From contig JAFLTS010000006.1 of NCBI GenBank assembly GCA_022509185.1, positions 43,331 to 107,330 of the forward strand: a stretch of DNA of 64,000 nucleotides. Reading direction: 5' to 3'. Under the pieces are notes generated by a model, which worked only from the letters and a program-made list of their open reading frames with translations, made no database searches and was not told the origin of the DNA. The stretch is from Muribaculaceae bacterium (GTDB lineage: Bacteria > Bacteroidota > Bacteroidia > Bacteroidales > Muribaculaceae). Below, one piece after another: positions 1 through 64,000 of this stretch. How positions within the stretch are numbered: position 1 is the first letter of the stretch; every line of letters starts with the position of its first letter. A program made the position numbers and the translations under genes.

Positions 1-378
1 ACCGGCATCTTCAGGCAATTCTTCGGAGATAGCAGGCAATCTTTCTGCTACTATTTGTCTAGCCTCTCTTATATCTGTGTTCCAATCAAACTCTACCCAA
101 ACAACAGAGAATCCGGTAGCTGACGAACTTCTCACACGTCTCACTCCCGGCAAACCGTTTAATGCAGTTTCTACAGGAAAAGTTACAAGTTGCTCCACCT
201 CCTCGGGTGCCATTCCTCCGGCTTCTGTCATCACCACTACTGTAGGGGCATTTAAATCGGGAAAAATATCCACCTCCGTTCGGAACAGTGAAATCATTCC
301 GGCGGCAAGAAGTAAGAAACTCAGAAAGAGTATCAGAAACCGGTTGTCGAGTGAGAAACGGATAATTCGGTCGAGCAT
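1..378 (-). CDS. Heavy-metal efflux RND permease (CusA/CzcA family), N-terminal part only
   Basis: Partial gene running off the left edge; 126 N-terminal residues are visible. The start is the ATG at 376-378. Residues 1-30 form a short cytoplasmic end and the first membrane helix (FLILFLSFLLLAAGMISLF). Then comes the opening of the porter domain, with VDIFPDLNAPTVVVMTEAGG and a PEEVEQLVTFPVE stretch, which is the usual beginning of heavy-metal-efflux RND pumps. Such pumps export divalent or monovalent metal ions across the inner membrane in a tripartite complex. The gene starts 6 bases after the stop of the adaptor gene on the same strand, so the two form an operon. The metal specificity cannot be read from this fragment. 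Confidence 0.9.
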   Translation of the reverse strand, partial: MLDRIIRFSLDNRFLILFLSFLLLAAGMISLFRTEVDIFPDLNAPTVVVMTEAGGMAPEEVEQLVTFPVETALNGLPGVRRVRSSSATGFSVVWVEFDWNTDIREARQIVAERLPAISEELPEDAG

Positions 379-384
379 ACGGAA

Positions 385-1512
385 TCAATGATTATGAGTA
401 TGGGAAGGGGGTGCTACTGCCGAAATTTCTGCCATACGTATCACTGAAGCTCCCTTCGTTATAACCCGGTCTCCCTCTTTCAAACCTTCTTTTATCTCGA
501 TTCTCTTTCCGTCGGTGGCTCCCGTTGTCACAAGTTTCTTTTCATACTCATCATCATCTATGGCGATGTATACATATTTATTACCCTGAAGTTCAACTAA
601 TGCCTCCCGAGGTACAGATATTACACCGGCTCTCGGCCCACAAATAAGATATACCTCTGCAAATCCACCCAAAAATGATTCCTCATTACCCGTAAAAGAA
701 AAATAAACCGGCAGATAACCATTTGTTGCAACAGGATTGCTGCCGGTTATTTTACGAACATTCATTGTAGCCAGTTCCAGAATTTCTTTACCACCTTCTG
801 GCATAATATTTGCTGACTCCAATTCTTTGAGATGAGAGAAATATTTTGTCGGAACGTCAGCTCTTAGAATCTGGGTAGCACCTTTAACAATTGTGGCCAC
901 AGGGCTTCCGACTTCAACATATTCTCCTGACTTTACCAATAATTCACTTATGTTTCCGGTTATCGGAGTAGTCAGTGAAACCGATCCACTATTATCTGTA
1001 TTTCCTGCCATAGCCATGGCTTCATGGTAAGTCCTCTCGGCTTCACGGAACGTAGATGCTGTAACTAATCCCTCTTCATATAAGGGTTTAAGACGTTCGT
1101 ATTCTTTACGGGCAGCCTGAAGGTTTACTTGAGCAGCCTTAGCCACATCTCCACCCTGTAAACCTTCAGCGGATATCATGACAATCTTTTCTCCTTTGTT
1201 TACTTCAGCGCCGGTACTAATACCATCATTCAATGTGATAATACCGGATTTCTTTGCGGTAACTGTATAAATATCCCCGTTTGATGGTTGTATTTCTCCC
1301 GTGGTTTTAATAACGTCATGAAAAATTCCCGGGCTTATAATCTCATATTCCACCCCGAATTCCCGAGCTTTTTCGGGGGACAAAACCACTGCAGTCTCTC
1401 CTCCATGTTCATCTTCATCATCATGATGATCTTCACCGTCTGATGTCTTACAGGAAAAAAGTAAACTTGCCAGCACACAAATAAACCATATTTCGAAACG
1501 ACTAAAAATCAT
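385..1512 (-). CDS. Efflux RND periplasmic adaptor subunit, lipoprotein (CusB/CzcB family)
   Basis: A 375-residue membrane-fusion protein linking an RND pump to an outer-membrane channel. The signal peptide ends in a lipobox, LLFSC, with Cys21 as the lipidated residue. Right after it lies a His/Asp/Glu-rich stretch (EDHHDDEDEHGGE), and the protein ends PPSHTHNH; both are likely metal-binding tails. The middle has a biotinyl-lipoyl-like half, a coiled-coil hairpin around residues 125-170 (LQAARKEYERLKPLYEEGL) and the second lipoyl half (SLTTPITGNISELLVKSGEY). The C-terminal part (GLKEGDRVITKGA) is typical of the family. It is the first gene of the operon with the pump that follows. The His-rich ends favour a soft-metal or divalent-metal substrate, which is inference. 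Confidence 0.9.
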   Translation of the reverse strand: MIFSRFEIWFICVLASLLFSCKTSDGEDHHDDEDEHGGETAVVLSPEKAREFGVEYEIISPGIFHDVIKTTGEIQPSNGDIYTVTAKKSGIITLNDGISTGAEVNKGEKIVMISAEGLQGGDVAKAAQVNLQAARKEYERLKPLYEEGLVTASTFREAERTYHEAMAMAGNTDNSGSVSLTTPITGNISELLVKSGEYVEVGSPVATIVKGATQILRADVPTKYFSHLKELESANIMPEGGKEILELATMNVRKITGSNPVATNGYLPVYFSFTGNEESFLGGFAEVYLICGPRAGVISVPREALVELQGNKYVYIAIDDDEYEKKLVTTGATDGKRIEIKEGLKEGDRVITKGASVIRMAEISAVAPPSHTHNH

Positions 1513-1568
1513 TCTTCAATTTTAATATATTTTACTTAGGCAATTAAGCAAATTTGATCTTACGAGAG

Positions 1569-1576
1569 CAAATTTA
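1569..1576 (-). promoter_or_regulatory. Putative -7 box (TAAATTTG) for the efflux operon
   Basis: Read on the minus strand this is TAAATTTG, matching the Bacteroidota -7 consensus TAnnTTTG. It would give a leader of about 50 bases before the adaptor gene. No convincing TTTG at -33 was found. Confidence 0.4.
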
Positions 1577-1610
1577 AAATTCCTTATATGCAACTTTGTT
1601 GCAATTTGAC

Positions 1611-1618
1611 TATCTTTG
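1611..1618 (+). promoter_or_regulatory. Putative -7 box (TATCTTTG) for carbonic anhydrase
   Basis: TATCTTTG matches TAnnTTTG and lies about 75 bases upstream of the ATG at 1695. TTTG sequences occur just upstream but at non-ideal spacing. Confidence 0.45.
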
Positions 1619-1694
1619 TCTTTCGAGCGATCCGGTTTTTTCACTTGTGATTCCCAAGACCGGGTTCTGACAATTGTTATTAAAAACTTACATT

Positions 1695-2237
1695 ATGATA
1701 TCAGAACTTCTTAAATTCAACGATGAATTCGTGGCCAAGGAAGGCTATAAGCCTTTTATAACCTCAAAATATCCCGATAAGAAAATCGCTATCGTCACAT
1801 GTATGGACACAAGGCTTGTAGAACTTCTTCCGGCAGCTTTAGGCATAAAAAACGGAGATGTGAAAATGATAAAGAATGCCGGAGGTGTGATTTCTGATCC
1901 CTGGGATTCAACAATGAGGTCATTGCTGGTGGCAATCTATGAATTAGGAGTAAACCAGATTATGGTGATCGGACACACGGAATGTGGTGTGAAAGGGATG
2001 AACGCCCAAGAAATGATCCATCTGATGGAGAAGAGAGGCATCTCTAAAGAAACCATATCATTGGTGGAACGTTGCGGCATAGACCTGGAAAAATGGCTTA
2101 AAGGTTTCGATGAAACAGAACAAGCTGTGAAAGATTCTGTCAATCTTGTAAAAAATCATCCGTTGGTACCCGGGGAAATAGAGGTGACAGGATATATCAT
2201 GGATTCCACTACAGGTAAACTTACAATATTAAAATAA
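1695..2237 (+). CDS. Beta-class carbonic anhydrase
   Basis: Interconverts CO2 and bicarbonate in the cytoplasm. With the ATG at 1695 the protein has 180 residues. The zinc site is clear: CMDTR (Cys36, Asp38, Arg40) and GHTECG (His94, Cys97), the Cys-His-Cys plus Asp/Arg dyad of beta-carbonic anhydrases. The reading frame stays open upstream to a TTG at 1674, but ATG at 1695 fits the usual N-terminus (ISELLKFNDEFV). It is a single gene: the divergent efflux operon lies upstream and a strong terminator hairpin follows 18 bases after the stop. The length is typical of the short YcdA/YtiB-like subgroup of the family. Confidence 0.93.
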   Translation: MISELLKFNDEFVAKEGYKPFITSKYPDKKIAIVTCMDTRLVELLPAALGIKNGDVKMIKNAGGVISDPWDSTMRSLLVAIYELGVNQIMVIGHTECGVKGMNAQEMIHLMEKRGISKETISLVERCGIDLEKWLKGFDETEQAVKDSVNLVKNHPLVPGEIEVTGYIMDSTTGKLTILK

Positions 2238-2254
2238 CACATAAAAGATTAACT

Positions 2255-2289
2255 AAAAATGTCTGCTTGATTGAAGCAGACATTTTTTT
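2255..2289. terminator. Bidirectional rho-independent terminator
   Basis: A 14-bp perfect stem (2255-2268 with 2274-2287, around GTCTGCTT/AAGCAGAC) with a 5-base loop and a T run on each strand. It lies between the convergent carbonic anhydrase and Ig-like lipoprotein genes. Confidence 0.85.
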
Positions 2290-2308
2290 GTTGGTATTAA
2301 TATCTCTT

Positions 2309-4357
2309 TCAGTATCTCCTGCCATTGCCTCGGTCATTGGGATCAAAAGGATTTCTTGTGGGATCGAAATAATCTTCTTCCTCCTCTTCATCATATTGAT
2401 TTTTCTGTCGGTTACGGTTTTTCTTATCGGCCTCCGGCTTATTCTTAAGGATAGCATATGGTTTCATCATATCCACAGCTGTAGAAAAAACATCCCATGA
2501 TTCTTCTTTATCCCAGTTTTTCTTTATGTTAATCAGCTTAGGATAATAATATGACACATCAGGCTGTTGCAAGGAGTCGAGACTTCCCGTGTCAAAAATT
2601 CCATTACCGTTATGGTCTTCAAAAATTCTGGCATAATATTTTCCTGCCGGAAGATATTTGAAAACAGCCTTATTGTCGATCACTTTTTCCCTTCTAACAG
2701 GAGAGTCGCTTGAATTCAGCAATTCAATAAAAGCCGGGATTGTATCAGTGAAATTCGATATATCAAATATTACGGATGAATAATCATCTTCAGCTTTTGT
2801 CTTAAAAGAAACTTCGAGAGGATCAGAAACCAGCCCATATATACCTTTGGCAGCCAGAGAATCCACTGTGAGCCTGTATTGTGTAGAAAAATCCCATGGA
2901 TACTCAATCTTGAGTAGCCGTGGATTTAAGGTGTCTACAGGCTGGGGTTTCCATGGTTTTGAAACAGGTTTCCAAAGTGTGTCAACTTGCATTTCAAGAT
3001 GAAAAGCAGATGTATCCAGGCTCACCAAAGGTGTGTCAAATTCAAGAAACAATGGAAGATAAATTTCCTGCGTGGAAGAAGACAAACTTTTGAACCCCAA
3101 GGGAACAGGTTTTTTCACCACTTCAATCGAATCTTCAATTTCCTTACCCTCTTTTAAAGCTTTCTCTCTTTCCTTTTCTTTCTCTTTCAAAGCTTTTTCA
3201 CGTTCTTTTGCTGCGTTTGCCAATGCGTTTTTAAGGTCTCGCGAATAGAAAAATCTGAGGGTATCCGTCACTTCTGAAAGATTTCGGGTTGAGTCGGTGC
3301 GCATATAAGTGGCAGCAATCCTAAGGCTGTCGAGGCTTAATAAAGTAGGCTCCTTAATCCAGAAGGTTACTGAATCATTTCTTGCGGATTTCTCTATCAC
3401 ATACCAATCCTGAAGATCTTCATATCCGACAGGTGTAATTGCAGGGATTGAAGCTGATTTGGTATTGAAGATAAAATTAAGACGCGTTGAATCCTGGCGT
3501 TCATATTTCTGAAGATACTGGGATTTTTCATCACTCTCAAAACTCCTCAACAAGATGTCGTTAGGAAGAAAAAGGGTTCTTTCCCGATTGTATACGGTAT
3601 CCACTTCCCCGGTTTTTAAATTAAACAGGGTGTCAGTGGTCATAATTCTTTCACTGGAAGGAGACAGAGTGAAATCATAAAAAGCCATTATTTCTTCCGG
3701 ATTCGCCCTGTGATAGTCGTTGTCGAGATCTTCGAGAGCAAAAATTCGATATTCTCCGGGAGCAAGGCCCAGGATTGAAAATCTTCCTCTATCGTCAGTC
3801 TTGGCCATTCTCTCAAAAGGAAGAGTGGCAAAAGCTGAATCAGCAAGATTAGAATAAACCCCCACCAGCATACCTTGTTGCGGTTCAAGAGTCTGGGCAT
3901 CGAGCACCATTCCGGATATCTGCAGGGTATCTATTTCCGGACCGGTTGAAAAGGAATAGGCGAAGCTTGGAAGTTTGTTGCCTTCGTTGTTATCTTCTAT
4001 GGAGTTGCCGAAATCAATTGTATAGGTTGTGTTGTCTAGAAGGGTATCTTGAAAAGTCACAGTGACTCTACGCCCGGAAGAAGATACTCTTGGAACCTGC
4101 TTTGACGGAGGAGAGATCACTACATTTGTGAAGGCATCTTTCACATTGACAATTTCATCAAAATCAATGTCTATGCGTTGTCGATTCACATTTACAGAAC
4201 CCGGCGCCGGGTTAGCCCTTACAAACCTGGGAGCATCTTCATCACGCGGCCCTCCCGTGGGGTTTCCTATTGATGCACAGGAGGCCACTATTGCCAGTAT
4301 ACCTGAAATGCTTATAGCGGTTAAGATTTGCTTCCTTATTCGGGGAATAGACGTCAT
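2309..4357 (-). CDS. Large lipoprotein with N-terminal bacterial Ig-like (Big_5) domain
   Basis: A 682-residue secreted lipoprotein: signal peptide then LAIVASC with Cys27 as lipobox cysteine. Residues about 40-145 form an Ig-like domain of the Big_5 type (NPAPGSVNVNRQRIDIDFDEIV, then YTIDFGNSIEDNNEGN). Next comes a carboxypeptidase-regulatory-like beta-sandwich (DDRGRFSILGLAPGEYRIFALEDLDND). A strongly charged helical linker follows near residue 400 (Lys/Glu repeats). The protein ends in another prealbumin-like region (LPAGKYYARIFEDHNGNGIFDTG) and an acidic tail (DEEEEEDYFDP). This arrangement is common and conserved in Bacteroidota; its function is unknown, with an envelope role inferred. 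It is a single gene, convergent with carbonic anhydrase. Confidence 0.85.
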   Translation of the reverse strand: MTSIPRIRKQILTAISISGILAIVASCASIGNPTGGPRDEDAPRFVRANPAPGSVNVNRQRIDIDFDEIVNVKDAFTNVVISPPSKQVPRVSSSGRRVTVTFQDTLLDNTTYTIDFGNSIEDNNEGNKLPSFAYSFSTGPEIDTLQISGMVLDAQTLEPQQGMLVGVYSNLADSAFATLPFERMAKTDDRGRFSILGLAPGEYRIFALEDLDNDYHRANPEEIMAFYDFTLSPSSERIMTTDTLFNLKTGEVDTVYNRERTLFLPNDILLRSFESDEKSQYLQKYERQDSTRLNFIFNTKSASIPAITPVGYEDLQDWYVIEKSARNDSVTFWIKEPTLLSLDSLRIAATYMRTDSTRNLSEVTDTLRFFYSRDLKNALANAAKEREKALKEKEKEREKALKEGKEIEDSIEVVKKPVPLGFKSLSSSTQEIYLPLFLEFDTPLVSLDTSAFHLEMQVDTLWKPVSKPWKPQPVDTLNPRLLKIEYPWDFSTQYRLTVDSLAAKGIYGLVSDPLEVSFKTKAEDDYSSVIFDISNFTDTIPAFIELLNSSDSPVRREKVIDNKAVFKYLPAGKYYARIFEDHNGNGIFDTGSLDSLQQPDVSYYYPKLINIKKNWDKEESWDVFSTAVDMMKPYAILKNKPEADKKNRNRQKNQYDEEEEEDYFDPTRNPFDPNDRGNGRRY

Positions 4358-4386
4358 TTTATACTAAAGTGATTGAAAATCTATTT

Positions 4387-4394
4387 CAAAGGTA
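4387..4394 (-). promoter_or_regulatory. Putative -7 box (TACCTTTG) for the Ig-like lipoprotein
   Basis: The minus strand reads TACCTTTG, about 30 bases upstream of the start at 4357. It matches TAnnTTTG; no clear -33 element is seen. Confidence 0.45.
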
Positions 4395-4536
4395 AGAATT
4401 TTCATTGAGTAAAATAAAGAAAAAGTATAAAAACAGCAATCTGAATACCGGCAAAGAAAGGGTATAACCAGCTATATTTTTATGTTAAAGTTAGCTTTTT
4501 ATGGTCTGATGGTTAAATTAGTTGAAAAATTTAAAG

Positions 4537-4544
4537 TATATTTG
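4537..4544 (+). promoter_or_regulatory. Putative -7 box (TATATTTG) for secDF
   Basis: TATATTTG at 4537-4544 would start a transcript with a leader of about 75 bases before the secDF ATG at 4623. The -33 region is AT-rich without a clean TTTG. Confidence 0.5.
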
Positions 4545-4622
4545 CAAGTTGAAAATCAGCGGACACAAATTTTGTGTACCGACAAACTAACCGAACATTA
4601 ATTAAAACACAGTAATAACACA

Positions 4623-7601
4623 ATGCAGAACAAAGGGTTTATCAGCACCATTGCCATCCTTTTGGTCTTAATCAGCGGATTTTATATTTCCTTTTCTGTG
4701 GTAACCCACCACTATGAGGAAAAGGCCAAGAAGTATGCCATGGAAATGGCAGGCACCGAAGATGTCACCAACGATGCCTATAAGCTACATCTCAAGCAAT
4801 TCAATGACTCCATCGACAAGGAAAAAGTTTATTTAGGCTACACCTATAATCAAGTGCGTAAGCTTGAGGTAGGTATGGGTCTCGACCTTAAAGGTGGTAT
4901 GAACGTGGTGCTGGAAATATCAGTACCCGACATTCTGCGTCAATATGCAGCCGGCCCGCGTCAGCTCGAACAGATTAATGAAGCGATTGCGGCAGCTCAG
5001 GCAGCCGGCGCCAAGGGATCGGACAAAGACTTTATATCAAAATTTGCAGCCCAGTTCCAGCCTGGAACCATGGCCGGTCTCTTCCAAAGAGAGGGCGAAT
5101 ATCTGGGTAAGATACGTAGCAATTCATCAAATGCCGAAGTGGCCTCAGCATTAGACAACCAGGTTAACAGCCAGGTAGACGCTGCTTTCAATATCTTCCG
5201 CACACGTATCGACCAGTTTGGTGTGGTTGCACCGAATATTCAGAAGTTACAAGACAAATCCGGTCAGATTCTTTTGGAGCTTCCGGGTGTAAAAGAGCCG
5301 GAACGTGTTACCGAACTCCTGAAATCTTCAGCCAACCTGGAGTTTTATGAAGTTTATAACTATAATGAAATAGCAAACGACCTTAACAGCTTTGCTCAGC
5401 TTTGGATGCAACAAGACACTATCAATCATACTAATTTGATAGAACTTCTTGGTGGCCAGATGAGAGCAGGCAGCCCCGTTATCGGTATCGTAGCTCCCCA
5501 GAACCGTAATCTTGTAGACAGTATACTTTCCTCTCCTCTGGCTAAACAGAAACTGCCTAGCGATTTCACTGCAGTGTGGGAAGTGAAAGCAGTTAATTAT
5601 CCTGTGCTTGATGAAAACGGAAATGTCTTGAAGAAAGCCAACGGAGAAGACCGCACTACGCCTTACTATCAGCTGATAGCTCTTAAAGGAGACGCTGCCT
5701 TGGAAGGGGATGCAGTGACTTCAGCCTCAAGCGAATATGATAATTTGCGAGGCAATACAGTTAACATGCGTATGAATGATGCCGGTGCTCAGGCATGGGC
5801 AACTCTTACACGTAATAATATCGGTCGACCTATAGCTATCGTTCTCGACAATAACGTTTATTCATATCCTAACGTTAATAATGAAATTACCGGAGGATCT
5901 TCAGAAATCACAGGTAACTTCACTCCCGAAGAAGCCAACGACCTTGCCAATGTGCTTAAGTCCGGTAAGATGAGCGCCAAGGTAGAGGTGGTAAGCAATA
6001 ATGTGATTGGCCCGAGCTTAGGTGCCGAAGCTGTTACCCAGGGTTTCCTCTCCTTCGTAGTGGCAATCGCCATTCTGATGGTATTCATGATCCTCATGTA
6101 TGGTGTGATTCCGGGATTGGTAGCCAATGTAGGTTTGATCCTCAACCTTTATTTCACTTTAGGTATCCTGGCCTCATTCCAGGCGGTATTGACGCTTTCA
6201 GGTATCGCCGGTATCGTGCTTGCACTGGGTATGGCCGTAGACGCCAATGTGCTTATCTTCGAACGTACAAAAGAAGAACTTAAACTCGGCAAGAAACTTC
6301 GTCAGGCAATATCAGAAGGTTATAACAATGCCTTCTCAGCTATATTCGACTCCAATATCACATCTGTGATAACAGGTATCATCCTGCTTCTCTTCGGTTC
6401 AGGTCCGATAAAAGGTTTCGCAACCACTTTGATCATAGGTCTTGTCTGCTCGTTCTTCACAGCAGTGTTCCTTACTCGTCTGGCCTTTGATCTCATCACA
6501 AAGAACGGTCGTTGTGCCAATATGACATTCGACACCAAGATAAGCAGAAATCTCTTTAGCAAAACTAAAATCAACTTTATCGGCAACTGGAGAATTTATG
6601 CAAGTGTTTGGTTGGCGTTGGTAGTGGTATCGATAGCATCCTTGTCAATCCGTGGTATGAACCAAGGTATCGACTTCTCCGGAGGCCGCAACTATGTTGT
6701 TCAATTTCAACACCCGGTAAATCCGGCTGAATTGCAACAAAGGTTAAGCGCCGAGCTTCAGGCTGAGGCTAATGATCCTACAGTAAGCGTAGGTGTAATC
6801 ACAATTGATGATCCTACAAAAGTGAGAATTTCTACCAACTATCGTATTAAAGACGACAGCCCGAATGTAGACAACGATGTGACACGTCTTCTTTATACAA
6901 AACTAGCACCGGAACTCACCGATGAAAATGGCAATGTGATGGACTACAACACCTTCTCTATGGCGGATGAAAATAATGGTATAATTTCAATTCAGAAAGT
7001 GGGTCCGTCAGTGGCTGATGATATGAGAAGAGACGCTTATTGGGCAGTTGGTATAGCAGTGGCATGTATGTTCCTTTACATCCTCCTCCGCTTCCATAAT
7101 ATCGCATTCTCTGTTGGTGCTGTAAGCGCAGTTGCCCTCACCGCATTCCTTATCATCGGTTTCTATTCAATTTGCTGGGGCTTCCTGCCATTCTCCATGG
7201 AAATCGACCAATCGTTCATAGCGGCCGTACTTACAATTATCGGTTATCAAATCAATGATACCGTGGTGGTATTCGACCGTGTCCGTGAGATGATGAAAGT
7301 ATATCCGAAGGAGAACAGATTCCTTACTTTCAACAAGAGTTTGAACACTACGTTGACACGTACGATCATGACATCGTTCTCTACCTTGCTCGTATTAGGT
7401 TGTATATTCTTCCTTGGTGGAGACACAATCCGCAGCTTTACTTTCGCTATGATATTCGGTGTGATTGTAGGTACCTTCTGTTCACTTTACTGCGCGGCTC
7501 CGGTGGCATACCATATCATCAGATTCAATCTTGATCGTAAGCGTAATAAAGAGGAAGAAAACGGCAGACCTCGTCTTGAAGGAAACCGTAGATTCAGATA
7601 A
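4623..7601 (+). CDS. secDF: Fused protein translocase subunits SecD and SecF
   Basis: A 992-residue inner-membrane protein that uses the proton gradient to help SecYEG pull secreted proteins out of the membrane. SecD and SecF are fused, the usual state in Bacteroidota. The SecD half has an N-terminal helix, the signature GLDLKGGMNVVLEI (about residue 88), a large periplasmic domain, and a block of helices with GMAVDANVLIFERTKEE. The SecF half starts near residue 655 with its own helix, GIDFSGGRNYVVQF, and GYQINDTVVVFDRVREM. The length and both signatures are intact. It is preceded by a promoter and followed by a hairpin, so it is probably a single-gene transcript. Confidence 0.97.
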   Translation: MQNKGFISTIAILLVLISGFYISFSVVTHHYEEKAKKYAMEMAGTEDVTNDAYKLHLKQFNDSIDKEKVYLGYTYNQVRKLEVGMGLDLKGGMNVVLEISVPDILRQYAAGPRQLEQINEAIAAAQAAGAKGSDKDFISKFAAQFQPGTMAGLFQREGEYLGKIRSNSSNAEVASALDNQVNSQVDAAFNIFRTRIDQFGVVAPNIQKLQDKSGQILLELPGVKEPERVTELLKSSANLEFYEVYNYNEIANDLNSFAQLWMQQDTINHTNLIELLGGQMRAGSPVIGIVAPQNRNLVDSILSSPLAKQKLPSDFTAVWEVKAVNYPVLDENGNVLKKANGEDRTTPYYQLIALKGDAALEGDAVTSASSEYDNLRGNTVNMRMNDAGAQAWATLTRNNIGRPIAIVLDNNVYSYPNVNNEITGGSSEITGNFTPEEANDLANVLKSGKMSAKVEVVSNNVIGPSLGAEAVTQGFLSFVVAIAILMVFMILMYGVIPGLVANVGLILNLYFTLGILASFQAVLTLSGIAGIVLALGMAVDANVLIFERTKEELKLGKKLRQAISEGYNNAFSAIFDSNITSVITGIILLLFGSGPIKGFATTLIIGLVCSFFTAVFLTRLAFDLITKNGRCANMTFDTKISRNLFSKTKINFIGNWRIYASVWLALVVVSIASLSIRGMNQGIDFSGGRNYVVQFQHPVNPAELQQRLSAELQAEANDPTVSVGVITIDDPTKVRISTNYRIKDDSPNVDNDVTRLLYTKLAPELTDENGNVMDYNTFSMADENNGIISIQKVGPSVADDMRRDAYWAVGIAVACMFLYILLRFHNIAFSVGAVSAVALTAFLIIGFYSICWGFLPFSMEIDQSFIAAVLTIIGYQINDTVVVFDRVREMMKVYPKENRFLTFNKSLNTTLTRTIMTSFSTLLVLGCIFFLGGDTIRSFTFAMIFGVIVGTFCSLYCAAPVAYHIIRFNLDRKRNKEEENGRPRLEGNRRFR

Positions 7602-7626
7602 GAAAAACCCTTAACCCTTATACCCC

Positions 7627-7664
7627 GAGGGGGTGTGGCATCTGCTACATCCCCTCACCCTTTT
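7627..7664 (+). terminator. Probable terminator hairpin after secDF
   Basis: 7627-7640 can pair with 7643-7656 through a long stem that includes two G-U pairs in RNA. The GC-rich foot (GAGGGG/CCCCTC) is followed by a short T run at 7661-7664. It ends 13 bases before the next start codon, so it separates secDF from the downstream gene or acts in that gene's leader. Confidence 0.55.
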
Positions 7665-7676
7665 AAAAAAATTACT

Positions 7677-8630
7677 ATGCCTAACAGATCTCTTCAGGAG
7701 GTGAGGAAGGAAATCCTCAAAACCAGGAAGGTGACCCCGGAAATTCTTAAAGAATTAGAAGATATATATGCCGATCTAACTCAGATAGATTTTGAGAAAG
7801 CCGATGTATTGTTTCGTATCAAACAGCTCAATCATATCGAGCTGACGGAAAAATACAAGGATTTTTTTGTAGATAGAATAGCATCTTTCCTATTGGGATA
7901 TGGTCAGAGTCCTGATGAAATAGATGCTGAGGAAGGGAAATGGCTTAGAGGCCGTATTATCCACCGCGATCAATATGACAAGGCTTTGTTGGAAGAGCTT
8001 GAAAACAGGCTTGAGAATATAGACCGGAAGTTGCCTAATTATTTGAAAAAAAATAATTATCTGATAGCTAAATTTGAGGATATCTTATATTATTCTCGGT
8101 ATTTTGCCTTCATCGCGGTAGTTGGAGCTATATTGTCTTCTTTTATATTGTTTATCCAGGGTTTCGGCTTGATTATAAAGGGTCTGGTTGGATTTTTCAG
8201 AGACCCTTATGAAAGGTATGAAGCGTTGTTTGAACAGCTGGTCTCTTCGGTCGATGTGTTTCTATTTGCCTTAGTGTTGATAATTTTCGGAGTGGGAGTG
8301 TATGAGCTTTTTATCGCAAATGTAGATCCGGAAGACAAACCTGCCGACACACGTCCCACATGGCTTAAAATTAGCAGTGTAGATGATCTAAAATCCTCTC
8401 TTGGCAAAGTTATATTAATGGTGTTGATTGTTTCTTTCTTCAAGCATGTTCTCGAAATAGATGCAGAGATGTGGAGCCCTACGGCTTTGCTTTATTTAGC
8501 CATAGGTATCTTACTGATAGCCGGTGCCCTCTATCTGACACACAAATCAAGTTCTGAGGGTGAATCCAAATCAAAATCAAAGGAAGTTGCCAAAGAAGCT
8601 ATTCGAGAAACAATCGAAGAAGCCCTTTGA
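7677..8630 (+). CDS. YqhA/UPF0114-family membrane protein with N-terminal extension
   Basis: A 317-residue integral membrane protein from the ATG at 7677; an in-frame GTG at 7635 lies inside the upstream hairpin and is unlikely. Residues about 1-130 are soluble and charged (helical, LEELENRLENIDRKL). Four membrane helices follow: ISSFILFIQGFGLIIKG, VFLFALVLIIFGVGVYELFI, VILMVLIVSFFKHVLEI and LLYLAIGILLIAGALYL. The stretch DVFLFALVLIIFGVGVYELFI followed by TWLKISSVDDLKSSLGKVI is characteristic of UPF0114. The C-terminus is a Ser/Lys-rich cytoplasmic tail. The family's function is unknown. The extra N-terminal domain is larger than in the short E. coli protein. Confidence 0.75.
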   Translation: MPNRSLQEVRKEILKTRKVTPEILKELEDIYADLTQIDFEKADVLFRIKQLNHIELTEKYKDFFVDRIASFLLGYGQSPDEIDAEEGKWLRGRIIHRDQYDKALLEELENRLENIDRKLPNYLKKNNYLIAKFEDILYYSRYFAFIAVVGAILSSFILFIQGFGLIIKGLVGFFRDPYERYEALFEQLVSSVDVFLFALVLIIFGVGVYELFIANVDPEDKPADTRPTWLKISSVDDLKSSLGKVILMVLIVSFFKHVLEIDAEMWSPTALLYLAIGILLIAGALYLTHKSSSEGESKSKSKEVAKEAIRETIEEAL

Positions 8631-8680
8631 CCTATCCATTTATATTTCTCACAAATTATTTTTTCTAATAGGATTATTTT

Positions 8681-8959
8681 ATGAAAAAAGTTCTGGTCCT
8701 GTTTATTGGTTTACAAATAACACTAATTAATTGCATAGCTGCACAAACTGTATCCTCAGCCAATGCAAAAGACATATTGAAAATTGAAAACTATTTAGGG
8801 AATTACGAAAATATCCATCCCAAGGTATTGTTTTTTGAAAACGGCTGGAACGGATATGAATTCTGGATGGCTTATACTCCTTATCCGTTAGGAGAAGTGA
8901 ATTCTGAAAATCCGTGTTTGGTTTTTGCCGATATCGCAAGCTATGCTTCTATATTGTGA
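8681..8959 (+). pseudogene. Truncated secreted protein, N-terminal remnant
   Basis: 92 residues with a signal peptide (MKKVLVLFIGLQITLINCIAAQ) and then HPKVLFFENGWNGYEFWMAYTPYP followed by ENPCLV. This last motif resembles the start of beta-propeller-like secreted proteins found in Bacteroidota polysaccharide loci (GWNGYKYWMA-TPYP-ENP), which are normally several hundred residues long. Here the frame stops soon afterwards and nothing downstream continues the domain. It is therefore probably the stub of a deleted gene at the edge of the glycan region. It could still be translated as a short secreted peptide. Confidence 0.5.
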
Positions 8960-9039
8960 CGGTATAATCATAGTGAAATTATTTTTGGTTATTTTGGCGG
9001 ATAATAATTTTCTTTAATTTTTATAATTAATCTTTTAAT

Positions 9040-9723
9040 ATGGATTTGATTAAAATCCTAAAGAAAAATAAATATCTATACACTTGTTTAAGCAGAAACC
9101 GGTTTCTGTCATTTTGTTATTCAAAATATAAATACTTAACCGGTAATAATATTTTTAAAAAAGGTAAAAGGGTTTCAGGTAAAATAAAGAAAGATATAAT
9201 AGGAAGTAAAAATAATATTACTGTTGGTAATAATTGTGAATTCCATGATTTCTCAATTCATATCCGTGGAAATAATAATAGAATTATTATAGGTGATAAT
9301 TGTTATTTTGGCCCTGAAAATAATCTTTGGGCAGAAGGAGATTCTAATGAAATAATAATTGGACCGGATTCAAGCTTCACCTGGAGGAATCATATAAATG
9401 CTCAGGAAGGACACACCAAGATTATAATAGGTACAGATTGCATGGTATCCAACAATATTATAATCAGGACATCGGATAGCCATCCAATTTATGATTTAAA
9501 TACGGGTGAAAGAATTAATCCTGCTCAAGATGTTAAAATTGGCGACCATGTTTGGATTGCACCGAATTCAAGAGTCATGAAAGGTGCTGAGATTCCGGAA
9601 GGATGTATAGTCGCCAGTGATTCTACTGTTAATAAAAGTTTTAGGTCATCTAATTGTTTGCTTGGGGGAAGACCTGCAAAGGTATTGAAGGAAAATATAA
9701 AGTGGACCCGAAATCCGATTTAA
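9040..9723 (+). CDS. Left-handed beta-helix (hexapeptide) acyltransferase
   Basis: A 227-residue protein made mostly of hexapeptide repeats. Short [I/V]-G-[N/D] turns run from about residue 55 to 130 (ITVGNNCEFHDF, IIIGDNCYFGP, IIIGPDSSF, IIIGTDCMVS). Then come the acyl-CoA acyltransferase features: an SDSHPIYD loop with a candidate catalytic His, IGDHVWIAPNSRVMKGAEIPEGCIVASDS, and a closing GGRPAKVLKENIKW. Enzymes of this type O-acetylate sugars in surface polysaccharides. No signal peptide, so it is cytoplasmic. It sits with other glycan genes. The low-GC, Asn/Ile-rich composition is common in such loci and may mean transfer. The exact substrate is unknown. Confidence 0.85.
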   Translation: MDLIKILKKNKYLYTCLSRNRFLSFCYSKYKYLTGNNIFKKGKRVSGKIKKDIIGSKNNITVGNNCEFHDFSIHIRGNNNRIIIGDNCYFGPENNLWAEGDSNEIIIGPDSSFTWRNHINAQEGHTKIIIGTDCMVSNNIIIRTSDSHPIYDLNTGERINPAQDVKIGDHVWIAPNSRVMKGAEIPEGCIVASDSTVNKSFRSSNCLLGGRPAKVLKENIKWTRNPI

Positions 9724-9780
9724 TTGGCCCTGATAAACGTGTTAACGCAATCCCTTTAAACTTTAAATTAAAAAAAAACC

Positions 9781-10902
9781 TTAAATATAAAGTTTTTGCA
9801 ACCGAGAGCCGGGATAATAAAATTCAAGTATCTCTTTATAAGAAGCACCTTTAGCCGCCATATGTGCTGCTCCGATCTGACAAAGACCTACTCCATGTCC
9901 CCAGCCTCTCCCTTTTATTTTGATTATCTCTCCTCTTTCTTCCACCTCAAAATTAGAAGAGTATAAGTGAGTGGGAGATAAGAGCCTTCTTATCCATAAT
10001 TCTTTTCCAAGATCAAGATAACCTGATGTCCCATATATGCGTAATAAGTCAATCCTTCCTGAGGGACCACGATGCAGAGGATCAATTTCTTTTATGACAC
10101 CCACATCTCTGTTAAACCGTTTCTTTAGATTTTCTTTTATTTCTTTCTTACTAATTTCGGATGTCCATCTGAAACCGTAATTTTCTGTAGCCAGATCGTA
10201 ATCTTTTAGGATTGATTTTAAAAGAGACTCTCGTTCAATTGGATCCAGAGAGAAAAGATCGCACCAAGGGTCGTCTATACTTTCTATACTTAGGGGATCG
10301 ACAGATTGCCAACATGTGGAGAAAAGCTCTGTTTTGCCACCACAACATTTTGAAAATCTTGCATCAATAATTTTGCCGGAAGAGGAGACCAGGATTTCTC
10401 CTTCCGTATCATGTATGACTCTCTCAGCCTCTTTTGAAATTGGTTGTAAGCCTTGATAACGCTGACAATGATCATCCGAACATACATGAAAACCTCGATG
10501 TGAAGCCGTATCCTCCCAGCCAATTAAAGTATTGTAATTATTAATAGAACCCTCTCTTCCTTTAAAATGAATATCAAAAACCTTTCCCACAGCCCAACTG
10601 CGGGAAATAACAGCATGAGCCTTTAGAAACTCCTCAGGAGCCGTAGGATTCATTTCACTGCCTACAACACACTCAAGATATGTTTCCATTGGCGCATGAT
10701 TAATCAAGCTTACATTACTCCCATAAGCTGTTGAATTATTAATTCCTGCATTTACATAAGTGATCTCACCGGGGAGACGGGCTTCTATTGTTTTTTCCCA
10801 ATGAAATCCATCTCCGATTAGTAGGTTTTCTACTATTATGAAATTATCATTTTTCCTGATCTGAGGAATCCCCTTAGTTCTTATTCCTATATTGATTATC
10901 AC
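9781..10902 (-). CDS. SpoIID/LytB domain protein
   Basis: A 373-residue protein with the SpoIID/LytB fold of peptidoglycan glycan-strand lytic enzymes and amidase enhancers. Diagnostic stretches are EEFLKAHAVISRSWAVG (about residue 90) and the C-terminal GRGWGHGVGLCQIGAAHMA. A Cys/His-rich patch in the middle (CSDDHCQRYQG and CCGGKTE) is common in the Bacteroidota members. The start codon is GTG at 10900-10902, because no upstream ATG is in frame. No signal peptide is visible, which is odd for a wall-acting protein. It converges on the acyltransferase gene, with their stops about 60 bases apart. Confidence 0.85.
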   Translation of the reverse strand: MIINIGIRTKGIPQIRKNDNFIIVENLLIGDGFHWEKTIEARLPGEITYVNAGINNSTAYGSNVSLINHAPMETYLECVVGSEMNPTAPEEFLKAHAVISRSWAVGKVFDIHFKGREGSINNYNTLIGWEDTASHRGFHVCSDDHCQRYQGLQPISKEAERVIHDTEGEILVSSSGKIIDARFSKCCGGKTELFSTCWQSVDPLSIESIDDPWCDLFSLDPIERESLLKSILKDYDLATENYGFRWTSEISKKEIKENLKKRFNRDVGVIKEIDPLHRGPSGRIDLLRIYGTSGYLDLGKELWIRRLLSPTHLYSSNFEVEERGEIIKIKGRGWGHGVGLCQIGAAHMAAKGASYKEILEFYYPGSRLQKLYI

Positions 10903-11001
10903 GGCCTTTATTTTTGATTCCCCTAATATAATTAAATAACAATTTAGGCTATAATAAAATAGAAAGTTTAGGGTTATTAGTTAAGGAACGCAAAGAAAGG
11001 A

Positions 11002-12021
11002 ATGGAAAAAAAGGAAAGAATAGAATATATAGATCTGGCTAAGGGCATATGCATCCTAATGGTTGTAGCAGTGCATGTGGCACCTGAAATTGCCGGATTA
11101 ACATGGTTTACATCCTTTAGGATGCCTCTATATTTCTGTCTTTCGGGAATGTTCTTCAAACAATATGGAGGGTTTTCTTCATTTCTTATAAAAAAAACAG
11201 ATAAACTTCTAATCCCTTTTTTAGGCTGGTATCTAATAAGTTACCTGATTTATTATATCCGCGTTCTGGCCATAGGAGAACCTGAAATACAGTTCCATAT
11301 TTCTGATATTTTTTACGATAAGGATTTTTATAACCTGCCTCTATGGTTTCTGTTGAGCCTGTTCTGGTGTAATATCATTTATTGTATAATTGCTTCTATA
11401 TCTTCCAGCAGAATCACACAAGGAATATTAGTTTTATGTTTTGCTTCATTAGGATGGGTTCTTTCTTATTCCGGATTGATTAACTTTCTTTTTGTAGGCA
11501 CATCTCTGACTTGTCTCCCTTTCTTTTATATGGGCCAGCTCATCGTTTCCACAAGTTTTGTAAAGAATAAATATGCAAAAAGAGACAGTATTATCAGTGG
11601 TATATGTGTAGCCCTTGCAATAGTTTGCCTCACTGTTCCTAAGGAAACAATACACGTACTTTTTTTTAAAAATACTATAATTTCCGGCAATCCGGTTATG
11701 GTTTATATCCTGGCTGCCTCATTAGTAGTGCTTCTTCTAAATATTTGCAAATACATTGGGAAGATACCTTACGTTTCTTTCTTAGGAAGATATTCCATTA
11801 TTGTGTTAGTGACTCATGGCCTTATCAATAACATAATAAACAGAAGTGTCAGACATCTTATCGGAGACCCCTCACAAGAAGCTGCCTTTCATATTCTTTT
11901 ATTTGTAATAATAATCGGATCAATGAGTCTGGTAATTCCTTTCTGCAAGAAATTTTTAGGTTATATCACCGCTCAAAAGAATCTTATTGAAGAGAAATTT
12001 TATTCTTTATCTTATCAATAA
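11002..12021 (+). CDS. Acyltransferase family 3 membrane protein
   Basis: 339 residues with about ten membrane helices. The N-terminus RIEYIDLAKGICILMVVAVHV carries the conserved Arg and His region of the acyltransferase-3 (OafA/NodX/WecH-like) family, and FRMPLYFCLSGMFFK follows, as expected. These proteins transfer acetyl or other acyl groups to surface sugars from the cytoplasmic side. Its 3' end overlaps the convergent GT14 gene by 38 bases. The genes around it (hexapeptide acyltransferase, glycosyltransferase) fit a surface glycan role. Confidence 0.88.
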   Translation: MEKKERIEYIDLAKGICILMVVAVHVAPEIAGLTWFTSFRMPLYFCLSGMFFKQYGGFSSFLIKKTDKLLIPFLGWYLISYLIYYIRVLAIGEPEIQFHISDIFYDKDFYNLPLWFLLSLFWCNIIYCIIASISSSRITQGILVLCFASLGWVLSYSGLINFLFVGTSLTCLPFFYMGQLIVSTSFVKNKYAKRDSIISGICVALAIVCLTVPKETIHVLFFKNTIISGNPVMVYILAASLVVLLLNICKYIGKIPYVSFLGRYSIIVLVTHGLINNIINRSVRHLIGDPSQEAAFHILLFVIIIGSMSLVIPFCKKFLGYITAQKNLIEEKFYSLSYQ

Positions 12022-12877
12022 TCTTCTTATCCACAGAAGAGGAAAATTTCCTGGCAAAAAACGCTCTACTCTGCATCAGTTCTACAAAGTCTTCCGATTT
12101 GAAAACATAAGGAGTGCCTCTTCTCCAGTCTATATATCTAAGATTATCATTTATAACAGTATGGCGGAAGGGAGAGTTATAGAGCATGGTATGAATAAAA
12201 ATTTCATCAGAACAAATCACGCCTCTAAATTTCTTCAAAATAAAATCCTCTTTTTCAATCAAATATCGGGTAAAAGCGGGAGATAAGGTAACCCAATTGG
12301 ATCCTTTTTTAAGCTTTAAATCTCCCCATTTTCTCTTGTACCCAGCCAATTTTTGTAATCCCACAAAACTCTTACGTATTGTCTTAGCGGCTAAATCCTG
12401 AATAAGGTGAAGAGGATTTCCTTCCTTTCTGAATCTTTGAAATTCCACAAATGGATGATAGTACCCGGTTTTGAATTCCACATTCTCTTCAATTTCCCTA
12501 CCTTCTGAAAAAGCTATAAAATTAGCATCCGGTGATATATTTGCAAAAAACCGATGAATATCTTCCTGTCTTTTTAATGGCAGGTCTGCTCCGGAAAGTA
12601 AATGAATGAAATTATAATTTCCGTTGTTCACGGCTTCCTTGAAGAGCAGAAGTTCTGCTTTAATTGAAGAAACTCCACCCCAGTTTATATTTATTCTTTT
12701 TTCAGCAGGTATTATATGAAGATTTTTAATTTTTTGGGGAAGCTTTTCCTCAAAACTTCCCGGAGTTTTCTTGTCAATTAAAAGAAAGATATCATTGTCT
12801 TCGTGCTGAAGTGTTTCAAGCAAAACTCCCAGACAATAAGGATCATTATGGGCTATTATACAATAGGCATGTTTCAC
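11984..12877 (-). CDS. GT14 family (beta-1,6-N-acetylglucosaminyltransferase-like) glycosyltransferase
   Basis: 297 residues. The N-terminus AYCIIAHNDPYCLGVLLETL and the later INWGGVSSIKAELLLFKEA and HLLSGADLPLKRQEDIHRFF are typical of the core-2/I-branching (GT14) fold in bacteria. GSNWVTLSPAFTRYLIEK and SDEIFIHTMLYNSPF complete the catalytic half. It probably adds a sugar branch to a surface glycan; the sugar is not predictable. The start is GTG at 12875-12877, because the conserved AYCIIAH begins four residues later and no ATG is available. A -7 box ends only a few bases upstream, so the mRNA may be nearly leaderless. Confidence 0.85.
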   Translation of the reverse strand: MKHAYCIIAHNDPYCLGVLLETLQHEDNDIFLLIDKKTPGSFEEKLPQKIKNLHIIPAEKRININWGGVSSIKAELLLFKEAVNNGNYNFIHLLSGADLPLKRQEDIHRFFANISPDANFIAFSEGREIEENVEFKTGYYHPFVEFQRFRKEGNPLHLIQDLAAKTIRKSFVGLQKLAGYKRKWGDLKLKKGSNWVTLSPAFTRYLIEKEDFILKKFRGVICSDEIFIHTMLYNSPFRHTVINDNLRYIDWRRGTPYVFKSEDFVELMQSRAFFARKFSSSVDKKIIDKIKNKISLQ

Positions 12878-12881
12878 ATTA

Positions 12882-12889
12882 CAAAAGTA
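12882..12889 (-). promoter_or_regulatory. Putative -7 box (TACTTTTG) for the GT14 gene
   Basis: The minus strand reads TACTTTTG four bases upstream of the GTG start. If used, transcription would begin at or next to the start codon. Confidence 0.4.
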
Positions 12890-12995
12890 ATCAATTTTAC
12901 TTCTTATTTTTTGTATTACCTTTTAATTTATTTCACTTCCTTCCTTTACATAGGTAAGATCAATTTTAAAGTTCTTAGTAATTTTGTGATACTTC

Positions 12996-13003
12996 TAAAT
13001 TTG
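12996..13003 (+). promoter_or_regulatory. Putative -7 box (TAAATTTG) for the arabinofuranosidase gene
   Basis: TAAATTTG lies 73 bases upstream of the ATG at 13076. A TTTG occurs at 12983-12986, closer than the ideal -33 spacing. Confidence 0.35.
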
Positions 13004-13075
13004 GATTATAAGTTCCTTTAATCAGGAAAATTATTAGTTATATTTACAGTGTATTTAAATCACAACTTCTATAAA

Positions 13076-15083
13076 ATGAAAAATTTCATTGTCCCTATAA
13101 TATTGATTAACGTCTTTCTTAATAACTCAACTTTAAATGCTTATAATTCCTGGGAAAAAGAAAATATAAAGTTTCAGGTGGATCTTAAGGGTGAGGGCAT
13201 CGAGATTCCAAAAACTCTCTATGGCATATTTTTTGAAGATATAAATTTTGCCGCTGATGGAGGTTTGTATGCAGAAAAAATAAAGAACAGATCTTTTGAT
13301 TTTCCGAATCCATTAACAGGCTGGATACCTTTTGGAGAATTCGAAATTTTAAATGACGGGCCTTTTGAAAAAAATCCCAATTTTTTGCGTTTAAAATCCC
13401 CTGATCATCACGAAAAACATACAGGAATTGAAAATGAAGGTTTTTTCGGTGTAAGCTTTGAAAAGGACAAGGAATACAGGTTCAGTGTTTGGGCTAAAGT
13501 TCCTTCAGATGGTAAGGCAAAACTTAAAGTGCAGCTTACAGATCCCGGCTCCTTATCAGAAAGCCAGGATATGGGATCTTCTTATATGGAAATAGAGGGA
13601 AAAGATTGGAAAAAATATTCAACCTTAATCAAAGCCCATGAGACTGTTTCCAAAGGAAGGCTTACTATTTTCCTTGTCAAACCGGAAGAGGCTGTAGACC
13701 TGGAACATGTGTCTCTATTCCCGATTGATACATGGAAAGGTCATGAAAACGGATTGAGAAAAGATTTAGTGGAAAAGTTAGACTCATTACATCCGGGAGT
13801 CTTGCGTTTTCCCGGGGGATGTATTGTTGAAGGCACTGATCTGAACAGCCGTTATCAATGGAAAAACAGTATCGGTCCTATCGAAAACCGTCCTTTAAAT
13901 GAGAACAGATGGCAATATACTTTCCCTCAGAGATTTTATCCCGACTATTATCAAAGTTATGGTTTGGGATTCTATGAATTCTTTCTATTGAGTGAAGAAC
14001 TTGGAGCTGAACCTTTACCCGTGTTAAGCGTGGGCTTAAGTTGCCAGTTCCAAAACAAAGATGAAAAGGCACATGTTCCTATTGACAGTCTTCAGCCTTA
14101 CATTGATGATGCTCTCGATTTAATAGAATTTGCAAATGGAGATTCAGACTCATACTGGGGTAAGGTTAGAATTGGAATGGGACATCCGGAGCCGTTTAAT
14201 TTAAAATATATAGGATTAGGAAATGAACAATGGGACACTTTGTATACCCAGAGGTTAAAGCCTTTTGTTAAAGCAATCAAGGAGAAATATCCGGAAATAA
14301 AAATTATAGGTTCTTCAGGACCGGATTCAGAGGGAAGAACAATTTGATTTTCTCTGGGAGGAGATGAAAAATATTGGAGTAGATTTTGTGGATGAACATT
14401 TCTACCGACCTGAAGACTGGTTTATGAATCAAGCCTCAAGATATGATATTTATGACAGGAAGGGGCCAAAAGTTTATGCGGGAGAATATGCCTGCCACGA
14501 AAGAGGAAAGAAATGGAATCACTTTAATTCCGCATTAATGGAGGCAGCTTTTATGACCGGTTTAGAGAGAAATGCCGATGTTGTTCCTATGTCCACCTAT
14601 GCACCCCTTTTTGCTCATGTGGAAGGATGGCAATGGCGACCGGACATGATCTGGTTTGATAATCTTAATTCCGTGGCTACAAGCAGTTACTATGTTCAAT
14701 CACTCTTCTCCAACCATAAGGGAGAAAAAACAGTACCTATCACTTTGAATGGAGAAGTGATTTCCGGGAAGGAAAACCAACGGGGTCTGTTTGCCACTGC
14801 TTCCGTTGTGGAAAATCCCGAAACCTTGATCATAAAAATTGTAAATACAGATAATAAGGCACAAGTTTCAGAATTCGAAATTAATGGATTGAACCCTGAT
14901 AACAATTTTTCCTCTTTAAAGGTAATTACCCTGACATCTTTAGATCCTAATTCTGAAAATTCTTTAGAGAATCCCACATTGATTCAACCCCAAGAGGAAA
15001 CATCCGAAATTGACCTTTCATGTAATTCGAGTTTCCGGATCTATCTTCCTCCCCTTTCTCTCTCGATAATCAGATTGGAATAA
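13076..15083 (+). pseudogene. GH51 alpha-L-arabinofuranosidase, interrupted by a frameshift
   Basis: A secreted arabinose-releasing glycoside hydrolase split into two frames. The signal peptide starts at the ATG at 13076 (MKNFIVPIILINVFLNNSTLNA). The family start KTLYGIFFEDINFAADGGLYAE is followed by a carbohydrate-binding-like insert (about 13330-13720), LRFPGGCIVEGTDL, and the acid/base Glu in YIGLGNEQWD (about 14217). The first frame stops at 14347 after SSGPDSEGRTI. The second frame continues exactly with EQFDFLWEEMKNIGVDFVDEHFYRP, and carries the nucleophile Glu in VYAGEYAC (about 14484) and the C-terminal beta domain. One extra base in the A/G run at 14332-14339 explains the break. Repaired length is about 668 residues. 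It may be a real mutation or an assembly error. Confidence 0.85.
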
Positions 15084-15109
15084 TCTATTCTGGAAAATAG
15101 GTTTTGAGA

Positions 15110-16018
15110 TTAAGTTTTATTTAAAATCTCTTCCCAATCTTTTAAATATAATCTGTTTAATATCGCATCAGAACTGTCTCCTTCAAGAGGAACGGATTTA
15201 TAATGGTCTATGGCTTCGCTTATTATTTCCGGATTTATATCCCGGAATCCCTCTTTATAACAATTTCTTATTTTCAATAATAAGGTTGCTAAATTATAAT
15301 CCTTATTATGGAAAGCCTTCAAATACCAATTATAGGCCTCAGGAAGATTCTTTTCTACAATTTCTCCTGTAAAATAGCAGTCGCCAATAGAAATAAGGGC
15401 TTTTGTATAATTAGTATCAGCTAACTGTTTCATTAACTCTAATCCCTCTTTCTTATTTTTATCAGATGTCCCACATGAGATTTTTTGCTTTGCTTTATTG
15501 TATAGTTTTTTTGTTTCATCATTTGATGAGCTCTTAGACTCTTTCCCTTTCTTTTTGGGATTTTTCTCTGCTGACCTTATATTTTCAATTTTTTGTTCGA
15601 GATCTGAAGTTAAATAGTCAGTCTTTTTAACAAAAGCCATAATTTCTCCCTTATAATCGGCAAAATCAAAAGATTGAAGGTTACGTAAGGAGATAGGAAG
15701 TTGAGCAGCTTTTAAACCTTTGAGAACGGTTATAAGATTACCATCCTTTCTACCACTCCATTTCTCATTAAGGAAGAGATCCCATTCATGTTTAACCCAT
15801 TGAGATAATACATACTCCACTTCAGAAGCATACACTATCATATTTTTAACCCGATCTATGGCTTCATCAATTTCTTCCCGATAAGCAGCATTTCCTTTTA
15901 GAGAAAGAGTGACTGGAGCGAAAAACACCTTTACTCCTTGTGCGGTTAGAAAATTATATATGGTTTCGGCCTCTCTATAGTCCTCACTTTTACAAGAAAT
16001 AAAGACATCGTATTCCAT
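15110..16018 (-). CDS. TIR-domain protein with Sel1-like repeats
   Basis: 302 residues from the ATG at 16018; an in-frame TTG four codons earlier is less likely. Residues 1-140 form a bacterial TIR (TIR_2-like) domain: YDVFISCKSEDYREAETIYNF, VFFAPVTLSL, then SQWVKHEWDLFL. In the latter, Trp74-x3-Glu78 matches the position of the catalytic Glu of NAD-cleaving TIR domains. A Lys/Ser-rich linker (about 150-175) leads to Sel1/TPR-like helical repeats (IGDCYFTGEIVEKNLPEAYNWYLKA). A TIR effector joined to a sensor-like repeat array suggests NAD-depleting phage defence or signalling, which is inference. It lies at the left border of the tRNA-Phe island region, and no partner gene is visible beside it. 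Confidence 0.8.
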   Translation of the reverse strand: MEYDVFISCKSEDYREAETIYNFLTAQGVKVFFAPVTLSLKGNAAYREEIDEAIDRVKNMIVYASEVEYVLSQWVKHEWDLFLNEKWSGRKDGNLITVLKGLKAAQLPISLRNLQSFDFADYKGEIMAFVKKTDYLTSDLEQKIENIRSAEKNPKKKGKESKSSSNDETKKLYNKAKQKISCGTSDKNKKEGLELMKQLADTNYTKALISIGDCYFTGEIVEKNLPEAYNWYLKAFHNKDYNLATLLLKIRNCYKEGFRDINPEIISEAIDHYKSVPLEGDSSDAILNRLYLKDWEEILNKT

Positions 16019-16253
16019 TTTGATTCTCAATTAATTCCCTCTAAACCACCAAAAATAATACAGTCCGTCAAATAATACAACCCTACAACTCAAAAGATTT
16101 GTTTAAGTCAAATGTTATTTGAACCTGTTCTTGCAAGATTATAACCGAGAATTTATTCTTTGAGATATATGGTTTTCTTTACTATCTACTCTTATGAACT
16201 CAAATTATTTTTGATTTTGCCTTTAGCATGCCTTCAAATTTGAGAAGTTGCAG

Positions 16254-16295
16254 ATAAAAAATAACCCAAATAATTTTTAATCAATTACTTGGGTT
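16254..16295 (-). terminator. Terminator hairpin behind the leftmost tRNA-Phe 3'-end copy
   Basis: 16263-16275 pairs with 16283-16295 (13 bp, one A-C mismatch, AACCCAA/TTGGGTT foot). On the minus strand the stem is followed by a TTTTTT run (16256-16261). It sits 10 bases downstream of the tRNA 3'-end fragment in the minus direction, the same arrangement as at the two other copies. Confidence 0.65.
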
Positions 16296-16304
16296 TCTTT
16301 TTCA

Positions 16305-16317
16305 GTGGTGTCACCAG
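16305..16317 (-). repeat. 13-bp copy of the tRNA-Phe 3' end (possible relict attachment site)
   Basis: GTGGTGTCACCAG is identical to the outer 13 bp of the 47-bp repeat at 19227-19273 and 21307-21353, and similarity ends there. The chance of a random 13-mer match in a window this size is low, and the terminator behind it supports a shared origin. It may mark the left end of an older integrated element. Confidence 0.5.
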
Positions 16318-16456
16318 TGGTTCCTCGTTGTGTTTGGGTGGGCTTGACTGAGTTATTATTAAGATTTTAAGTGTTTTTGGGTCAAATCTACTCACTCCAT
16401 CACAAAAAACCTATGTTTTTTTGCTTCAAGTACCTACACCTATTTTCTTTGGTTAT

Positions 16457-16657
16457 CTATCTATTTAACTCAATTTTTTCCTTTTCGTCTTTTGTAAAGA
16501 CTTCACCGCATTGAGTACAAATATAATCACCTGTTTTCTGTTCTACATAACCAAGTCCAGATATAGGAGCACCAATAGTTTCTTTTTCAAAACTTGGATG
16601 TTCACAAGGTGAGTTTCCCCAATTATCTCTTAGTTCTTGTCCTTTTTTTATGTCCAT
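16457..16657 (-). CDS. Small putative zinc-ribbon protein
   Basis: 66 residues from the ATG at 16657 (MDIKKGQELRDNWGNSPCEHP). The frame continues up to a TTG at 16681, but that codon lies in a TATTTTTG promoter box, so the ATG is preferred. Cys and His residues (PCEHPSFEKE, then YICTQCGEVFTKDE) form a likely single zinc site, Cys-x-His plus CxxC. Similar short proteins beginning KKGQxLRxxWGNxPCxHP are common but uncharacterised in Bacteroidota. It might bind RNA, DNA or protein; I cannot say which. It lies inside the putative tRNA-Phe element. Confidence 0.7.
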   Translation of the reverse strand: MDIKKGQELRDNWGNSPCEHPSFEKETIGAPISGLGYVEQKTGDYICTQCGEVFTKDEKEKIELNR

Positions 16658-16678
16658 TTGAAAATTAAATTTGTTATG

Positions 16679-16686
16679 CAAAAATA
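16679..16686 (-). promoter_or_regulatory. -7 box (TATTTTTG) for the small zinc-ribbon gene
   Basis: The minus strand reads TATTTTTG. Its last three bases are the apparent TTG start of the longer frame, which shows that this longer start is upstream of the transcript. The leader to the ATG at 16657 would be about 15 bases. Confidence 0.55.
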
Positions 16687-16760
16687 CATATATTTTCCTA
16701 TTAAAGTAACTATTTTATAACTCCAATTTCAATTCAATTTTATAATTTTTTATATTTGTT

Positions 16761-17375
16761 TTATAAGTTTAATAGATATATGTCTTTTATAATCTCGAAA
16801 TAGCTGTCTAAATCTTCTGATAACTGGAAACTATAATTTGTCCAGCCAACTAACTTATCATCTATTATCTCTATACAGGCTAACAAATATGCCAACGCAA
16901 TGTGATTATCTATTTTTTCATTTGGGAAACTCAAAATATTATTTTTTACCTCAAAATAAAGACAACTTTCTCTTAATTCTCTTGTCTTCCCTTTACTGAA
17001 ATTATCATATATTTGTTCTGTTAATTCCTTTCCAATAATATCTTGCACTCTCTTTCCTATTAATAATACATCTTTATTAACTGCTGCTTTATGTTTTATA
17101 TCATGTTTTTTGAGACTATCTTTTGAGCCTCTGGGATTAGTTTTTTTATTTACTCTAAAACAATAGATTTCAGCTTTCGTAGCTTCTTCTACGGCAGTAA
17201 TTGCGACAAATAGAACTAAATGAGTTTGGTTATTTTGTGCCAAATTAATAGAAGATTTTAATAGCGAATTTATATAAACCAGACATCTATCAAAGTTTTC
17301 AGATATCGGTTCTGGCATTTTTATTCCGTTTGGGTCTTCTATTATTGATTGTATGAAATTTATGTATCCGTTCAT
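16761..17375 (-). CDS. AbiV-like HEPN abortive-infection protein
   Basis: 204 residues, all alpha-helical. The features fit the AbiV family: an N-terminal helix with serially spaced small residues, VAITAVEEATKAEIYCFRVN (about residue 65-85, the conserved EE..K patch), KKHDIKHKAAVN, and TRELRESCLYFEV near residue 132, where AbiV proteins have an Arg-glycine/cysteine-Leu-Tyr motif. AbiV proteins stop phage growth after infection; in lactococcal phages the protein blocks translation. The gene stands alone inside the putative tRNA-Phe element, which supports a defence role. The assignment rests on motif recall only and no search was run. Confidence 0.62.
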   Translation of the reverse strand: MNGYINFIQSIIEDPNGIKMPEPISENFDRCLVYINSLLKSSINLAQNNQTHLVLFVAITAVEEATKAEIYCFRVNKKTNPRGSKDSLKKHDIKHKAAVNKDVLLIGKRVQDIIGKELTEQIYDNFSKGKTRELRESCLYFEVKNNILSFPNEKIDNHIALAYLLACIEIIDDKLVGWTNYSFQLSEDLDSYFEIIKDIYLLNL

Positions 17376-17654
17376 AAAAAATTCTTTTAGATATGAGCCA
17401 GTTCTGTTTGTTAAGTTTAAACTTCACCAAATATGTATTTTCCCAAAAATCTCATCAAATTGTGAAGATATTGTTTTTTGAATTTTACAGATATCATCTA
17501 AGATACTATTTAATGAAGAGTCTTTAATACTATAACAAAAGAAAGAAGTTTTAATGGAAGAAAATGATTTTTCTTATATTTTTTATTCAATAATTTATAA
17601 CATAAGGTAAAATGGATATGAAATGATGTTGAATAATCCATATTTTAGAGTTCC

Positions 17655-17843
17655 TCACAGGTGGAATATCCATTTGATTTTGACAGGTATGGTGGAACTC
17701 CTCACTGTTATCCTTGATATCTCCCTGATTGATCTGTCGTGATATTCCATAAGACAGATTTCAGTATGATACTCTTTCAGGTATCTTGATTTTGGTTTCA
17801 CCCAACCGACAGGTCTTCCACAAGGTCTTTTCTCTATTCCCAT
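17655..17843 (-). pseudogene. Fragment of a serine recombinase C-terminal helix-turn-helix
   Basis: 62 residues. GRPVGWVKPKSRYLKEYHTE followed by SIREISRITVRSST resembles the tail of Hin/resolvase-type recombinases (a GRPxG linker, then a helix-turn-helix with a S-I-x-x-I-[A/S] core). There is no catalytic domain upstream. After SST the frame reads PVKIKWIFHL, while a neighbouring frame reads MDIPPVRNSK, so a frameshift is likely. It is probably a decayed recombinase left from a mobile element. The stretch between it and the AbiV-like gene (17376-17654) shows nothing else. Confidence 0.4.
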
Positions 17844-18171
17844 ACTACATTGTTTTAAGTATGTTTCTTTGATACAAAATTACTCGTTTCATGTGACATA
17901 ACCAGGTGATTTTAAATGTTTTAAGATTATTTCGTATTTGGGTTATAAAGTTGGACACTTACTGTAATATGGATAATTTATGATTTTTCTGATTTTATAT
18001 TTCGTAGTCCTGATTTCTAAAAATCAATAAGTTATAACAGTTCTTCGTATTTTCGTTCGTAGTTGGTGGGTGTATCATTTTAATTCCAACCTCCATTTTT
18101 CTCTCTGTGGTGGTGAACCTGTGTTACTTTAACTGTCATCAACATAATTCAACCACACAAAAATTTAAAAA
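17844..18171. other. Intergenic region, nothing recognised
   Basis: 328 bases of AT-rich DNA with no open frame of note and no clear hairpin. It contains several GT-rich words shared with the small ORFs that follow, and may hold their promoter, although no TAnnTTTG box was found. Confidence 0.4.
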
Positions 18172-18312
18172 ATGACATTATTGCCTCAAAGAGATGGATA
18201 CCCTTTGTTACCGTATTTCGAAAATCGTCAAAAAATCAAAAGGATATTCCTTGTTCTCCATATAATAAATTATATTCGGGGTAAATTAAATTATTTAATC
18301 AGTAGTCTATGA
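18172..18312 (+). CDS. Small unknown protein, translationally coupled to the next
   Basis: 46 residues, starting MTLLPQRDGYPLLPYF and ending INYIRGKLNYLISSL. The C-terminal half is basic and hydrophobic (KIKRIFLVLHIINYIRGK), perhaps one amphipathic or membrane helix. Its stop codon overlaps the ATG of the next small frame in an ATGA arrangement, which argues for a real two-gene unit. It is on the plus strand while all neighbours in the island are on the minus strand. No family is recognised. Confidence 0.38.
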   Translation: MTLLPQRDGYPLLPYFENRQKIKRIFLVLHIINYIRGKLNYLISSL

Positions 18313-18482
18313 AGACTTGGGTATATTGGGTGTTGTTGGTAGTTGTTGTCAGTGGTATCGTGTGGTTTGGTTGGTGGTTGTCATCCGTTCTCCCCGTAAT
18401 GTGGTCTATCTACATCACCATAGTTCTTAATTTTACTATCAGTGTTTACCTGTCGTATGAAAAACACAAAGTAAATCTATAA
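18309..18482 (+). CDS. Small two-helix membrane protein
   Basis: 57 residues (MKTWVYWVLLVVVVSGIVWF at the start, ending YEKHKVNL). Two strongly hydrophobic segments, about residues 5-24 and 30-49, are followed by a short charged tail, so it is very likely an inner-membrane hairpin. It overlaps the preceding small frame by four bases (ATGA). Its Trp/Val-rich composition is GT-rich in DNA, unlike the AT-rich surroundings. Small membrane proteins in such islands can be toxins or defence accessories, but nothing here proves that. Confidence 0.42.
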   Translation: MKTWVYWVLLVVVVSGIVWFGWWLSSVLPVMWSIYITIVLNFTISVYLSYEKHKVNL

Positions 18483-18543
18483 AAAATAATTGTGTCAAAG
18501 GACTATTATGATATGAACGATTATAACAAAATTACTATTGTAG

Positions 18544-19065
18544 TTAAAAAGAAAACTCATTTTTTAATTTTTGTTCATTAAATCGAGAATGTCCAAATAT
18601 TAAATTTTCCGATTTAATGTAAAAATCATATTGTTCATTACTTTCTTTAAATATTTGAACCTCGCCTTTATCTGTTTTAAAAACTGCAATATCCCTCATT
18701 TCCAATCCATCATCTTCTTTTATTTCATAAAAATTTGAAGAAAGAATCTTATGTTTTATAGGTAATAATCCTTTTCCCCTTACCAAAATATTATTATCCT
18801 TTATCTCCACATAAATTTGTTCAACATATCCCTTTTGTGGAGGAGTATAGGAAAAATCTTTTATAAAAATACCTTCAGAACCATGTGTTTTTCTGTAAAT
18901 CGAATTATTAATGAAAGATGGTATTTCAGAAACTCTTTTCTTTTTAGGTTCTTCTTTTTTCTCTTTGGAGTAGGTGTTGTCATATCTTTGTTCTAAATTA
19001 CACCCCATTAATCCAATTAAAGATAATAAGAGGAGAGAAAATATTGTGTTTTTAATATTTCTCAT
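18544..19065 (-). CDS. Small lipoprotein of unknown function
   Basis: 173 residues with a clear lipoprotein signal: MRNIKNTIFSLLLLSLIGLMGC, Cys22. A Lys/Glu-rich stretch follows (KEKKEEPKKKR), then a beta-rich domain (GYVEQIYVEIKDNNILVRGKGLLP and IAVFKTDKGEVQIFKESNEQYDFYIKSENLIFG). No family is recognised. It converges with the small membrane protein gene, and lies inside the putative element between the tRNA-Phe copies at 16305 and 19227. Confidence 0.65.
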   Translation of the reverse strand: MRNIKNTIFSLLLLSLIGLMGCNLEQRYDNTYSKEKKEEPKKKRVSEIPSFINNSIYRKTHGSEGIFIKDFSYTPPQKGYVEQIYVEIKDNNILVRGKGLLPIKHKILSSNFYEIKEDDGLEMRDIAVFKTDKGEVQIFKESNEQYDFYIKSENLIFGHSRFNEQKLKNEFSF

Positions 19066-19180
19066 AATAACATGATGAATATAATTATATTAAGATTTCG
19101 ACCCATAAGAATTATCACTAAATTACTAATTTATGATTTTGTGTCCAAAACGTGACCAATTTTGGGTAGTTGGGAGAAAG

Positions 19181-19220
19181 AAAAATTCCTAATTGACTGT
19201 TGTTAAATCAATTAGGAATT
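19181..19220 (-). terminator. Terminator hairpin behind the middle tRNA-Phe 3'-end copy
   Basis: A perfect 13-bp stem (19184-19196 with 19208-19220, AATTCCTAATTGA) with an 11-base loop. On the minus strand it is followed by TTTTTCTTTC. It lies six bases downstream of the 47-bp tRNA fragment in the minus direction. Confidence 0.7.
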
Positions 19221-19226
19221 CTTTGG

Positions 19227-19273
19227 GTGGTGTCACCAGGAATCGAACCGGGGACACAAGGATTTTCAGTCCT
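19227..19273 (-). repeat. 47-bp copy of the tRNA-Phe 3' half (attachment-site duplicate)
   Basis: Identical to 21307-21353, covering the acceptor 3' strand, T arm and anticodon-arm 3' part of tRNA-Phe. Identity stops at the anticodon stem (CAGTCCT). This is the usual product of tyrosine-recombinase integration into a tRNA 3' end, so it marks the far end of the 2-kb element that carries the HEPN/MNT pair. The remaining sequence from 19066 to 19377 holds no gene. Confidence 0.85.
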
Positions 19274-19377
19274 AGTAACCTTATTAGAAAATACATTGTA
19301 ATTCAGATAGTTACCCATACTTAAATCCATTTACTTAAAACTTTTTAGAAAACATTGCCTGTTTTCAAAGTTAAACT

Positions 19378-19680
19378 TCAAATCTCTATACCAGTCTTCA
19401 TGACATCATAATAGAGGGGGCTATCACTTCCTTCATACATCAAGACTGGCTCTATGGTAGTGCTAACTTTACGGCATAAAGACCATAGTAAGGAACTATC
19501 TTCCCACCATGTGTCCTCACTTCTGTCTGTAGTTACTACTACAGCCACATCAATATCACTTTCCTCTGTATAGCCACCTTTGCTGTAGGAACCAAACAGA
19601 TATAATGACTTGACAGGGAGATGTTGACTCACCAACTCCTTATATTTTTTGACAAGATTTATAACTTCTCCTTTATCCAT
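19378..19680 (-). CDS. MNT-type nucleotidyltransferase antitoxin
   Basis: 100 residues from the ATG at 19680; the frame is open to 19719, inside the HEPN gene. The minimal nucleotidyltransferase motif is complete: LYLFGSYSKGGYTEESDIDVAVVV, with GS-x-x-x-G and the Asp-x-Asp metal ligands. Proteins of this type neutralise HEPN toxins, in studied MntA/HepT pairs by adding AMP to the toxin. The gene overlaps the 3' end of the HEPN gene by 22 bases, the usual arrangement for a co-translated toxin-antitoxin pair. Confidence 0.85.
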   Translation of the reverse strand: MDKGEVINLVKKYKELVSQHLPVKSLYLFGSYSKGGYTEESDIDVAVVVTTDRSEDTWWEDSSLLWSLCRKVSTTIEPVLMYEGSDSPLYYDVMKTGIEI

Positions 19681-20045
19681 TGTCTTAGATTGTTGGTTTC
19701 CTCTATTATATGATGGCATACAGCAGGAGTTAATCTTTGCTGAATACTCATCTTATAGTCAGGGTACCTTGCCTCTATATTTAGTGGCTCCATGCTATCA
19801 ATAAATTTGAGCTGTTCCTCAGACATCTTTTCAAGCAGACCTGCTTTCTCTGCAAGTTTTGATAGAGTATGTATCTTCAAGGGTGGCTCTTCAAGCACTT
19901 TACACCAATAGGCTTTCAACATCTTCTCAATGACTTGATGGCACATGAAAGCAACATAGAGATACCTTTTGCTCTCCATAAGGGCTTTGGCTGTATCATA
20001 GTCATAATCTGCTATATCAACCCAATATGCTACTCTGTCATTCAT
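19659..20045 (-). CDS. HEPN-domain protein, probable toxin of a HEPN/MNT pair
   Basis: 128 residues with the HEPN fold: YWVDIADYDYDTAKALMESKRYLYVAFMCHQVIEKMLKAYWCKV, then PPLKIHTLSKLAEKAGL and IEARYPDY near residue 93. HEPN proteins are often RNases; the Arg-x4-6-His motif of the best-studied toxins is not obvious here, and ARYPDY is typical of the PF05168 branch. With the overlapping MNT gene it forms a toxin-antitoxin unit likely to act in element maintenance or phage defence. A TATCTTTG -7 box precedes it. Confidence 0.85.
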   Translation of the reverse strand: MNDRVAYWVDIADYDYDTAKALMESKRYLYVAFMCHQVIEKMLKAYWCKVLEEPPLKIHTLSKLAEKAGLLEKMSEEQLKFIDSMEPLNIEARYPDYKMSIQQRLTPAVCHHIIEETNNLRQWIKEKL

Positions 20046-20065
20046 GAAGCATGATATAGATTATG

Positions 20066-20073
20066 CAAAGATA
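20066..20073 (-). promoter_or_regulatory. Putative -7 box (TATCTTTG) for the HEPN/MNT pair
   Basis: The minus strand reads TATCTTTG, about 20 bases upstream of the HEPN start. A TTTTG lies upstream but only 11 bases away, shorter than the usual 19-20. Confidence 0.45.
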
Positions 20074-20146
20074 GGAATTTAAATCAAAATTTCTTATATT
20101 TTAAGACCATAAACCCACTGATACACTGGTATAGATAAGTATACCA

Positions 20147-20857
20147 TTACTTGATAAACTCTTCAAATTCTTCAATGTCATTTGAACTAAAGGAGAGAGA
20201 GGAAGGAGGGGGAAGTAGAAATAATGAATACACCATTTTAACTCTTGCCAATGATTCACGAACATAATTCTTGACCTTATAGAACCTACTTGGTGGTATA
20301 TCTGCATCAAATGCTATTGCAGGTAATCCAAGCCTGTCAGCCATAGCCAATGCCCTTTGGTTGTGATAGCCTTGTGATATGATAGTTATAGTGTCAGAAT
20401 AACAATAAAAATTCTTCTGTTTAGCAAGAGATCTGATGGTGGTTGTACCCTCATAATCCATGAAAATATCTTCCGAGTTTACTCCTTTGGCAATCAATGA
20501 ATCTCTCATAGCCTTAGGTTCATCACAGCCAAATCTCTCTGTGGCAGTATAATCTCCCCCACTTACAATAAGTTTCTTCACCTTACCAGCTTTATACAGT
20601 TCAGAAGCAGCCTTAATCCTGTTGTCAAAAGAGCCATTGTGAATACCTCTTGGAGTGATGGGGGAAGTTCCTAACACTAAAGCTGAATGAGTAGTAGGGA
20701 TTTTAGTTACATCATCAAAGGTTCTTCCTTTGGCATTCCATATCACGCCAAAATTAGATGATCCTAAAAGTAAAAATATTAGAATTATCGTTCCACTTAA
20801 AAGCCGCCATAATTTCTTACTCTTTATCTGCATAAAAGATAATATTTTTAATCCCAT
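20147..20857 (-). CDS. SanA/YdcF (DUF218) family membrane-anchored protein
   Basis: 236 residues (another ATG at 20833 would give 228). One N-terminal membrane helix (LLSGTIILIFLLLGSSNFG) is followed by a DUF218 domain: HSALVLGTSPITPRG, KVKKLIVSGGDYTATERFGCDEPKAMRDSL, EGTTTIRSLAKQ, and ITIISQGYHNQRALAMADRLG. SanA-like proteins act on the envelope and affect vancomycin sensitivity in E. coli; the reaction is unknown. It sits between the HEPN/MNT pair and the integrase fragment. Its start overlaps the end of a coding remnant in another frame. Confidence 0.8.
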   Translation of the reverse strand: MGLKILSFMQIKSKKLWRLLSGTIILIFLLLGSSNFGVIWNAKGRTFDDVTKIPTTHSALVLGTSPITPRGIHNGSFDNRIKAASELYKAGKVKKLIVSGGDYTATERFGCDEPKAMRDSLIAKGVNSEDIFMDYEGTTTIRSLAKQKNFYCYSDTITIISQGYHNQRALAMADRLGLPAIAFDADIPPSRFYKVKNYVRESLARVKMVYSLFLLPPPSSLSFSSNDIEEFEEFIK

Positions 20858-21012
20858 GCTTCATATTGATGCTTGATAAGTTTCAGGGAATCATTGACTA
20901 AAGCATAAATCTCCATATCAATACCCTCTGATGAACTTTTCCTAATCTCTTTGCGAGTAACTCTCACAGAAGGTTGTTCATCATCGGGATTATAATATTC
21001 GGCAACTTGTTT
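20848..21012 (-). pseudogene. C-terminal coding remnant without a start
   Basis: An open stretch reading VAEYYNPDDEQPSVRVTRKE and ending LKLIKHQYEAWD before a stop at 20848-20850. The stop overlaps the start of the SanA-like gene. The stretch has no plausible start codon: an in-frame stop lies at 21013-21015, inside the integrase fragment. It looks like the tail of a gene whose front was lost when the element was deleted down. Confidence 0.35.
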
Positions 21013-21172
21013 TTAGCTTGTTTTTCTCAAAGTTCCAAAACTGAGGATTTACGGATATTCCAAGACTTTTATATTTCTTTTTTCCGTCTTTACAGTAGCG
21101 AATCATAAGAGGAGGTTCGCCGTTTGCAAGAGTTTTAGATGTGTAATAGACAACATTAGCTGTAAAATTCAT
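20990..21172 (-). pseudogene. N-terminal fragment of a tyrosine integrase (arm-binding domain)
   Basis: 60 residues, MNFTANVVYYTSKTLANGEP then PLMIRYCKDGKKKYKSLGISVNPQFWNF. This is the typical arm-type DNA-binding start of Bacteroidota tyrosine recombinases, which continue for about 400 residues with a SAM-like and a catalytic domain. Those are missing, and the frame is lost just after KNKLK. It starts about 135 bases from the tRNA-Phe 3' end and points away from it, the standard place for the integrase of a tRNA-targeting element. The element can therefore no longer move by itself. Confidence 0.7.
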
Positions 21173-21250
21173 GGTTTACTTGGTTTAACTCTTGGTTTAA
21201 CTCAAGTACCAAACAGCTACCAAAACAGTGAAAAATCGGACTTTATATAA

Positions 21251-21286
21251 AGGAAAAAGAGAGAAATCTTATTTGATAACTCTCTT
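21251..21286 (-). terminator. Terminator hairpin behind the intact tRNA-Phe
   Basis: AAGAGAG at 21257-21263 pairs with CTCTCTT at 21280-21286, with some further imperfect pairing inside. On the minus strand a TTTTT run follows. It ends tRNA-Phe transcription. Confidence 0.6.
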
Positions 21287-21306
21287 ATTCTCAGTATTTT
21301 AACTTT

Positions 21307-21353
21307 GTGGTGTCACCAGGAATCGAACCGGGGACACAAGGATTTTCAGTCCT
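21307..21353 (-). repeat. 47-bp repeat within tRNA-Phe (near attachment site)
   Basis: The part of tRNA-Phe that is duplicated at 19227-19273. It is the proximal attachment site of the 2-kb element. Confidence 0.8.
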
Positions 21354-21380
21354 TTGCTCTACCAACTGAGCTATGACACC
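21308..21380 (-). tRNA. tRNA-Phe (GAA)
   Basis: A complete 73-base cloverleaf on the minus strand. The acceptor stem GGTGTCA pairs with TGACACC, the D arm contains AGCTCAGTTGGTAGAGC, the anticodon loop reads CTGAAAA with anticodon GAA, and the T arm contains GGTTCGATTCC. The CCA end is not encoded. It is expressed from a well-matched promoter about 70 bases upstream. Its 3' half is the integration target of the neighbouring element. Confidence 0.97.
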
Positions 21381-21452
21381 ATCATTTTAGGAAAAGCTAA
21401 GAGCATCGTCTACCAGATATAGTAGGTATAGCCCTATGTGCTTTTGCGAATG

Positions 21453-21484
21453 CAAAGTTAAGAAATTTTATTTTATCTGCAAAA
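21453..21484 (-). promoter_or_regulatory. Full Bacteroidota-type promoter of tRNA-Phe
   Basis: The minus strand has TTTTG (21480-21484), a 19-base spacer and TAACTTTG (21453-21460), an excellent match to the TTTG/TAnnTTTG pattern. The expected start point is near 21447, giving a leader of about 65 bases. The rest of the region up to 21761 is AT-rich with nothing else recognised. Confidence 0.75.
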
Positions 21485-21761
21485 TATTTTTTTAATTCTT
21501 GTCTTTTTCAAGGTCTGTCTTTCCTAAGAAGGAATTTTATTCTTGAGTGAATTTTGTCATCTTTTCCCTTTTTTCTGAAAGATTTCATTCAGGCTTACGA
21601 AAGGCCCTAATGTTAACAAAATTTTTGGAATTAGGCTTTATCCTTACTTTTTAAATTTCATTTGTGAATTTTCGTTAATTAAAGTTGGAGTGGTTGAAAA
21701 TAAAGGAATTAATGGTATATTTTAAGTAATTTAGCCTTGACTTAAAGAGAAAAAATTAGTA

Positions 21762-22385
21762 ATGAAATATATTCCCACTCTCCTGGTATCACTTCTTCTG
21801 TTGACTTTCAATCCTTTGCAAGCCCAGATTCCCTCTTCCAAAGCCGTACATAAAGAAATGCACTCCAAACTTTTGGCAAATGCTAAAAGCGGAATCGACA
21901 AAAGTGTAATCCAGCAATATATAAATGCCGAGCTCAACTCCAAAGAGGCAATCGATCCTCAATTTGAAGGATTATCGCTTGAAAGCGTGGAAATGATCTC
22001 CGACCTTCTCTCTGAAGCCAGAACACATACCGGCAAAAAATATCGAAGCGGAGCCAAAGGACCCAACAATTTCGATTGTTCAGGTTTCACCGGTTACATC
22101 TATAATCAATTCGGTTATAAGCTCAACGCTTCTTCTCGTGGCCAATATTCCGACGGAGTGGAAGTTGAAAAGGGAGATCTGCGTCCCGGTGATCTCGTAT
22201 TTTTCACAAGTCCCAGAAGCAAGGGCGGAGTTGGCCATGTAGGGATTGTTGTTACAGCTGACAATGACAATAATACTTTCAGTTTTATTCATGCAGCTGT
22301 AGGCCAGGGAATAGAACTGCAAAAAAGCACTGCTCCTTATTATCAGAAAAGATATGTGGGGGCACGAAGGATTATTACGGAATAA
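21762..22385 (+). CDS. Secreted NlpC/P60 (C40) cell-wall peptidase
   Basis: 207 residues with a signal peptide (MKYIPTLLVSLLLLTFNPLQAQ). An N-terminal helical part (to about residue 80) is followed by an NlpC/P60 domain: GKKYRSGAKGPNNFDCSGFTGYIY with the nucleophilic Cys (about 106), GDLRPGDLVFF, GVGHVGIVV with the catalytic His (about 155), and FIHAAVGQGIEL with the third polar residue. These enzymes cut peptide stems of peptidoglycan, usually between D-Glu and diaminopimelate. The gene ends before a strong palindromic terminator, so it is probably transcribed alone. Confidence 0.92.
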   Translation: MKYIPTLLVSLLLLTFNPLQAQIPSSKAVHKEMHSKLLANAKSGIDKSVIQQYINAELNSKEAIDPQFEGLSLESVEMISDLLSEARTHTGKKYRSGAKGPNNFDCSGFTGYIYNQFGYKLNASSRGQYSDGVEVEKGDLRPGDLVFFTSPRSKGGVGHVGIVVTADNDNNTFSFIHAAVGQGIELQKSTAPYYQKRYVGARRIITE

Positions 22386-22430
22386 ATTTAGCTGAAAGAG
22401 TATTCTGAATAATTAATAATATATTTTATT

Positions 22431-22438
22431 TAATTTTG
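22431..22438 (+). promoter_or_regulatory. Putative -7 box (TAATTTTG) for the SGNH operon
   Basis: TAATTTTG ends 22 bases before the ATG at 22461 and touches the terminator palindrome. If used, the transcript would begin inside the palindrome and have a leader of about 15 bases. Confidence 0.35.
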
Positions 22439-22460
22439 AGGTGATTTAAATCACCTTTTT
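22439..22460 (+). terminator. Terminator of the NlpC/P60 gene
   Basis: A perfect 18-base palindrome (AGGTGATTTAAATCACCT) followed by TTTT, ending one base before the ATG of the next gene. Confidence 0.7.
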
Positions 22461-23201
22461 ATGTCTTCATCCAAAATTTTCTTTTTTCTGGCTCTCATCT
22501 CTTTGTTTTCATACTCCTTGGAAATGAATGGTCAGAAAGTATTCATGACAGGCGATTCTCACGTTTTTGCCAAAATTTATCCACAAAAAACTGAAGAAGT
22601 GTTGCGCTCTCAGCACCCTGACATCGACTTCGGTTATTGGGCTAAAAACGGTATTTGTTTCTACAGCTTTAATTCCAATCCTGAATATTACGATTCAATC
22701 TTTAATTTTAAACCTGATATACTGATTGTGCATCTCGGTACAAACGGTGCCTACGACAACAGTTTCTCACGGCCAGCTTTCCGCGAAGAAATGGAAAATT
22801 TTTATTCCACACTAACCGATACTCTTCCCGATGTGAAAGTTGTGTTTATTACTCCATTCACCAACAAAAAACGTAAATATCGTAAAAAGGGGAAATGGAG
22901 AATCAATTACAAAAACCGTGATGTAGCCGATGAAATCATTGCTTTCACTGAAGCTCATCCTACCACATTCGTAATAGACAATAATGCTGAAGCCGGACTT
23001 TCATTTCTTAAAACCAAAGGACTGATCCGAACGGATAATGTACATCTCACAGAAAAAGGATATACCCTTTTGGGTGAACAAGTGGGAAAACATCTTTTGG
23101 AAATAGATGAACTCTGGGCCTCACCCACGTCAGATTCCCCGAGTTCACTCCAACCCTACCAGCTGGAGATTACAAAAGAACCGGAAAACAATTTTGAATA
23201 A
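22461..23201 (+). CDS. Secreted SGNH/GDSL-type hydrolase
   Basis: 246 residues. A hydrophobic N-terminus acts as signal peptide (FFFLALISLFSYSLEMNGQ). Esterase blocks: KVFMTGDSHVF (Ser of block I), ILIVHLGTNGAYDN (block III, Asn) and IRTDNVHLTEKGY (Asp and His of block V). SGNH enzymes transfer or remove acyl groups. It is the first gene of an operon with an MBOAT protein and a second SGNH protein, the layout of periplasmic polysaccharide O-acetylation systems. The target polymer (capsule, other glycan or peptidoglycan) is not known. Confidence 0.85.
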   Translation: MSSSKIFFFLALISLFSYSLEMNGQKVFMTGDSHVFAKIYPQKTEEVLRSQHPDIDFGYWAKNGICFYSFNSNPEYYDSIFNFKPDILIVHLGTNGAYDNSFSRPAFREEMENFYSTLTDTLPDVKVVFITPFTNKKRKYRKKGKWRINYKNRDVADEIIAFTEAHPTTFVIDNNAEAGLSFLKTKGLIRTDNVHLTEKGYTLLGEQVGKHLLEIDELWASPTSDSPSSLQPYQLEITKEPENNFE

Positions 23202-23218
23202 ATCCCCGGTAATTACCG

Positions 23219-24706
23219 ATGGAATGGAGTAATATTGAACCAGAAACCGTTGTTAGAAACATCGGTAATCTTTTCCTCTACGACGGAAAAACTCCTATGC
23301 TTTTTTCTTCCGGATTATTCTGGTTTCTCTTTATTCTCTTCCTTCCGGTTTATGTAGCTTTAAAGAAGAGTAAAGCTAAGATGACTCTATTTGTCATAGC
23401 TTTCTCCCTTTTCTTTTATTATAAATCTTCAGGATGGTTTTTTTTGATGCTAATAGGCACTTCGCTTGCCGACTGGCTTATTTCTTGGGCTATTTTCAAA
23501 ACTAAAGACCGGAGGGGAAAACTGGCCCTAATGTGGCTTTCAATTTTCCTTTCTTTGTCTATTTTAGGTTACTTCAAATACGCCAATTTCTTCTTATGGA
23601 ACTGGAATGCTATGGTGGAGGGAAACTTTCAACCTTTTGAAATTATCCTCCCTGTTGGGATCTCCTTCTATACTTTCCAGTCTATCAGCTATATAGTAGA
23701 TGTATATAAACGTAAAATCGTTCCTACAAAATCTTGGTTTGATTATCTTTTCTTCCTCTCTTTTTTCCCGGCTCTTGTGGCAGGACCCATTGTAAGGGCA
23801 GATTATTTCCTTCCACAATTGAGAAAAAACCTTTCTGCCGATTCTTCCATGATCTGGGGAGGGCTTTGGCTTATAATAATCGGAATAATTAAAAAAGCTC
23901 TGATAGCTGATTATATTGCGCAATACAACGATTTGATTTTCAATAGTCCTGAACTCTATACCGGGGTACAGGCCCTTATGGGAGTGGTAGGCTATACTAT
24001 GCAGATTTACTGCGATTTTTCAGGATATTCCGATATGGCAATCGGCCTGGCTCTTATTATGGGATTCAGATTAGGCACCAACTTCGACTCACCCTATCAG
24101 AGTCGTAATCTCTCTGAATTCTGGAGAAGATGGCATATCTCACTCTCTTCCTGGCTCCGGGATTATCTTTATATTCCATTAGGAGGAAACCGTAAAGGAA
24201 CTATCCGCACCTATGTCAACAACTTTCTGACTATGCTTATAGGAGGACTATGGCACGGAGCAGCCTGGAAATTCGTGTTCTGGGGAGCGATGCATGGAGT
24301 CGGTCTGGCAGTGCATAAAGCATGTAAACCCATTTTAGTGAAAATCCCAGACAATGCTTTCACAATTTTCTTTTCCTGGCTTCTTACATTCCTGTATGTG
24401 TCTTTCTTATGGGTATTCTTCCGTGCCGCTGATTTCAAGGATTCCATCCTAATAATCAAAAATGTATTCACTGACTTCCACTTATGGCAATTCCCACAGT
24501 TTTTCCAAGCCAGGACCATGTGGTGTATAATGATGATAGCCTTGATTTTCATGCATTTTGTGCCTCAACAGTGGGCTGATAAATTGCAATTACAATATTC
24601 ACAGGCCCACTGGATGGTAAAACTTGTGGTTTTCGTTTTAGTTGTGCAGCTTGTTGTGGAATTCATGCTTGCCGAGGTTCAACCTTTCATCTATTTCCAA
24701 TTCTGA
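23219..24706 (+). CDS. MBOAT family O-acyltransferase (AlgI-like)
   Basis: 495 residues with about ten membrane helices. The family core is clear: LPVGISFYTFQSISYIVDVY, FFPALVAGPIVRADYFLPQL, YTMQIYCDFSGYSDMAIGLA, NLSEFWRRWHISLSSWLRDY, and MLIGGLWHGAAWKFVFWGAMHG, whose His is the expected catalytic residue. AlgI-type proteins carry acetyl groups across the inner membrane for O-acetylation of exported polysaccharide. It starts 17 bases after the first SGNH gene and ends 3 bases before the second, so the three are one operon. Confidence 0.93.
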   Translation: MEWSNIEPETVVRNIGNLFLYDGKTPMLFSSGLFWFLFILFLPVYVALKKSKAKMTLFVIAFSLFFYYKSSGWFFLMLIGTSLADWLISWAIFKTKDRRGKLALMWLSIFLSLSILGYFKYANFFLWNWNAMVEGNFQPFEIILPVGISFYTFQSISYIVDVYKRKIVPTKSWFDYLFFLSFFPALVAGPIVRADYFLPQLRKNLSADSSMIWGGLWLIIIGIIKKALIADYIAQYNDLIFNSPELYTGVQALMGVVGYTMQIYCDFSGYSDMAIGLALIMGFRLGTNFDSPYQSRNLSEFWRRWHISLSSWLRDYLYIPLGGNRKGTIRTYVNNFLTMLIGGLWHGAAWKFVFWGAMHGVGLAVHKACKPILVKIPDNAFTIFFSWLLTFLYVSFLWVFFRAADFKDSILIIKNVFTDFHLWQFPQFFQARTMWCIMMIALIFMHFVPQQWADKLQLQYSQAHWMVKLVVFVLVVQLVVEFMLAEVQPFIYFQF

Positions 24707-24709
24707 AAA

Positions 24710-25507
24710 ATGAAAGGCAGAATCCCTCCTATATTATCTCTCTGGCTGCTACTAGTGGTGGCGATTGCAATTTTTATAGGCATCTCTTTCTCCAAAGATA
24801 TCACACTTTTCAACCATACCCTTTCCAAAGCACGTTTCCCCGAGACTCTAATGGCTAAAGAAGAAAAAATTCCCGAAATCATTGTGAACGATACAGTAGC
24901 TCAGGATACCATATTCATACCAAAAGAAATAATACAAGAGCCCGACACTACAGTGCATAGTGTTTTGGTATTTGGAGATTCCATGACTCACAACCTGGCA
25001 ATGAGCATAGCCCGGTACGGCACAAAAAACCATTATAAAGTCACCGGTGTCACCTGGGAATCCTCATCAATTCCTGGATGGAATAATTCAGGCAAAATCC
25101 CGGAATACATAGAAATGAGCCAACCGGACTTTGTGATCATCTCCTTAGGCTCCAATGAGATGGAATTAAAAAATTTTGAACGAAGAATACCGGATATCCT
25201 GAATATTGTTAAACAACTTGGAGAATTGCCATATGTATGGGTCGGGCCACCTTTATGGAAAGAAGACAAGGGAGTGTATGCCATGCTCGAAAAGGCATTG
25301 CCAAAGGAAGTATTGTTTAAAACCCGTAACATGGAAATTGAGAGAGGAGGAGACCATGTACACCCCACGCGCCACGGAGCTGACCAATGGAGCGACTCAT
25401 TGATGTCTTGGATAAAAAGATCCTCCCATCCCATTCTTTCAGAAAAACCTGATTCCGGCACCTCCACAAGAGGACATAAATTCATTTATTTACACCCTAA
25501 TGACTGA
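24710..25507 (+). CDS. Membrane-anchored SGNH-like O-acetyltransferase partner
   Basis: 265 residues: one N-terminal membrane helix (LSLWLLLVVAIAIFIGISF), a linker, then an SGNH domain from about residue 80. The blocks are SVLVFGDSMTHNLAMSIARYG (Ser), VIISLGSNEMELKNF (Asn) and GGDHVHPTRHGADQW (Asp/His). The position directly after the MBOAT gene matches AlgX/J- or PatB-like proteins that receive acetyl groups from the MBOAT partner and place them on sugar. It has only the SGNH domain and no carbohydrate-binding module. Confidence 0.85.
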   Translation: MKGRIPPILSLWLLLVVAIAIFIGISFSKDITLFNHTLSKARFPETLMAKEEKIPEIIVNDTVAQDTIFIPKEIIQEPDTTVHSVLVFGDSMTHNLAMSIARYGTKNHYKVTGVTWESSSIPGWNNSGKIPEYIEMSQPDFVIISLGSNEMELKNFERRIPDILNIVKQLGELPYVWVGPPLWKEDKGVYAMLEKALPKEVLFKTRNMEIERGGDHVHPTRHGADQWSDSLMSWIKRSSHPILSEKPDSGTSTRGHKFIYLHPND

Positions 25508-25516
25508 TTTTTTGCG

Positions 25517-25524
25517 TAAATTTG
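25517..25524 (+). promoter_or_regulatory. Putative -7 box (TAAATTTG) for transketolase
   Basis: TAAATTTG lies 46 bases upstream of the start at 25571, just after the stop of the SGNH gene. A -33 match is lacking. Confidence 0.45.
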
Positions 25525-25570
25525 CATATAATTTCATCTATACCATGATCACATCAAACAAAGGAAAAAA

Positions 25571-27583
25571 ATGAAAAAAGACACAATGGTTAAAGCCGCC
25601 GATAATATAAGGATACTCACCGCGGCAATGGTAGAAAAAGCAAAATCAGGCCATCCGGGGGGAGCCATGGGAGGCGCTGACTTTATCAATGTGCTTTTCA
25701 GCGAATATCTGATCTACGATCCTACCGATCCATTTTGGATGTGTCGCGACAGATTTTTCCTTGACCCGGGTCATATGTCACCGATGCTGTATTCTCAGCT
25801 TGCACTTACCGGTAAATACACTATGGACGACCTGCAAAATTTCCGTCAATGGGGAAGTAACACTCCGGGACATCCTGAATTAGATGTGGCAAGAGGAATA
25901 GAAAACACTTCTGGTCCTTTGGGACAAGGACATGCCTATGCCGTAGGAGCTGCGATAGCGGCCAAATGCCTTTATGCGCGCACCGGCAACCCCGGCTTCC
26001 TTAAGGAAAAAATCTATGCTTATATCTCAGATGGAGGTATCCAGGAAGAAATTTCACAAGGAGCCGGACAAATGGCAGGTCATCTTGGCCTGGACAATCT
26101 AATTATGTTTTATGATGCCAACGAGATTCAGCTTTCTACAGAAACTAAAGAAGTTTCTTCGGAAGACACAGCCATGAAATACCGTGCCTGGGGCTGGAAT
26201 GTGGCAGAAATCGACGGCAACGATGTAGACCAGATACGCCTGGCTCTTAACGAGGCAATAGCTGAGAAAGAACGTCCTACTCTAATAATCGGTCATACAA
26301 TTATGGGTAAGGGGGCCCGTAAAGCTGACAACACTTCCTACGAACGATCCACAAAGACCCATGGAGCTCCTTTGGGTGGAGAAGCTTATAGAAACACTGT
26401 AATCAACCTTGGAGGAGACCCCGATGCTCCATTTGAAATTTTCGATGAAGTTAAAGAACTTTATAAAGCACGTGGTGAGGCTTTGAAAAGTATCGTGGAA
26501 ACACGGAGAAAGGAAGAAGAAGAATGGGCATCCAAAAATAAGGAAAAGGCTGATAAACTTAAAGTTTGGTTTGAAAAGAAAGCACCTGAAATAAACTGGA
26601 ATAAAATTACTGTTAAACGCGATGAACCTACCCGAAATGCTTCGGGAGCAGTTTTGGCAGAATTGGCCTTGCAGGTGCCCAACATGATCGTGAGTTCCGC
26701 TGACCTGGCTGATTCCGATAAATCGGGAGCATTCCTTAAGAACAGTACCCCAATACGTAAAGATAATTTCCAGGGAGGATTCCTTCATGCCGGAGTATCT
26801 GAGCTCACAATGGCTTGTCTCTGCATAGGGATGACACTTCACGGAGGGCTTATTACCGCTTGTGCCACCTTCTTCGTATTTTCGGACTATATGAAACCTG
26901 CCATCCGTATGGCTGCCTTGATGCAACTGCCTGTTAAATTCGTTTGGAGCCACGACTCCTTCAGAGTGGGAGAAGACGGTCCAACCCATGAACCCGTAGA
27001 GCATGAAGCACAGATACGTCTATTGGAAAAGATGAAAAACCATAGCGGACGACCCTCCGTGCTGGTGCTTCGCCCGGCTGATGTAGATGAAACTATAGAG
27101 GCCTGGAAACTGGCAATGGAAAATATCAATACACCTACAGCCATAATCCTGTCTCGCCAGAATGTGGAAAGCCTCCCTCATGGCAACGATTATTCGGGAG
27201 TGGCAAAAGGCGGTTATATTGTGGCCGGCTCTGATGCAGATCCTGACGTTGTTGTGATTGGAACGGGTTCTGAAGTTTCCACTCTATCACAGGCTGCAGA
27301 CTTATTAAGGAAAGAGGGTGTTAAAGTCCAGGTGGTATCTGTTCCATCAGAATCTTTATTCCGTTTACAGCCTATAGCTTATCAGGAAAAGGTGCTACCT
27401 AAAGAGATAAAGAGATTCGGACTAACAGCCGGTCTTCCGGTAAATCTCCTGGGACTTGTGGGAGAAAATGGGAAGATTTGGGGATTGGATTCCTTTGGTT
27501 TCTCGGCTCCATTCAAAGTGCTTGAAGAGAAATTAGGATTCACACCTCAACAAGTATACCTCCATATAAAGGAGATCTTATAA
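25571..27583 (+). CDS. tkt: Transketolase
   Basis: 670 residues. Thiamine-diphosphate enzyme of the non-oxidative pentose phosphate pathway. The N-terminal domain has KSGHPGGAMGGADF, DPGHMSPMLYS, GPLGQGHAYAVGAA and the ThDP/metal-binding YISDGGIQEEISQGAGQMAGHLGLDNLIMFYDANEIQL. The pyrimidine domain has GVSELTMACLCIGMTLHGG and HDSFRVGEDGPTHEPVEHEA. The C-terminal domain follows with VVVIGTGSEVSTL. Length and motifs are complete. GDGGIQEG of most enzymes reads SDGGIQEE here. A single gene, convergent with the ClC gene. Confidence 0.97.
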   Translation: MKKDTMVKAADNIRILTAAMVEKAKSGHPGGAMGGADFINVLFSEYLIYDPTDPFWMCRDRFFLDPGHMSPMLYSQLALTGKYTMDDLQNFRQWGSNTPGHPELDVARGIENTSGPLGQGHAYAVGAAIAAKCLYARTGNPGFLKEKIYAYISDGGIQEEISQGAGQMAGHLGLDNLIMFYDANEIQLSTETKEVSSEDTAMKYRAWGWNVAEIDGNDVDQIRLALNEAIAEKERPTLIIGHTIMGKGARKADNTSYERSTKTHGAPLGGEAYRNTVINLGGDPDAPFEIFDEVKELYKARGEALKSIVETRRKEEEEWASKNKEKADKLKVWFEKKAPEINWNKITVKRDEPTRNASGAVLAELALQVPNMIVSSADLADSDKSGAFLKNSTPIRKDNFQGGFLHAGVSELTMACLCIGMTLHGGLITACATFFVFSDYMKPAIRMAALMQLPVKFVWSHDSFRVGEDGPTHEPVEHEAQIRLLEKMKNHSGRPSVLVLRPADVDETIEAWKLAMENINTPTAIILSRQNVESLPHGNDYSGVAKGGYIVAGSDADPDVVVIGTGSEVSTLSQAADLLRKEGVKVQVVSVPSESLFRLQPIAYQEKVLPKEIKRFGLTAGLPVNLLGLVGENGKIWGLDSFGFSAPFKVLEEKLGFTPQQVYLHIKEIL

Positions 27584-27594
27584 GAAAAAAGGAT

Positions 27595-29220
27595 TTATTT
27601 AGAAGTGGTCGATGGAGTTGCAGGGTTCTGCAGCTCCATTGCTTCATGTGCACGAAACCAAGCCAGGTGACGCACGAGTTTATAGTCTTCACCTCTGATA
27701 TGGGAGAAAACTCTCATCACAATGTAAGAAGAATAAACGGATAGTATTATCGCCAGCAGGAAAGCCAGGTTCGTTCCCATATTCATAACGATGAAAATAG
27801 TCATCATCGGCGCCTCAATACATCCTGCCATCACAGCAGCCATCCCTAATAAAACAAACACAGGAATGGGAAGATGAGTACCAAAGGCTGTATTACAAAA
27901 CATCGAGAAAAGAAACCCGGCGACAGCACCGGCATATAGAGTAGGGGCAAAATCACTCGATACTCCGCCACTTGCATTGCAGGCACCGCAGGCCCAGCAT
28001 TTTAAAATCAATATAATGGCGGCCACAATTATTAACCCCCAGTTGCCAAGGTGCATACCGTTGAGAACATCCCCGTTAGAGAGAGCCTCAAACTGGGTAT
28101 GGATCACATCAGACATCACAGGATAACCTACCCCATAAAGAGCGGGGAACAAGAGGAGACATACACCGATGGATGCCCCCCCGATAAGATTACGAATCCA
28201 TGGATTGGAGATCTTTATAAACAAGATATCCGTACGGTTTATCACTGCAGAATAATATATGGAATAAAAACCGCAACACACTCCAAGTGCCAATACAGCC
28301 CCATATTGGTCAGGATTTATAGAATCAGCCGGGAAAAACTCCGTGGGCACTTTGCATCCGTTGCATAGAAACACCATTCCATAAGACACCAGAGAAGCCA
28401 GCATTACACCAAGAATAGAGAGTGTGCCGATCTCCATCTTTAGAAACTCGAGTGTGAAAAGCAATCCTCCCACCGGAGATTGAAAAATACCGGAAATACC
28501 TGCTGCTGCTCCACAACCCACCAGGACTTTCACAAGTGGCATCTTCAGGTTAAGCCACTTACCAAGGTTGCTACCGATAGCAGCCCCGGAGATGGCTATC
28601 GGACCTTCCGAACCTGCTGAGCCGCCCAATCCGAGGGTTATTGTACCTCCTAAAATCGGAGAATATATCAAGTTTCCCTTTAATAGAAATTTACCCTTAT
28701 AAATCGAATGCATCAGCCGTGTCACTCCATGGGTAAGGTCAGTATGAATTACATAACGTGTGTAAATGCCGGCCAATAGAATACCCGCTATGGGGGTAAG
28801 CAACAACCACCAATTTATTCTATCGGACTTTATATGAGATAAAAATATTTCGGATGTTATGGATATAAGCCTATTGAATATATGGGCGCCAAATCCGGCA
28901 AATACCCCCACCACCACGGCAAGCCATAAAAGAAAAACAAAATCTGACATGTTTCGTCGATGCCAACGGTTGAATTTCTGCAACCATTCCGGCATATCCT
29001 TTTCCTGGGCAGACATATAATTTTGCCCTGAGGTAAGAGAATCGGCATCTTCTGCATCAATCTCACCCTTCAAAAGAGATGCCGTGCGTTTATCCTGATC
29101 AGAAACCCCGGTAGCTATTATATTGCTAATCTTCTGTTCAAGTTCCACGGATTTATCCTTATCCTTAGGATCAGGGGAAGGAGGTGAGATTTTATCCTGA
29201 CTGTCTTTTACAGAATCCAT
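27595..29220 (-). CDS. ClC-family chloride channel or H+/Cl- antiporter
   Basis: 541 residues with an 80-residue soluble N-terminus rich in charged residues and then about eleven membrane helices. The selectivity motifs are present: LGLGGSAGSEGPIAISGAA (GxEGP, with the gating Glu) and CNASGGVSSDFAPTLYAGAVAG (GGxFxP-like). There is no C-terminal CBS domain. Whether it is a channel or exchanger is not certain. It is divergent from the M16 protease gene, each with its own TAAATTTG box in the shared upstream region. Confidence 0.9.
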   Translation of the reverse strand: MDSVKDSQDKISPPSPDPKDKDKSVELEQKISNIIATGVSDQDKRTASLLKGEIDAEDADSLTSGQNYMSAQEKDMPEWLQKFNRWHRRNMSDFVFLLWLAVVVGVFAGFGAHIFNRLISITSEIFLSHIKSDRINWWLLLTPIAGILLAGIYTRYVIHTDLTHGVTRLMHSIYKGKFLLKGNLIYSPILGGTITLGLGGSAGSEGPIAISGAAIGSNLGKWLNLKMPLVKVLVGCGAAAGISGIFQSPVGGLLFTLEFLKMEIGTLSILGVMLASLVSYGMVFLCNGCKVPTEFFPADSINPDQYGAVLALGVCCGFYSIYYSAVINRTDILFIKISNPWIRNLIGGASIGVCLLLFPALYGVGYPVMSDVIHTQFEALSNGDVLNGMHLGNWGLIIVAAIILILKCWACGACNASGGVSSDFAPTLYAGAVAGFLFSMFCNTAFGTHLPIPVFVLLGMAAVMAGCIEAPMMTIFIVMNMGTNLAFLLAIILSVYSSYIVMRVFSHIRGEDYKLVRHLAWFRAHEAMELQNPATPSTTSK

Positions 29221-29264
29221 GCATCGAAATTACTACCGTTACTATAAAGAGCGAACTTTCTACG

Positions 29265-29272
29265 CAAATTTA
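29265..29272 (-). promoter_or_regulatory. Putative -7 box (TAAATTTG) for the ClC gene
   Basis: The minus strand reads TAAATTTG, 45 bases upstream of the ClC start. It is 14 bases from the divergent box at 29287. Confidence 0.4.
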
Positions 29273-29286
29273 GGCAGAAATTTTAT

Positions 29287-29294
29287 TAAATTTG
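29287..29294 (+). promoter_or_regulatory. Putative -7 box (TAAATTTG) for the M16 protease-dusB operon
   Basis: TAAATTTG lies 47 bases upstream of the ATG at 29342. Only the -7 element is convincing. Confidence 0.45.
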
Positions 29295-29341
29295 CCATTT
29301 AAGGGTAAAAGGGAGTCCTTGGCTCCAAAAAAACCAATAAA

Positions 29342-30583
29342 ATGCAGCATAAAGAAATTAAAAGCCCTTCTTATATATTAAAAACTTTAGATAACGGACT
29401 CCGGATGGTTATCTGCCGCCGGGAAGGACTCGTTAGTTATATCGGTGTGGTGGTGAACGCCGGAAGTCGTGATGAAAACCCGGCTCATGAAGGTCTTGCG
29501 CATTTTGTGGAACACACTATATTCAAAGGCACTGACCGACGCCGTGCCTGGCAGATTTCTTCAAGAATGGAAACCGTAGGTGGTGAACTAAATGCTTATA
29601 CCTCAAAAGAGGAAACCATGGTTTATACCAATGCTCCTACCGGTAATGAAGACAGAGCTTTGGAACTTCTTTCCGATCTTGTAACCTCAAGCCGTTTTCC
29701 CGAAAATGAGATAGACAAGGAAAGAGAGGTGATTGTGGAAGAAATTTACAGTTACCTTGACAATCCATCCGAAAGAGTTTACGATGAATTTGAGGAATTG
29801 GCTTACCGTGGTAGCGACCTGGCTCACAATATTTTAGGCACTCCCGAAAGTGTGAGATCCATCAGTAGCAAAGATTGCAGGGAGTTTCTCGAAAAAAATT
29901 ATGTTGCAGCCAATATGGTGGTATATTGTGTCACACCTCTGGCTGAGAATGTGATGGAGAAAAAAGTGGAAAAATATTTCCGGAATCTGCCGTCAAGTCT
30001 ACCGGTCCATCAAAGAAAATCACCTTTACCCATGGATTTTTTTGATGAAATCCGTAACAATGGCACCCATCAGGCTAATACTATCCTGGGAGTGAGGGCT
30101 TTCGGGCGAACAGATCATCGCAGATTTGCACTGTTTCTTCTAAACAACTACTTAGGGGGCCCGTGTCTGAATTCCGTTCTCAATCGCGAGTTAAGGGAGA
30201 AACGAGGATATGTATATACTGTAGACAGTAATGTGAGCCTTTTAAGCGACACCGGACTTTTGGTAATATATTTTGCTTGTGATCCTGTAAATATAAAAAA
30301 ATGTAGGAAAATAATCCAGCAAGAAGTCGATTCACTTTGTTCAGACACAATGAACGAACAACGATTTGAAAAAGTGAAAAAACAATATTGCGGCCAACTG
30401 ATCGCTTCCAGCGATAATATAGAAAATCGAGCCATGTCTTTGGGGAAAAGTCTTCTTTATTTTAATAAAGTACACGACATTTCCACTACCATCGGACATA
30501 TCATGGATGTCAGAGCATCTGAAATGAGAGATGTGGCTCAACTTATTTTCTCACCGGGCCTCTGTGGTCTTTCTCTGACATGA
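29342..30583 (+). CDS. M16 family (pitrilysin-like) zinc metallopeptidase
   Basis: 413 residues, no signal peptide. The inverted zinc motif is HFVEHTIFKGT (His-x-x-Glu-His, about residue 58), with a downstream Glu ligand in EREVIVEEIYSYLDN (about residue 135). The second half carries the non-catalytic M16_C domain (GGPCLNSVLNRELREKRGYVYTVDS). It resembles the mitochondrial processing peptidase-like proteases (YmxG/PqqL group) found across bacteria. It ends four bases before dusB, so the two are likely co-transcribed. Confidence 0.93.
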   Translation: MQHKEIKSPSYILKTLDNGLRMVICRREGLVSYIGVVVNAGSRDENPAHEGLAHFVEHTIFKGTDRRRAWQISSRMETVGGELNAYTSKEETMVYTNAPTGNEDRALELLSDLVTSSRFPENEIDKEREVIVEEIYSYLDNPSERVYDEFEELAYRGSDLAHNILGTPESVRSISSKDCREFLEKNYVAANMVVYCVTPLAENVMEKKVEKYFRNLPSSLPVHQRKSPLPMDFFDEIRNNGTHQANTILGVRAFGRTDHRRFALFLLNNYLGGPCLNSVLNRELREKRGYVYTVDSNVSLLSDTGLLVIYFACDPVNIKKCRKIIQQEVDSLCSDTMNEQRFEKVKKQYCGQLIASSDNIENRAMSLGKSLLYFNKVHDISTTIGHIMDVRASEMRDVAQLIFSPGLCGLSLT

Positions 30584-30587
30584 AGCC

Positions 30588-31574
30588 ATGAAGATTGGCA
30601 CTATTGATCTCGGCTCACGACCTGTAGTACTGGCACCTATGGAAGATGTCACGGATCCTTCCTTCCGATTGATCTGCAAGGAACAGGGAGCCGCAATGGT
30701 TTATACTGAATTTGTCTCCTCAGAGGCATTGGTGAGAGATATTCCTTCAACTGTCAGAAAACTTCAGATTAACGATGAGGAACGTCCGGTGGTGATTCAA
30801 ATATACGGGCGAGATCCGGAAGCCATGGTAGAAGCTGCAAGAATTGTGGAGAGAGCTAATCCTGATCTTATAGACATTAACTTTGGTTGCCCGGTGAAGA
30901 AAGTGGCCGGGAAGGGAGCCGGAGCCGGTATGTTGAGAGATATTCCCAAGCTTCTTTCAATAACTGAAAAAGTAGTAAAGGCTGTAAGCACTCCTGTTAC
31001 GGTTAAGACTCGTTTAGGATGGGATTGTGAAAACAAAATAATCGGAGATCTGGCTCCCAGGCTCCAGGATTGTGGAATAGCAGCACTCACAGTTCATGGA
31101 AGAACCCGTTCGCAGATGTATACCGGAGAAGCTGACTGGAACCCCATCGGGGCTTTAAAGGCCGACTCCCGCATAGAGATACCAATAATTGGAAACGGTG
31201 ATATCACCACCCCGGAGAAAGCTTTGGATGCATTTGAAACCTACAAGGTAGACGGAATAATGGTGGGTCGTGGAGCAATTGGGGCGCCATGGATTTTCCA
31301 TGAGATAAAACATTTCTTTGAAACAGGAGAAAAAAAGGAAGTGCCGGTGACTGAAAAGTTCGGAATGCTTATGCGCCAGATCCGGGAAAGTATAAAAAGC
31401 AAAGATGAACGAAGAGGTATTCTTCATATCCGACGTCATCTGGCCGCCACTCCCCTTCTTAAGGGCCTTCCGGATTTCCGCCCCCTGAGAATTAAAATGT
31501 TGCGTGCCGATACACTGGAGCAGCTTGCAGATATTTTTGAAGAGATCCAGACTATATATTTTCCTGAGGAATAA
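30588..31574 (+). CDS. dusB: tRNA-dihydrouridine synthase (DusB type)
   Basis: 328 residues. FMN-dependent enzyme reducing uridines in the tRNA D loop. A TIM barrel begins PVVLAPMEDVTDPSFRLICKE. The active-site loop DINFGCPVKKVAGKGAGAGML carries the catalytic Cys, VKTRLGWD follows, LTVHGRTRSQMYTGEADW binds FMN, and GNGDITTPEKA then IMVGRGAIGAPWIF are the phosphate-binding segments. The C-terminal helical domain has RRHLAATPLLKGLP. DusB versus other Dus groups is judged from motif pattern. Second gene of the operon with the M16 protease. Confidence 0.93.
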   Translation: MKIGTIDLGSRPVVLAPMEDVTDPSFRLICKEQGAAMVYTEFVSSEALVRDIPSTVRKLQINDEERPVVIQIYGRDPEAMVEAARIVERANPDLIDINFGCPVKKVAGKGAGAGMLRDIPKLLSITEKVVKAVSTPVTVKTRLGWDCENKIIGDLAPRLQDCGIAALTVHGRTRSQMYTGEADWNPIGALKADSRIEIPIIGNGDITTPEKALDAFETYKVDGIMVGRGAIGAPWIFHEIKHFFETGEKKEVPVTEKFGMLMRQIRESIKSKDERRGILHIRRHLAATPLLKGLPDFRPLRIKMLRADTLEQLADIFEEIQTIYFPEE

Positions 31575-31598
31575 TTATATTTACAAAAAATATTGTCT

Positions 31599-32441
31599 AT
31601 GAAAAATTTTAAGATATATATACTGGCCTGTTTAGTCTTTATTGGATATATGGCAGGCTATGCTGAGACTTATACAGTGGAAGTGGGTCAGTTTGAAAAG
31701 TTAAAAGTAAATGGTAACTTCAAACTTGTCTATAAAAATCTTCCTGACTCCACAGGCATGGCAAGATATATAGCCCCTGAAGGAAATGAGGGCCTTTACT
31801 TATTTACAAGCAAGGGCGACGGCTCTCTAAAAGTTGAGCCTTCTGATGATAAATGGGGAAATCTTGACCTACCCATTGTGTATGTTTATTCGGATTTCCT
31901 TTCTTCTATAGAAAGCTATTCTGACCAAAATGTGGAAGTGCTCAATCTTGTGCCTTGTGCATCTTTCAATATCAATCAGGTAGGCAACGGCACAATATCG
32001 GTAGACAACGTGAAGAGCAACAATGTTTCTGCATCCATCACTACCGGAAATGGCTCTATTTTCGTTTCGGGCACGTGTGTGAATGCTAAGTTCAGAATGG
32101 TAGGCGCCGGGCTTATTTCTGCAGACAGACTAAAAGCTGAAAATGTGAAATGCCGTATACTCGGCACCGGTAGTATCGGATGCTGGGCTGTAGATGATTT
32201 GAAGGTAACCGGATTAGGCACTACAAAAATTTACTACAAAGGAGATCCTACGGTAAAGAAAACAGGAGGTGGAAAACTGTTTGATTTGCCTGAAGAACTT
32301 GATGAAACAAGCTATTCCAAGTTAGGCACACCGATAGAAACCTTCACACCGTCAGATAATTCAAGTAATGACGACGAAGAAGAATACGATTCCGACGACG
32401 AAGACGACGACTATCAGACAATCGTGACAGCAGATGATTGA
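31599..32441 (+). CDS. Head GIN (DUF2807) domain secreted protein with acidic tail
   Basis: 280 residues from the ATG at 31599; the frame opens at a TTG six bases earlier. Signal peptide (MKNFKIYILACLVFIGYMAGYA), then the DUF2807 beta-helix: VGQFEKLKVNGNFKLVYKN, repeated short strands with NVKSNNVSASITTGNGSIFVSG and LKAENVKCRILGTGSIGCWA. The C-terminus is a low-complexity Asp/Glu tail (DDEEEYDSDDEDDDYQ), unusual for the family. Its function is unknown; an envelope or adhesin-like role is often assumed. The stop overlaps the flippase start by eight bases (ATGATTGA), so the two are translationally coupled. Confidence 0.85.
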   Translation: MKNFKIYILACLVFIGYMAGYAETYTVEVGQFEKLKVNGNFKLVYKNLPDSTGMARYIAPEGNEGLYLFTSKGDGSLKVEPSDDKWGNLDLPIVYVYSDFLSSIESYSDQNVEVLNLVPCASFNINQVGNGTISVDNVKSNNVSASITTGNGSIFVSGTCVNAKFRMVGAGLISADRLKAENVKCRILGTGSIGCWAVDDLKVTGLGTTKIYYKGDPTVKKTGGGKLFDLPEELDETSYSKLGTPIETFTPSDNSSNDDEEEYDSDDEDDDYQTIVTADD

Positions 32442-33909
32442 GTCACAGCCAAGCTCTTCTTCTGAACTAAAACGTAAGACTGCCGGCACCCTGAAATGGA
32501 ATACAGTGGACCGTATAGCCTCACAGGTGTTATACGGGGTTGTAGGGATTGTTCTGGCCAATGTGATCAGTCAGGAAGATTTTGGTCTTGTCGGTGCCCT
32601 TCTCGTTTTTCAAGCTTTTGCCATTATATTTGCCGACAGTGGTTTCGGAGCCGCATTATTGCGCCAAAAACACACTACCGAAAAAGATTATTCCACTGTT
32701 TTTTGGTTCAATCTCATTGTGAGTGTAGCCATCTATTTTATCCTTTGGTTTTGCGCTCCTCTGATTGCTGATATTTTTCAAAAAGACAGTCGGCTTATTC
32801 CTCTGTCTAAGATAATGTTCATCACTTTTGTTTTGAATGCTCTGGCTATAGTTCAAACAAATCGTTTGATGAAGATGATGGACGTGAAGATGATAGCAGT
32901 CTCCAATATTATAGCACAGATTGTGGGGGGAGGATTGGGTATTGGACTGGCTTTATACGGCTGGGGAGCATGGGCTTTGGTGTGGCAATCCGTATGTCTG
33001 GCAGCCGTGAAAACAGGTATTCTTTGGGCTACCGGTAAATGGATACCCAAGCATTGGATATCTAAAGAATCTTTCAGAAATATCTGGAGAATCGGTCTGA
33101 GTGTATTTTCTTCCTCGATGCTCAATACCCTTTTCTTAACTGTCTATTCCTTTGTAATCGGAGCATTTTATTCTTTACGTTCTCTTGGTGTGTATACGCA
33201 GGCGGATAAATGGAGCAAAATGGGTAGTGCGTCCCTGTCCCAAATATTCACAGCCAGTTTCATTCCTTTGTTGGCTAAAGTGCAAGACAATCATGAAGAT
33301 TTCAAAAGATATATGCAACGAATTAACCGTTTCACAGCCTTCCTTACATTTCCCATTCTGGCAGGTCTGGCTGTGACCGGAGAAGCTTTATTTCATACCT
33401 TTTTTGGGAATAAATGGGATTCAGCCATACCACTTTTTCAAATCTTGTGTGTAAGAGGAATTTTAGTGGTGCTTATATCTTTATTCGGGAATTATATGCT
33501 TGCCTTAGGATATGGCAAACGTCTTTTCAGCATAGAGCTTATAAAGGATGTTGCTATAGTAGTGGCGATTCTCTCCACTGTCTGGTTTAACTCTGTTGAA
33601 CTATTGGTATGGGGGCAGCTTTGGGCCTCCATAGCCACCTTTATTATTGTTATTTTAATGACTTCCAGGGCTACAGGTTATTCTGTCAGTGAGTTTATAA
33701 ACGATTTTCTTCTTTTTGCCGGAATCACCATTCTAATGTGTGTGGCTTGTTGGCTTCTATCGAAATTGTGGCTCACTCCGGTAGTTTCTCTTTTGGTTCA
33801 AGTTTGTGGTGGGGCAATTATTTTTCTGTGTTGTATGAAAATAAGAAAAGCTCCGGAATACTCCGAAGCTTTATCCTTTATTTTCGGTAGATTTAAAAAA
33901 TATTTTTAA
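32434..33909 (+). CDS. Polysaccharide flippase of the Wzx/MOP family
   Basis: 491 residues with about fourteen membrane helices. The N-terminus LKRKTAGTLKWNTVDRIASQVLYGVVGIVLA and then DFGLVGALLVFQAFAIIFADSGFGAALLRQ match lipopolysaccharide O-antigen and teichuronic-type flippases (Polysacc_synt_3 branch). They move lipid-linked oligosaccharide across the inner membrane. It overlaps the upstream head-GIN gene by eight bases. The linked glycosyltransferases are not adjacent, so the substrate is unknown. It is convergent with purC. Confidence 0.9.
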   Translation: MIESQPSSSSELKRKTAGTLKWNTVDRIASQVLYGVVGIVLANVISQEDFGLVGALLVFQAFAIIFADSGFGAALLRQKHTTEKDYSTVFWFNLIVSVAIYFILWFCAPLIADIFQKDSRLIPLSKIMFITFVLNALAIVQTNRLMKMMDVKMIAVSNIIAQIVGGGLGIGLALYGWGAWALVWQSVCLAAVKTGILWATGKWIPKHWISKESFRNIWRIGLSVFSSSMLNTLFLTVYSFVIGAFYSLRSLGVYTQADKWSKMGSASLSQIFTASFIPLLAKVQDNHEDFKRYMQRINRFTAFLTFPILAGLAVTGEALFHTFFGNKWDSAIPLFQILCVRGILVVLISLFGNYMLALGYGKRLFSIELIKDVAIVVAILSTVWFNSVELLVWGQLWASIATFIIVILMTSRATGYSVSEFINDFLLFAGITILMCVACWLLSKLWLTPVVSLLVQVCGGAIIFLCCMKIRKAPEYSEALSFIFGRFKKYF

Positions 33910-33925
33910 ATACCTTATCCCGGAT

Positions 33926-34885
33926 TTAAAAGTCTTTCCTTAGCGAAATAAGACAAGCCTCTACATTTGTCTTAATTCTATCGGAAAGATCCGTTCCATC
34001 AGCTTTATGGAATTTTTTTCCTGTGATATGCTCATATAATTCTATGTATCTTTCCGAAACGCTTTCAATGAATTCAGGCGTCATCTCAGGCACTTTCTGG
34101 CCTTCACGTCCCATAAATCCGTTTTCAATCAGCCATTGTCTCACAAATTCTTTGCTTAACTGCCTTTGTGGTTCCCCTTTTTCAAACCTTTCCTTATATC
34201 CCTCGGAATAAAAATATCGTGAAGAGTCAGGAGTATGTATTTCATCTATAAGAATCACCTTACCGTCTCTTATTCCAAACTCATATTTAGTGTCGACAAG
34301 GAGCAAGCCCTTTTCTTCTGCCATTTTTGAACCCAATTGGAAAAGCTTGCGGGTGTATTCCTCCATTTTTTTATAATGCTCTTCACTCACAAGTCCTTGC
34401 CGGATTATCTCTTCTCTTGAAATATTTTCATCATGGCCCTCTTCAGCCTTGGTTGTCGGTGTTATTATAGGTTCGGGAAATTTTTCATTTTCACGCATAC
34501 CATCGGGAAGTTTAACACCGCAAATCTCTCTCGCCCCGGCTTTATATTCACGCCAGGCGCTGCCTGTCAGATAACCCCTGATAATCATTTCCACGGGTAC
34601 CCCTTCAGCTTTAAGTCCTACTGTAGCCATAGGATCAGGAACTGCCATCTTCCAATTCGGCACTATATCAGCTGAAGCATCAAGAAAATAAGCTGCAATC
34701 TGATTCAACACCTGACCTTTGTAAGGAATTCCTTTAGGGAGGATCACATCAAATGCTGAAATCCTGTCGGTTGCAACCATCACCATTAAATCATCATTTA
34801 TGGTGTAAACATCACGCACTTTGCCATGATATACGGCGGTCTGACCCGGAAAGTGGAAATCTGTTTTTGTTAATGTAGTTGGCAT
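33926..34885 (-). CDS. purC: Phosphoribosylaminoimidazole-succinocarboxamide synthase
   Basis: 319 residues. SAICAR synthetase of de novo purine synthesis (ATP, CAIR and aspartate to SAICAR). It has the longer eukaryote-like form: [40 protein letters not shown] at the ATP site, [68 protein letters not shown], and a C-terminal part with [10 protein letters not shown]. This is the first of a long run of minus-strand genes. It probably has its own transcript. Confidence 0.96.
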
Positions 34886-34935
34886 GAAAGTAATATGGTA
34901 AAATTATTAATTCGATTATCAGATGGAATCCTATA

Positions 34936-35205
34936 TCAATCGTTTGTGAAAACATATTCTGCGGCCAGACTTTCAATGGCAGCCTCATCAGGTTCCCATC
35001 GGCCCGGATTTTCTATGCTCATTTTCACAAGATCCATAACAGGATAATAGTCACAGTTCGGAAGATCGTTTTCAGGATCTGCAATATCCATACTCCAGTC
35101 TGTTGTATTTATTTCCAATTGCACATCGTCACTGTAGTTTTCTTCATCTTCAATATATTCTTCAACTAATGCACGAAGCTTCCTCCTAAATTCCTCAGTA
35201 TTCAT
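34936..35205 (-). CDS. Conserved acidic small protein
   Basis: 89 residues, strongly acidic (MNTEEFRRKLRALVEEYIED at the start, then DVQLEINTTDWSMDIADPEND), with no signal peptide and no recognised motif. It ends GRWEPDEAAIESLAAEYVF. Similar small proteins occur in Bacteroidota without known function. It lies 50 bases upstream of purC on the same strand; a link is possible but unproven. Confidence 0.7.
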   Translation of the reverse strand: MNTEEFRRKLRALVEEYIEDEENYSDDVQLEINTTDWSMDIADPENDLPNCDYYPVMDLVKMSIENPGRWEPDEAAIESLAAEYVFTND

Positions 35206-35222
35206 CTGTATTTATTTTTGAG

Positions 35223-35230
35223 CAAAATTA
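35223..35230 (-). promoter_or_regulatory. Putative -7 box (TAATTTTG) for the acidic small protein
   Basis: The minus strand reads TAATTTTG, 18 bases upstream of the start at 35205; may also serve purC. Confidence 0.45.
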
Positions 35231-35327
35231 AAAAGAAATTAATTAAGGGCAAAACCCTCTAAATGATTACAAGAAACCACCTTTTTCCTATATTAAGCTT
35301 CAAAGAACAAGGGGTTACCAAGAACAG

Positions 35328-36311
35328 TTACAACCATTTCTTATAACGGAAAAACCAATAAGTGAGCATTGTGACCAAAACCATCAGGAAAATAGCAAAA
35401 ATATATCCTGCCGGGAGCACCCATCCGTTATGCAGAGGCCATACCCAATCAAGCTCAGGCATGAGTTTGAAGTTCATACCATAAATAGATGCTATAAGAG
35501 TGGGGGGCATGAAAATCACAGCGGCCACCGAAAGGATCTTGACAATCTCATTTTGTTCGATATTGATAAGACCCATAGTAGTATCCTGAAGATAATCCAA
35601 TCGTGAGAAACTTATATCACCATGATTGATTAGGGATTCGGCATCCTTAATCATCAAAGTGAGTCTTTCATTTGAATTTTCAGGAAATCTTTTAGATCTT
35701 ACCACACTGTTCAACACTCTTTCCACATCATAGACATCTTCTCGAAGTGCTGTGGATTTTTCCTGTAACTCATTTATACGATGCAATATAGCTTTGTCAA
35801 TATTACTGCTTGAAGTAATAACTTTAGACAATCGGGTGATTTCACGTGTAAGAAGCTCTTCCATATCGGCATCATAGTCGATAATAGCTTCCAGAATCGT
35901 CATGAAAACACCATAAGCTGTCTCATTTTCTTGCGGACGGAGTTTAATCCTCCTTTCCACATCGTCTAATGCAGTCAGTTCTATCTGATGATAGGTGATC
36001 AAAGTGCCCTCTTTGGTGAGGATGAAAGACAAAGGTTCCGTTTCATAAGTTTTCCCTTTGTCAATATAATAATTGATATTTATTAATATATCATTTACCG
36101 TTTCGGAATATTTAGAAGTGGTTTCAATTTCTTCAGCCTGTTGACGAGTTAGGAATTTCACTGACAACAGACCCTCTAATTTTTTCCTTTCTTCAGGAAG
36201 AGGTCCGGAAAGGTCAATCCACAAAACATCCTGCATTTTTAAATCTGCAAGTGTCTGTCGAGTCAAACCTTTCTCTATCCGGTTATCTTCCTTGAAAAAA
36301 ACTGTGACCAT
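35328..36311 (-). CDS. corA: CorA-type magnesium/cobalt transporter
   Basis: 327 residues. A large cytoplasmic N-terminal domain (alpha-beta, then long helices ITRLSKVITSSSNIDKAILHRINELQEKSTALREDVYDVERVL) leads to two C-terminal membrane helices. The signature IYGMNFKLMPE contains the GMN selectivity motif, and the second helix is YIFAIFLMVLVTMLTYWFF, ending in a basic tail. It works as a pentameric Mg2+ channel. Its start is four bases after the rnr stop, so it is in an operon with rnr. Confidence 0.94.
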   Translation of the reverse strand: MVTVFFKEDNRIEKGLTRQTLADLKMQDVLWIDLSGPLPEERKKLEGLLSVKFLTRQQAEEIETTSKYSETVNDILININYYIDKGKTYETEPLSFILTKEGTLITYHQIELTALDDVERRIKLRPQENETAYGVFMTILEAIIDYDADMEELLTREITRLSKVITSSSNIDKAILHRINELQEKSTALREDVYDVERVLNSVVRSKRFPENSNERLTLMIKDAESLINHGDISFSRLDYLQDTTMGLINIEQNEIVKILSVAAVIFMPPTLIASIYGMNFKLMPELDWVWPLHNGWVLPAGYIFAIFLMVLVTMLTYWFFRYKKWL

Positions 36312-36315
36312 TCAG

Positions 36316-38544
36316 TTATTTCTTCCTCTTTCTACTTTTTTTCTCATTCCTTCCCGAAGCCTTGGCTTCTTTTTGAGGTAAGGGTTTATTAGGATTACCC
36401 TCGTCAACCACTAAAGCAAAATCAAGTTGTTTCTTATCAAGATCTGCCCTGGCCACTTGCACTCTTACTATATCTCCGAGAGTGTATTTATTATGATATT
36501 TTCTTCCGATAAGGCAGAAATTCTTTTCATCAAAATCATAGTAGTCGTCTGCCAGGTCTCTTACGGGCACAAGACCTTCACATTTGTTTTCATCGAGTTC
36601 CACATAAAATCCCCATTCTGTCACAGCCGAGATCACGCCTTCATACACTTCTCCCAGTTTATCTTGCATAAACTCCACCTGTTTGTAACGTATGGAAGCT
36701 CTTTCAGCATTGGCAGCAAGTTGTTCCATTTCGGAGGAATGTTTACATTGATCCTCCACCTTGATTTTATCGGCGCTTCTTCCTCCTTCTGCATATTTAG
36801 CCAGCAGACGGTGAACCATCATATCCGGATAACGCCTTATGGGAGAGGTGAAATGGGTATAATAAGGAACTGCCAGTCCATAGTGGCCAACGTTTTCGGT
36901 GGTATACATGGCTTTAGCCATACTTCTAATTGCCAGGATCGACAGCATATTTTCTTCACCTCTTCCTTTTACGTCACGGAGAAGCCGGTTGATTCCTTTG
37001 TTCACATCTTTAGGAGAACCCTCCGTTTTTACTTTAAAACCGAACCGTGCTGCTATCTGAGAGAAATTAGAAATCTTTTCAGGATCAGGATTGTCGTGCA
37101 CACGGTATACGAATGTCTTTGCTTTCTTCCCCTTAGGCACTTTCCCGATGTGTTCCGCCACTGTTATATTAGCCAGAAGCATGAATTCCTCTATAAGTTT
37201 GTTGGCATCCTTGGATTCCTTGAAGAAAACACTTACAGGCTTACCATTTTTATCTATCTCAAACCTCACCTCAGCACGGTCGAATTCCAAAGCACCGTTT
37301 TCATAGCGTCGGTGCCTTAGTTCTTTGGCAAGTTTGTCAAGAGTAAGTATCTCGTCTTTAAATTCTCCGTTACCGGTTTCAATAATATTTTGGGCCTCTT
37401 CGTATGTGAATCTCCGGTCGGATCTTATCACTGTTCTGACTATGCGACTGTTGATAACATTTGCTTTGTCGTCCATCTCGAAGATCGTGGAGTAAGTGAG
37501 TTTCTCTTCATTAGGACGTAAAGAACATATTCCGTTTGAAAGATGTTCAGGAAGCATTGGTATGGTCCGGTCTACCAAATAAACGCTCGTAGCTCTTTGC
37601 CTGGCCTCTTTTTCTATTATAGAAGTTGGAGTTACATAATGAGTGACATCAGCAATGTGAACTCCCACCTCCCAGTTTCCATTCTTTAACTTTCTGATAG
37701 ACAATGCATCATCAAAATCTTTAGCGTCACGTGGGTCTATTGTGAAGGTAGTGACATTTCTAAAATCTTCTCTTTTTGCTATCTCAGCGGGAGTGATGCC
37801 TGCTCCTATTTCATTAGCTGCTTTTTCTACATTGGCTGGATAAGAATAAGGAAGACCAAACTCAGCGAGGATGGCATGCATCTCTGCATTATTCTCGCCT
37901 TTCTGACCCAGTATATCCACCACCTCTCCTTTGGGATTCATCTCCTCATCACGCCATTGTGTAATCCTGACAATAGCCTTGTCACCTGTCTTTCCTCCTT
38001 TAAGTTTGGAACGTGGTATAATGATATCTGCAGCCAGAAATTTGGAATCCGTAACCAATGAGGCATAATTTTTTTCCACATTGAGGGTACCGATGAAAAC
38101 TTGTTCTTTGGGTTCCACTATTTCTATTACCTTGGCTTCAGGTTCCTGACCCTTTTTATGAGCCGAGATTTCAACTCTTACTTTGTCACCGTTTAGTGCA
38201 TGACGTGAATTTCGTTCAGCCACGAATATAAGCTCATCATCTATCATTACACCATTGCGGCCGTTGCTTCTTCTAACGAATTCTCCGATATTTTCCGTAC
38301 CACGGTTGCTGTTTGCCTTATATTTACCCAGACCCACTTCCTGAATCATTTCTGCAGCAGCAAGGGCGTCAAGAATATTTATCACATCCATTCTGTTGGA
38401 GGGATGTGTGGCATTTATAGCAAAGGCAATCTGTTTGTAATTAAATGATTGCTTATTTTCTTTCTCAAGAAAATTCAATATAAGCCGCTCCAAATCGCTT
38501 TTCTTTATTTTCGGCGAGCTCTCTTTTTTTGATTTTATTCCCAT
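36316..38544 (-). CDS. rnr: Ribonuclease R
   Basis: 742 residues. Processive 3'-5' exoribonuclease that degrades structured RNA. Order of parts: N-terminal winged-helix domain, cold-shock domains, the RNB catalytic core with TFTIDPRDAKDFDDALSIRKL (Asp cluster for Mg2+), RQRATSVYLVDRTIPMLPEHLSNGICSLRPNEEKL and FTSPIRRYPDMMVHRLLA, then an S1 domain (GEVYEGVISAVTEWGFYVEL), and a basic Lys/Arg tail. Full length. First gene of a likely rnr-corA operon. Confidence 0.96.
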   Translation of the reverse strand: MGIKSKKESSPKIKKSDLERLILNFLEKENKQSFNYKQIAFAINATHPSNRMDVINILDALAAAEMIQEVGLGKYKANSNRGTENIGEFVRRSNGRNGVMIDDELIFVAERNSRHALNGDKVRVEISAHKKGQEPEAKVIEIVEPKEQVFIGTLNVEKNYASLVTDSKFLAADIIIPRSKLKGGKTGDKAIVRITQWRDEEMNPKGEVVDILGQKGENNAEMHAILAEFGLPYSYPANVEKAANEIGAGITPAEIAKREDFRNVTTFTIDPRDAKDFDDALSIRKLKNGNWEVGVHIADVTHYVTPTSIIEKEARQRATSVYLVDRTIPMLPEHLSNGICSLRPNEEKLTYSTIFEMDDKANVINSRIVRTVIRSDRRFTYEEAQNIIETGNGEFKDEILTLDKLAKELRHRRYENGALEFDRAEVRFEIDKNGKPVSVFFKESKDANKLIEEFMLLANITVAEHIGKVPKGKKAKTFVYRVHDNPDPEKISNFSQIAARFGFKVKTEGSPKDVNKGINRLLRDVKGRGEENMLSILAIRSMAKAMYTTENVGHYGLAVPYYTHFTSPIRRYPDMMVHRLLAKYAEGGRSADKIKVEDQCKHSSEMEQLAANAERASIRYKQVEFMQDKLGEVYEGVISAVTEWGFYVELDENKCEGLVPVRDLADDYYDFDEKNFCLIGRKYHNKYTLGDIVRVQVARADLDKKQLDFALVVDEGNPNKPLPQKEAKASGRNEKKSRKRKK

Positions 38545-38650
38545 ATACGGTGATATCTTTTACTTAGACGGTTTTAATATTCTGTTAAAAATATAACAAA
38601 TGATATAAAGATAAAGGTTTCAGTTTTAAAAAATAATTAGAGTAAAAGAT

Positions 38651-40702
38651 TTAATCGGACTTCTTTTCTTCGCTCTTACCCGTGAAATATTCTTTTATAA
38701 GCTTTGCCTTCGCGTTGCCCACCACATTGGAAAGATCTTCGATTGAAGCCTCTTTTATCTTCTTTAGGCTTTTGAATTTCAACATAAGAGTCTTAGCCGT
38801 GGCCTCACCTATTCCCTTAATATTAAATAATTCGGAACTTATCTGCCCCTTTGAACGCCGCAGCCTATGATGTGTGATTCCGAATCTGTGGGCTTCATCA
38901 CGCAAGGCTTGCACCACCTGCAGACTCCGGCTTTTCTTATCGATATATAAAGGATACTGGTCGCCGGGATAATATATTTCTTCCAATCGTTTGGCAATAC
39001 CCACTAAAGCTACTTTTCCCCGGATACCCATTTCATCGAAAGCCTCGACTGCTGCACTCAACTGTCCTTTACCACCATCCACAACAACCAACTGAGGCAA
39101 ATCCTCACCTTCTGTAATCATTCGGGAATACCTTCGATGAAGCACCTCTTTCATTGAAGCAAAGTCGTCAGGCCCTTCCACGGTTTTAATTATGAAATGA
39201 CGGTAATCTTTTTTAGATGGCTTACCGTTTCTGAACACTACACAACTGGCCACCGGATTTGTGCCTTGAATATTGGAATTATCGAAACACTCTATATGGC
39301 GAGGCTGAACTTCCAGACGAAAATCTTTTTTCATCTGCTCCATAAGTTTTTCAACACCTCTCTCGGGATCCAGCTTCTCGGCCATTTTTTCCTTATCAGT
39401 CATATATTGTTTGACATTTCTCATGCCAACCTCCAGAATCTTCTTTTTATCCCCTCTTTTAGGCACTACGAAACTAACTCCTTCGAATTCCACATCCGGC
39501 AGGAATGGCACAATCACCTCAGAAAACTTCCTATCAAATCTTCTCGATATTTCAGCAACGGCTAAAGAAAGAATCTCTTCCTTTGTTTCGGCCAATTTAC
39601 GGCGGAATTCCATATTGAGGCTTTGCACCACAGCTCCGTGATGAAGATGCATGAAATTCACGAAAGCTGAATCTCCCGATTCTTCATAAGCAAACATATC
39701 AGCATCTTCTTCCGGTGAAGCTATTACAGTCTTGGAATTATATTTTTTTACACTTTCATATTGTTCTTTCACCACCTGAGCATCTTCGAACTTCCACTCT
39801 TCGCTCAGTCGGTTCATCTCCTCTTTCAAATGGTTTTCAAGCAAAACAGTTTCTCCGTTAAGAATCTGCTTTATTTTGGAGATATATTGCCCATATTCTT
39901 CAGGACTTACGAAACCCCGGCAAGGACCGGTGCATTTCTTAATATGATAATCTAGACAAAGACGATATTTTCCTTGAGCTATCTTTTTTTCTTCCAGATT
40001 ATGAATACAGCTTCTCAAAGGGAAAACGTCACGGATCAACTGAAGCATCATACGGGCGTTATGTACGCTGCTATACGGACCAAAATATTTAGCATTCAAC
40101 CCTTTCTCTCTGGTCATGAATACCCTCGGATATAATTCCTTGGTGACCACAATCCAGGGATATGATTTATCATCCTTGAGCAATACATTGAAATGAGGCT
40201 TATAAGCCTTGATCATTGCGTTCTCCAGATGAAGAGCATCCTCTTCAGAAGTGACTACAATAAACCTCAAATCTACAATACTCCTAACCAAAAGGTTGGT
40301 TCTTACGGAATCATGCCTGCGGTTGAAATAAGAAGAGACCCTTCTTTTAAGCCTTTTAGCCTTACCTACATAGATAACCTTCCCGTTTTTATCGAGATAG
40401 ATATATACTCCTGGAGCTTCAGGCAGATTGAGTATTTTTTCCCGGAGATGGTTGCCGGGATGATTATTCAACAAATCCTCCCGTGTTCTGTCTGGCTGAA
40501 TTTCTATTCCAAATTTTCCGGATTCATCGATATTTCTTCCCACTCCTGCCAATATTTCCTTCACAGATCTGTCCACTTCCTCAGGATTAGCCACAAGTGA
40601 CACATTACTCTCTCCATCCGAAAGAATATTATCAAGTTCAGTAGCCTTATCAACAGGAGTCTTCAAATAATCTTTTTCAGAAACCTCCATAATCGATTTC
40701 AA
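38651..40702 (-). CDS. uvrC: UvrABC excinuclease subunit C, with N-terminal extension
   Basis: 683 residues; an alternative ATG is four codons downstream. Makes both cuts in nucleotide excision repair. The GIY-YIG domain begins only near residue 85 (LREKILNLPEAPGVYIYLDK, then GKVIYVGKAKRLKRRVSSYF). The Cys-rich insert (CLDYHIKKCTGPCRG), the UvrB-binding region, the RNase H-like endonuclease domain (IECFDNSNIQGTNPVASCVVF, LVVDGGKGQLSAA) and the C-terminal helix-hairpin-helix (SELFNIKGIGEATAKTLMLKF) follow. Usual UvrC is about 600 residues, so the first 85 are extra; if translation starts later, no good Met is available near residue 80. Confidence 0.94.
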   Translation of the reverse strand: MKSIMEVSEKDYLKTPVDKATELDNILSDGESNVSLVANPEEVDRSVKEILAGVGRNIDESGKFGIEIQPDRTREDLLNNHPGNHLREKILNLPEAPGVYIYLDKNGKVIYVGKAKRLKRRVSSYFNRRHDSVRTNLLVRSIVDLRFIVVTSEEDALHLENAMIKAYKPHFNVLLKDDKSYPWIVVTKELYPRVFMTREKGLNAKYFGPYSSVHNARMMLQLIRDVFPLRSCIHNLEEKKIAQGKYRLCLDYHIKKCTGPCRGFVSPEEYGQYISKIKQILNGETVLLENHLKEEMNRLSEEWKFEDAQVVKEQYESVKKYNSKTVIASPEEDADMFAYEESGDSAFVNFMHLHHGAVVQSLNMEFRRKLAETKEEILSLAVAEISRRFDRKFSEVIVPFLPDVEFEGVSFVVPKRGDKKKILEVGMRNVKQYMTDKEKMAEKLDPERGVEKLMEQMKKDFRLEVQPRHIECFDNSNIQGTNPVASCVVFRNGKPSKKDYRHFIIKTVEGPDDFASMKEVLHRRYSRMITEGEDLPQLVVVDGGKGQLSAAVEAFDEMGIRGKVALVGIAKRLEEIYYPGDQYPLYIDKKSRSLQVVQALRDEAHRFGITHHRLRRSKGQISSELFNIKGIGEATAKTLMLKFKSLKKIKEASIEDLSNVVGNAKAKLIKEYFTGKSEEKKSD

Positions 40703-40736
40703 ATAAACTAAGCCGATGAAACCGAGAAAAATTTTT

Positions 40737-41261
40737 CTAATATTTCAAAAGTGAAGTGATTTCACAATCTTTCGGAAGATTCTTTCTTCCATCAAGCGCT
40801 GTTAGTTCTACTATAAAATTAATATAGATTTTCTTGGGATTCATACTTTTTACAAGATCATAACAAGCAGCCATCGTACCTCCGGTTGCCAATAGGTCAT
40901 CATGAAGCACCACCACATCTTCCGGGCCAATAGCATCCCGATGAAGTTCAATCGTATCTACCCCATATTCTTTAGCAAAGGCTTTCTTAATAGTAACCGA
41001 AGGCAACTTTCCCGGTTTTCTTGCCGGCACAAAACCTGCACCCAACTCAAAAGCCATAATACTTCCTCCTATAAAACCCCTGGATTCTATTCCCACAATT
41101 TTTGTCACCCCCTTATTTTCATATAAAGCCTTCAATTCTTCTCCCATTAAATGGAGCGCTTCAGGATTTTTAATCATGGTTGTAAGATCGCGGAAAATAA
41201 TTCCCTTAGTAGGAAAATCAGGCACATCCCTGATCAATGATTTTAATTCTTCAAGCTTCAT
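40737..41261 (-). CDS. apt: Adenine phosphoribosyltransferase
   Basis: 174 residues from the ATG at 41261. The frame opens at 41318, but that segment reads through the parS-like palindrome and is not part of the family. Salvages adenine with PRPP to AMP. VPDFPTKGIIFRDLTTMIKNPEA is the typical start, VGIESRGFIGGSIMAFELGAGFVPARKPGKLP the adenine side, and EDVVVLHDDLLATGGTMAACYDLV the PRPP motif. Length matches the family. A -7 box lies in the 3' end of mnmG. Confidence 0.95.
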   Translation of the reverse strand: MKLEELKSLIRDVPDFPTKGIIFRDLTTMIKNPEALHLMGEELKALYENKGVTKIVGIESRGFIGGSIMAFELGAGFVPARKPGKLPSVTIKKAFAKEYGVDTIELHRDAIGPEDVVVLHDDLLATGGTMAACYDLVKSMNPKKIYINFIVELTALDGRKNLPKDCEITSLLKY

Positions 41262-41294
41262 ATTTCTGTCTGTTTTAATTGATTCCAAATTAAT

Positions 41295-41310
41295 TGTTCC
41301 ACGTGGAACA
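41295..41310. promoter_or_regulatory. Perfect parS-like palindrome
   Basis: TGTTCCACGTGGAACA is a perfect 16-bp palindrome matching the ParB-binding parS pattern (TGTTnCACGTGnAACA). It is between mnmG and the apt start. parS sites lie near the chromosome origin and load ParB/SMC for segregation. Confidence 0.75.
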
Positions 41311-41330
41311 CTTTTCATACTTTCGCTTTT

Positions 41331-43283
41331 TTATCTGTGAAGCAAAATTAAAAGTAAATTTATATCAGAAGGAGAAACTCCGGGGATACGGGAAGCTTGC
41401 CCTATTGTAGCCGGCCTAATTTTCTGCAATTTTTGTCGGGATTCTGTTGAAAGAGATGTCAATTTCATATAGTCTATATTCTCAGGCAATTTCACATATT
41501 CAAGTCTTAATGCTTTTTCTGCCAACTCTCGTTCCCTCAAAATGTAACCACCATATTTTATTAGAATTTCGGCACTCTCTATGATTTCATAGCGACGTCC
41601 TTCCTCCACCTCTTCCAGACGTTTTCCAATTTGTGGAAGCATACTTAGTTTTTCATAGTCCAGTTGAGGACGCTTGATGAGGTCTGATAATTTAACCGAT
41701 GACTCAATCGGAGTGGTACCATTGCTCACAAGAAGGGCGTTCACTTCATCCGTTGCCTTTATTAAGGTTTCCTCGCTCCATTTTATCAGAGAGTCCCGTT
41801 GTTCCTTCTTACTTAGCATGGCTTGGTATCTGCTTTCATCAGCCAATCCAATCTCATGACCTATCGGCGTAAGACGCATATCTGCATCATCTTGCCGTAA
41901 TAGTATACGGTATTCGGCCCTGGATGTGAACATTCGGTAAGGCTCATCAACACCCTTCATTACCAGATCATCTATCAACACACCGATATATGCCTGATCT
42001 CTTTGCAGAATTAAGGGTACCCGGTTCTGAATTGATAATGCTGCATTGATACCGGCCAATAATCCTTGAGCTGCAGCCTCCTCATAACCGGTGGTTCCAT
42101 TTACCTGGCCTGCAAAATATAATCCCTCGACTAACTTAGTCTGTAAATCATGGGTAAGCTGCGTGGGATCGAAATAATCATACTCGATAGCATAACCCGG
42201 ACGATACATCTGTACATTTCTTAATGCAGGAGTCTGTTGAAGAGACTCCAGTTGTATCTCCCAGGGGAAAGAACTGGAGAAACCATTTACATAAAATTCA
42301 TTCGAGTCTTCACCTTCCGGCTCGAGAAACAATTGATGACTTTCCTTATCGGGAAAAGTAACAATTTTAGTTTCAATACTGGGACAATATCGGGGTCCGG
42401 TACTGTTTATCTGTCCGTTGTATAATGGTGATCGGTCAAGGTTTTTTCTTAATATTTCATGACCTTCCGGTGTAGTATGCACAATAAAACAACTTCTCGG
42501 TTGTAATATTCTTTGTATTTCCGGTAAAAAGGAGAATTTATGGAAATCCCGATATAATAATGTCATATGAGGGCCCGCTACTCCATTTATATTTTCTCCA
42601 TTCTCAACAACACTATCATCTCCATCTTGCCGTTGTGTTTTGTTAAAATCTATGGATCTGCCATCGATACGTGCCGGAGTACCCGTTTTTAGTCTTAAAA
42701 CCTCAAATCCGATATGTGCCAATTGGTCGGACAAACCTTTGGAGCTTGATTCAGAGATTCTTCCACCTTCTACCCGGACTTCTCCAAAATGCATCAATCC
42801 ATTAAGGAAAGTTCCTGCTGTAAGAATTACTTTCTTCGATTTAAAAACAAAACCTAATGATGTTTTTACTCCTTCAATTTTTAATTTTCCTTTACCAGAA
42901 AAAATAAATTCTGCTACTGTATCTTGAAATAAATCCAGACCATCTGTTTTTTCTAGTACGCTTCTCCAAAGATTTGAAAATTTTTCTCTGTCACTTTGGC
43001 ATCTTGGTGACCAAACGGCGGGTCCTTTTGATCTATTGAGCATTCGGAACTGAATAGCGGTTAGATCAGAAATTTTTCCCATTTGCCCTCCCAAGGCATC
43101 TATTTCCCTTACAATCTGTCCTTTTGCTATTCCACCGACTGCCGGATTACAAGACATTTGGGCAATACGGTTTAAATCAGTGGTGATCAATAATGTAGAG
43201 ACACCCATCTTTGCGGCTGCAACGGCTGCCTCACAACCTGCATGGCCACCACCCACTACTATAACATCATAGTCAAATTTCAT
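41331..43283 (-). CDS. mnmG: tRNA uridine-5-carboxymethylaminomethyl modification enzyme, large subunit
   Basis: 650 residues. With MnmE it builds the cmnm5 group at wobble U34 of several tRNAs. The FAD-binding N-terminus is YDVIVVGGGHAGCEAAVAAAKMG, then MSCNPAVGGIAKGQIVREIDALGG and RCQSDREKFSNLWR (the conserved Cys region). The middle has TSRAEYRILLRQDDADMRLTPIG, and the C-terminal domain ends IPGVSPSDINLLLILL. Full length. Its start overlaps the ybeY stop by four bases (ATGA), so the two are coupled. Confidence 0.97.
   Translation of the reverse strand: MKFDYDVIVVGGGHAGCEAAVAAAKMGVSTLLITTDLNRIAQMSCNPAVGGIAKGQIVREIDALGGQMGKISDLTAIQFRMLNRSKGPAVWSPRCQSDREKFSNLWRSVLEKTDGLDLFQDTVAEFIFSGKGKLKIEGVKTSLGFVFKSKKVILTAGTFLNGLMHFGEVRVEGGRISESSSKGLSDQLAHIGFEVLRLKTGTPARIDGRSIDFNKTQRQDGDDSVVENGENINGVAGPHMTLLYRDFHKFSFLPEIQRILQPRSCFIVHTTPEGHEILRKNLDRSPLYNGQINSTGPRYCPSIETKIVTFPDKESHQLFLEPEGEDSNEFYVNGFSSSFPWEIQLESLQQTPALRNVQMYRPGYAIEYDYFDPTQLTHDLQTKLVEGLYFAGQVNGTTGYEEAAAQGLLAGINAALSIQNRVPLILQRDQAYIGVLIDDLVMKGVDEPYRMFTSRAEYRILLRQDDADMRLTPIGHEIGLADESRYQAMLSKKEQRDSLIKWSEETLIKATDEVNALLVSNGTTPIESSVKLSDLIKRPQLDYEKLSMLPQIGKRLEEVEEGRRYEIIESAEILIKYGGYILRERELAEKALRLEYVKLPENIDYMKLTSLSTESRQKLQKIRPATIGQASRIPGVSPSDINLLLILLHR
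41343..41350 (-). promoter_or_regulatory. Putative -7 box (TAATTTTG) for apt
   Basis: The minus strand reads TAATTTTG inside the last codons of mnmG, about 80 bases upstream of the apt start. The parS-like palindrome would lie in the apt leader. Confidence 0.4.
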
Positions 43284-43717
43284 AATTCAGTTGTAAAGGT
43301 TAGTTTATTCCACAACAGTAAGGCTTCGTTTTCGTGATGTTCCATAATGGCTCTCTGTCCCTCGCCCTTGTCGTCAATTCCGCATAAATGTAACAAGCCA
43401 TGCACTATTACTCTTAACAGTTCCGTGTCATAATTTTCCTTAAGAAGTTCTGAGTTGCTTTTCACGGTGTCAAGCGAGATGAATATATCACCTCCTACCC
43501 TATCCCTACGGCTATAGTCGAAAGTTATGATATCTGTGAAATAATCATGATTAAGAAATTCTTTGTTCACTCTCAATATCTCTTCATCATCACAAAATAA
43601 ATAATTCAGATTTCCTATCTTTTTGTTATGTAAAGCGGCTACCTGTCCAAGCCAATCTTCCACCTTAGCGAAGTCAAGAGTTGGCATGGAAACATTTTTT
43701 ATCTCAAAAGAAATCAT
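43280..43717 (-). CDS. ybeY: rRNA maturation endoribonuclease YbeY
   Basis: 145 residues. Zinc-dependent RNase involved in 16S rRNA 3'-end processing and ribosome quality control. The motif RVIVHGLLHLCGIDDKGEGQRAIM (His-x3-His-x5-His pattern, the last ligand being Asp here in LCGIDD) and LNHDYFTDIITFDYS are diagnostic. YbeY usually has HGxLHLxGYDH; the third His appears replaced in GIDD. It overlaps mnmG by four bases. Confidence 0.92.
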   Translation of the reverse strand: MISFEIKNVSMPTLDFAKVEDWLGQVAALHNKKIGNLNYLFCDDEEILRVNKEFLNHDYFTDIITFDYSRRDRVGGDIFISLDTVKSNSELLKENYDTELLRVIVHGLLHLCGIDDKGEGQRAIMEHHENEALLLWNKLTFTTEL

Positions 43718-43737
43718 ACGGGGAAAATGAGCTTATG

Positions 43738-43745
43738 CAAATATA
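43738..43745 (-). promoter_or_regulatory. Putative -7 box (TATATTTG) for ybeY-mnmG
   Basis: The minus strand reads TATATTTG, 20 bases upstream of the ybeY start. Confidence 0.5.
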
Positions 43746-44123
43746 CATAAAAAACATAAATTTATTAATCTGGCTGTTTTCCTCTCTTTCGTATTTATTG
43801 AGTCGCTCTCTATGATATTTTATTTAAGGATATAAAACCCTGATTATAAGCTAGTTATTATGCCAATATCCTTATTTAAGCGCTATGAGAAGCCAATATT
43901 TAATTTTGTATGATCTACTATTCATGTATTTCAAAGGCTTGATTACCTAAATCTGTGATGTGAAGTTAAAATCCCTGGTAAATTGATTTCATGATTTGAT
44001 AAATAAAAAATGAAAAAAATTATTTTAATAATTTTTTTGTGAACCATTCAAACTGATACAATGTTATAATATCAGAAAATCGTTTCATGATGTTAGGTTA
44101 GTTTGAAAGTATTATGGAAAAGG

Positions 44124-44149
44124 AAGCGGCCGATGTGAATCGTCCGCTT
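44124..44149 (-). terminator. Terminator of the type I restriction operon
   Basis: AAGCGG (44124-44129) pairs with CCGCTT (44144-44149), with an inner CGAT/ATCG stem and one mismatch. It lies 35 bases past the hsdR stop, and T-rich sequence follows on both strands. Confidence 0.6.
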
Positions 44150-44184
44150 TATTATTTTTACTATTCTCAAAAGTACCGGAACGC

Positions 44185-47100
44185 TTATTCGTTTTTTAAG
44201 CCATAATACATTGCCTTCCCCATTTCATGAGCAACTTTTTCGTAGAATGATTGGTCTTCAAAGAGTTTTGAGAAGGCATCCATTTGTTCTATGTAGCATT
44301 TTTGGGCTATTTGCTCAAATATCTTGGGGAATATGTTGTTAGTGAACATATTGACATCGGAATTTTTTGCTTGCTTCTTGAGTTTCTTTTCCTCTTGTCT
44401 GGCTTTATCGAATATGGTCTCAACAATCACTCGGTCTGCTTCAGTGAATTGCCCTTGATACATCAGATTGATTTTGTCAATGATGTTGTCAAGTAAATCC
44501 CTCTTTTCTTCAACCATGTTTCCGTCACCTCCGTTTTCTCCTTTCACTGTCTTCTCTTTCTTCGTAGGTGAAAGGTTTATCTTTTGTGTATCTTTCACTT
44601 TGAAAACATGGTGTTCCAATCTTAATTTATTTTCCAAATCAACTTTCTCATGGGGATTCTTCGGAATCACCTTGAATAGATATTCACAGAAAATATAAGT
44701 CTTGAAAAGTTCCTTATCAAAAGTTCTTTCAATCTGTGCCATAAATGCATAAAAACGAATGAAAGCTCTTACATAGTATCTTACCTTGAATCGGTCTTCT
44801 TCATCAAGAGCGTGGAAATCATCCAACACAGGCTTTAAAAGACTTGTAAGTTTACCAATAGCCTTATCATCTTGCTCAGACTTAAATACGTCATAGACCT
44901 TTTCTTCGGTCTCTGTTCCCCATAGATGATAAGCCTTCAAGTTGTTTAGATATCTATATACTATGTTTACATCCACCGGTTCCGCCAATAAAGTATCTTC
45001 GTAGAATGGTTTGAAGGATGCCTGGATCTCTTCTGCGGTGTTTACGAAATCCAATACAAAAGTGTCGGTTTTTCCTTTGGCGCTTCTATTTAGACGTGAT
45101 AAAGTCTGAACTGCTTTTACCCCTCTCAAGCCTTTTAGAACGAACATTGTATGCAATAGAGGTTCATCGAAACCAGTCTGATATTTCTCCGCTACAATAA
45201 GAATGTTATACAAATCGCTCTCGAAATACATCGGAAGAGCCGATTCTGAAATCTTATAAGTATCGGTGGAATTGAGTTGTACCTCAGTATATTCTTTTCC
45301 GTCAAGATTTACAGTACCGGAAAATGCCACTAAAGGTTTTACATCCCTATATCCCTTCTTCTTGCAATATTCTTTCATGGCAAGATAATATCTCACTGCC
45401 TGAAGTCTTGAAGGTGATACAACCATCGCTTTAGCTTTACCATCCATCTTGTTTAAGGTTATTTCCCTAAACTTTTCTACTATAAGTTCCACTGTATGCT
45501 CAATCACATACTCATGGCTATCATGGTAAGCCTTTATCGCTCTTGTGGCTGGCGGTTCTTCATACTCCGGATTATCTTTTATGGCCTTAACTATCTTATA
45601 GGAAGTTTCTACCGGCGTAAAGAACTCTAACACATCAAGTATGAAACCTTCATCTATGGCTTGTCTCATGCTGTAGTGATGGAAGGCATCATACTGTGGG
45701 TTTCCTTCTTCATCCGTACCCTTGTAAGTTCCGAATGTTTGTATGGTCTTGGGTTTGGGAGTGGCTGTGAAAGCATAGAAATATTGGTTCTTGTGCTGTC
45801 CTTGAGTTAGAAGTGTCTCCACCATCACATCCATTTCATCAAGAATCTCTTCCTCTGTTGTTCCATAGACTTCTGCCATTTCAGCAACCGCACTTTCGGT
45901 ATCAGCAAGAGCCGCTTTTAATTTCTCCGCTGATTTTCCGCTTTGGCTTGAATGGGCTTCATCCACAATTATTGCGAATTTCTTCCCCTTATGGTTGTCT
46001 AGTTCCTTATATATGAGAGGGAATCTGTGAAGGGTGGTGATGATGATTCTTTTCTTATCGTTTATAGCATCCCTCAATGCGGAAGAATTGTCGGAATCGG
46101 TTATTATGGCTATCTGTCCTTCGTAATGGTCGAATCCCAATATGGTCTCTTGCAATTGGCGGTTAAGCACCCTTCGGTCGGTGATAACGAAAACTGTTTG
46201 GAATAAAGGTTGTTCAATTGATAGTGACATGCCGTGGCATGTCTGAACGGTTAACTCGTTTGCTGACATCGCACGCGATGTCCCTACAGAATGATGCAAT
46301 GAAGCCAATCTATAAGCCAGCCAGGCGATTGAATTTGACTTTCCGCTACCAGCTGAATGTTGGATTAGGTAATTCTTACCTTCCTTACTGTTTTTTGTGT
46401 CGTTAACCAGTTTTTCTACCACATCAAGTTGGTGGTATCTTGGGAATATCAGCCTTGTTGTCTTTTTCTTGACTTGTTTTCCGTTTTGAAGTGAGACTTT
46501 TTCTTTAACCTCTTTGCTGATATATCTTTGAAGGATGGAGAGTAAGGTGTCTTTTGACAATACTTTCTCCCAAAAATAAGAAGTCACATAGCCATTGGGA
46601 TTAGGTGGATTTCCTTCGTCACCGACATTACCGGCCCCATTAGAACCTTGATTGAAGGGAAGAAAATAGGTCTTCCTGCCTTGCAAATGAGTGGTCATAA
46701 CCACTTCGTATAGATCAGCTGCAAAATATACAAGGAAACGATTATTGAAACGGAAACAGAACTCTTTTTCGTCCCTATCTTCCATGAACTGCCTTTTGGC
46801 ATTGGCTACCGATTGATTCGTAAGTTGGTTCTTCAACTCAATAGCTACAAAGGGAATCCCATTTAAGGAGATTACCATGTCAATAGTATTGTGATTTTGT
46901 TCGGAATAGGAGAATTGTCTTGTTACAGTAAGAATGTTGCTGTTATATTTCTCTACCAATTCGGAATTGAGATTTGAAGCGGGTGCGAAATAAGCGAATT
47001 TGATAGGAATTCCTCGGTCTTTGATACCGTTCCTCAATACATATATAAGTCCATTGGCATCTACATTCTGTTGGAATATATTGTATAATTGCTTCTCTGC

Positions 47101-47289
47101 CTTATCGCCATAGACATTCTTATACCGTTCCCAAACTTTTGGTTGTGTCTTCTCTATAAAGGATATTAACACAGGCATATCAATAGCCTTTGCCTTATCA
47201 TAAGTGGCTTGATTACCCTTTATATAACCTCCATGATTTAGAAGATAAGATTCAATGTCGGCTTCAAAGTTCTTTTCCTTCGTTTCCAT
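44185..47289 (-). CDS. hsdR: Type I restriction enzyme, R (HsdR) subunit, with an in-frame REPIN insertion
   Basis: 1034 residues. ATP-driven translocase and nuclease of a type I restriction system. The N-terminal nuclease domain has TIDMVISLNGIPFVAIELKNQL (the Asp and ExK of the PD-ExK fold). The motor domain has the Walker A HSAGSGKSNSIAWLAYRLA (about residue 313), IIVDEAHSSQ (DEAH box), FYAFTATPKPKT and ILIVAEKYQTGFDEPLLHTMFV. Between Walker A and VFVITDRRVL lies an extra stretch, HHSVGTSRAMSANELTVQ and TCHGMSLSIEQ (about residues 330-358). It is coded by two inverted REP palindromes. The enzyme may still fold if this is a surface loop. Last gene of the operon, eight bases after the RAYT gene. 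Confidence 0.94.
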   Translation of the reverse strand: METKEKNFEADIESYLLNHGGYIKGNQATYDKAKAIDMPVLISFIEKTQPKVWERYKNVYGDKAEKQLYNIFQQNVDANGLIYVLRNGIKDRGIPIKFAYFAPASNLNSELVEKYNSNILTVTRQFSYSEQNHNTIDMVISLNGIPFVAIELKNQLTNQSVANAKRQFMEDRDEKEFCFRFNNRFLVYFAADLYEVVMTTHLQGRKTYFLPFNQGSNGAGNVGDEGNPPNPNGYVTSYFWEKVLSKDTLLSILQRYISKEVKEKVSLQNGKQVKKKTTRLIFPRYHQLDVVEKLVNDTKNSKEGKNYLIQHSAGSGKSNSIAWLAYRLASLHHSVGTSRAMSANELTVQTCHGMSLSIEQPLFQTVFVITDRRVLNRQLQETILGFDHYEGQIAIITDSDNSSALRDAINDKKRIIITTLHRFPLIYKELDNHKGKKFAIIVDEAHSSQSGKSAEKLKAALADTESAVAEMAEVYGTTEEEILDEMDVMVETLLTQGQHKNQYFYAFTATPKPKTIQTFGTYKGTDEEGNPQYDAFHHYSMRQAIDEGFILDVLEFFTPVETSYKIVKAIKDNPEYEEPPATRAIKAYHDSHEYVIEHTVELIVEKFREITLNKMDGKAKAMVVSPSRLQAVRYYLAMKEYCKKKGYRDVKPLVAFSGTVNLDGKEYTEVQLNSTDTYKISESALPMYFESDLYNILIVAEKYQTGFDEPLLHTMFVLKGLRGVKAVQTLSRLNRSAKGKTDTFVLDFVNTAEEIQASFKPFYEDTLLAEPVDVNIVYRYLNNLKAYHLWGTETEEKVYDVFKSEQDDKAIGKLTSLLKPVLDDFHALDEEDRFKVRYYVRAFIRFYAFMAQIERTFDKELFKTYIFCEYLFKVIPKNPHEKVDLENKLRLEHHVFKVKDTQKINLSPTKKEKTVKGENGGDGNMVEEKRDLLDNIIDKINLMYQGQFTEADRVIVETIFDKARQEEKKLKKQAKNSDVNMFTNNIFPKIFEQIAQKCYIEQMDAFSKLFEDQSFYEKVAHEMGKAMYYGLKNE
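46226..46287. repeat. REPIN (two inverted REP palindromes) inside hsdR
   Basis: First palindrome GACATGCC-GT-GGCATGTC (46226-46243), second GACATCGC-AC-GCGATGTC (46265-46282) followed by CCTAC. The second has the standard foot sequence (GTAGG on the minus strand); the left foot has drifted to TGAAC. The whole unit is read through in frame by hsdR. Confidence 0.75.
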
Positions 47290-47296
47290 GTATGAA

Positions 47297-47821
47297 TTAT
47301 TTGTTGAAACAATCAGAGTCCCATTTCGTTACATTATTTTCGATATATTCTGCAATTTTATTACCATCTTTATTTCCTCTTATCAAATGGTCGTGATAAC
47401 GAGATTGCCATGCAAATTCCTTATTAAAAAAATGAATTTGTTTAGACACCGCCGATTTTAATGAAGCAATATATCGGCTTAAAGTAGGGACATGGCGTGC
47501 CATGTCAGGATTTGAACGTAATGATGGGTTTGGATTCCTTTGTTCATTAGGGAAGACATCGCACGTGATATTCCTACATATAACGATTGCATGTAAATGA
47601 TTTGGCATTACCACAAATAAAGGGATTTCTATATTTTTATGATGTGTGTTACAATTATCCAATTCATTTCTTAATATTTCACCCTCCCTGGATAAATGCA
47701 TCTTTTCATTAAATATTTCCCCAAAATAATGAATTTTATCCTTTGTGCAAATTGTAACAAAGAATATCCCTTGGTCATAATCAATCCAACCGGCACGAGG
47801 AGTTATTCGGGGATTACACAT
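47297..47821 (-). CDS. REP-associated tyrosine transposase (RAYT, Y1/IS200-like)
   Basis: 174 residues from the ATG at 47821; the frame is open to a GTG at 47875 that lies in a REP palindrome and overlaps hsdS. The Y1 transposase features are YDQGIFFVTICTKDKIHYFGEI, IPLFVVMPNHLHAIVIC (the HUH motif as His-x-His), and the C-terminal FAWQSRYHDHLIRG then IAEYIENNVTKW, with the catalytic Tyr expected in one of these helices. RAYTs cut and join single-stranded REP DNA and recognise a GTAG foot. The gene itself carries a REPIN (47485-47577). It sits inside the hsdS-hsdR gap on the same strand and is flanked by matching REPs. Confidence 0.88.
   Translation of the reverse strand: MCNPRITPRAGWIDYDQGIFFVTICTKDKIHYFGEIFNEKMHLSREGEILRNELDNCNTHHKNIEIPLFVVMPNHLHAIVICRNITCDVFPNEQRNPNPSLRSNPDMARHVPTLSRYIASLKSAVSKQIHFFNKEFAWQSRYHDHLIRGNKDGNKIAEYIENNVTKWDSDCFNK
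47485..47577. repeat. REPIN inside the RAYT gene
   Basis: Left REP: GTAGG foot (47485-47489) and palindrome GACATGGC-GT-GCCATGTC (47489-47506). Right REP: GACATCGC-AC-GTGATATT (47555-47572), degenerate, with foot CCTAC (47573-47577). The two face each other about 48 bases apart. The RAYT frame passes through both (DMARHVPTL and ITCDVF). Confidence 0.75.
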
Positions 47822-47855
47822 ATCTAATTGTTCCTCATGATTATATTTGACAATT

Positions 47856-49208
47856 TTATTTTGCTGACATGGCACGCCATGTCCCTACGGATTTTTTGCC
47901 TGTTACATATTCATAGATTATGGATTTCTTATAATCCTTCAATTCCTCAATCTTTTGTTGTTTCAATTCAATAAGGCTGTCAATTTCAGAACATTTCTTG
48001 TCAAGAAAATCCGCTATTTCTTGTTGCTCGGAAAGTGTAGGTAATCCAATACTGATATTTTTTATTTTTGTGGATGTAATTAGGGGTTGTGCTACAGATT
48101 CATTTAATCTATTTAGATTATAACCGACAAGAAGATACGATAAAAAATAAGGATTTTGATTAGTTTTACAAATTAATGAATTATCAGTTGCCCACGCATC
48201 TTCTTTTAAAAGTGTTATACATCCGCATCTTGCTCCAACTCTACCTATAATAATATTCAGTGCCTTTACATTGGAGTTATTTAAATAACCTATCATTTCC
48301 CCACCTCCAAAAACGGGATATAGACCTTCTTCTAAAATATTTTCTTTAGATATTCCATCGCCCGAACCAATCTCTATGTAGTATTTTAATTTAGAAACTT
48401 TCCAATGCTGTGGGATTTCGCCTATCCATTCGATACCGCTGTCTTTCATTGGAATCGGTTGTAGGGACGTACGGCTCGTACGTCCGATATGATTTTTCCC
48501 AGTGACTGTTTCCGAGATTATTGACTGCTTATAAGCCTTCAATTCCTCAATCATTTTGTTTTGAAGAGTCACCAATTCATCTATCTCTCCACATTTCTTA
48601 TCCAAAAATTCAGCAATTGCTTTTTGCTCTTGTAAAGGGGGTAATAATACCTCACATTCCTTAAAAACTTCTCTTGATAAAGTTTGACGAATAGTTCCAT
48701 TACTATTAGATGAAAAATATTGCCATATTAATGCGTTGTTACATAGATATTTACTATATTTTAAATCAATCAAATTAGAATTATTCTGTCTAAAGCGTAT
48801 CACATGGTAACTATATGCTGTATTGGGTATATCTTCCATTACAACAGCAGACATTCCTATATCTTCTTTAGTTTCAGAACTTGGTGTAAAAATCAAATCA
48901 CCTATTTTAATTTTGTGTTCATTAATCTTATCTAAAGACGCAGAAACTACCATGTATTCTTTGTCATTCCTCAATTCATGGGAAGTATTATTATAAACAT
49001 CTACATAATTAATAATTTTCAGTAAATGCTCATTTTCAATTATTTTTTTATCAATACCACTTGCAGTAAAATCACCTAAAGTACGCATCTTTCGTTTTTC
49101 CCAATCTTTCGGAATCTCACCAATCCACGGAATACCGCTGTCCTTCATTTCCCTTTCCATAATTCTTCTCTTTTTGCTGACATGGCACGCCATGTCCCTA
49201 CCATTCAT
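47856..49208 (-). CDS. hsdS: Type I restriction-modification specificity subunit (HsdS)
   Basis: 450 residues with two target-recognition halves, each starting MKDSGIPWIGEIPKDWEKRK or MKDSGIEWIGEIPQHWKVSK and ending in a coiled helix (LLPPLQEQKAIAEFLDKKCGEIDELV, GLPTLSEQQEIADFLDKKCSEIDSLI). It sets the DNA sequence recognised by the complex. The ATG at 49208 overlaps the hsdM stop (ATGA), but the first 16 residues (NGRDMACHVSKKRR) come from a REP. The older start may be ATG at 49160 or 49148. A second REP in the mid region codes GRTSRTSLQP between the halves, and a third forms the C-terminal end (GTWRAMSAK). Confidence 0.93.
   Translation of the reverse strand: MNGRDMACHVSKKRRIMEREMKDSGIPWIGEIPKDWEKRKMRTLGDFTASGIDKKIIENEHLLKIINYVDVYNNTSHELRNDKEYMVVSASLDKINEHKIKIGDLIFTPSSETKEDIGMSAVVMEDIPNTAYSYHVIRFRQNNSNLIDLKYSKYLCNNALIWQYFSSNSNGTIRQTLSREVFKECEVLLPPLQEQKAIAEFLDKKCGEIDELVTLQNKMIEELKAYKQSIISETVTGKNHIGRTSRTSLQPIPMKDSGIEWIGEIPQHWKVSKLKYYIEIGSGDGISKENILEEGLYPVFGGGEMIGYLNNSNVKALNIIIGRVGARCGCITLLKEDAWATDNSLICKTNQNPYFLSYLLVGYNLNRLNESVAQPLITSTKIKNISIGLPTLSEQQEIADFLDKKCSEIDSLIELKQQKIEELKDYKKSIIYEYVTGKKSVGTWRAMSAK
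47866..47888. repeat. REP palindrome at the hsdS-RAYT junction
   Basis: GACATGGC-AC-GCCATGTC (47866-47883) followed by the CCTAC foot. It supplies the last residues of HsdS and the upstream GTG of the RAYT frame. Confidence 0.8.
48461..48484. repeat. REP palindrome of a second type inside hsdS
   Basis: GTAGG foot (48461-48465) and palindrome GACGTACG-GCT-CGTACGTC (48466-48484). The arm differs from the GACATGGC type but foot and layout are the same. It is translated in frame between the two recognition halves. Confidence 0.75.
49179..49201. repeat. REP palindrome at the hsdM-hsdS junction
   Basis: GACATGGC-AC-GCCATGTC (49179-49196) followed by the CCTAC foot. It lies in the first codons of the extended hsdS frame. 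Confidence 0.8.
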
Positions 49209-51016
49209 CGCCCGATTATTTTAGCCATCAATTCTTGTTCTTTCTCATCAAGCGACTGAAGGGATGCAAATATCTCTTCGCTCTTTCTCGGAGCAACATA
49301 TTTGTAGAACTCTCTTGTGAAGGGTATCTCATAACCTACCTTAGTTTTCTTTTCATCTATCCATGCGTCAGAAGCGTAGGGATAGACATTCTTTACCATG
49401 TAGGTTTCTATATCTTCTTTCCATGGAATTGTTTCAGTATCTCTCTTCCCACTGTCGGCTTGCGGTTTTCCTTTCTTCAAAATAGGATTTCCGTTTTCAT
49501 CTGTAATAGGTCTTTCCACAGTGACTTTGCTAAATTTGAAATCCTCAACATCCTTTATCTTAGATTCCGCAATTATGCTATCGGGATTGACATGGGGCGC
49601 CATGTCCCTACGAATCTCACCGTTTTCATAATAATAAACACCATCCTTGAACTCATCGTAGGCTTTTGAGATAAGTGATATACATTCATCTGTGAACTCA
49701 TTTCTTTTGCTTCCGATAGATTTTCTTCTCTTGACTCCACATTTTGACGCATCTATCAATTGAACCTTGCCGACTCTTTCTGCTGATTTTTCCTTTGTGA
49801 TTACCCAAATATAGGTTGCAATGCCAGTATTGTAGAACATATCATTCGGAATCTGAACAATGGCTTCAAGCCAATCATTTTCGAGCAAGTAACCTCTGAT
49901 ATTGCTTTCTCCACTTCCAGCGTCTCCCTTGAATAATGGTGAACCGTTCTGAATTATAGCCATTCTTCCGTTATCTTTCAATTTGGCAACACCATTCAGA
50001 ACAAACAACTGCTGACTGTCTCCGATCGCAGGAAGCCCAGGGGCAAAACGACCTGCTTCACCTAACTTATGCTCGGCTTCTACTGCTGATTTCTTGTTTT
50101 TCCATTCAATCCCAAATGGGGGATTTGAGATAATATAATCGAATTTATAACCAGAAAATTTATCATCGGAAAGAGTATTGCCATGTTTCATATTCTCGGC
50201 GTTTCCTCCCTTGATAAGCATATTTGCTTTGGCAATGGCGAAGGTCTGCTCGTTAAGTTCCTGACCGAACTCCGTCAACTGTGCATCCTCATCAATCTCA
50301 TGAAGCTTTTCGCTCAGACAATCCAACATCTGTGAAGTTCCCATAGCCATGTCATAGACACTCGCTGTTATGCCTTCCTCTTGAAGTTCCTTACGTTTTG
50401 GAGCAACAAGCAATTCAGCCATCAGATAGATAATATCCCTTGCAGTGAAATGTGCCCCCGCTTGTTCATCATAACTTTCAGAGAATTTCCTCACCAGTTC
50501 CTCGAATATATAGCCCATATCTACCGCTGAAATCTCATCAGCACCCATGTAAGCCTTCTTTGTATTGAACTCAGCTATTACGTTGTATAGGATTCCGTTA
50601 TTATCAAGTTTGGTTATCTCCTTATCGAAATCGAATTTTTCTATTACATCAATCACATTATTTGAGAAATGATTGAGATAACTGCGGAAATTGACAGCTA
50701 TATTTTCAGGGTCTGAAAGAAGACCTTCAAAAGTGAAAGGTGAGGTGTTATAGAAATCATAACCGGAAGCACTACGCAAGAATCCGTCTTTCACCGCTAA
50801 TCCTCGTTTTTCAAGCATTTCATTGGTATCCATAACCTTTTGCTTAGTTGGTGCTAAAGTATCGCTAAAACGCTTTATAACGCACATAGGAAGGATTACA
50901 TTCCCATACTCATGTGGCTTGTATGTGCCTACAAGTTTGTCCGCTATAGCCCAGATAAGATTTGCCTTCTCTTGAATGTTTACAGTGGTTCTTTTTGAAA
51001 GTTCTTCTGTTCCCAT
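49205..51016 (-). CDS. hsdM: Type I restriction-modification DNA methyltransferase subunit (HsdM)
   Basis: 603 residues. N6-adenine methyltransferase of the type I complex. An N-terminal helical domain (LIWAIADKLVGTYKPHEYGNVILPMCVIKRF) is followed by the catalytic domain: SASVYDMAMGTSQML-type motif I (residues 222-231), FTARDIIYLMAELL before it, and ISNPPFGIEWKNK with the NPPF motif IV (298-301). Motif I is altered from the common DPACGTGGML. A REP near residues 470-476 adds RRDMAPHV, in a variable loop. It is the first gene of the operon and has its own -7 box. Confidence 0.93.
   Translation of the reverse strand: MGTEELSKRTTVNIQEKANLIWAIADKLVGTYKPHEYGNVILPMCVIKRFSDTLAPTKQKVMDTNEMLEKRGLAVKDGFLRSASGYDFYNTSPFTFEGLLSDPENIAVNFRSYLNHFSNNVIDVIEKFDFDKEITKLDNNGILYNVIAEFNTKKAYMGADEISAVDMGYIFEELVRKFSESYDEQAGAHFTARDIIYLMAELLVAPKRKELQEEGITASVYDMAMGTSQMLDCLSEKLHEIDEDAQLTEFGQELNEQTFAIAKANMLIKGGNAENMKHGNTLSDDKFSGYKFDYIISNPPFGIEWKNKKSAVEAEHKLGEAGRFAPGLPAIGDSQQLFVLNGVAKLKDNGRMAIIQNGSPLFKGDAGSGESNIRGYLLENDWLEAIVQIPNDMFYNTGIATYIWVITKEKSAERVGKVQLIDASKCGVKRRKSIGSKRNEFTDECISLISKAYDEFKDGVYYYENGEIRRDMAPHVNPDSIIAESKIKDVEDFKFSKVTVERPITDENGNPILKKGKPQADSGKRDTETIPWKEDIETYMVKNVYPYASDAWIDEKKTKVGYEIPFTREFYKYVAPRKSEEIFASLQSLDEKEQELMAKIIGR
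49589..49611. repeat. REP palindrome inside hsdM
   Basis: GACATGGG-GC-GCCATGTC, nearly perfect (49589-49606), with the CCTAC foot. Read in frame as RRDMAPHV. Confidence 0.75.
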
Positions 51017-51051
51017 TTATGCTTGATTAAAGAGAATAATATTCCAATATA

Positions 51052-51059
51052 CAAAATTA
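51052..51059 (-). promoter_or_regulatory. -7 box (TAATTTTG) of the hsdM operon
   Basis: The minus strand reads TAATTTTG, 36 bases upstream of the hsdM start at 51016. The rest of 51017-51401 holds only the REPIN and the pyrG terminator. Confidence 0.5.
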
Positions 51060-51152
51060 ACTATTATCCCCTTATTTCTTTCCGTTTAACTTAAAACCAA
51101 ACCCAAATAATAAATAATGATTATCAGTAAAAATACGTAAAGTATTGAAAGT

Positions 51153-51235
51153 AGGGATGTACGACTCGTGCGTCTTATTGAATGCAGAGTATTTTACTCA
51201 TTATTTTTTGGATACACGAGCCGTGTGTCCGTACA
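51153..51235. repeat. REPIN upstream of hsdM
   Basis: Left REP: GTAGG foot (51153-51157) and GATGTACG-ACT-CGTGCGTC (51158-51176). Right REP: GATACACG-AGC-CGTGTGTC (51212-51230) and foot CGTAC (51231-51235). It is a drifted pair of the GACGTACG type, in head-to-head orientation with an AT-rich centre. Confidence 0.7.
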
Positions 51236-51310
51236 TTTGAACAGGATAATCATAATAAAAAATGGTTAGTATTTTCGAATAATCAGTTTGACAAAGATCA
51301 TTAAAATACT

Positions 51311-51352
51311 AACTCCAGGTTATGAATCATTCGGGAATTCATACCTGGAGTT
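51311..51352 (-). terminator. Terminator of pyrG
   Basis: AACTCCAGG (51311-51319) pairs with CCTGGAGTT (51344-51352), with an inner TATGAAT/ATTCATA stem and a one-base bulge. It is 50 bases after the pyrG stop and followed by AT-rich sequence. Confidence 0.7.
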
Positions 51353-51401
51353 TATTATTATCACCTCCAAGAGGCAAATTATATCAAGGGTATTGAACTG
51401 T

Positions 51402-53024
<1,623 letters not shown>

Positions 53025-53053
53025 TTATTCCTTCTTTTTATCAATATTGATCT

Positions 53054-54937
53054 TTATCTGGCTTTACGATTCTCATAGAAAGCCATGAACGCCCTGTTTA
53101 CAAGTCTTACTCCTCCCGGAGTGGGATAGTCGCCTGAGAAATACCAGTCGCCGGGATGATTTGGAATTGCCTCATGAAGTCCTTTCAAAGTCTGGAAAAT
53201 AAGTCTCACTTCGGCATGGGTATTCGGCGGAGTTAGCATCCGTGCCATCTGAGCAGCTATTTCCTGCTGAGAGAATGGTTCATATATTGCCTTAACACAG
53301 TTTTCCTGTTCAGAATCAGGAAGAGTGCTCATGACCTTGCATCTTTCATACACTTCTTTAATAAGAGAATCCATTCCTCTTTCTTTCAATAGGGCTATTG
53401 CAGCTCTGAAAGCTGCAAATTCGCTCAGACTCGACATATCAATGCCGTAGCAGTCAGGATATCTAACCTGAGGAGAGGAACTAACCACAATTATCTTCTT
53501 GGGATGAAGGCGGTCGAGTATTCGGAGGATACTTTGGGTAAGAGTGGTACCCCTTACAATACTGTCGTCAATCACCACAAGATTATCCTGGTGATTCTGC
53601 ACACATCCATAGGTGACATCATAGACATGGGCAGCCAGTTCATCACGGCTCTCCCCTTCTGTGATGAATGTGCGCAATTTTATATCCTTGATGGCAATTT
53701 TTTCTATTCTGAGTTTCTGATTTATAATTTCTCTTACTCTTTCATCGGTCAGTGCACCCCTATCGCGAGCCTTAAGTATTTTCTCAGTCTTCAAAACATT
53801 AAGATGATTCTCCAGACCTTCCACCATTCCGATAAATGCCACTTCCGCCGTGTTGGGTATAAAGGAAAAAACAGTGTGGTCGAGATCATTACCGATTTTT
53901 TCAAGAATCTCGGGCACTAACAATTTTCCGAGCATCTTTCTCTCCTGATAAATTTCGGCATCGCTTCCCCGGGAAAAATAAATTCTCTCAAAAGAGCACT
54001 TTTTATTCCCTTTATTAGCAAGCACATCGCTTACTTCTGTCTTACCTTCTGAATTTACGATAATAGCACATCCCGGTTCGAGTTCTTTCACATCTTTCCT
54101 GGCGATATTGAACACGGTCTGAAGCACAGGCCTTTCGGAAGCCACAACCACCACTTCATCATCCTGATAATAAAATGCAGGACGAATACCGTTGGCATCC
54201 CGTAGCGCAAACATATCACCCGAGCCGGTTGCTCCACAGATTACAAAGCCTCCGTCCCAAATCGGAGCGGCCGCTTTTAAAACTGTCTTAATATCTATTT
54301 CTTTTTCAATTTTTTCAGAGAGTTCAGGTTCCTTCACATTATCTCTGTAAAGTCTATATACCCTGTGATTTTCTCTGTCGAGCGCATAACCCAATTGCTC
54401 GAGGAGCATCACCGTATCGCTATATATACGCGGATGCTGCCCTTTTTCCACCACCTTGTTGTATATTTCCTCTACATTTGTCATGTTGAAGTTTCCACAT
54501 AACAAAAGATTACGGGAGGGCCAGTTGTTTCTTCTCAGGAAAGGATGTACATAGCTCATTCCTGATTTTCCGGTGGTGCTATATCTTAGATGGCCTAAAT
54601 AAATTTCACCGATGAAAGGAGCTTTTTGTTCCACCTCTTCAGCTGAAAGATGTTCTTTGCTGATTTTCTCAATATCGGGACTTATTTTATCAAATATTTC
54701 CCTTATAGCCTGAGTGCCTAAAGCTCTTTCACGAAACACATATTCATTACCGGGTTTAGCATGTAGTTTCACAACTCCGATGCCTGCACCTTCCTGCCCC
54801 CGGTTATGTTGCTTTTCCATAAGGAGGTAAAGCTTTTTGAGAGCCCAGGCATAGCTCCCATATTTTTCATTGTAATATTCGATCGGCTTTAAAAGCCTGA
54901 TCATCGCGATTCCGCATTCATGTTTTAGCGGGTCCAT
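53054..54937 (-). CDS. Amidophosphoribosyltransferase (PurF family, long Bacteroidota form)
   Basis: 627 residues from the ATG at 54937 (MDPLKHECGIAMIRLLKP). The frame opens at a TTG at 54964 that is the end of a TATTTTTG promoter box. The nucleophile is the Cys of HECGIAM, preceded by a short propeptide. The glutaminase half has KQHNRGQEGAGIGVV and IYLGHLRYSTTGKSG. The phosphoribosyltransferase half has FIGMVEGLENHLNV and the PRPP motif DNLVVIDDSIVRGTTL. It catalyses the first committed purine step. It is about 120 residues longer than classical PurF, mainly by inserts and a C-terminal region. A role close to but not identical with PurF is possible. Confidence 0.88.
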   Translation of the reverse strand: MDPLKHECGIAMIRLLKPIEYYNEKYGSYAWALKKLYLLMEKQHNRGQEGAGIGVVKLHAKPGNEYVFRERALGTQAIREIFDKISPDIEKISKEHLSAEEVEQKAPFIGEIYLGHLRYSTTGKSGMSYVHPFLRRNNWPSRNLLLCGNFNMTNVEEIYNKVVEKGQHPRIYSDTVMLLEQLGYALDRENHRVYRLYRDNVKEPELSEKIEKEIDIKTVLKAAAPIWDGGFVICGATGSGDMFALRDANGIRPAFYYQDDEVVVVASERPVLQTVFNIARKDVKELEPGCAIIVNSEGKTEVSDVLANKGNKKCSFERIYFSRGSDAEIYQERKMLGKLLVPEILEKIGNDLDHTVFSFIPNTAEVAFIGMVEGLENHLNVLKTEKILKARDRGALTDERVREIINQKLRIEKIAIKDIKLRTFITEGESRDELAAHVYDVTYGCVQNHQDNLVVIDDSIVRGTTLTQSILRILDRLHPKKIIVVSSSPQVRYPDCYGIDMSSLSEFAAFRAAIALLKERGMDSLIKEVYERCKVMSTLPDSEQENCVKAIYEPFSQQEIAAQMARMLTPPNTHAEVRLIFQTLKGLHEAIPNHPGDWYFSGDYPTPGGVRLVNRAFMAFYENRKAR

Positions 54938-54961
54938 TGGATATCCTTTCCGTTTGTTATG

Positions 54962-54969
54962 CAAAAATA
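54962..54969 (-). promoter_or_regulatory. -7 box (TATTTTTG) of the purF-like gene
   Basis: The minus strand reads TATTTTTG, and includes the false TTG start. The leader to the ATG at 54937 is about 20 bases. Confidence 0.6.
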
Positions 54970-55045
54970 CATTATCCTACACAACCCTACAATTATAATA
55001 AATAAAAAAGTATAAATATTTGGCAGATAAGCATAATTTTAACGG

Positions 55046-55077
55046 TTTGTAAGATTGCGATTTTCATAGTATTTTTG
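55046..55077 (+). promoter_or_regulatory. Full Bacteroidota-type promoter of gtrA
   Basis: TTTG (55046-55049), a 20-base spacer, and TATTTTTG (55070-55077). The expected start point is near 55083, which rules out the TTG at 55075 as a start codon and supports the ATG at 55099. Confidence 0.7.
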
Positions 55078-55098
55078 CACCGGCCTGCCATCTTTTCC

Positions 55099-55689
55099 AT
55101 GAATGAAAAAGTAAAGAAAATAGGATCCAATATCCTCAATAGCGACCAGCTTGTTTTCACATTTATAAGGTCGGCCGGAGTGGCTCAGGCCGCTTCCTGG
55201 ATAGACTTAGGCACAGGTTTCGTATTGTTTGCATTCGCTCATTTTGCCCCTTGGATCTCCACGGCCATAGGTGCATTTGTGGGTGGAATTATCAATTGTG
55301 TTCTTAATTACAGGTTCACCTTTCATGCAAATAACTGTCCCTGGAAGGCGGTATTGGTTAAATATGCCATCGTCTGGATAGGGAGTCTGCTTCTGAATTC
55401 CTTAGGAACAGAATTCCTATATTACGGACTCTTACACTGGCCATGGCTTGAAAATATAGGATTTAAACCTGACGGATATTTTGCGGCAGCGCGTCTTACA
55501 GTTTCCGGTATAGTATCTTTAGGGTGGAATTTTGTTTTGCAAAAAAACTTTGTATATCAGAATAAAAAATTTGACAAATACGCAATCAGATTTGTAGATT
55601 TCATTACGGGTAAAAAAATTCATAAAAGAGAAGAACTTCACAATATTCCTGCTTCCACGCTTAATCCCGAGAGCAATACAAATATCTGA
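55099..55689 (+). CDS. GtrA-family membrane protein
   Basis: 196 residues with four membrane helices (FTFIRSAGVAQAASWIDLGTGFVLFAF, WISTAIGAFVGGIINCVLNYRFTF, KYAIVWIGSLLLNSLGTEFLYYG, AARLTVSGIVSLGWNFVLQKNFVY). FTFIRSAGVAQ at the start and LNYRFTF in the middle are family marks. GtrA proteins help move lipid-linked sugars or polysaccharide building blocks across the membrane. The C-terminal 45 residues are a charged tail. Single gene, divergent from the purF-like gene. Confidence 0.85.
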   Translation: MNEKVKKIGSNILNSDQLVFTFIRSAGVAQAASWIDLGTGFVLFAFAHFAPWISTAIGAFVGGIINCVLNYRFTFHANNCPWKAVLVKYAIVWIGSLLLNSLGTEFLYYGLLHWPWLENIGFKPDGYFAAARLTVSGIVSLGWNFVLQKNFVYQNKKFDKYAIRFVDFITGKKIHKREELHNIPASTLNPESNTNI

Positions 55690-55779
55690 TTTTTAGTCTA
55701 TTATAATAAAAAATAAATTTTTATTAAAATTTTTTTCTTTTTGCGTGAACCATCTGATGGGTTGACGGGTTATAATTAC

Positions 55780-56068
55780 GTGACAAGGATGTTCAGAACC
55801 GCCCAGCGAGAGCACACAGCAAGATCATCCGGATGCCTCAGAGCACGGACCTTACAGAGTGGATGCCAAGCACGGAGATGAAAGGATTTTCGCAGAGTTT
55901 CATCGAGAGCGCGTCGAGTTTGCCGGATGCCTAAGTGCACGGTCCCTCAGTAAGACGGATGCCAAGAAGGAGGATGTGGAGAGTAATTGTCTGAGTTATG
56001 AAAAGAGAAAATAGTTCCCCGGTCGGCTCAAGCGTAGTTGTAGCAGATAGCCGACCGGGTAAATTTTT
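55780..56068 (+). ncRNA. Putative structured RNA with tandem repeats and strong terminator
   Basis: A GC-rich stretch in AT-rich DNA, with no open frame of note. Two near-identical blocks, 55829-55880 and 55923-55976, both begin CCGGATGCC and end in GATG; each carries the word GGATGCC twice. A GATGAAA/TTTCATC hairpin lies between them. It ends in a perfect 11-bp terminator stem. The strand is inferred from the terminator T run. It does not match the parts of RNase P RNA, tmRNA or SRP RNA that I know; a 6S-like or novel RNA remains open. Confidence 0.5.
56018..56068 (+). terminator. Strong terminator of the putative RNA
   Basis: CCCGGTCGGCT (56018-56028) pairs perfectly with AGCCGACCGGG (56049-56059), with a 20-base loop, followed by TAAATTTTT. 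Confidence 0.75.
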
Positions 56069-56184
56069 AAAATTAAGTGCGTAATCCTCTAAAAGGTAAA
56101 ATAAAGATATAACCTTTTCGTAACCTTGATGTTGCGGGGGCGGCAGGAGTGATCCCGTAGCTCCCGTTTCTTTATTCAGTAACC

Positions 56185-56555
56185 TGTAGATAACTTGTTT
56201 ATTTCTTTAAAAAATAACATTAAATATTATCTATTCTTTTTATAAGATAAATTTTGTCTTGTCAGATTATTCTCTATCCATCTATTTTTTTCTTTATTCC
56301 AACTTTTTTCCTTTTTATTTTTCACATCAAATTCTTAAAGTTTTCTACTTCTCATCAGATAATTTTCTACCGTCTACATCATTTCTTTCTTAATAATTTA
56401 TTAAATTTGCATTTATCTACAAGGTGTGTATAAAGTTTGTATATTATTGAAAATCAACAATAAATATTGTTCAATTATTGAATATAACCTTTAATTGAAA
56501 TGCAATAAGTGATATTTCAAAATTTTTATCAAAAAACTTATTGAAGTTTTCTACA
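56185..56555. other. AT-rich region with DnaA-box-like 9-mers (possible origin)
   Basis: TGTAGATAA at 56185-56193 and its exact complement TTATCTACA at 56413-56421. TGTGTATAA (56425-56433), TTTTCTACA (56547-56555) and several TTTTCTAC words are near matches to the DnaA box TTATnCACA. Genes to the left (34-55 kb) all run leftward and those to the right mostly rightward, as expected around an origin. Unproven. Confidence 0.35.
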
Positions 56556-56621
56556 TCATTTTATTTTGTTGTTTATTAAAGATTCATATAAATTCTTATT
56601 TATAATTTTTTAATAAAAGAA

Positions 56622-57575
56622 ATGAAATCCCAAACCGGCGAGAAGAGTCAGGAATTTCTACGGCAAGAGATCAACCGTATGAAAAAGGAGAAAAATGCTC
56701 TCATTATGGCTCATTATTATCAGAGAGACGAGATTCAGGAGATAGCAGATTTCATAGGAGATTCTTTAGCACTGGCACGTCAGGCTGCAAAAACAGATGC
56801 AGATATAATAGTGATGTGCGGAGTGCATTTCATGGGTGAGACGGCCAAGATACTTTGTCCCGATAAAAAAGTATTGATACCGGATCCGCTCGCCGGTTGC
56901 TCATTGGCGGAAAGCTGTGACCCGGAAGAATTTAAAAAGTTTGTAGAGGAGCGCCCGGATCACACTGTTGTAAGTTATGTAAATACTTCAGCGGCTGTGA
57001 AAGCCCTGACAGATATAGTTGTCACTTCAGGAAACGCCCGTAAAATCGTTGAAAAGCTGCCGGAGGATGAAAAGATTATCTTTGGCCCTGACAGAAATCT
57101 GGGGGAATATATCAATAGCGTTACGGGTCGTAATATGGTTCTCTGGAAGGGGGCATGCCATGTACACGACCGTTTCTCCATTGAAAAGATTATAGAAATG
57201 AAAAAGGCCCATCCCGGAGCAAAGGTCTTGGTTCATCCCGAATGTAGACGTCCTCTTCAATTGATAGCGGATAAAGTGGGGTCTACGGGGGCTTTATTGG
57301 ATTATGCTGAAACTGATGAGGCGAAAGAGTATATAGTAGTAACCGAGAGCGGTATTCTTTTTGAAATGAGAAAAAAATGTCCTCATAAAATCTTCCATGC
57401 TGCTCCGGCTGAAGATTCGGAATGTCAGTGTAATGAATGTGATTACATGAAACTCAATACTTTGGAAAAAGTGTATGAGTGTTTGAAAAATGAATCTCCT
57501 GAAATATCAGTAGAACCGGATATAGTAGCAAGAGCTCTTAAGCCAATAGTAAGGATGTTGCAAATGAGCGAATAA
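56622..57575 (+). CDS. nadA: Quinolinate synthase
   Basis: 317 residues. Condenses iminoaspartate with dihydroxyacetone phosphate in NAD synthesis, using a [4Fe-4S] cluster. The cluster Cys residues are in VMCGVHFMGE, LWKGACHVHD and CQCNECDYMKLNTLEKVYECL. LIMAHYYQRDEIQEIADFIGDSLALAR, VSYVNTSAAVKALTD and HPECRRPLQLIADKVGSTGALL are typical. Full length. It is followed 12 bases later by the methyltransferase gene, so they are one operon. Confidence 0.97.
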   Translation: MKSQTGEKSQEFLRQEINRMKKEKNALIMAHYYQRDEIQEIADFIGDSLALARQAAKTDADIIVMCGVHFMGETAKILCPDKKVLIPDPLAGCSLAESCDPEEFKKFVEERPDHTVVSYVNTSAAVKALTDIVVTSGNARKIVEKLPEDEKIIFGPDRNLGEYINSVTGRNMVLWKGACHVHDRFSIEKIIEMKKAHPGAKVLVHPECRRPLQLIADKVGSTGALLDYAETDEAKEYIVVTESGILFEMRKKCPHKIFHAAPAEDSECQCNECDYMKLNTLEKVYECLKNESPEISVEPDIVARALKPIVRMLQMSE

Positions 57576-57587
57576 AAAGAGGTTTTA

Positions 57588-58121
57588 ATGGACAGGAACA
57601 AGAAAAATATACTGGAACTTACCAATTGTTCGGTTAAAGGATATAGGGAAAAAGAAAAATTTCCAGTTGCAGTATTGCTGGATAATGTACGTTCCATGTA
57701 TAATGTAGGCTCTGTGTTCCGTACATGCGACGCCTTTCTTTTGGAAAGGTTAATTCTTTGTGGCATTACCGGTACTCCTCCTCATGCAGAAATAAGCAAG
57801 ACTGCTTTAGGAGCTGAGGAGAGCGTTAAATGGGATTATTGCTCCGATGCTTACTCGCAAGTGATGAAAATGAAAGAAGAAGGATGGCTGATTTGTGTGC
57901 TCGAACAAGCACATGGCAGCATCCCTCTTCAAAAATTTATACCCTCGTCAGATAAGCCTTATCTTTTAATAGCCGGCAATGAAGTGGAGGGTGTCGACCA
58001 GAAAATTGTAGATATGGCCGATGTTATTTTAGAAATACCTCAACATGGTGTGAAACATTCTCTGAATGTTTCTGTAAGTGTAGGTATCGCTCTTTGGCAA
58101 CTATTATCCTTCAGACTGTAA
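57588..58121 (+). CDS. SpoU/TrmH-family RNA 2'-O-methyltransferase
   Basis: 177 residues. SAM-dependent methylation of ribose in tRNA or rRNA. The knotted SPOUT motifs are present: [21 protein letters not shown] (motif 1, Asn/Arg), [29 protein letters not shown] (motif 2) and [17 protein letters not shown] (motif 3). There is no N-terminal RNA-binding domain, so the target is not predictable. The 3' end overlaps frr by 11 bases on the other strand. Confidence 0.92.
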
Positions 58122-58668
58122 GAATCTCTTTTTCTTTAGCAGCAAACACTTCATCGATTTTTTTCATGTATTTGTCGTGAAGTTTCTGCACTTCATTCTC
58201 ACCGTCTTTTTCAACATCCTCGCTCATTCCTTTTTTCACTTCCTTCTTAAGGCCTTCAATAGCTTCCCGGCGAGCATTACGGATAGAAACTTTTGCGTTT
58301 TCTGCTTCAGCTTTACTTTGTTTTACAAGATTTTTACGTCTTTCTTCAGTGAGTGGTGGAATGGAAAGGCGTATCACCTCGCCATTGTTTTCAGGAGTGA
58401 TGCCGAGATCTGAATTGATTATAGCCTTTTCAATTTCCTTAAACATACTTTTTTCCCATGGTGTAATTGCAATGGTGCGTGCATCGGGCACGGAGATATT
58501 TGCAACATTAGATATGGGAGACATTGATCCGTAATAATCCACACGGATATTGTCGAGCAAACGAGGGGATGCTTTTCCGGCACGGATATGAGCCAAGGAA
58601 TCATCTAAGTATTCCACTGCCATTTCCATACTCTCTTGGGCATTGTCAAGATAATCTTTTACTTCCAT
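58111..58668 (-). CDS. frr: Ribosome recycling factor
   Basis: 185 residues. Splits the post-termination ribosome with EF-G. Family marks: [93 protein letters not shown] and a long C-terminal helix. It follows pyrH by 15 bases, the usual pyrH-frr pair. Confidence 0.97.
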
Positions 58669-58683
58669 ATGTATAGATTTTAG

Positions 58684-59388
58684 TTAATATACCAATGTTC
58701 CGATATTTTCGCCGTTCAGCATTTTTTCCAGGTTTCCTTCCTTATCCATATTGAAAACATAAATGGGCATATTGTTTTCTTTACAAAGGGCTGTGGCTGT
58801 TATATCCATCACTTTCAGATTTTTAGCAATCATTTCATCATAGGTGATCTTATCATATTTCTTAGCCTCCGGGTCTTTTTCGGGATCGGCAGTATATACT
58901 CCGTCTACCCTGGTTCCCTTTAGCATCACATCTGCTTCAATCTCTATGGCTCTAAGGGCCGAACCTGTATCAGTGGTGAAATAGGGGCTTCCGGTGCCGC
59001 AACTCATGATAGCTACCGTACCATCTTTCAAAGCCTTAATTGCTTCCCATTTTGAATAAGGATAGCCTACCGGAAACATCGGGATAGCTGTAAATACTTT
59101 AGATGGAAGGCCTATAGCTTCAAAAGCTGAATTCAAGGCAAGGGAATTTATCACAGTAGCCATCATTCCCATCTGGTCGCCTTTAACGCGGTCGAATCCT
59201 TTTGCTGCTCCCGAAAGGCCTCTGAAAATATTTCCGCCACCGACCACTATACCTACCTGAATACCTTTTTCCACCACATTCCTTATCTGGGCGGCATAAG
59301 AATTAAGACGCACGGGATCAATTCCGTAACCCTGGTTTCCCATAAGGGATTCTCCGGATAGCTTCAAAAGGATTCTATTGTATTTCAT
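58684..59388 (-). CDS. pyrH: UMP kinase
   Basis: 234 residues. Phosphorylates UMP to UDP. The N-terminus RILLKLSGESLMGNQGYGID, GIVVGGGNIFRGL, DQMGMMATVINSLALNSAFE, STFDTDTGSAL-like FTTDTGSALRAIEIEADVMLKGTRVDGVYTADPEKDPEAKKYD and the closing IYVFNMDKEGNLEKML are characteristic. First gene of the pyrH-frr operon. Confidence 0.97.
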   Translation of the reverse strand: MKYNRILLKLSGESLMGNQGYGIDPVRLNSYAAQIRNVVEKGIQVGIVVGGGNIFRGLSGAAKGFDRVKGDQMGMMATVINSLALNSAFEAIGLPSKVFTAIPMFPVGYPYSKWEAIKALKDGTVAIMSCGTGSPYFTTDTGSALRAIEIEADVMLKGTRVDGVYTADPEKDPEAKKYDKITYDEMIAKNLKVMDITATALCKENNMPIYVFNMDKEGNLEKMLNGENIGTLVY

Positions 59389-59472
59389 TTAATATGTTTT
59401 TATGGTATTGTAAAGTTTTAACCCTATGTTTTCTACCATAGGAATGTCGTTCAAATTTAGTAAAAAAATTAT

Positions 59473-59480
59473 TATTTTTG
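59473..59480 (+). promoter_or_regulatory. -7 box (TATTTTTG) of the thioredoxin-like lipoprotein-yifB operon
   Basis: TATTTTTG ends with the apparent TTG start of the longer frame. Transcription would begin near 59486, so the ATG at 59496 is the first usable start. Confidence 0.6.
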
Positions 59481-59495
59481 CGTATGGTGTCTTTC

Positions 59496-60545
59496 ATGCG
59501 TTTTATTTTTTTATGCTGCCTGTGCTTATTGGCTGCATGTGGTAAAAATCAGTTTACTTTGGAATTTAAACTGGAGTCTGATATAACAGAAAATTACAAT
59601 GTAACTTTTTATGACACAGATAAAGACAGGGGAGGGGTGACGGTGCAGGCCGTAGCTTCGGTAAGAGAAGGTGTGTGTATGCTTGACGGAGTCACCAAGT
59701 TGCCAACTTTGGTTTATATTACTCCCCGTAAAAAAACTTACCCTTTAGTAATTTATGCGGAAAAGGGAAGTAGAATTGAAATTTCAGGAACAGGAAACTA
59801 TCCCTTGGAATGGCAGGTTAAGGGAAATAAGATAAATGAAGAAATTTCAAATTGGAGAGAGAAAAATCTTGATTTTCTTCTTAACAACCAGACAGACAGT
59901 ATCAATAACAGGGTAGAGGAGTATGTGAGGCAGAATCCGGAAAATCCTGTAGCCGCTATTCTTCTTGGAGTATATTTTGATAGAACAGATTATGAAAATG
60001 AATATTTGAAATTGAGATATGAATTGAAAGGGGAGGCGCGTAGTAGTTATTGGAAAGAATTGCTTGGCCGCTCAGATCTGTTTGAACAAGATAATTATTT
60101 ACCTGCCAGACTTGAAAGTGTGATAATGAGATCCATAAACCGAGGTGTGGATACTTTTTCTTTGAATAATAATCCGGGTATTGTTTTTTTCTGGCAGACA
60201 GGTTATGCTCAAAGAAACAATATGATTGATTCGATAAAGGCAATATCTAAAGAATTTCCTGATAGCATAACCCACATAGCAGACATTTGTCTTGATATTG
60301 ATTCTGTAGGTTGGAGAAATGCCATGAAAAAAGATTCCTTGGAAAACATTAAAAGATTTTGGGCTCCATCAGGATTGAATGATCCCACAGTGAGAAAATT
60401 CCGGGTAAAAAGAATCCCTTATGTTATAGTTTTTGGAAAAGAGGGGCAACAGGAATACCGTGGTGATGAACTTTCTGAAGCATTGGAAAAATACAGGATG
60501 CTGATGAATGAAAAAGATAGTCTCTCCGAAAAAAATAAGAAATAA
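59496..60545 (+). CDS. Lipoprotein with DUF4369-like and degenerate thioredoxin-like parts
   Basis: 349 residues from the ATG at 59496 (MRFIFLCCLCLLAACGKNQF); the lipobox Cys is in LLAACG. Residues about 20-110 form a DUF4369-like beta domain. A helical middle follows, and the C-terminal 130 residues resemble a thioredoxin fold (NNPGIVFFWQTGYAQRNNMIDSIKAISKEF, then FRVKRIPYVIVFGKEGQ). The CxxC active site of TlpA-like proteins is replaced by GYAQRN, so it cannot be a redox enzyme of the usual kind. Its stop overlaps the yifB start by one base (TAATG), so the genes are coupled. Confidence 0.8.
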   Translation: MRFIFLCCLCLLAACGKNQFTLEFKLESDITENYNVTFYDTDKDRGGVTVQAVASVREGVCMLDGVTKLPTLVYITPRKKTYPLVIYAEKGSRIEISGTGNYPLEWQVKGNKINEEISNWREKNLDFLLNNQTDSINNRVEEYVRQNPENPVAAILLGVYFDRTDYENEYLKLRYELKGEARSSYWKELLGRSDLFEQDNYLPARLESVIMRSINRGVDTFSLNNNPGIVFFWQTGYAQRNNMIDSIKAISKEFPDSITHIADICLDIDSVGWRNAMKKDSLENIKRFWAPSGLNDPTVRKFRVKRIPYVIVFGKEGQQEYRGDELSEALEKYRMLMNEKDSLSEKNKK

Positions 60546-62149
60546 TGCTAACTAAAATATATTCAGCATCTATTCAAGGAATTGATGCCTTTCCGGTGAC
60601 CATAGAGACTTTCGGCGATCGTGGGGCTCTCTTTTCAATAGTCGGTATGCCTGACACTGCAGTGAAAGAAAGTCAGCAAAGAATGGTTTCTGCAATAACA
60701 CAAAGCGGCATTAATTTTCCACACAGGAGAACCATAATAAATCTTGCTCCGGCAGATGTGAAGAAAGAGGGAGCATCGTTCGACCTACCAATGGCACTTG
60801 GAGTGCTGAGTGCGCATGAATATTTTCCCGCCGACAAATTGGGTGATTATATGATAATGGGGGAATTATCATTGGATGGTTCTGTATTACCGGTGAGGGG
60901 AGTGTTACCCATGGCTATAAAAGCAAGGGAGTTGGGTTTTAAACGCCTGATAGTGCCGGAAGAAAATGTCACTGAAGCTGCAGTGGTAAATAAGGTAGAG
61001 GTGTTTGGAGTGAAAAATCTTCGTGAAGCCATAGATTTATTGTCAGATAAATCTGATTTGAAACCTACCGAAATAGATACCCGTGGCATATTTGCCTCGC
61101 AGGCTTCGGTGTTTGATATGGATTTTTCAGAAGTTAAAGGTCAGGAAAGTGTTAAAAGAGCGTTTGAAGTGGCCTGTGCAGGAGGACATAACATTCTTAT
61201 GATCGGGCCTCCCGGGGCCGGGAAGTCTATGATGGCCAAGAGGCTGCCCACTATCCTGCCTCCTTTGAGTCTGGGAGAGGCCCTGGAAACAACAAAAATT
61301 CATTCGGTAGCCGGAAAACTCAATAGGGGAGCAATGTTGATGACAAAACGTCCTTTCCGAACACCTCACCATACTGTATCTCCGGTGGCGATGGTAGGAG
61401 GGGGCTCTAATCCTATGCCGGGAGAAATTTCTTTAGCTCATAACGGCGTGCTTTTTCTTGATGAATTTCCTGAATTTCCACGACAGGTTTTGGAAGTTCT
61501 GCGACAACCGATTGAAGACCGAACCATAACTGTGGCAAGAGCCAAATATACAGTAAATTATCCGGCCTCCTTTATGTTGGTAGCATCCATGAATCCGTGT
61601 CCTTGCGGATATTATGGTCATCCTAAGAAGAAATGTACCTGCCTTCCCGGTCAGGTAAACAAATATATGAATAAGATATCAGGACCTTTATTAGACCGGA
61701 TTGATTTGCAGATAGAGATACAGCCTGTGGAATTCGATGCGATCGCGAATACTGTTCCGGCAGAAAGCAGCGATTCAATAAGGGACAGGGTAATGAAGGC
61801 GAGATCTATACAGCAGGAAAGATTCAAAGGGGAAAAAGGAATCTATAATAACGCGCAGATGAATACGCGATTGCTCAGAAAATATGCGTGGCCTGATGCA
61901 GCCGGTTTGGTAAAACTGAAGGAAAGGATGGAGAAATTAAACATGAGTGCACGTGCATTCGACCGGATACTTCGTGTGGCCCGCACTATAGCAGATCTGG
62001 AAAATACCGCTACTTTGCCTTCCATAGATTCTCCGGAATATTCTGAAGCTGTCATAAAAGCGGTTTATTCTCCTGTTTTGAGTCATCATATAGCCGAGGC
62101 GATAAACTATCGTAATCTTGACCGATCCGACTACGGCAATACCTTCTGA
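60545..62149 (+). CDS. YifB/ComM family Mg-chelatase-like AAA ATPase
   Basis: 534 residues. The N-terminal Lon-protease-like domain (IETFGDRGALFSIVGMPDTAVKESQQRM) is followed by an AAA+ core with Walker A MIGPPGAGKSMMAKRL (about residue 223), Walker B NGVLFLDEFPEF and MNPCPCGYYGHPKKKCTC, a Cys-rich loop. The C-terminal domain is Mg_chelatase_C. ComM is a helicase that drives branch migration in natural transformation; in this group the role is inferred from that. It is coupled to the upstream lipoprotein gene. Confidence 0.93.
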   Translation: MLTKIYSASIQGIDAFPVTIETFGDRGALFSIVGMPDTAVKESQQRMVSAITQSGINFPHRRTIINLAPADVKKEGASFDLPMALGVLSAHEYFPADKLGDYMIMGELSLDGSVLPVRGVLPMAIKARELGFKRLIVPEENVTEAAVVNKVEVFGVKNLREAIDLLSDKSDLKPTEIDTRGIFASQASVFDMDFSEVKGQESVKRAFEVACAGGHNILMIGPPGAGKSMMAKRLPTILPPLSLGEALETTKIHSVAGKLNRGAMLMTKRPFRTPHHTVSPVAMVGGGSNPMPGEISLAHNGVLFLDEFPEFPRQVLEVLRQPIEDRTITVARAKYTVNYPASFMLVASMNPCPCGYYGHPKKKCTCLPGQVNKYMNKISGPLLDRIDLQIEIQPVEFDAIANTVPAESSDSIRDRVMKARSIQQERFKGEKGIYNNAQMNTRLLRKYAWPDAAGLVKLKERMEKLNMSARAFDRILRVARTIADLENTATLPSIDSPEYSEAVIKAVYSPVLSHHIAEAINYRNLDRSDYGNTF

Positions 62150-62175
62150 AAAAATTAAACAAACTTCAATTTGAA

Positions 62176-62643
62176 ATGAGTGAGGAAGAATATAAGTCGA
62201 TAATAGATATCATGCGGCAATACAAAGATGCCGAGGATAAACCACAGATTGGGATTTTTTGGTATTCTCCGGAAAAGGAAGAACTAGTTGATGTATATCT
62301 TCAGGATTTTGATTCAGTTGACCTTCATTCAAATGGAAAGCGTATTTCTACAAAAATCCATCAGAAAGTTTGGGAAAAGAATTATAATAAAGCAAGAGAC
62401 AAAGGAGATAGAGAGAAACTCGCCTATTATGAACAAGATTATGCATGGATACCACGCGGTAGAGTTAATTTCAACCAAAATACGGGAAAGTTCGAAGTAA
62501 TGACGGGTGATTGGTTTGACAATTACCCTAATTTAAAAGAAGAGATAATAATAGAATTCCAGCTTCCTGCTGATAAAACTATTTTTCTAAAAGGAGAGCA
62601 CTGGCAACTCGGCCACGGCTGGAGTGAAGATCTCTATAAATAA
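62176..62643 (+). CDS. Conserved unknown protein
   Basis: 155 residues, soluble, no signal peptide. PQIGIFWYSPEKEELVDVYLQDFDSVD, KRISTKIHQKVWEKNYNKAR, YAWIPRGRVNFNQNTGKFEV and WFDNYPNLKEEIIIEFQLP form a family of small Bacteroidota proteins with unknown role. It follows yifB by 27 bases and may be in the same operon; it is convergent with the WYL gene. Confidence 0.7.
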   Translation: MSEEEYKSIIDIMRQYKDAEDKPQIGIFWYSPEKEELVDVYLQDFDSVDLHSNGKRISTKIHQKVWEKNYNKARDKGDREKLAYYEQDYAWIPRGRVNFNQNTGKFEVMTGDWFDNYPNLKEEIIIEFQLPADKTIFLKGEHWQLGHGWSEDLYK

Positions 62644-62650
62644 GAATTTT

Positions 62651-63565
62651 CTATGAATAGCGGGCTAACATCTCCGTTGTAATACGTTTCATGTTGTTTC
62701 TAACCCACACAGGAGAAATAACTTCGGCATCTTCCCCCATTCCTAAAATAGCTCTATGAAATTCATATTCCGGTCTTAGCTTTAATGAATAATCGGAATA
62801 ATCTTTGCCACAAAAAATAATTTTTTGACTTTTATGAAGAGGTAAAGATTCCAAATAGGCTCTTTGACGACCATAAATCCTTATGATCACCTCTTCGCAG
62901 TCAAACTCATCATCAAGATTAATACCCACTATCTCATCAAAAAGTTTCCTTATATTAACTTTTTTATTCCTCTTAAAACAATCATTGTTTTTTTGAATAT
63001 CAAGGATTCTATCTAATGCAAGAATAATGGTTTCAGATTTTCCTTCAGTAAATCCTATTGCATACCATCTTTGCGTGGATTGTTTGAGTCCATAAGTATG
63101 AAACTTATAATTTTTAATATCAGTGGAGTTATAATCACAATATTGGATATCTAAAATATTTTGGTAGATTAAAGCATGGATAAAAGAGGAAAGAAATTCC
63201 ATTCCTCCGGGAGTATTTTCAAAGATGATATGAGCCAGTTTTTCAATATTATTTCGAAGGGAAAGATCCAAATTCAGGCTGTAAAGTATTTTTTTTGTAA
63301 AAGTTGTTTTTACGTCAGAATTTTCATAATCAATGAAATAGGTGTTATCACAACGGTCGCATTTTATTTCTATTCCAAATAGATTGAAGATATCCATTTT
63401 GTGTCGATGAAAAGTTCTCTTAGGAATATCTGATGCGGGTTCATCAAAAAGATAGGCATCTTTATTCCATTTTAAATTAATATCTTTTAAGGATATTTTA
63501 CCTGCTCTTTGGATTGTTTCAATCAGCCAAATATATCTACGAGTCAATATTGATAAATTCCCCAT
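62651..63565 (-). CDS. WYL-domain transcriptional regulator
   Basis: 304 residues from the ATG at 63565; the frame opens at 63622, inside an inverted repeat upstream of the promoter. The N-terminus is a helix-turn-helix-like region (RRYIWLIETIQRAGKISLKDI, with KRTFHRHKMDIFNLFGI). The WYL domain is in the middle (LIYQNILDIQYCDYNSTDIKNYKFHTYGLKQSTQRWYAIGFTEGK) and a WCX-like C-terminal extension ends EVISPVWVRNNMKRITTEML. WYL proteins sense nucleotides or nucleic acids and often control defence genes. It is probably self-regulated through the adjacent inverted repeat. Confidence 0.85.
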   Translation of the reverse strand: MGNLSILTRRYIWLIETIQRAGKISLKDINLKWNKDAYLFDEPASDIPKRTFHRHKMDIFNLFGIEIKCDRCDNTYFIDYENSDVKTTFTKKILYSLNLDLSLRNNIEKLAHIIFENTPGGMEFLSSFIHALIYQNILDIQYCDYNSTDIKNYKFHTYGLKQSTQRWYAIGFTEGKSETIILALDRILDIQKNNDCFKRNKKVNIRKLFDEIVGINLDDEFDCEEVIIRIYGRQRAYLESLPLHKSQKIIFCGKDYSDYSLKLRPEYEFHRAILGMGEDAEVISPVWVRNNMKRITTEMLARYS

Positions 63566-63588
63566 TTCAATTCTAATTAAAATTTCTA

Positions 63589-63596
63589 CAAATATA
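63589..63596 (-). promoter_or_regulatory. -7 box (TATATTTG) of the WYL gene
   Basis: The minus strand reads TATATTTG, about 25 bases upstream of the ATG at 63565. Confidence 0.5.
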
Positions 63597-63601
63597 AATA
63601 A

Positions 63602-63626
63602 ACTTGTGCCTGATTTTGGCACAAGT
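63602..63626. promoter_or_regulatory. Operator-like inverted repeat upstream of the WYL gene
   Basis: ACTTGTGCC and GGCACAAGT form a perfect 9-bp inverted repeat with a 7-base centre, located just upstream of the WYL -7 box where a repressor would block transcription. It could also act on the rightward leader. Confidence 0.5.
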
Positions 63627-63680
63627 GGATTCTAATTTAGCGAAAAGTTACCTCACAGTGGCGAATTCAGGCAAAATTAT

Positions 63681-63688
63681 TATATTTG
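63681..63688 (+). promoter_or_regulatory. Putative -7 box (TATATTTG) of the right-edge leader
   Basis: TATATTTG at 63681-63688, followed within about ten bases by the structured leader. No clean -33 element was found. Confidence 0.45.
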
Positions 63689-63695
63689 CAAATGA

Positions 63696-64000
63696 ATGAG
63701 GGAGCGAGAGCCTTTATGGCTCGCTTTTGACAGAGGTCAGGAGAGACAGCCCTTGTTTCGCCAAAGGCATCTTGCCAGTTAGTTCAGTTTATCTAAATCG
63801 CCAATTTAAATATAACGGGAGAACCAGCTGCGAAGAAAAGCACTTTCGGATGTTATGAATAAGGTTTCAAGAATTAGAAATCTCTTCATATCACACCGAC
63901 GTGGGGTGGCTTTTTCTTCAAGTCTTTCCCGGAAGGTGTTTGGCGATACCCGATAACAAAGACGTGAAGCAAGAAAAGCCTCGCGTCTTTGGCGTTTTTA
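63696..64000 (+). other. Putative structured leader, continuing past the right edge
   Basis: GC-richer region without a long open frame. It can encode a 28-residue peptide from the ATG at 63696 to a stop at 63782 (MREREPLWLAFDRGQERQ and on). Near the end, GGCTTTTTCTTC (about 63916-63927) can pair with the AAGAAAAGCC stretch at 63976-63985. Alternatively AAAGACG pairs with CGTCTTT before GGCGTTTTT (about 63958-63999), like a terminator. Mutually exclusive hairpins suggest attenuation of a gene beyond the window. Function unknown. Confidence 0.35.

Follow-up and report, generated by a model that had tools for sequence, protein, structure and literature searches.

A RAYT gene and its REP elements within a type I restriction operon of a Muribaculaceae bacterium

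RAYTs have been described as single-copy, domesticated genes that are passed on vertically and whose benefit is still to be defined (PMC8049555, PMC8266576), and their REP repeats as extragenic (PMC8049555). The stretch of 64,000 nucleotides analysed here (the window), from a Muribaculaceae contig, raises the question of how a RAYT came to lie inside a type I restriction-modification (R-M) operon, and how REPs came to lie within the R-M genes beside it.

Architecture of the operon and its REP elements

The operon reads hsdM-hsdS-RAYT-hsdR, with palindrome arms in and around it at 46.2-51.3 kb. Its hsdM, hsdS and hsdR are adjacent, their frames are open, and HsdR is recognised by padloc as REase_I. 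The initial annotation had proposed a REPIN-RAYT system within a type I restriction operon, which sequence, gene calls and REP scan bear out. The genes are as follows.

49205..51016, minus strand: hsdM, 603 aa, N6_Mtase and HsdM_N, carrying a family-A REP in an insert of 13 codons net
47856..49208, minus strand: hsdS, 450 aa, two target-recognition halves, Methylase_S in two stretches, compared with the G194 copy
47297..47875, minus strand: RAYT / TnpAREP gene by family profile match to PDB 4er8, with NHLH, WQ, YIENN and invariant residues
44185..47289, minus strand: hsdR, 1034 aa, HSDR_N, SWI2_SNF2 and T1R_D3-like, with a 23-codon net REPIN insert

The likely start Met of the RAYT lies at 47821, and hsdR starts seven bases past the end of the RAYT gene. 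Ten palindrome arms were identified, forming three REPINs (inverted pairs) and four singles. The earlier count of at least nine palindromes, each with CCTAC, stands as to number; the GTAGG/CCTAC foot is present on 8 of the 10 arms and has decayed on those at 46220 and 51210. As a further correction, the palindromes fall into two REP families. Family A, with a GACAT[G/C]GC stem, is the type found inside the RAYT gene here and inside that of its relative at L065. Family B, with a GACGTACG stem, occurs in the middle of hsdS and upstream of hsdM, and is similar to the REPs that surround another RAYT of the same genus, at L086 (48% identical).

46220..46287 (arms 46220-46243 and 46265-46287), minus strand: family-A REPIN in hsdR, not in G194, net +69 bp
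47484..47577 (arms 47484-47506 and 47555-47577), plus strand: family-A REPIN in the RAYT gene, between the HUH and Tyr motifs
47866..47888, minus strand: family-A REP forming the HsdS C-terminus, directly ahead of the stop codon
48461..48485, plus strand: family-B REP in the linker joining the HsdS halves, about 27 bp in the G194 alignment
49179..49201, minus strand: family-A REP at the HsdS N-terminus
49589..49611, minus strand: family-A REP in hsdM, net +39 bp
51151..51234 (arms 51151-51174 and 51210-51234), plus strand: family-B REPIN upstream of hsdM, without counterpart in G194

In each of the three REPINs two inverted REPs make up one unit of 68-94 bp. The sequence confirms palindromes in hsdR, hsdM, the RAYT gene and hsdS, the last at three spots (start, middle linker and end). 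A mechanical scan of the window for a TAGG foot plus stem returned six GTAGGG elements, all at the operon, outside which the initial annotation had noticed none, together with one chance-like match at 13097; ten first-order Markov sequences used as controls gave 0-3 such matches per 64 kb. An apparent orientation bias, with the family-A elements of the hsd genes lying in the direction of transcription, was dropped because it involves only four elements.

Identity of the RAYT gene

The gene has no match to Pfam Y1_Tnp. This model misses the RAYT family here and was rejected as a census tool in favour of protein searches. A RAYT family profile searched against the PDB gave a single match, E. coli TnpAREP 4er8 (whole-sequence E 5.5e-5, with no individual stretch significant by itself), and on this match the Y1 transposase noticed among the palindromes is a RAYT despite the Pfam miss. 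The motifs are NHLH, WQ and YIENNV, with NHIH, NHFH and NHVH also occurring in relatives; NHLH at 92-95 and Tyr177 are conserved in a 24-row alignment, in which most relatives carry REP-like peptides between the HUH and Tyr motifs. The HUH and Tyr motifs, the sequence relation to TnpAREP and the GTAG-foot REPs close by together identify the gene as a RAYT/TnpAREP, and mobilisation of the family-A REPINs by this cognate RAYT is likely.

One of the closest described systems is TnpAREP subclass 2.4 / RAYT group 4, the subclass having the motifs NH[IFV]H, WQ and YIxNNP (PMC6006769). It shares with the gene here WQ, YIxNN, little sequence after the Tyr motif, REPs with a GTAG foot nearby and one REP in frame between HUH and Tyr, whereas here the HUH motif reads NHLH and V replaces P at the end of the Y motif (PMC6006769). 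The words 'restriction' and 'methyltransferase' are absent from the main text of that paper, where R-M residence of subclass 2.4 is undescribed. As in REPINs, inverted REP pairs are tied to a RAYT gene (PMC3116915, PMC8049555). Unlike the REPINs of PMC8049555, most elements here lie within genes. The nearest relative of the RAYT (L065, 87% identical, itself carrying both REPIN arms) is without an hsd gene over the 8 kb examined upstream of it. Intragenic REPs and Rickettsia palindromic elements likewise lie in frame within genes, unrelated ones of which many serve DNA synthesis or repair, but here the palindromes are concentrated in one operon together with their own RAYT (PMC3733652; 'restriction', 'methylase' and 'methyltransferase' are absent from its main text).

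Empty counterparts and distribution in the genome

A related-locus search of genome contigs gave three relatives only. The closest operon, in G194 of the same genus, matches this one at 88-91% DNA identity. None of the inserts is present there, and the position of the RAYT is taken by another gene; a RAYT lies elsewhere in that genome, outside the hsd operon. The HsdS of G194 is 38% identical to HsdS here and holds no REP. No inserts were found in the hsd locus of G100, of the same genus and without a RAYT match, so both relatives agree with the suggested local burst of REPs. Of the best 120 homologues of each protein, HsdR and HsdM, none has the corresponding insert (0/120 each).

The genome-wide density supports the burst as well. 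In the 2.19 Mb assembly (88% complete), the family-A pattern with 2 mismatches allowed has 12 copies (reversed control, 0), unevenly spread: five of the 12 copies, and 5 of 9 places, fall inside 3.35 kb at the operon (binomial ~1e-12 for the places). The other four family-A places and three family-B-like places are intergenic when overlapping ORFs of 80-106 aa are disregarded. A looser pattern, TAGGGACN{9,15}GTC, gave control counts at or above the true counts in most of 36 genomes and was not used for counts. For the family-B REPs no RAYT was found in the 88%-complete assembly, and they likely came from another RAYT absent from it; a local RAYT thus need not account for every insert.

The same concentration would arise if the operon had been imported with its REPs from a donor dense in family A, local density then being donor density with no local spread. 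We consider this rather unlikely. The operon does move between lineages (dS to G194 is 0.605 for hsdR and 0.488 for hsdM, with pyrG saturated), and the family-A pattern (≤2 mismatches) is abundant in some genomes of the family (95 in G135, 40 in G179 and 33 in G186). However, none of the seven family-A copies elsewhere in its own genome lies inside a long gene, and a donor, too, must have placed five family-A elements, all in frame, within a single operon. The 42 other RAYT loci scanned also speak against import, most of their REPs being ≤500 bp from the RAYT, with exceptions (12 loci have some farther); at 10 of the 42, at least one REP is inside an adjoining called ORF.

RAYTs and REPs at other R-M operons

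Across Bacteroidota, 17 of 140 sampled RAYT loci are within or next to an R-M operon, which is firmly type I or III at 15 of them (family set 7/83, order 5/28, phylum 5/29; L067 was left out as it shares a contig with L088). One of three plasmid RAYT matches is R-M-linked, and RAYT and R-M genes share a strand at all 18 linked loci, the plasmid one included. The expected linkage, far below that observed, is ~0.2-0.4% by a rough estimate that takes account of neither defence islands nor tolerance of insertion. On a tree of 98 RAYTs the label (R-M or not) changes 12 times, at least 8 gains or losses being forced by well-supported branches. An early view that the RAYT/hsd pairing is unique was wrong: tblastn with the operon's own proteins had missed other R-M types, which Pfam showed. 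The link of RAYTs to R-M was not found in published literature. The initial description of the locus as unusual must accordingly be tempered, as RAYTs recur in R-M operons and a 2018 paper had already described REPs lying in frame in RAYT genes (PMC6006769).

Among type I operons read at length, REPs occur in hsd genes at 4/6 with a RAYT and 0/28 without (Fisher 3e-4; 28 rather than 29, because L129 and L134 are parts of one hsdR in G080). Adding four phylum-set type I loci with only 1.5 kb flanks and no hsd REPs gives 4/10 (Fisher 0.003). At 11 of the 18 R-M-embedded RAYT loci, several of them partial, no REP was found in R-M genes. Conversely, 3 of 10 type III comparators (L219, L221 and L227) have REPs in mod yet no adjoining RAYT, indicating that action in trans or past RAYT loss also occurs. 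L224, which the automatic count had placed among the loci without a RAYT, was set aside: its genome is that of L162, and it begins with the stretch of mod at which L162 stops, the two probably being one broken operon. REP-derived inserts are present in the type III Mod linker of 6/13 aligned proteins that span it. Automatic matches in mod at L157 (8512), L162 (8735), L219 (5634) and L226 (3093) were taken as ordinary coding sequence and not counted; those at 8512 and 8735 are one common stretch of mod. At RAYT loci outside R-M, REPs enter adjoining called ORFs in 7/39 cases (4/39 excluding short ORFs), and invasion of neighbours is therefore not special to R-M.

Selection and insert placement

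Both the hsdR and the hsdM insert add whole codons, and all frames are open. Omega is 0.032 for hsdR and 0.045 for hsdM (0.124 for the RAYT against L065); hsdR and hsdM are under strong purifying selection. Branch amino-acid changes of 14 v 11 (hsdR) and 5 v 8 (hsdM) give no clear excess here. The predicted HsdR model places its insert in a coil of low confidence, past the helix that follows Walker A and ahead of the subsequent strand. With a mean pLDDT of 54.6 (HsdM) and 55.4 (HsdR), the models support loop placement weakly.

The REPs might instead be useful, with recombination or length variation altering HsdS or HsdR and being kept by selection, which we regard as improbable. Consistent with it, the three inserts in HsdS sit at the borders of its halves, identical 23-bp copies stand at 49179 and 47866 at both hsdS ends, and the linker of type III Mod is reused. 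Against it, the REP in the middle of HsdS belongs to the other family, no rearranged allele was seen, the specificity halves of G194 differ without REPs, and the inserts may just sit where insertion is best tolerated. The earlier idea that the burst could diversify restriction enzymes is not supported, given the low omega values, the lack of any rearranged allele among those seen and the strongly different, REP-free HsdS of G194. That the hsd genes are decaying and gathered inserts by chance is very hard to credit: R-M systems are accessory and the other REP places examined in the genome lie outside long genes, but the open frames, the insert lengths in multiples of three, and omega of 0.03-0.05 with little branch-specific excess oppose it.

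Proposed explanation and implications

On balance we find it probable that the RAYT spread its own REP family into adjoining genes after entering the operon, and that R-M operons are a recurrent landing site of such RAYTs. The RAYT would have entered the type I operon between hsdS and hsdR and would have moved REPs by single-strand HUH chemistry, mostly near its own gene; the surviving inserts would be whole codons in loops, linkers or ends. The linkage may persist because R-M operons are mobile, are hard to lose and can accept cargo where modification/specificity genes adjoin restriction genes.

RAYTs of this group may thus use R-M defence operons as a home. More tentatively, they could be recurring semi-selfish lodgers that repeatedly enter a slot in R-M systems of types I and III, profit from the mobility and loss resistance of these systems, and write REPINs into R-M proteins. 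It is likewise no more than a tentative suggestion that this slot lies beside or between the modification/specificity and restriction genes, with the reused type III Mod linker among the REPIN targets. The in-frame inserts with empty counterparts offer a natural record of REP settling sites; the linker of type III Mod is a site that has been used repeatedly. Repeated R-M residence gives a testable answer to the upkeep of RAYTs, namely hitch-hiking on, or service to, defence systems, and the lodger reading, if true, would account for how RAYTs that are single-copy and non-mobile manage to persist and spread.

REP elements in the type I operon

The RAYT (REP transposase) gene is embedded in a type I restriction-modification (R-M) operon, and seven bases separate its end from hsdR.

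49205-51016, minus strand, hsdM
47856-49208, minus strand, hsdS
47297-47875, minus strand, RAYT
44185-47289, minus strand, hsdR

The catalytic residues are kept, and TnpAREP 4er8 is the sole solved structure matched by a profile of this RAYT's family. A protein search with the RAYT found no second relative in the source genome (2.19 Mb, 59 contigs, 88% complete). For its nearest relative (locus L065, 87%), no hsd gene was seen in 8 kb upstream, and on the downstream side its contig stops after 173 bases. The initial annotation described palindromes and a RAYT within the operon, and this was borne out, with ten REP arms in and around hsdM, hsdS, RAYT, and hsdR. Seven of the arms are of family A (the type inside the RAYT) and three of family B. 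Six of them make up inverted pairs, one each within hsdR, within the RAYT, and upstream of hsdM. The other four stand singly, one in hsdM and three in hsdS, at its start, middle, and end. Of the resulting seven elements, six are intragenic.

The family-A pattern, allowing up to two mismatches, has 12 genome copies (reversed control, 0). The operon holds five of them, an array at C12:124.7k three, C1:231.9k two, and C12:143.6k and C59:28.6k one each. Five of nine family-A places therefore lie in the operon (binomial about 1e-12), or four of eight without the RAYT's own copy (about 4e-10), which agrees with the annotated concentration of REPs near the RAYT. Inspection of the ORFs around seven REP places outside the operon (four A, three B-like) revealed no long gene at any of them; the ORFs that overlap three of these places are 80-106 aa long and were regarded as spurious. 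Two intergenic direct arrays of family-A-like REPs were observed, at G000:C12:124699-124818 (L011, period about 48 bp) and G000:C1:231949-232049 (L004, about 39 bp).

An empty counterpart and selection on the enzymes

The same-genus genome G194, which has no RAYT in its operon, carries hsdR and hsdM with 88-91% DNA identity to the window genes, and none of the window's REP elements is present in the aligned operon. The genes differ in length by a net 69 bp in hsdR and 39 bp in hsdM; in the alignment, the hsdS middle is off by about 27 bp, and REP segments account for the differences at both ends of hsdS. The HsdR and HsdM inserts are absent from the best 120 of 8000 and the best 120 of 4206 scored homologues, respectively. 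The inserts are not brand new, since adjacent residues also differ between the window and G194. The operon itself has moved, as dS to G194 is 0.605 for hsdR and 0.488 for hsdM, versus saturated synonymous differences in the neighboring pyrG. The hsdS-hsdR slot of G194 holds a 218-aa gene (L135:6462-7118), in our reading a putative ORF6N-like gene, and a similar putative gene lies between hsdM and hsdS in genome G010 (L092:4812-5414); these two operons have slots that unrelated genes occupy as cargo.

The suggestion that REPs could diversify the restriction enzymes was not supported, nor was any diversification of specificity. Both hsdR and hsdM are under strong purifying selection, with omega of 0.032 and 0.045, respectively. 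With G017 as outgroup, lineage-unique amino-acid changes number 14 on this lineage versus 11 in G194 for HsdR, and 5 versus 8 for HsdM; four of the 14 adjoin the HsdR insert. In models of low overall confidence, the HsdR insert occupies a coil, itself modeled at low confidence, leading from the helix after Walker A to the next strand, and the HsdM insert in a coil joining two strands.

RAYTs recur in R-M operons

Searching with the window RAYT (E up to 1e-3, weak matches counted) matched 83 of 247 family genomes. The family set comprised 83 distinct loci (80 of about 120 listed places, the window locus, and two named relatives), seven of which are located in type I or III operons or immediately next to them: M-S-RAYT-R in the window, M-ORF6N-S-RAYT-R (L092), mod-RAYT-res (L069, L072), and RAYT-mod (L157, L162, L170), where M, S, and R denote the hsd genes and mod and res those of type III. 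Other families of the order contributed 5/28, namely M-RAYT-S (L192), RAYT-R (L202, L206), and two less firm cases, one with a helicase, RAYT, and N6 methylase (L201) and one with an Eco57I-type methylase (L200). The wider phylum contributed 5/29 (L233, L236, L253, L256, L259). Because the order and phylum sets took one locus per best-matching genome, with 1.5 kb flanks on each side, they are biased toward close relatives. Combined, 17 of 140 RAYT loci are R-M-linked, and for 15 the assignment to type I or III is firm. One of three plasmid matches is also linked, in Monoglobus pectinilyticus (Clostridia), where two site-specific DNA-methyltransferase genes flank the RAYT and a DEAD/DEAH helicase-family gene follows downstream, matching type III Mod and Res. 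All 18 linked RAYTs are co-directional with the R-M genes; across the family and order sets, 137 of 191 RAYT neighbors are on the RAYT's strand. At L259:888-2542, three tandem RAYT copies lie between hsdM and hsdS, one with a stop-free frame and two with one internal stop each.

By-eye counts in the 247 family genomes gave about 119 HSDR_N (E up to 1e-10) and about 55 RE_endonuc (E up to 2e-18) matches, roughly 0.7 R-M systems per genome. The seven linked family loci compare with 0.16-0.31 expected of 83, a rough figure that ignores insertion tolerance and defense islands and treats related loci as independent. Among RAYT neighbors (189 of 191 scanned with Pfam and PADLOC), R-M genes recurred most, judged by the 25 families listed per half, and polysaccharide synthesis also recurred (5/94, first half). 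On a tree of the 98 RAYTs with a usable frame out of 111 loci, whose bootstrap had not settled, the R-M label changes 12 times, at least eight forced by well-supported branches, as gains or losses; a 128-row tree by a quicker method gave 17 changes, at least eight forced, and resembles shuffled labels.

REPs inside R-M genes

Four of six RAYT-bearing type I operons read at length carry REPs in hsd genes (the window operon, L092, L210, and L211, not L208 or L209), versus 0/28 RAYT-free operons, which comprised hsdR relatives and four hand-chosen loci (Fisher 3e-4). No REPs were seen in the hsd parts of the four short-flank type I loci of the phylum set, whose addition gives 4/10 versus 0/28 (Fisher 0.003). 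In G010 (L092:6743-10895), the RAYT N-terminus and HsdR contain repeated, REP-encoded VGLHPGAA-like peptides.

The type III picture differs from type I. REPs occur in R-M genes of RAYT-bearing L069, L072, and L157 and were not seen in the partial L170 and L162; three of ten picked RAYT-free comparators also carry them (L219, L221, L227). The linker between ERIRRAG and DxGFRVLKL is covered by 13 of the 15 aligned Mod proteins, and six of these carry a REP-derived insert in it, with stems of several kinds; two genomes of this comparison, G128 and G007, gave no RAYT match. Linker inserts in L072, L157, L219, L221, L224, and L227 have different stems, and several share a GLFDD-like middle peptide despite differing arms, as if the arms had been replaced in place. 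A second REP site nearer the Mod N-terminus has the same RRDIALRC peptide in L069 (3400) and L227 (5606). The G006 assembly breaks at a REP-bearing mod linker (L162 end, L224 start); draft genomes may therefore yield too low a count of REPs in R-M genes.

A REP lies inside a neighboring called ORF at 7/39 non-R-M RAYT loci (4/39 without short ORFs) and at 4/4 R-M loci of the same scan. Since it also occurs at non-R-M loci, neighbor invasion is a general behavior, not one peculiar to R-M genes.

Proposed mechanism and novelty

In the reading that we favor, the embedded RAYT probably spread REPs locally, and purifying selection followed. Of this sequence of events, the data show the difference from the empty operon, the whole-codon insert lengths in hsdR and hsdM, the local concentration, and the selection on the enzymes. 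The window RAYT itself would have moved the REPs by single-strand cleavage and joining, acting mostly close to its own gene; other TnpAREP proteins are reported to cleave and join single strands in vitro (PMC8266576). Family-B inserts would require another RAYT, of the kind found in G194.

The feature is real and in kind partly known. It has been reported that subclass 2.4 tnpAREP genes contain in-frame REPs, generally between the HUH and Tyr motifs (PMC6006769), and that other genes carry intragenic REPs too (PMC3733652). A search of titles and abstract beginnings, covering neither subscription papers nor preprints, found, among the papers listed, none on RAYTs in R-M operons. New here are the repeated cases of RAYTs nested in R-M operons, in some of which REPs have also invaded the R-M genes.
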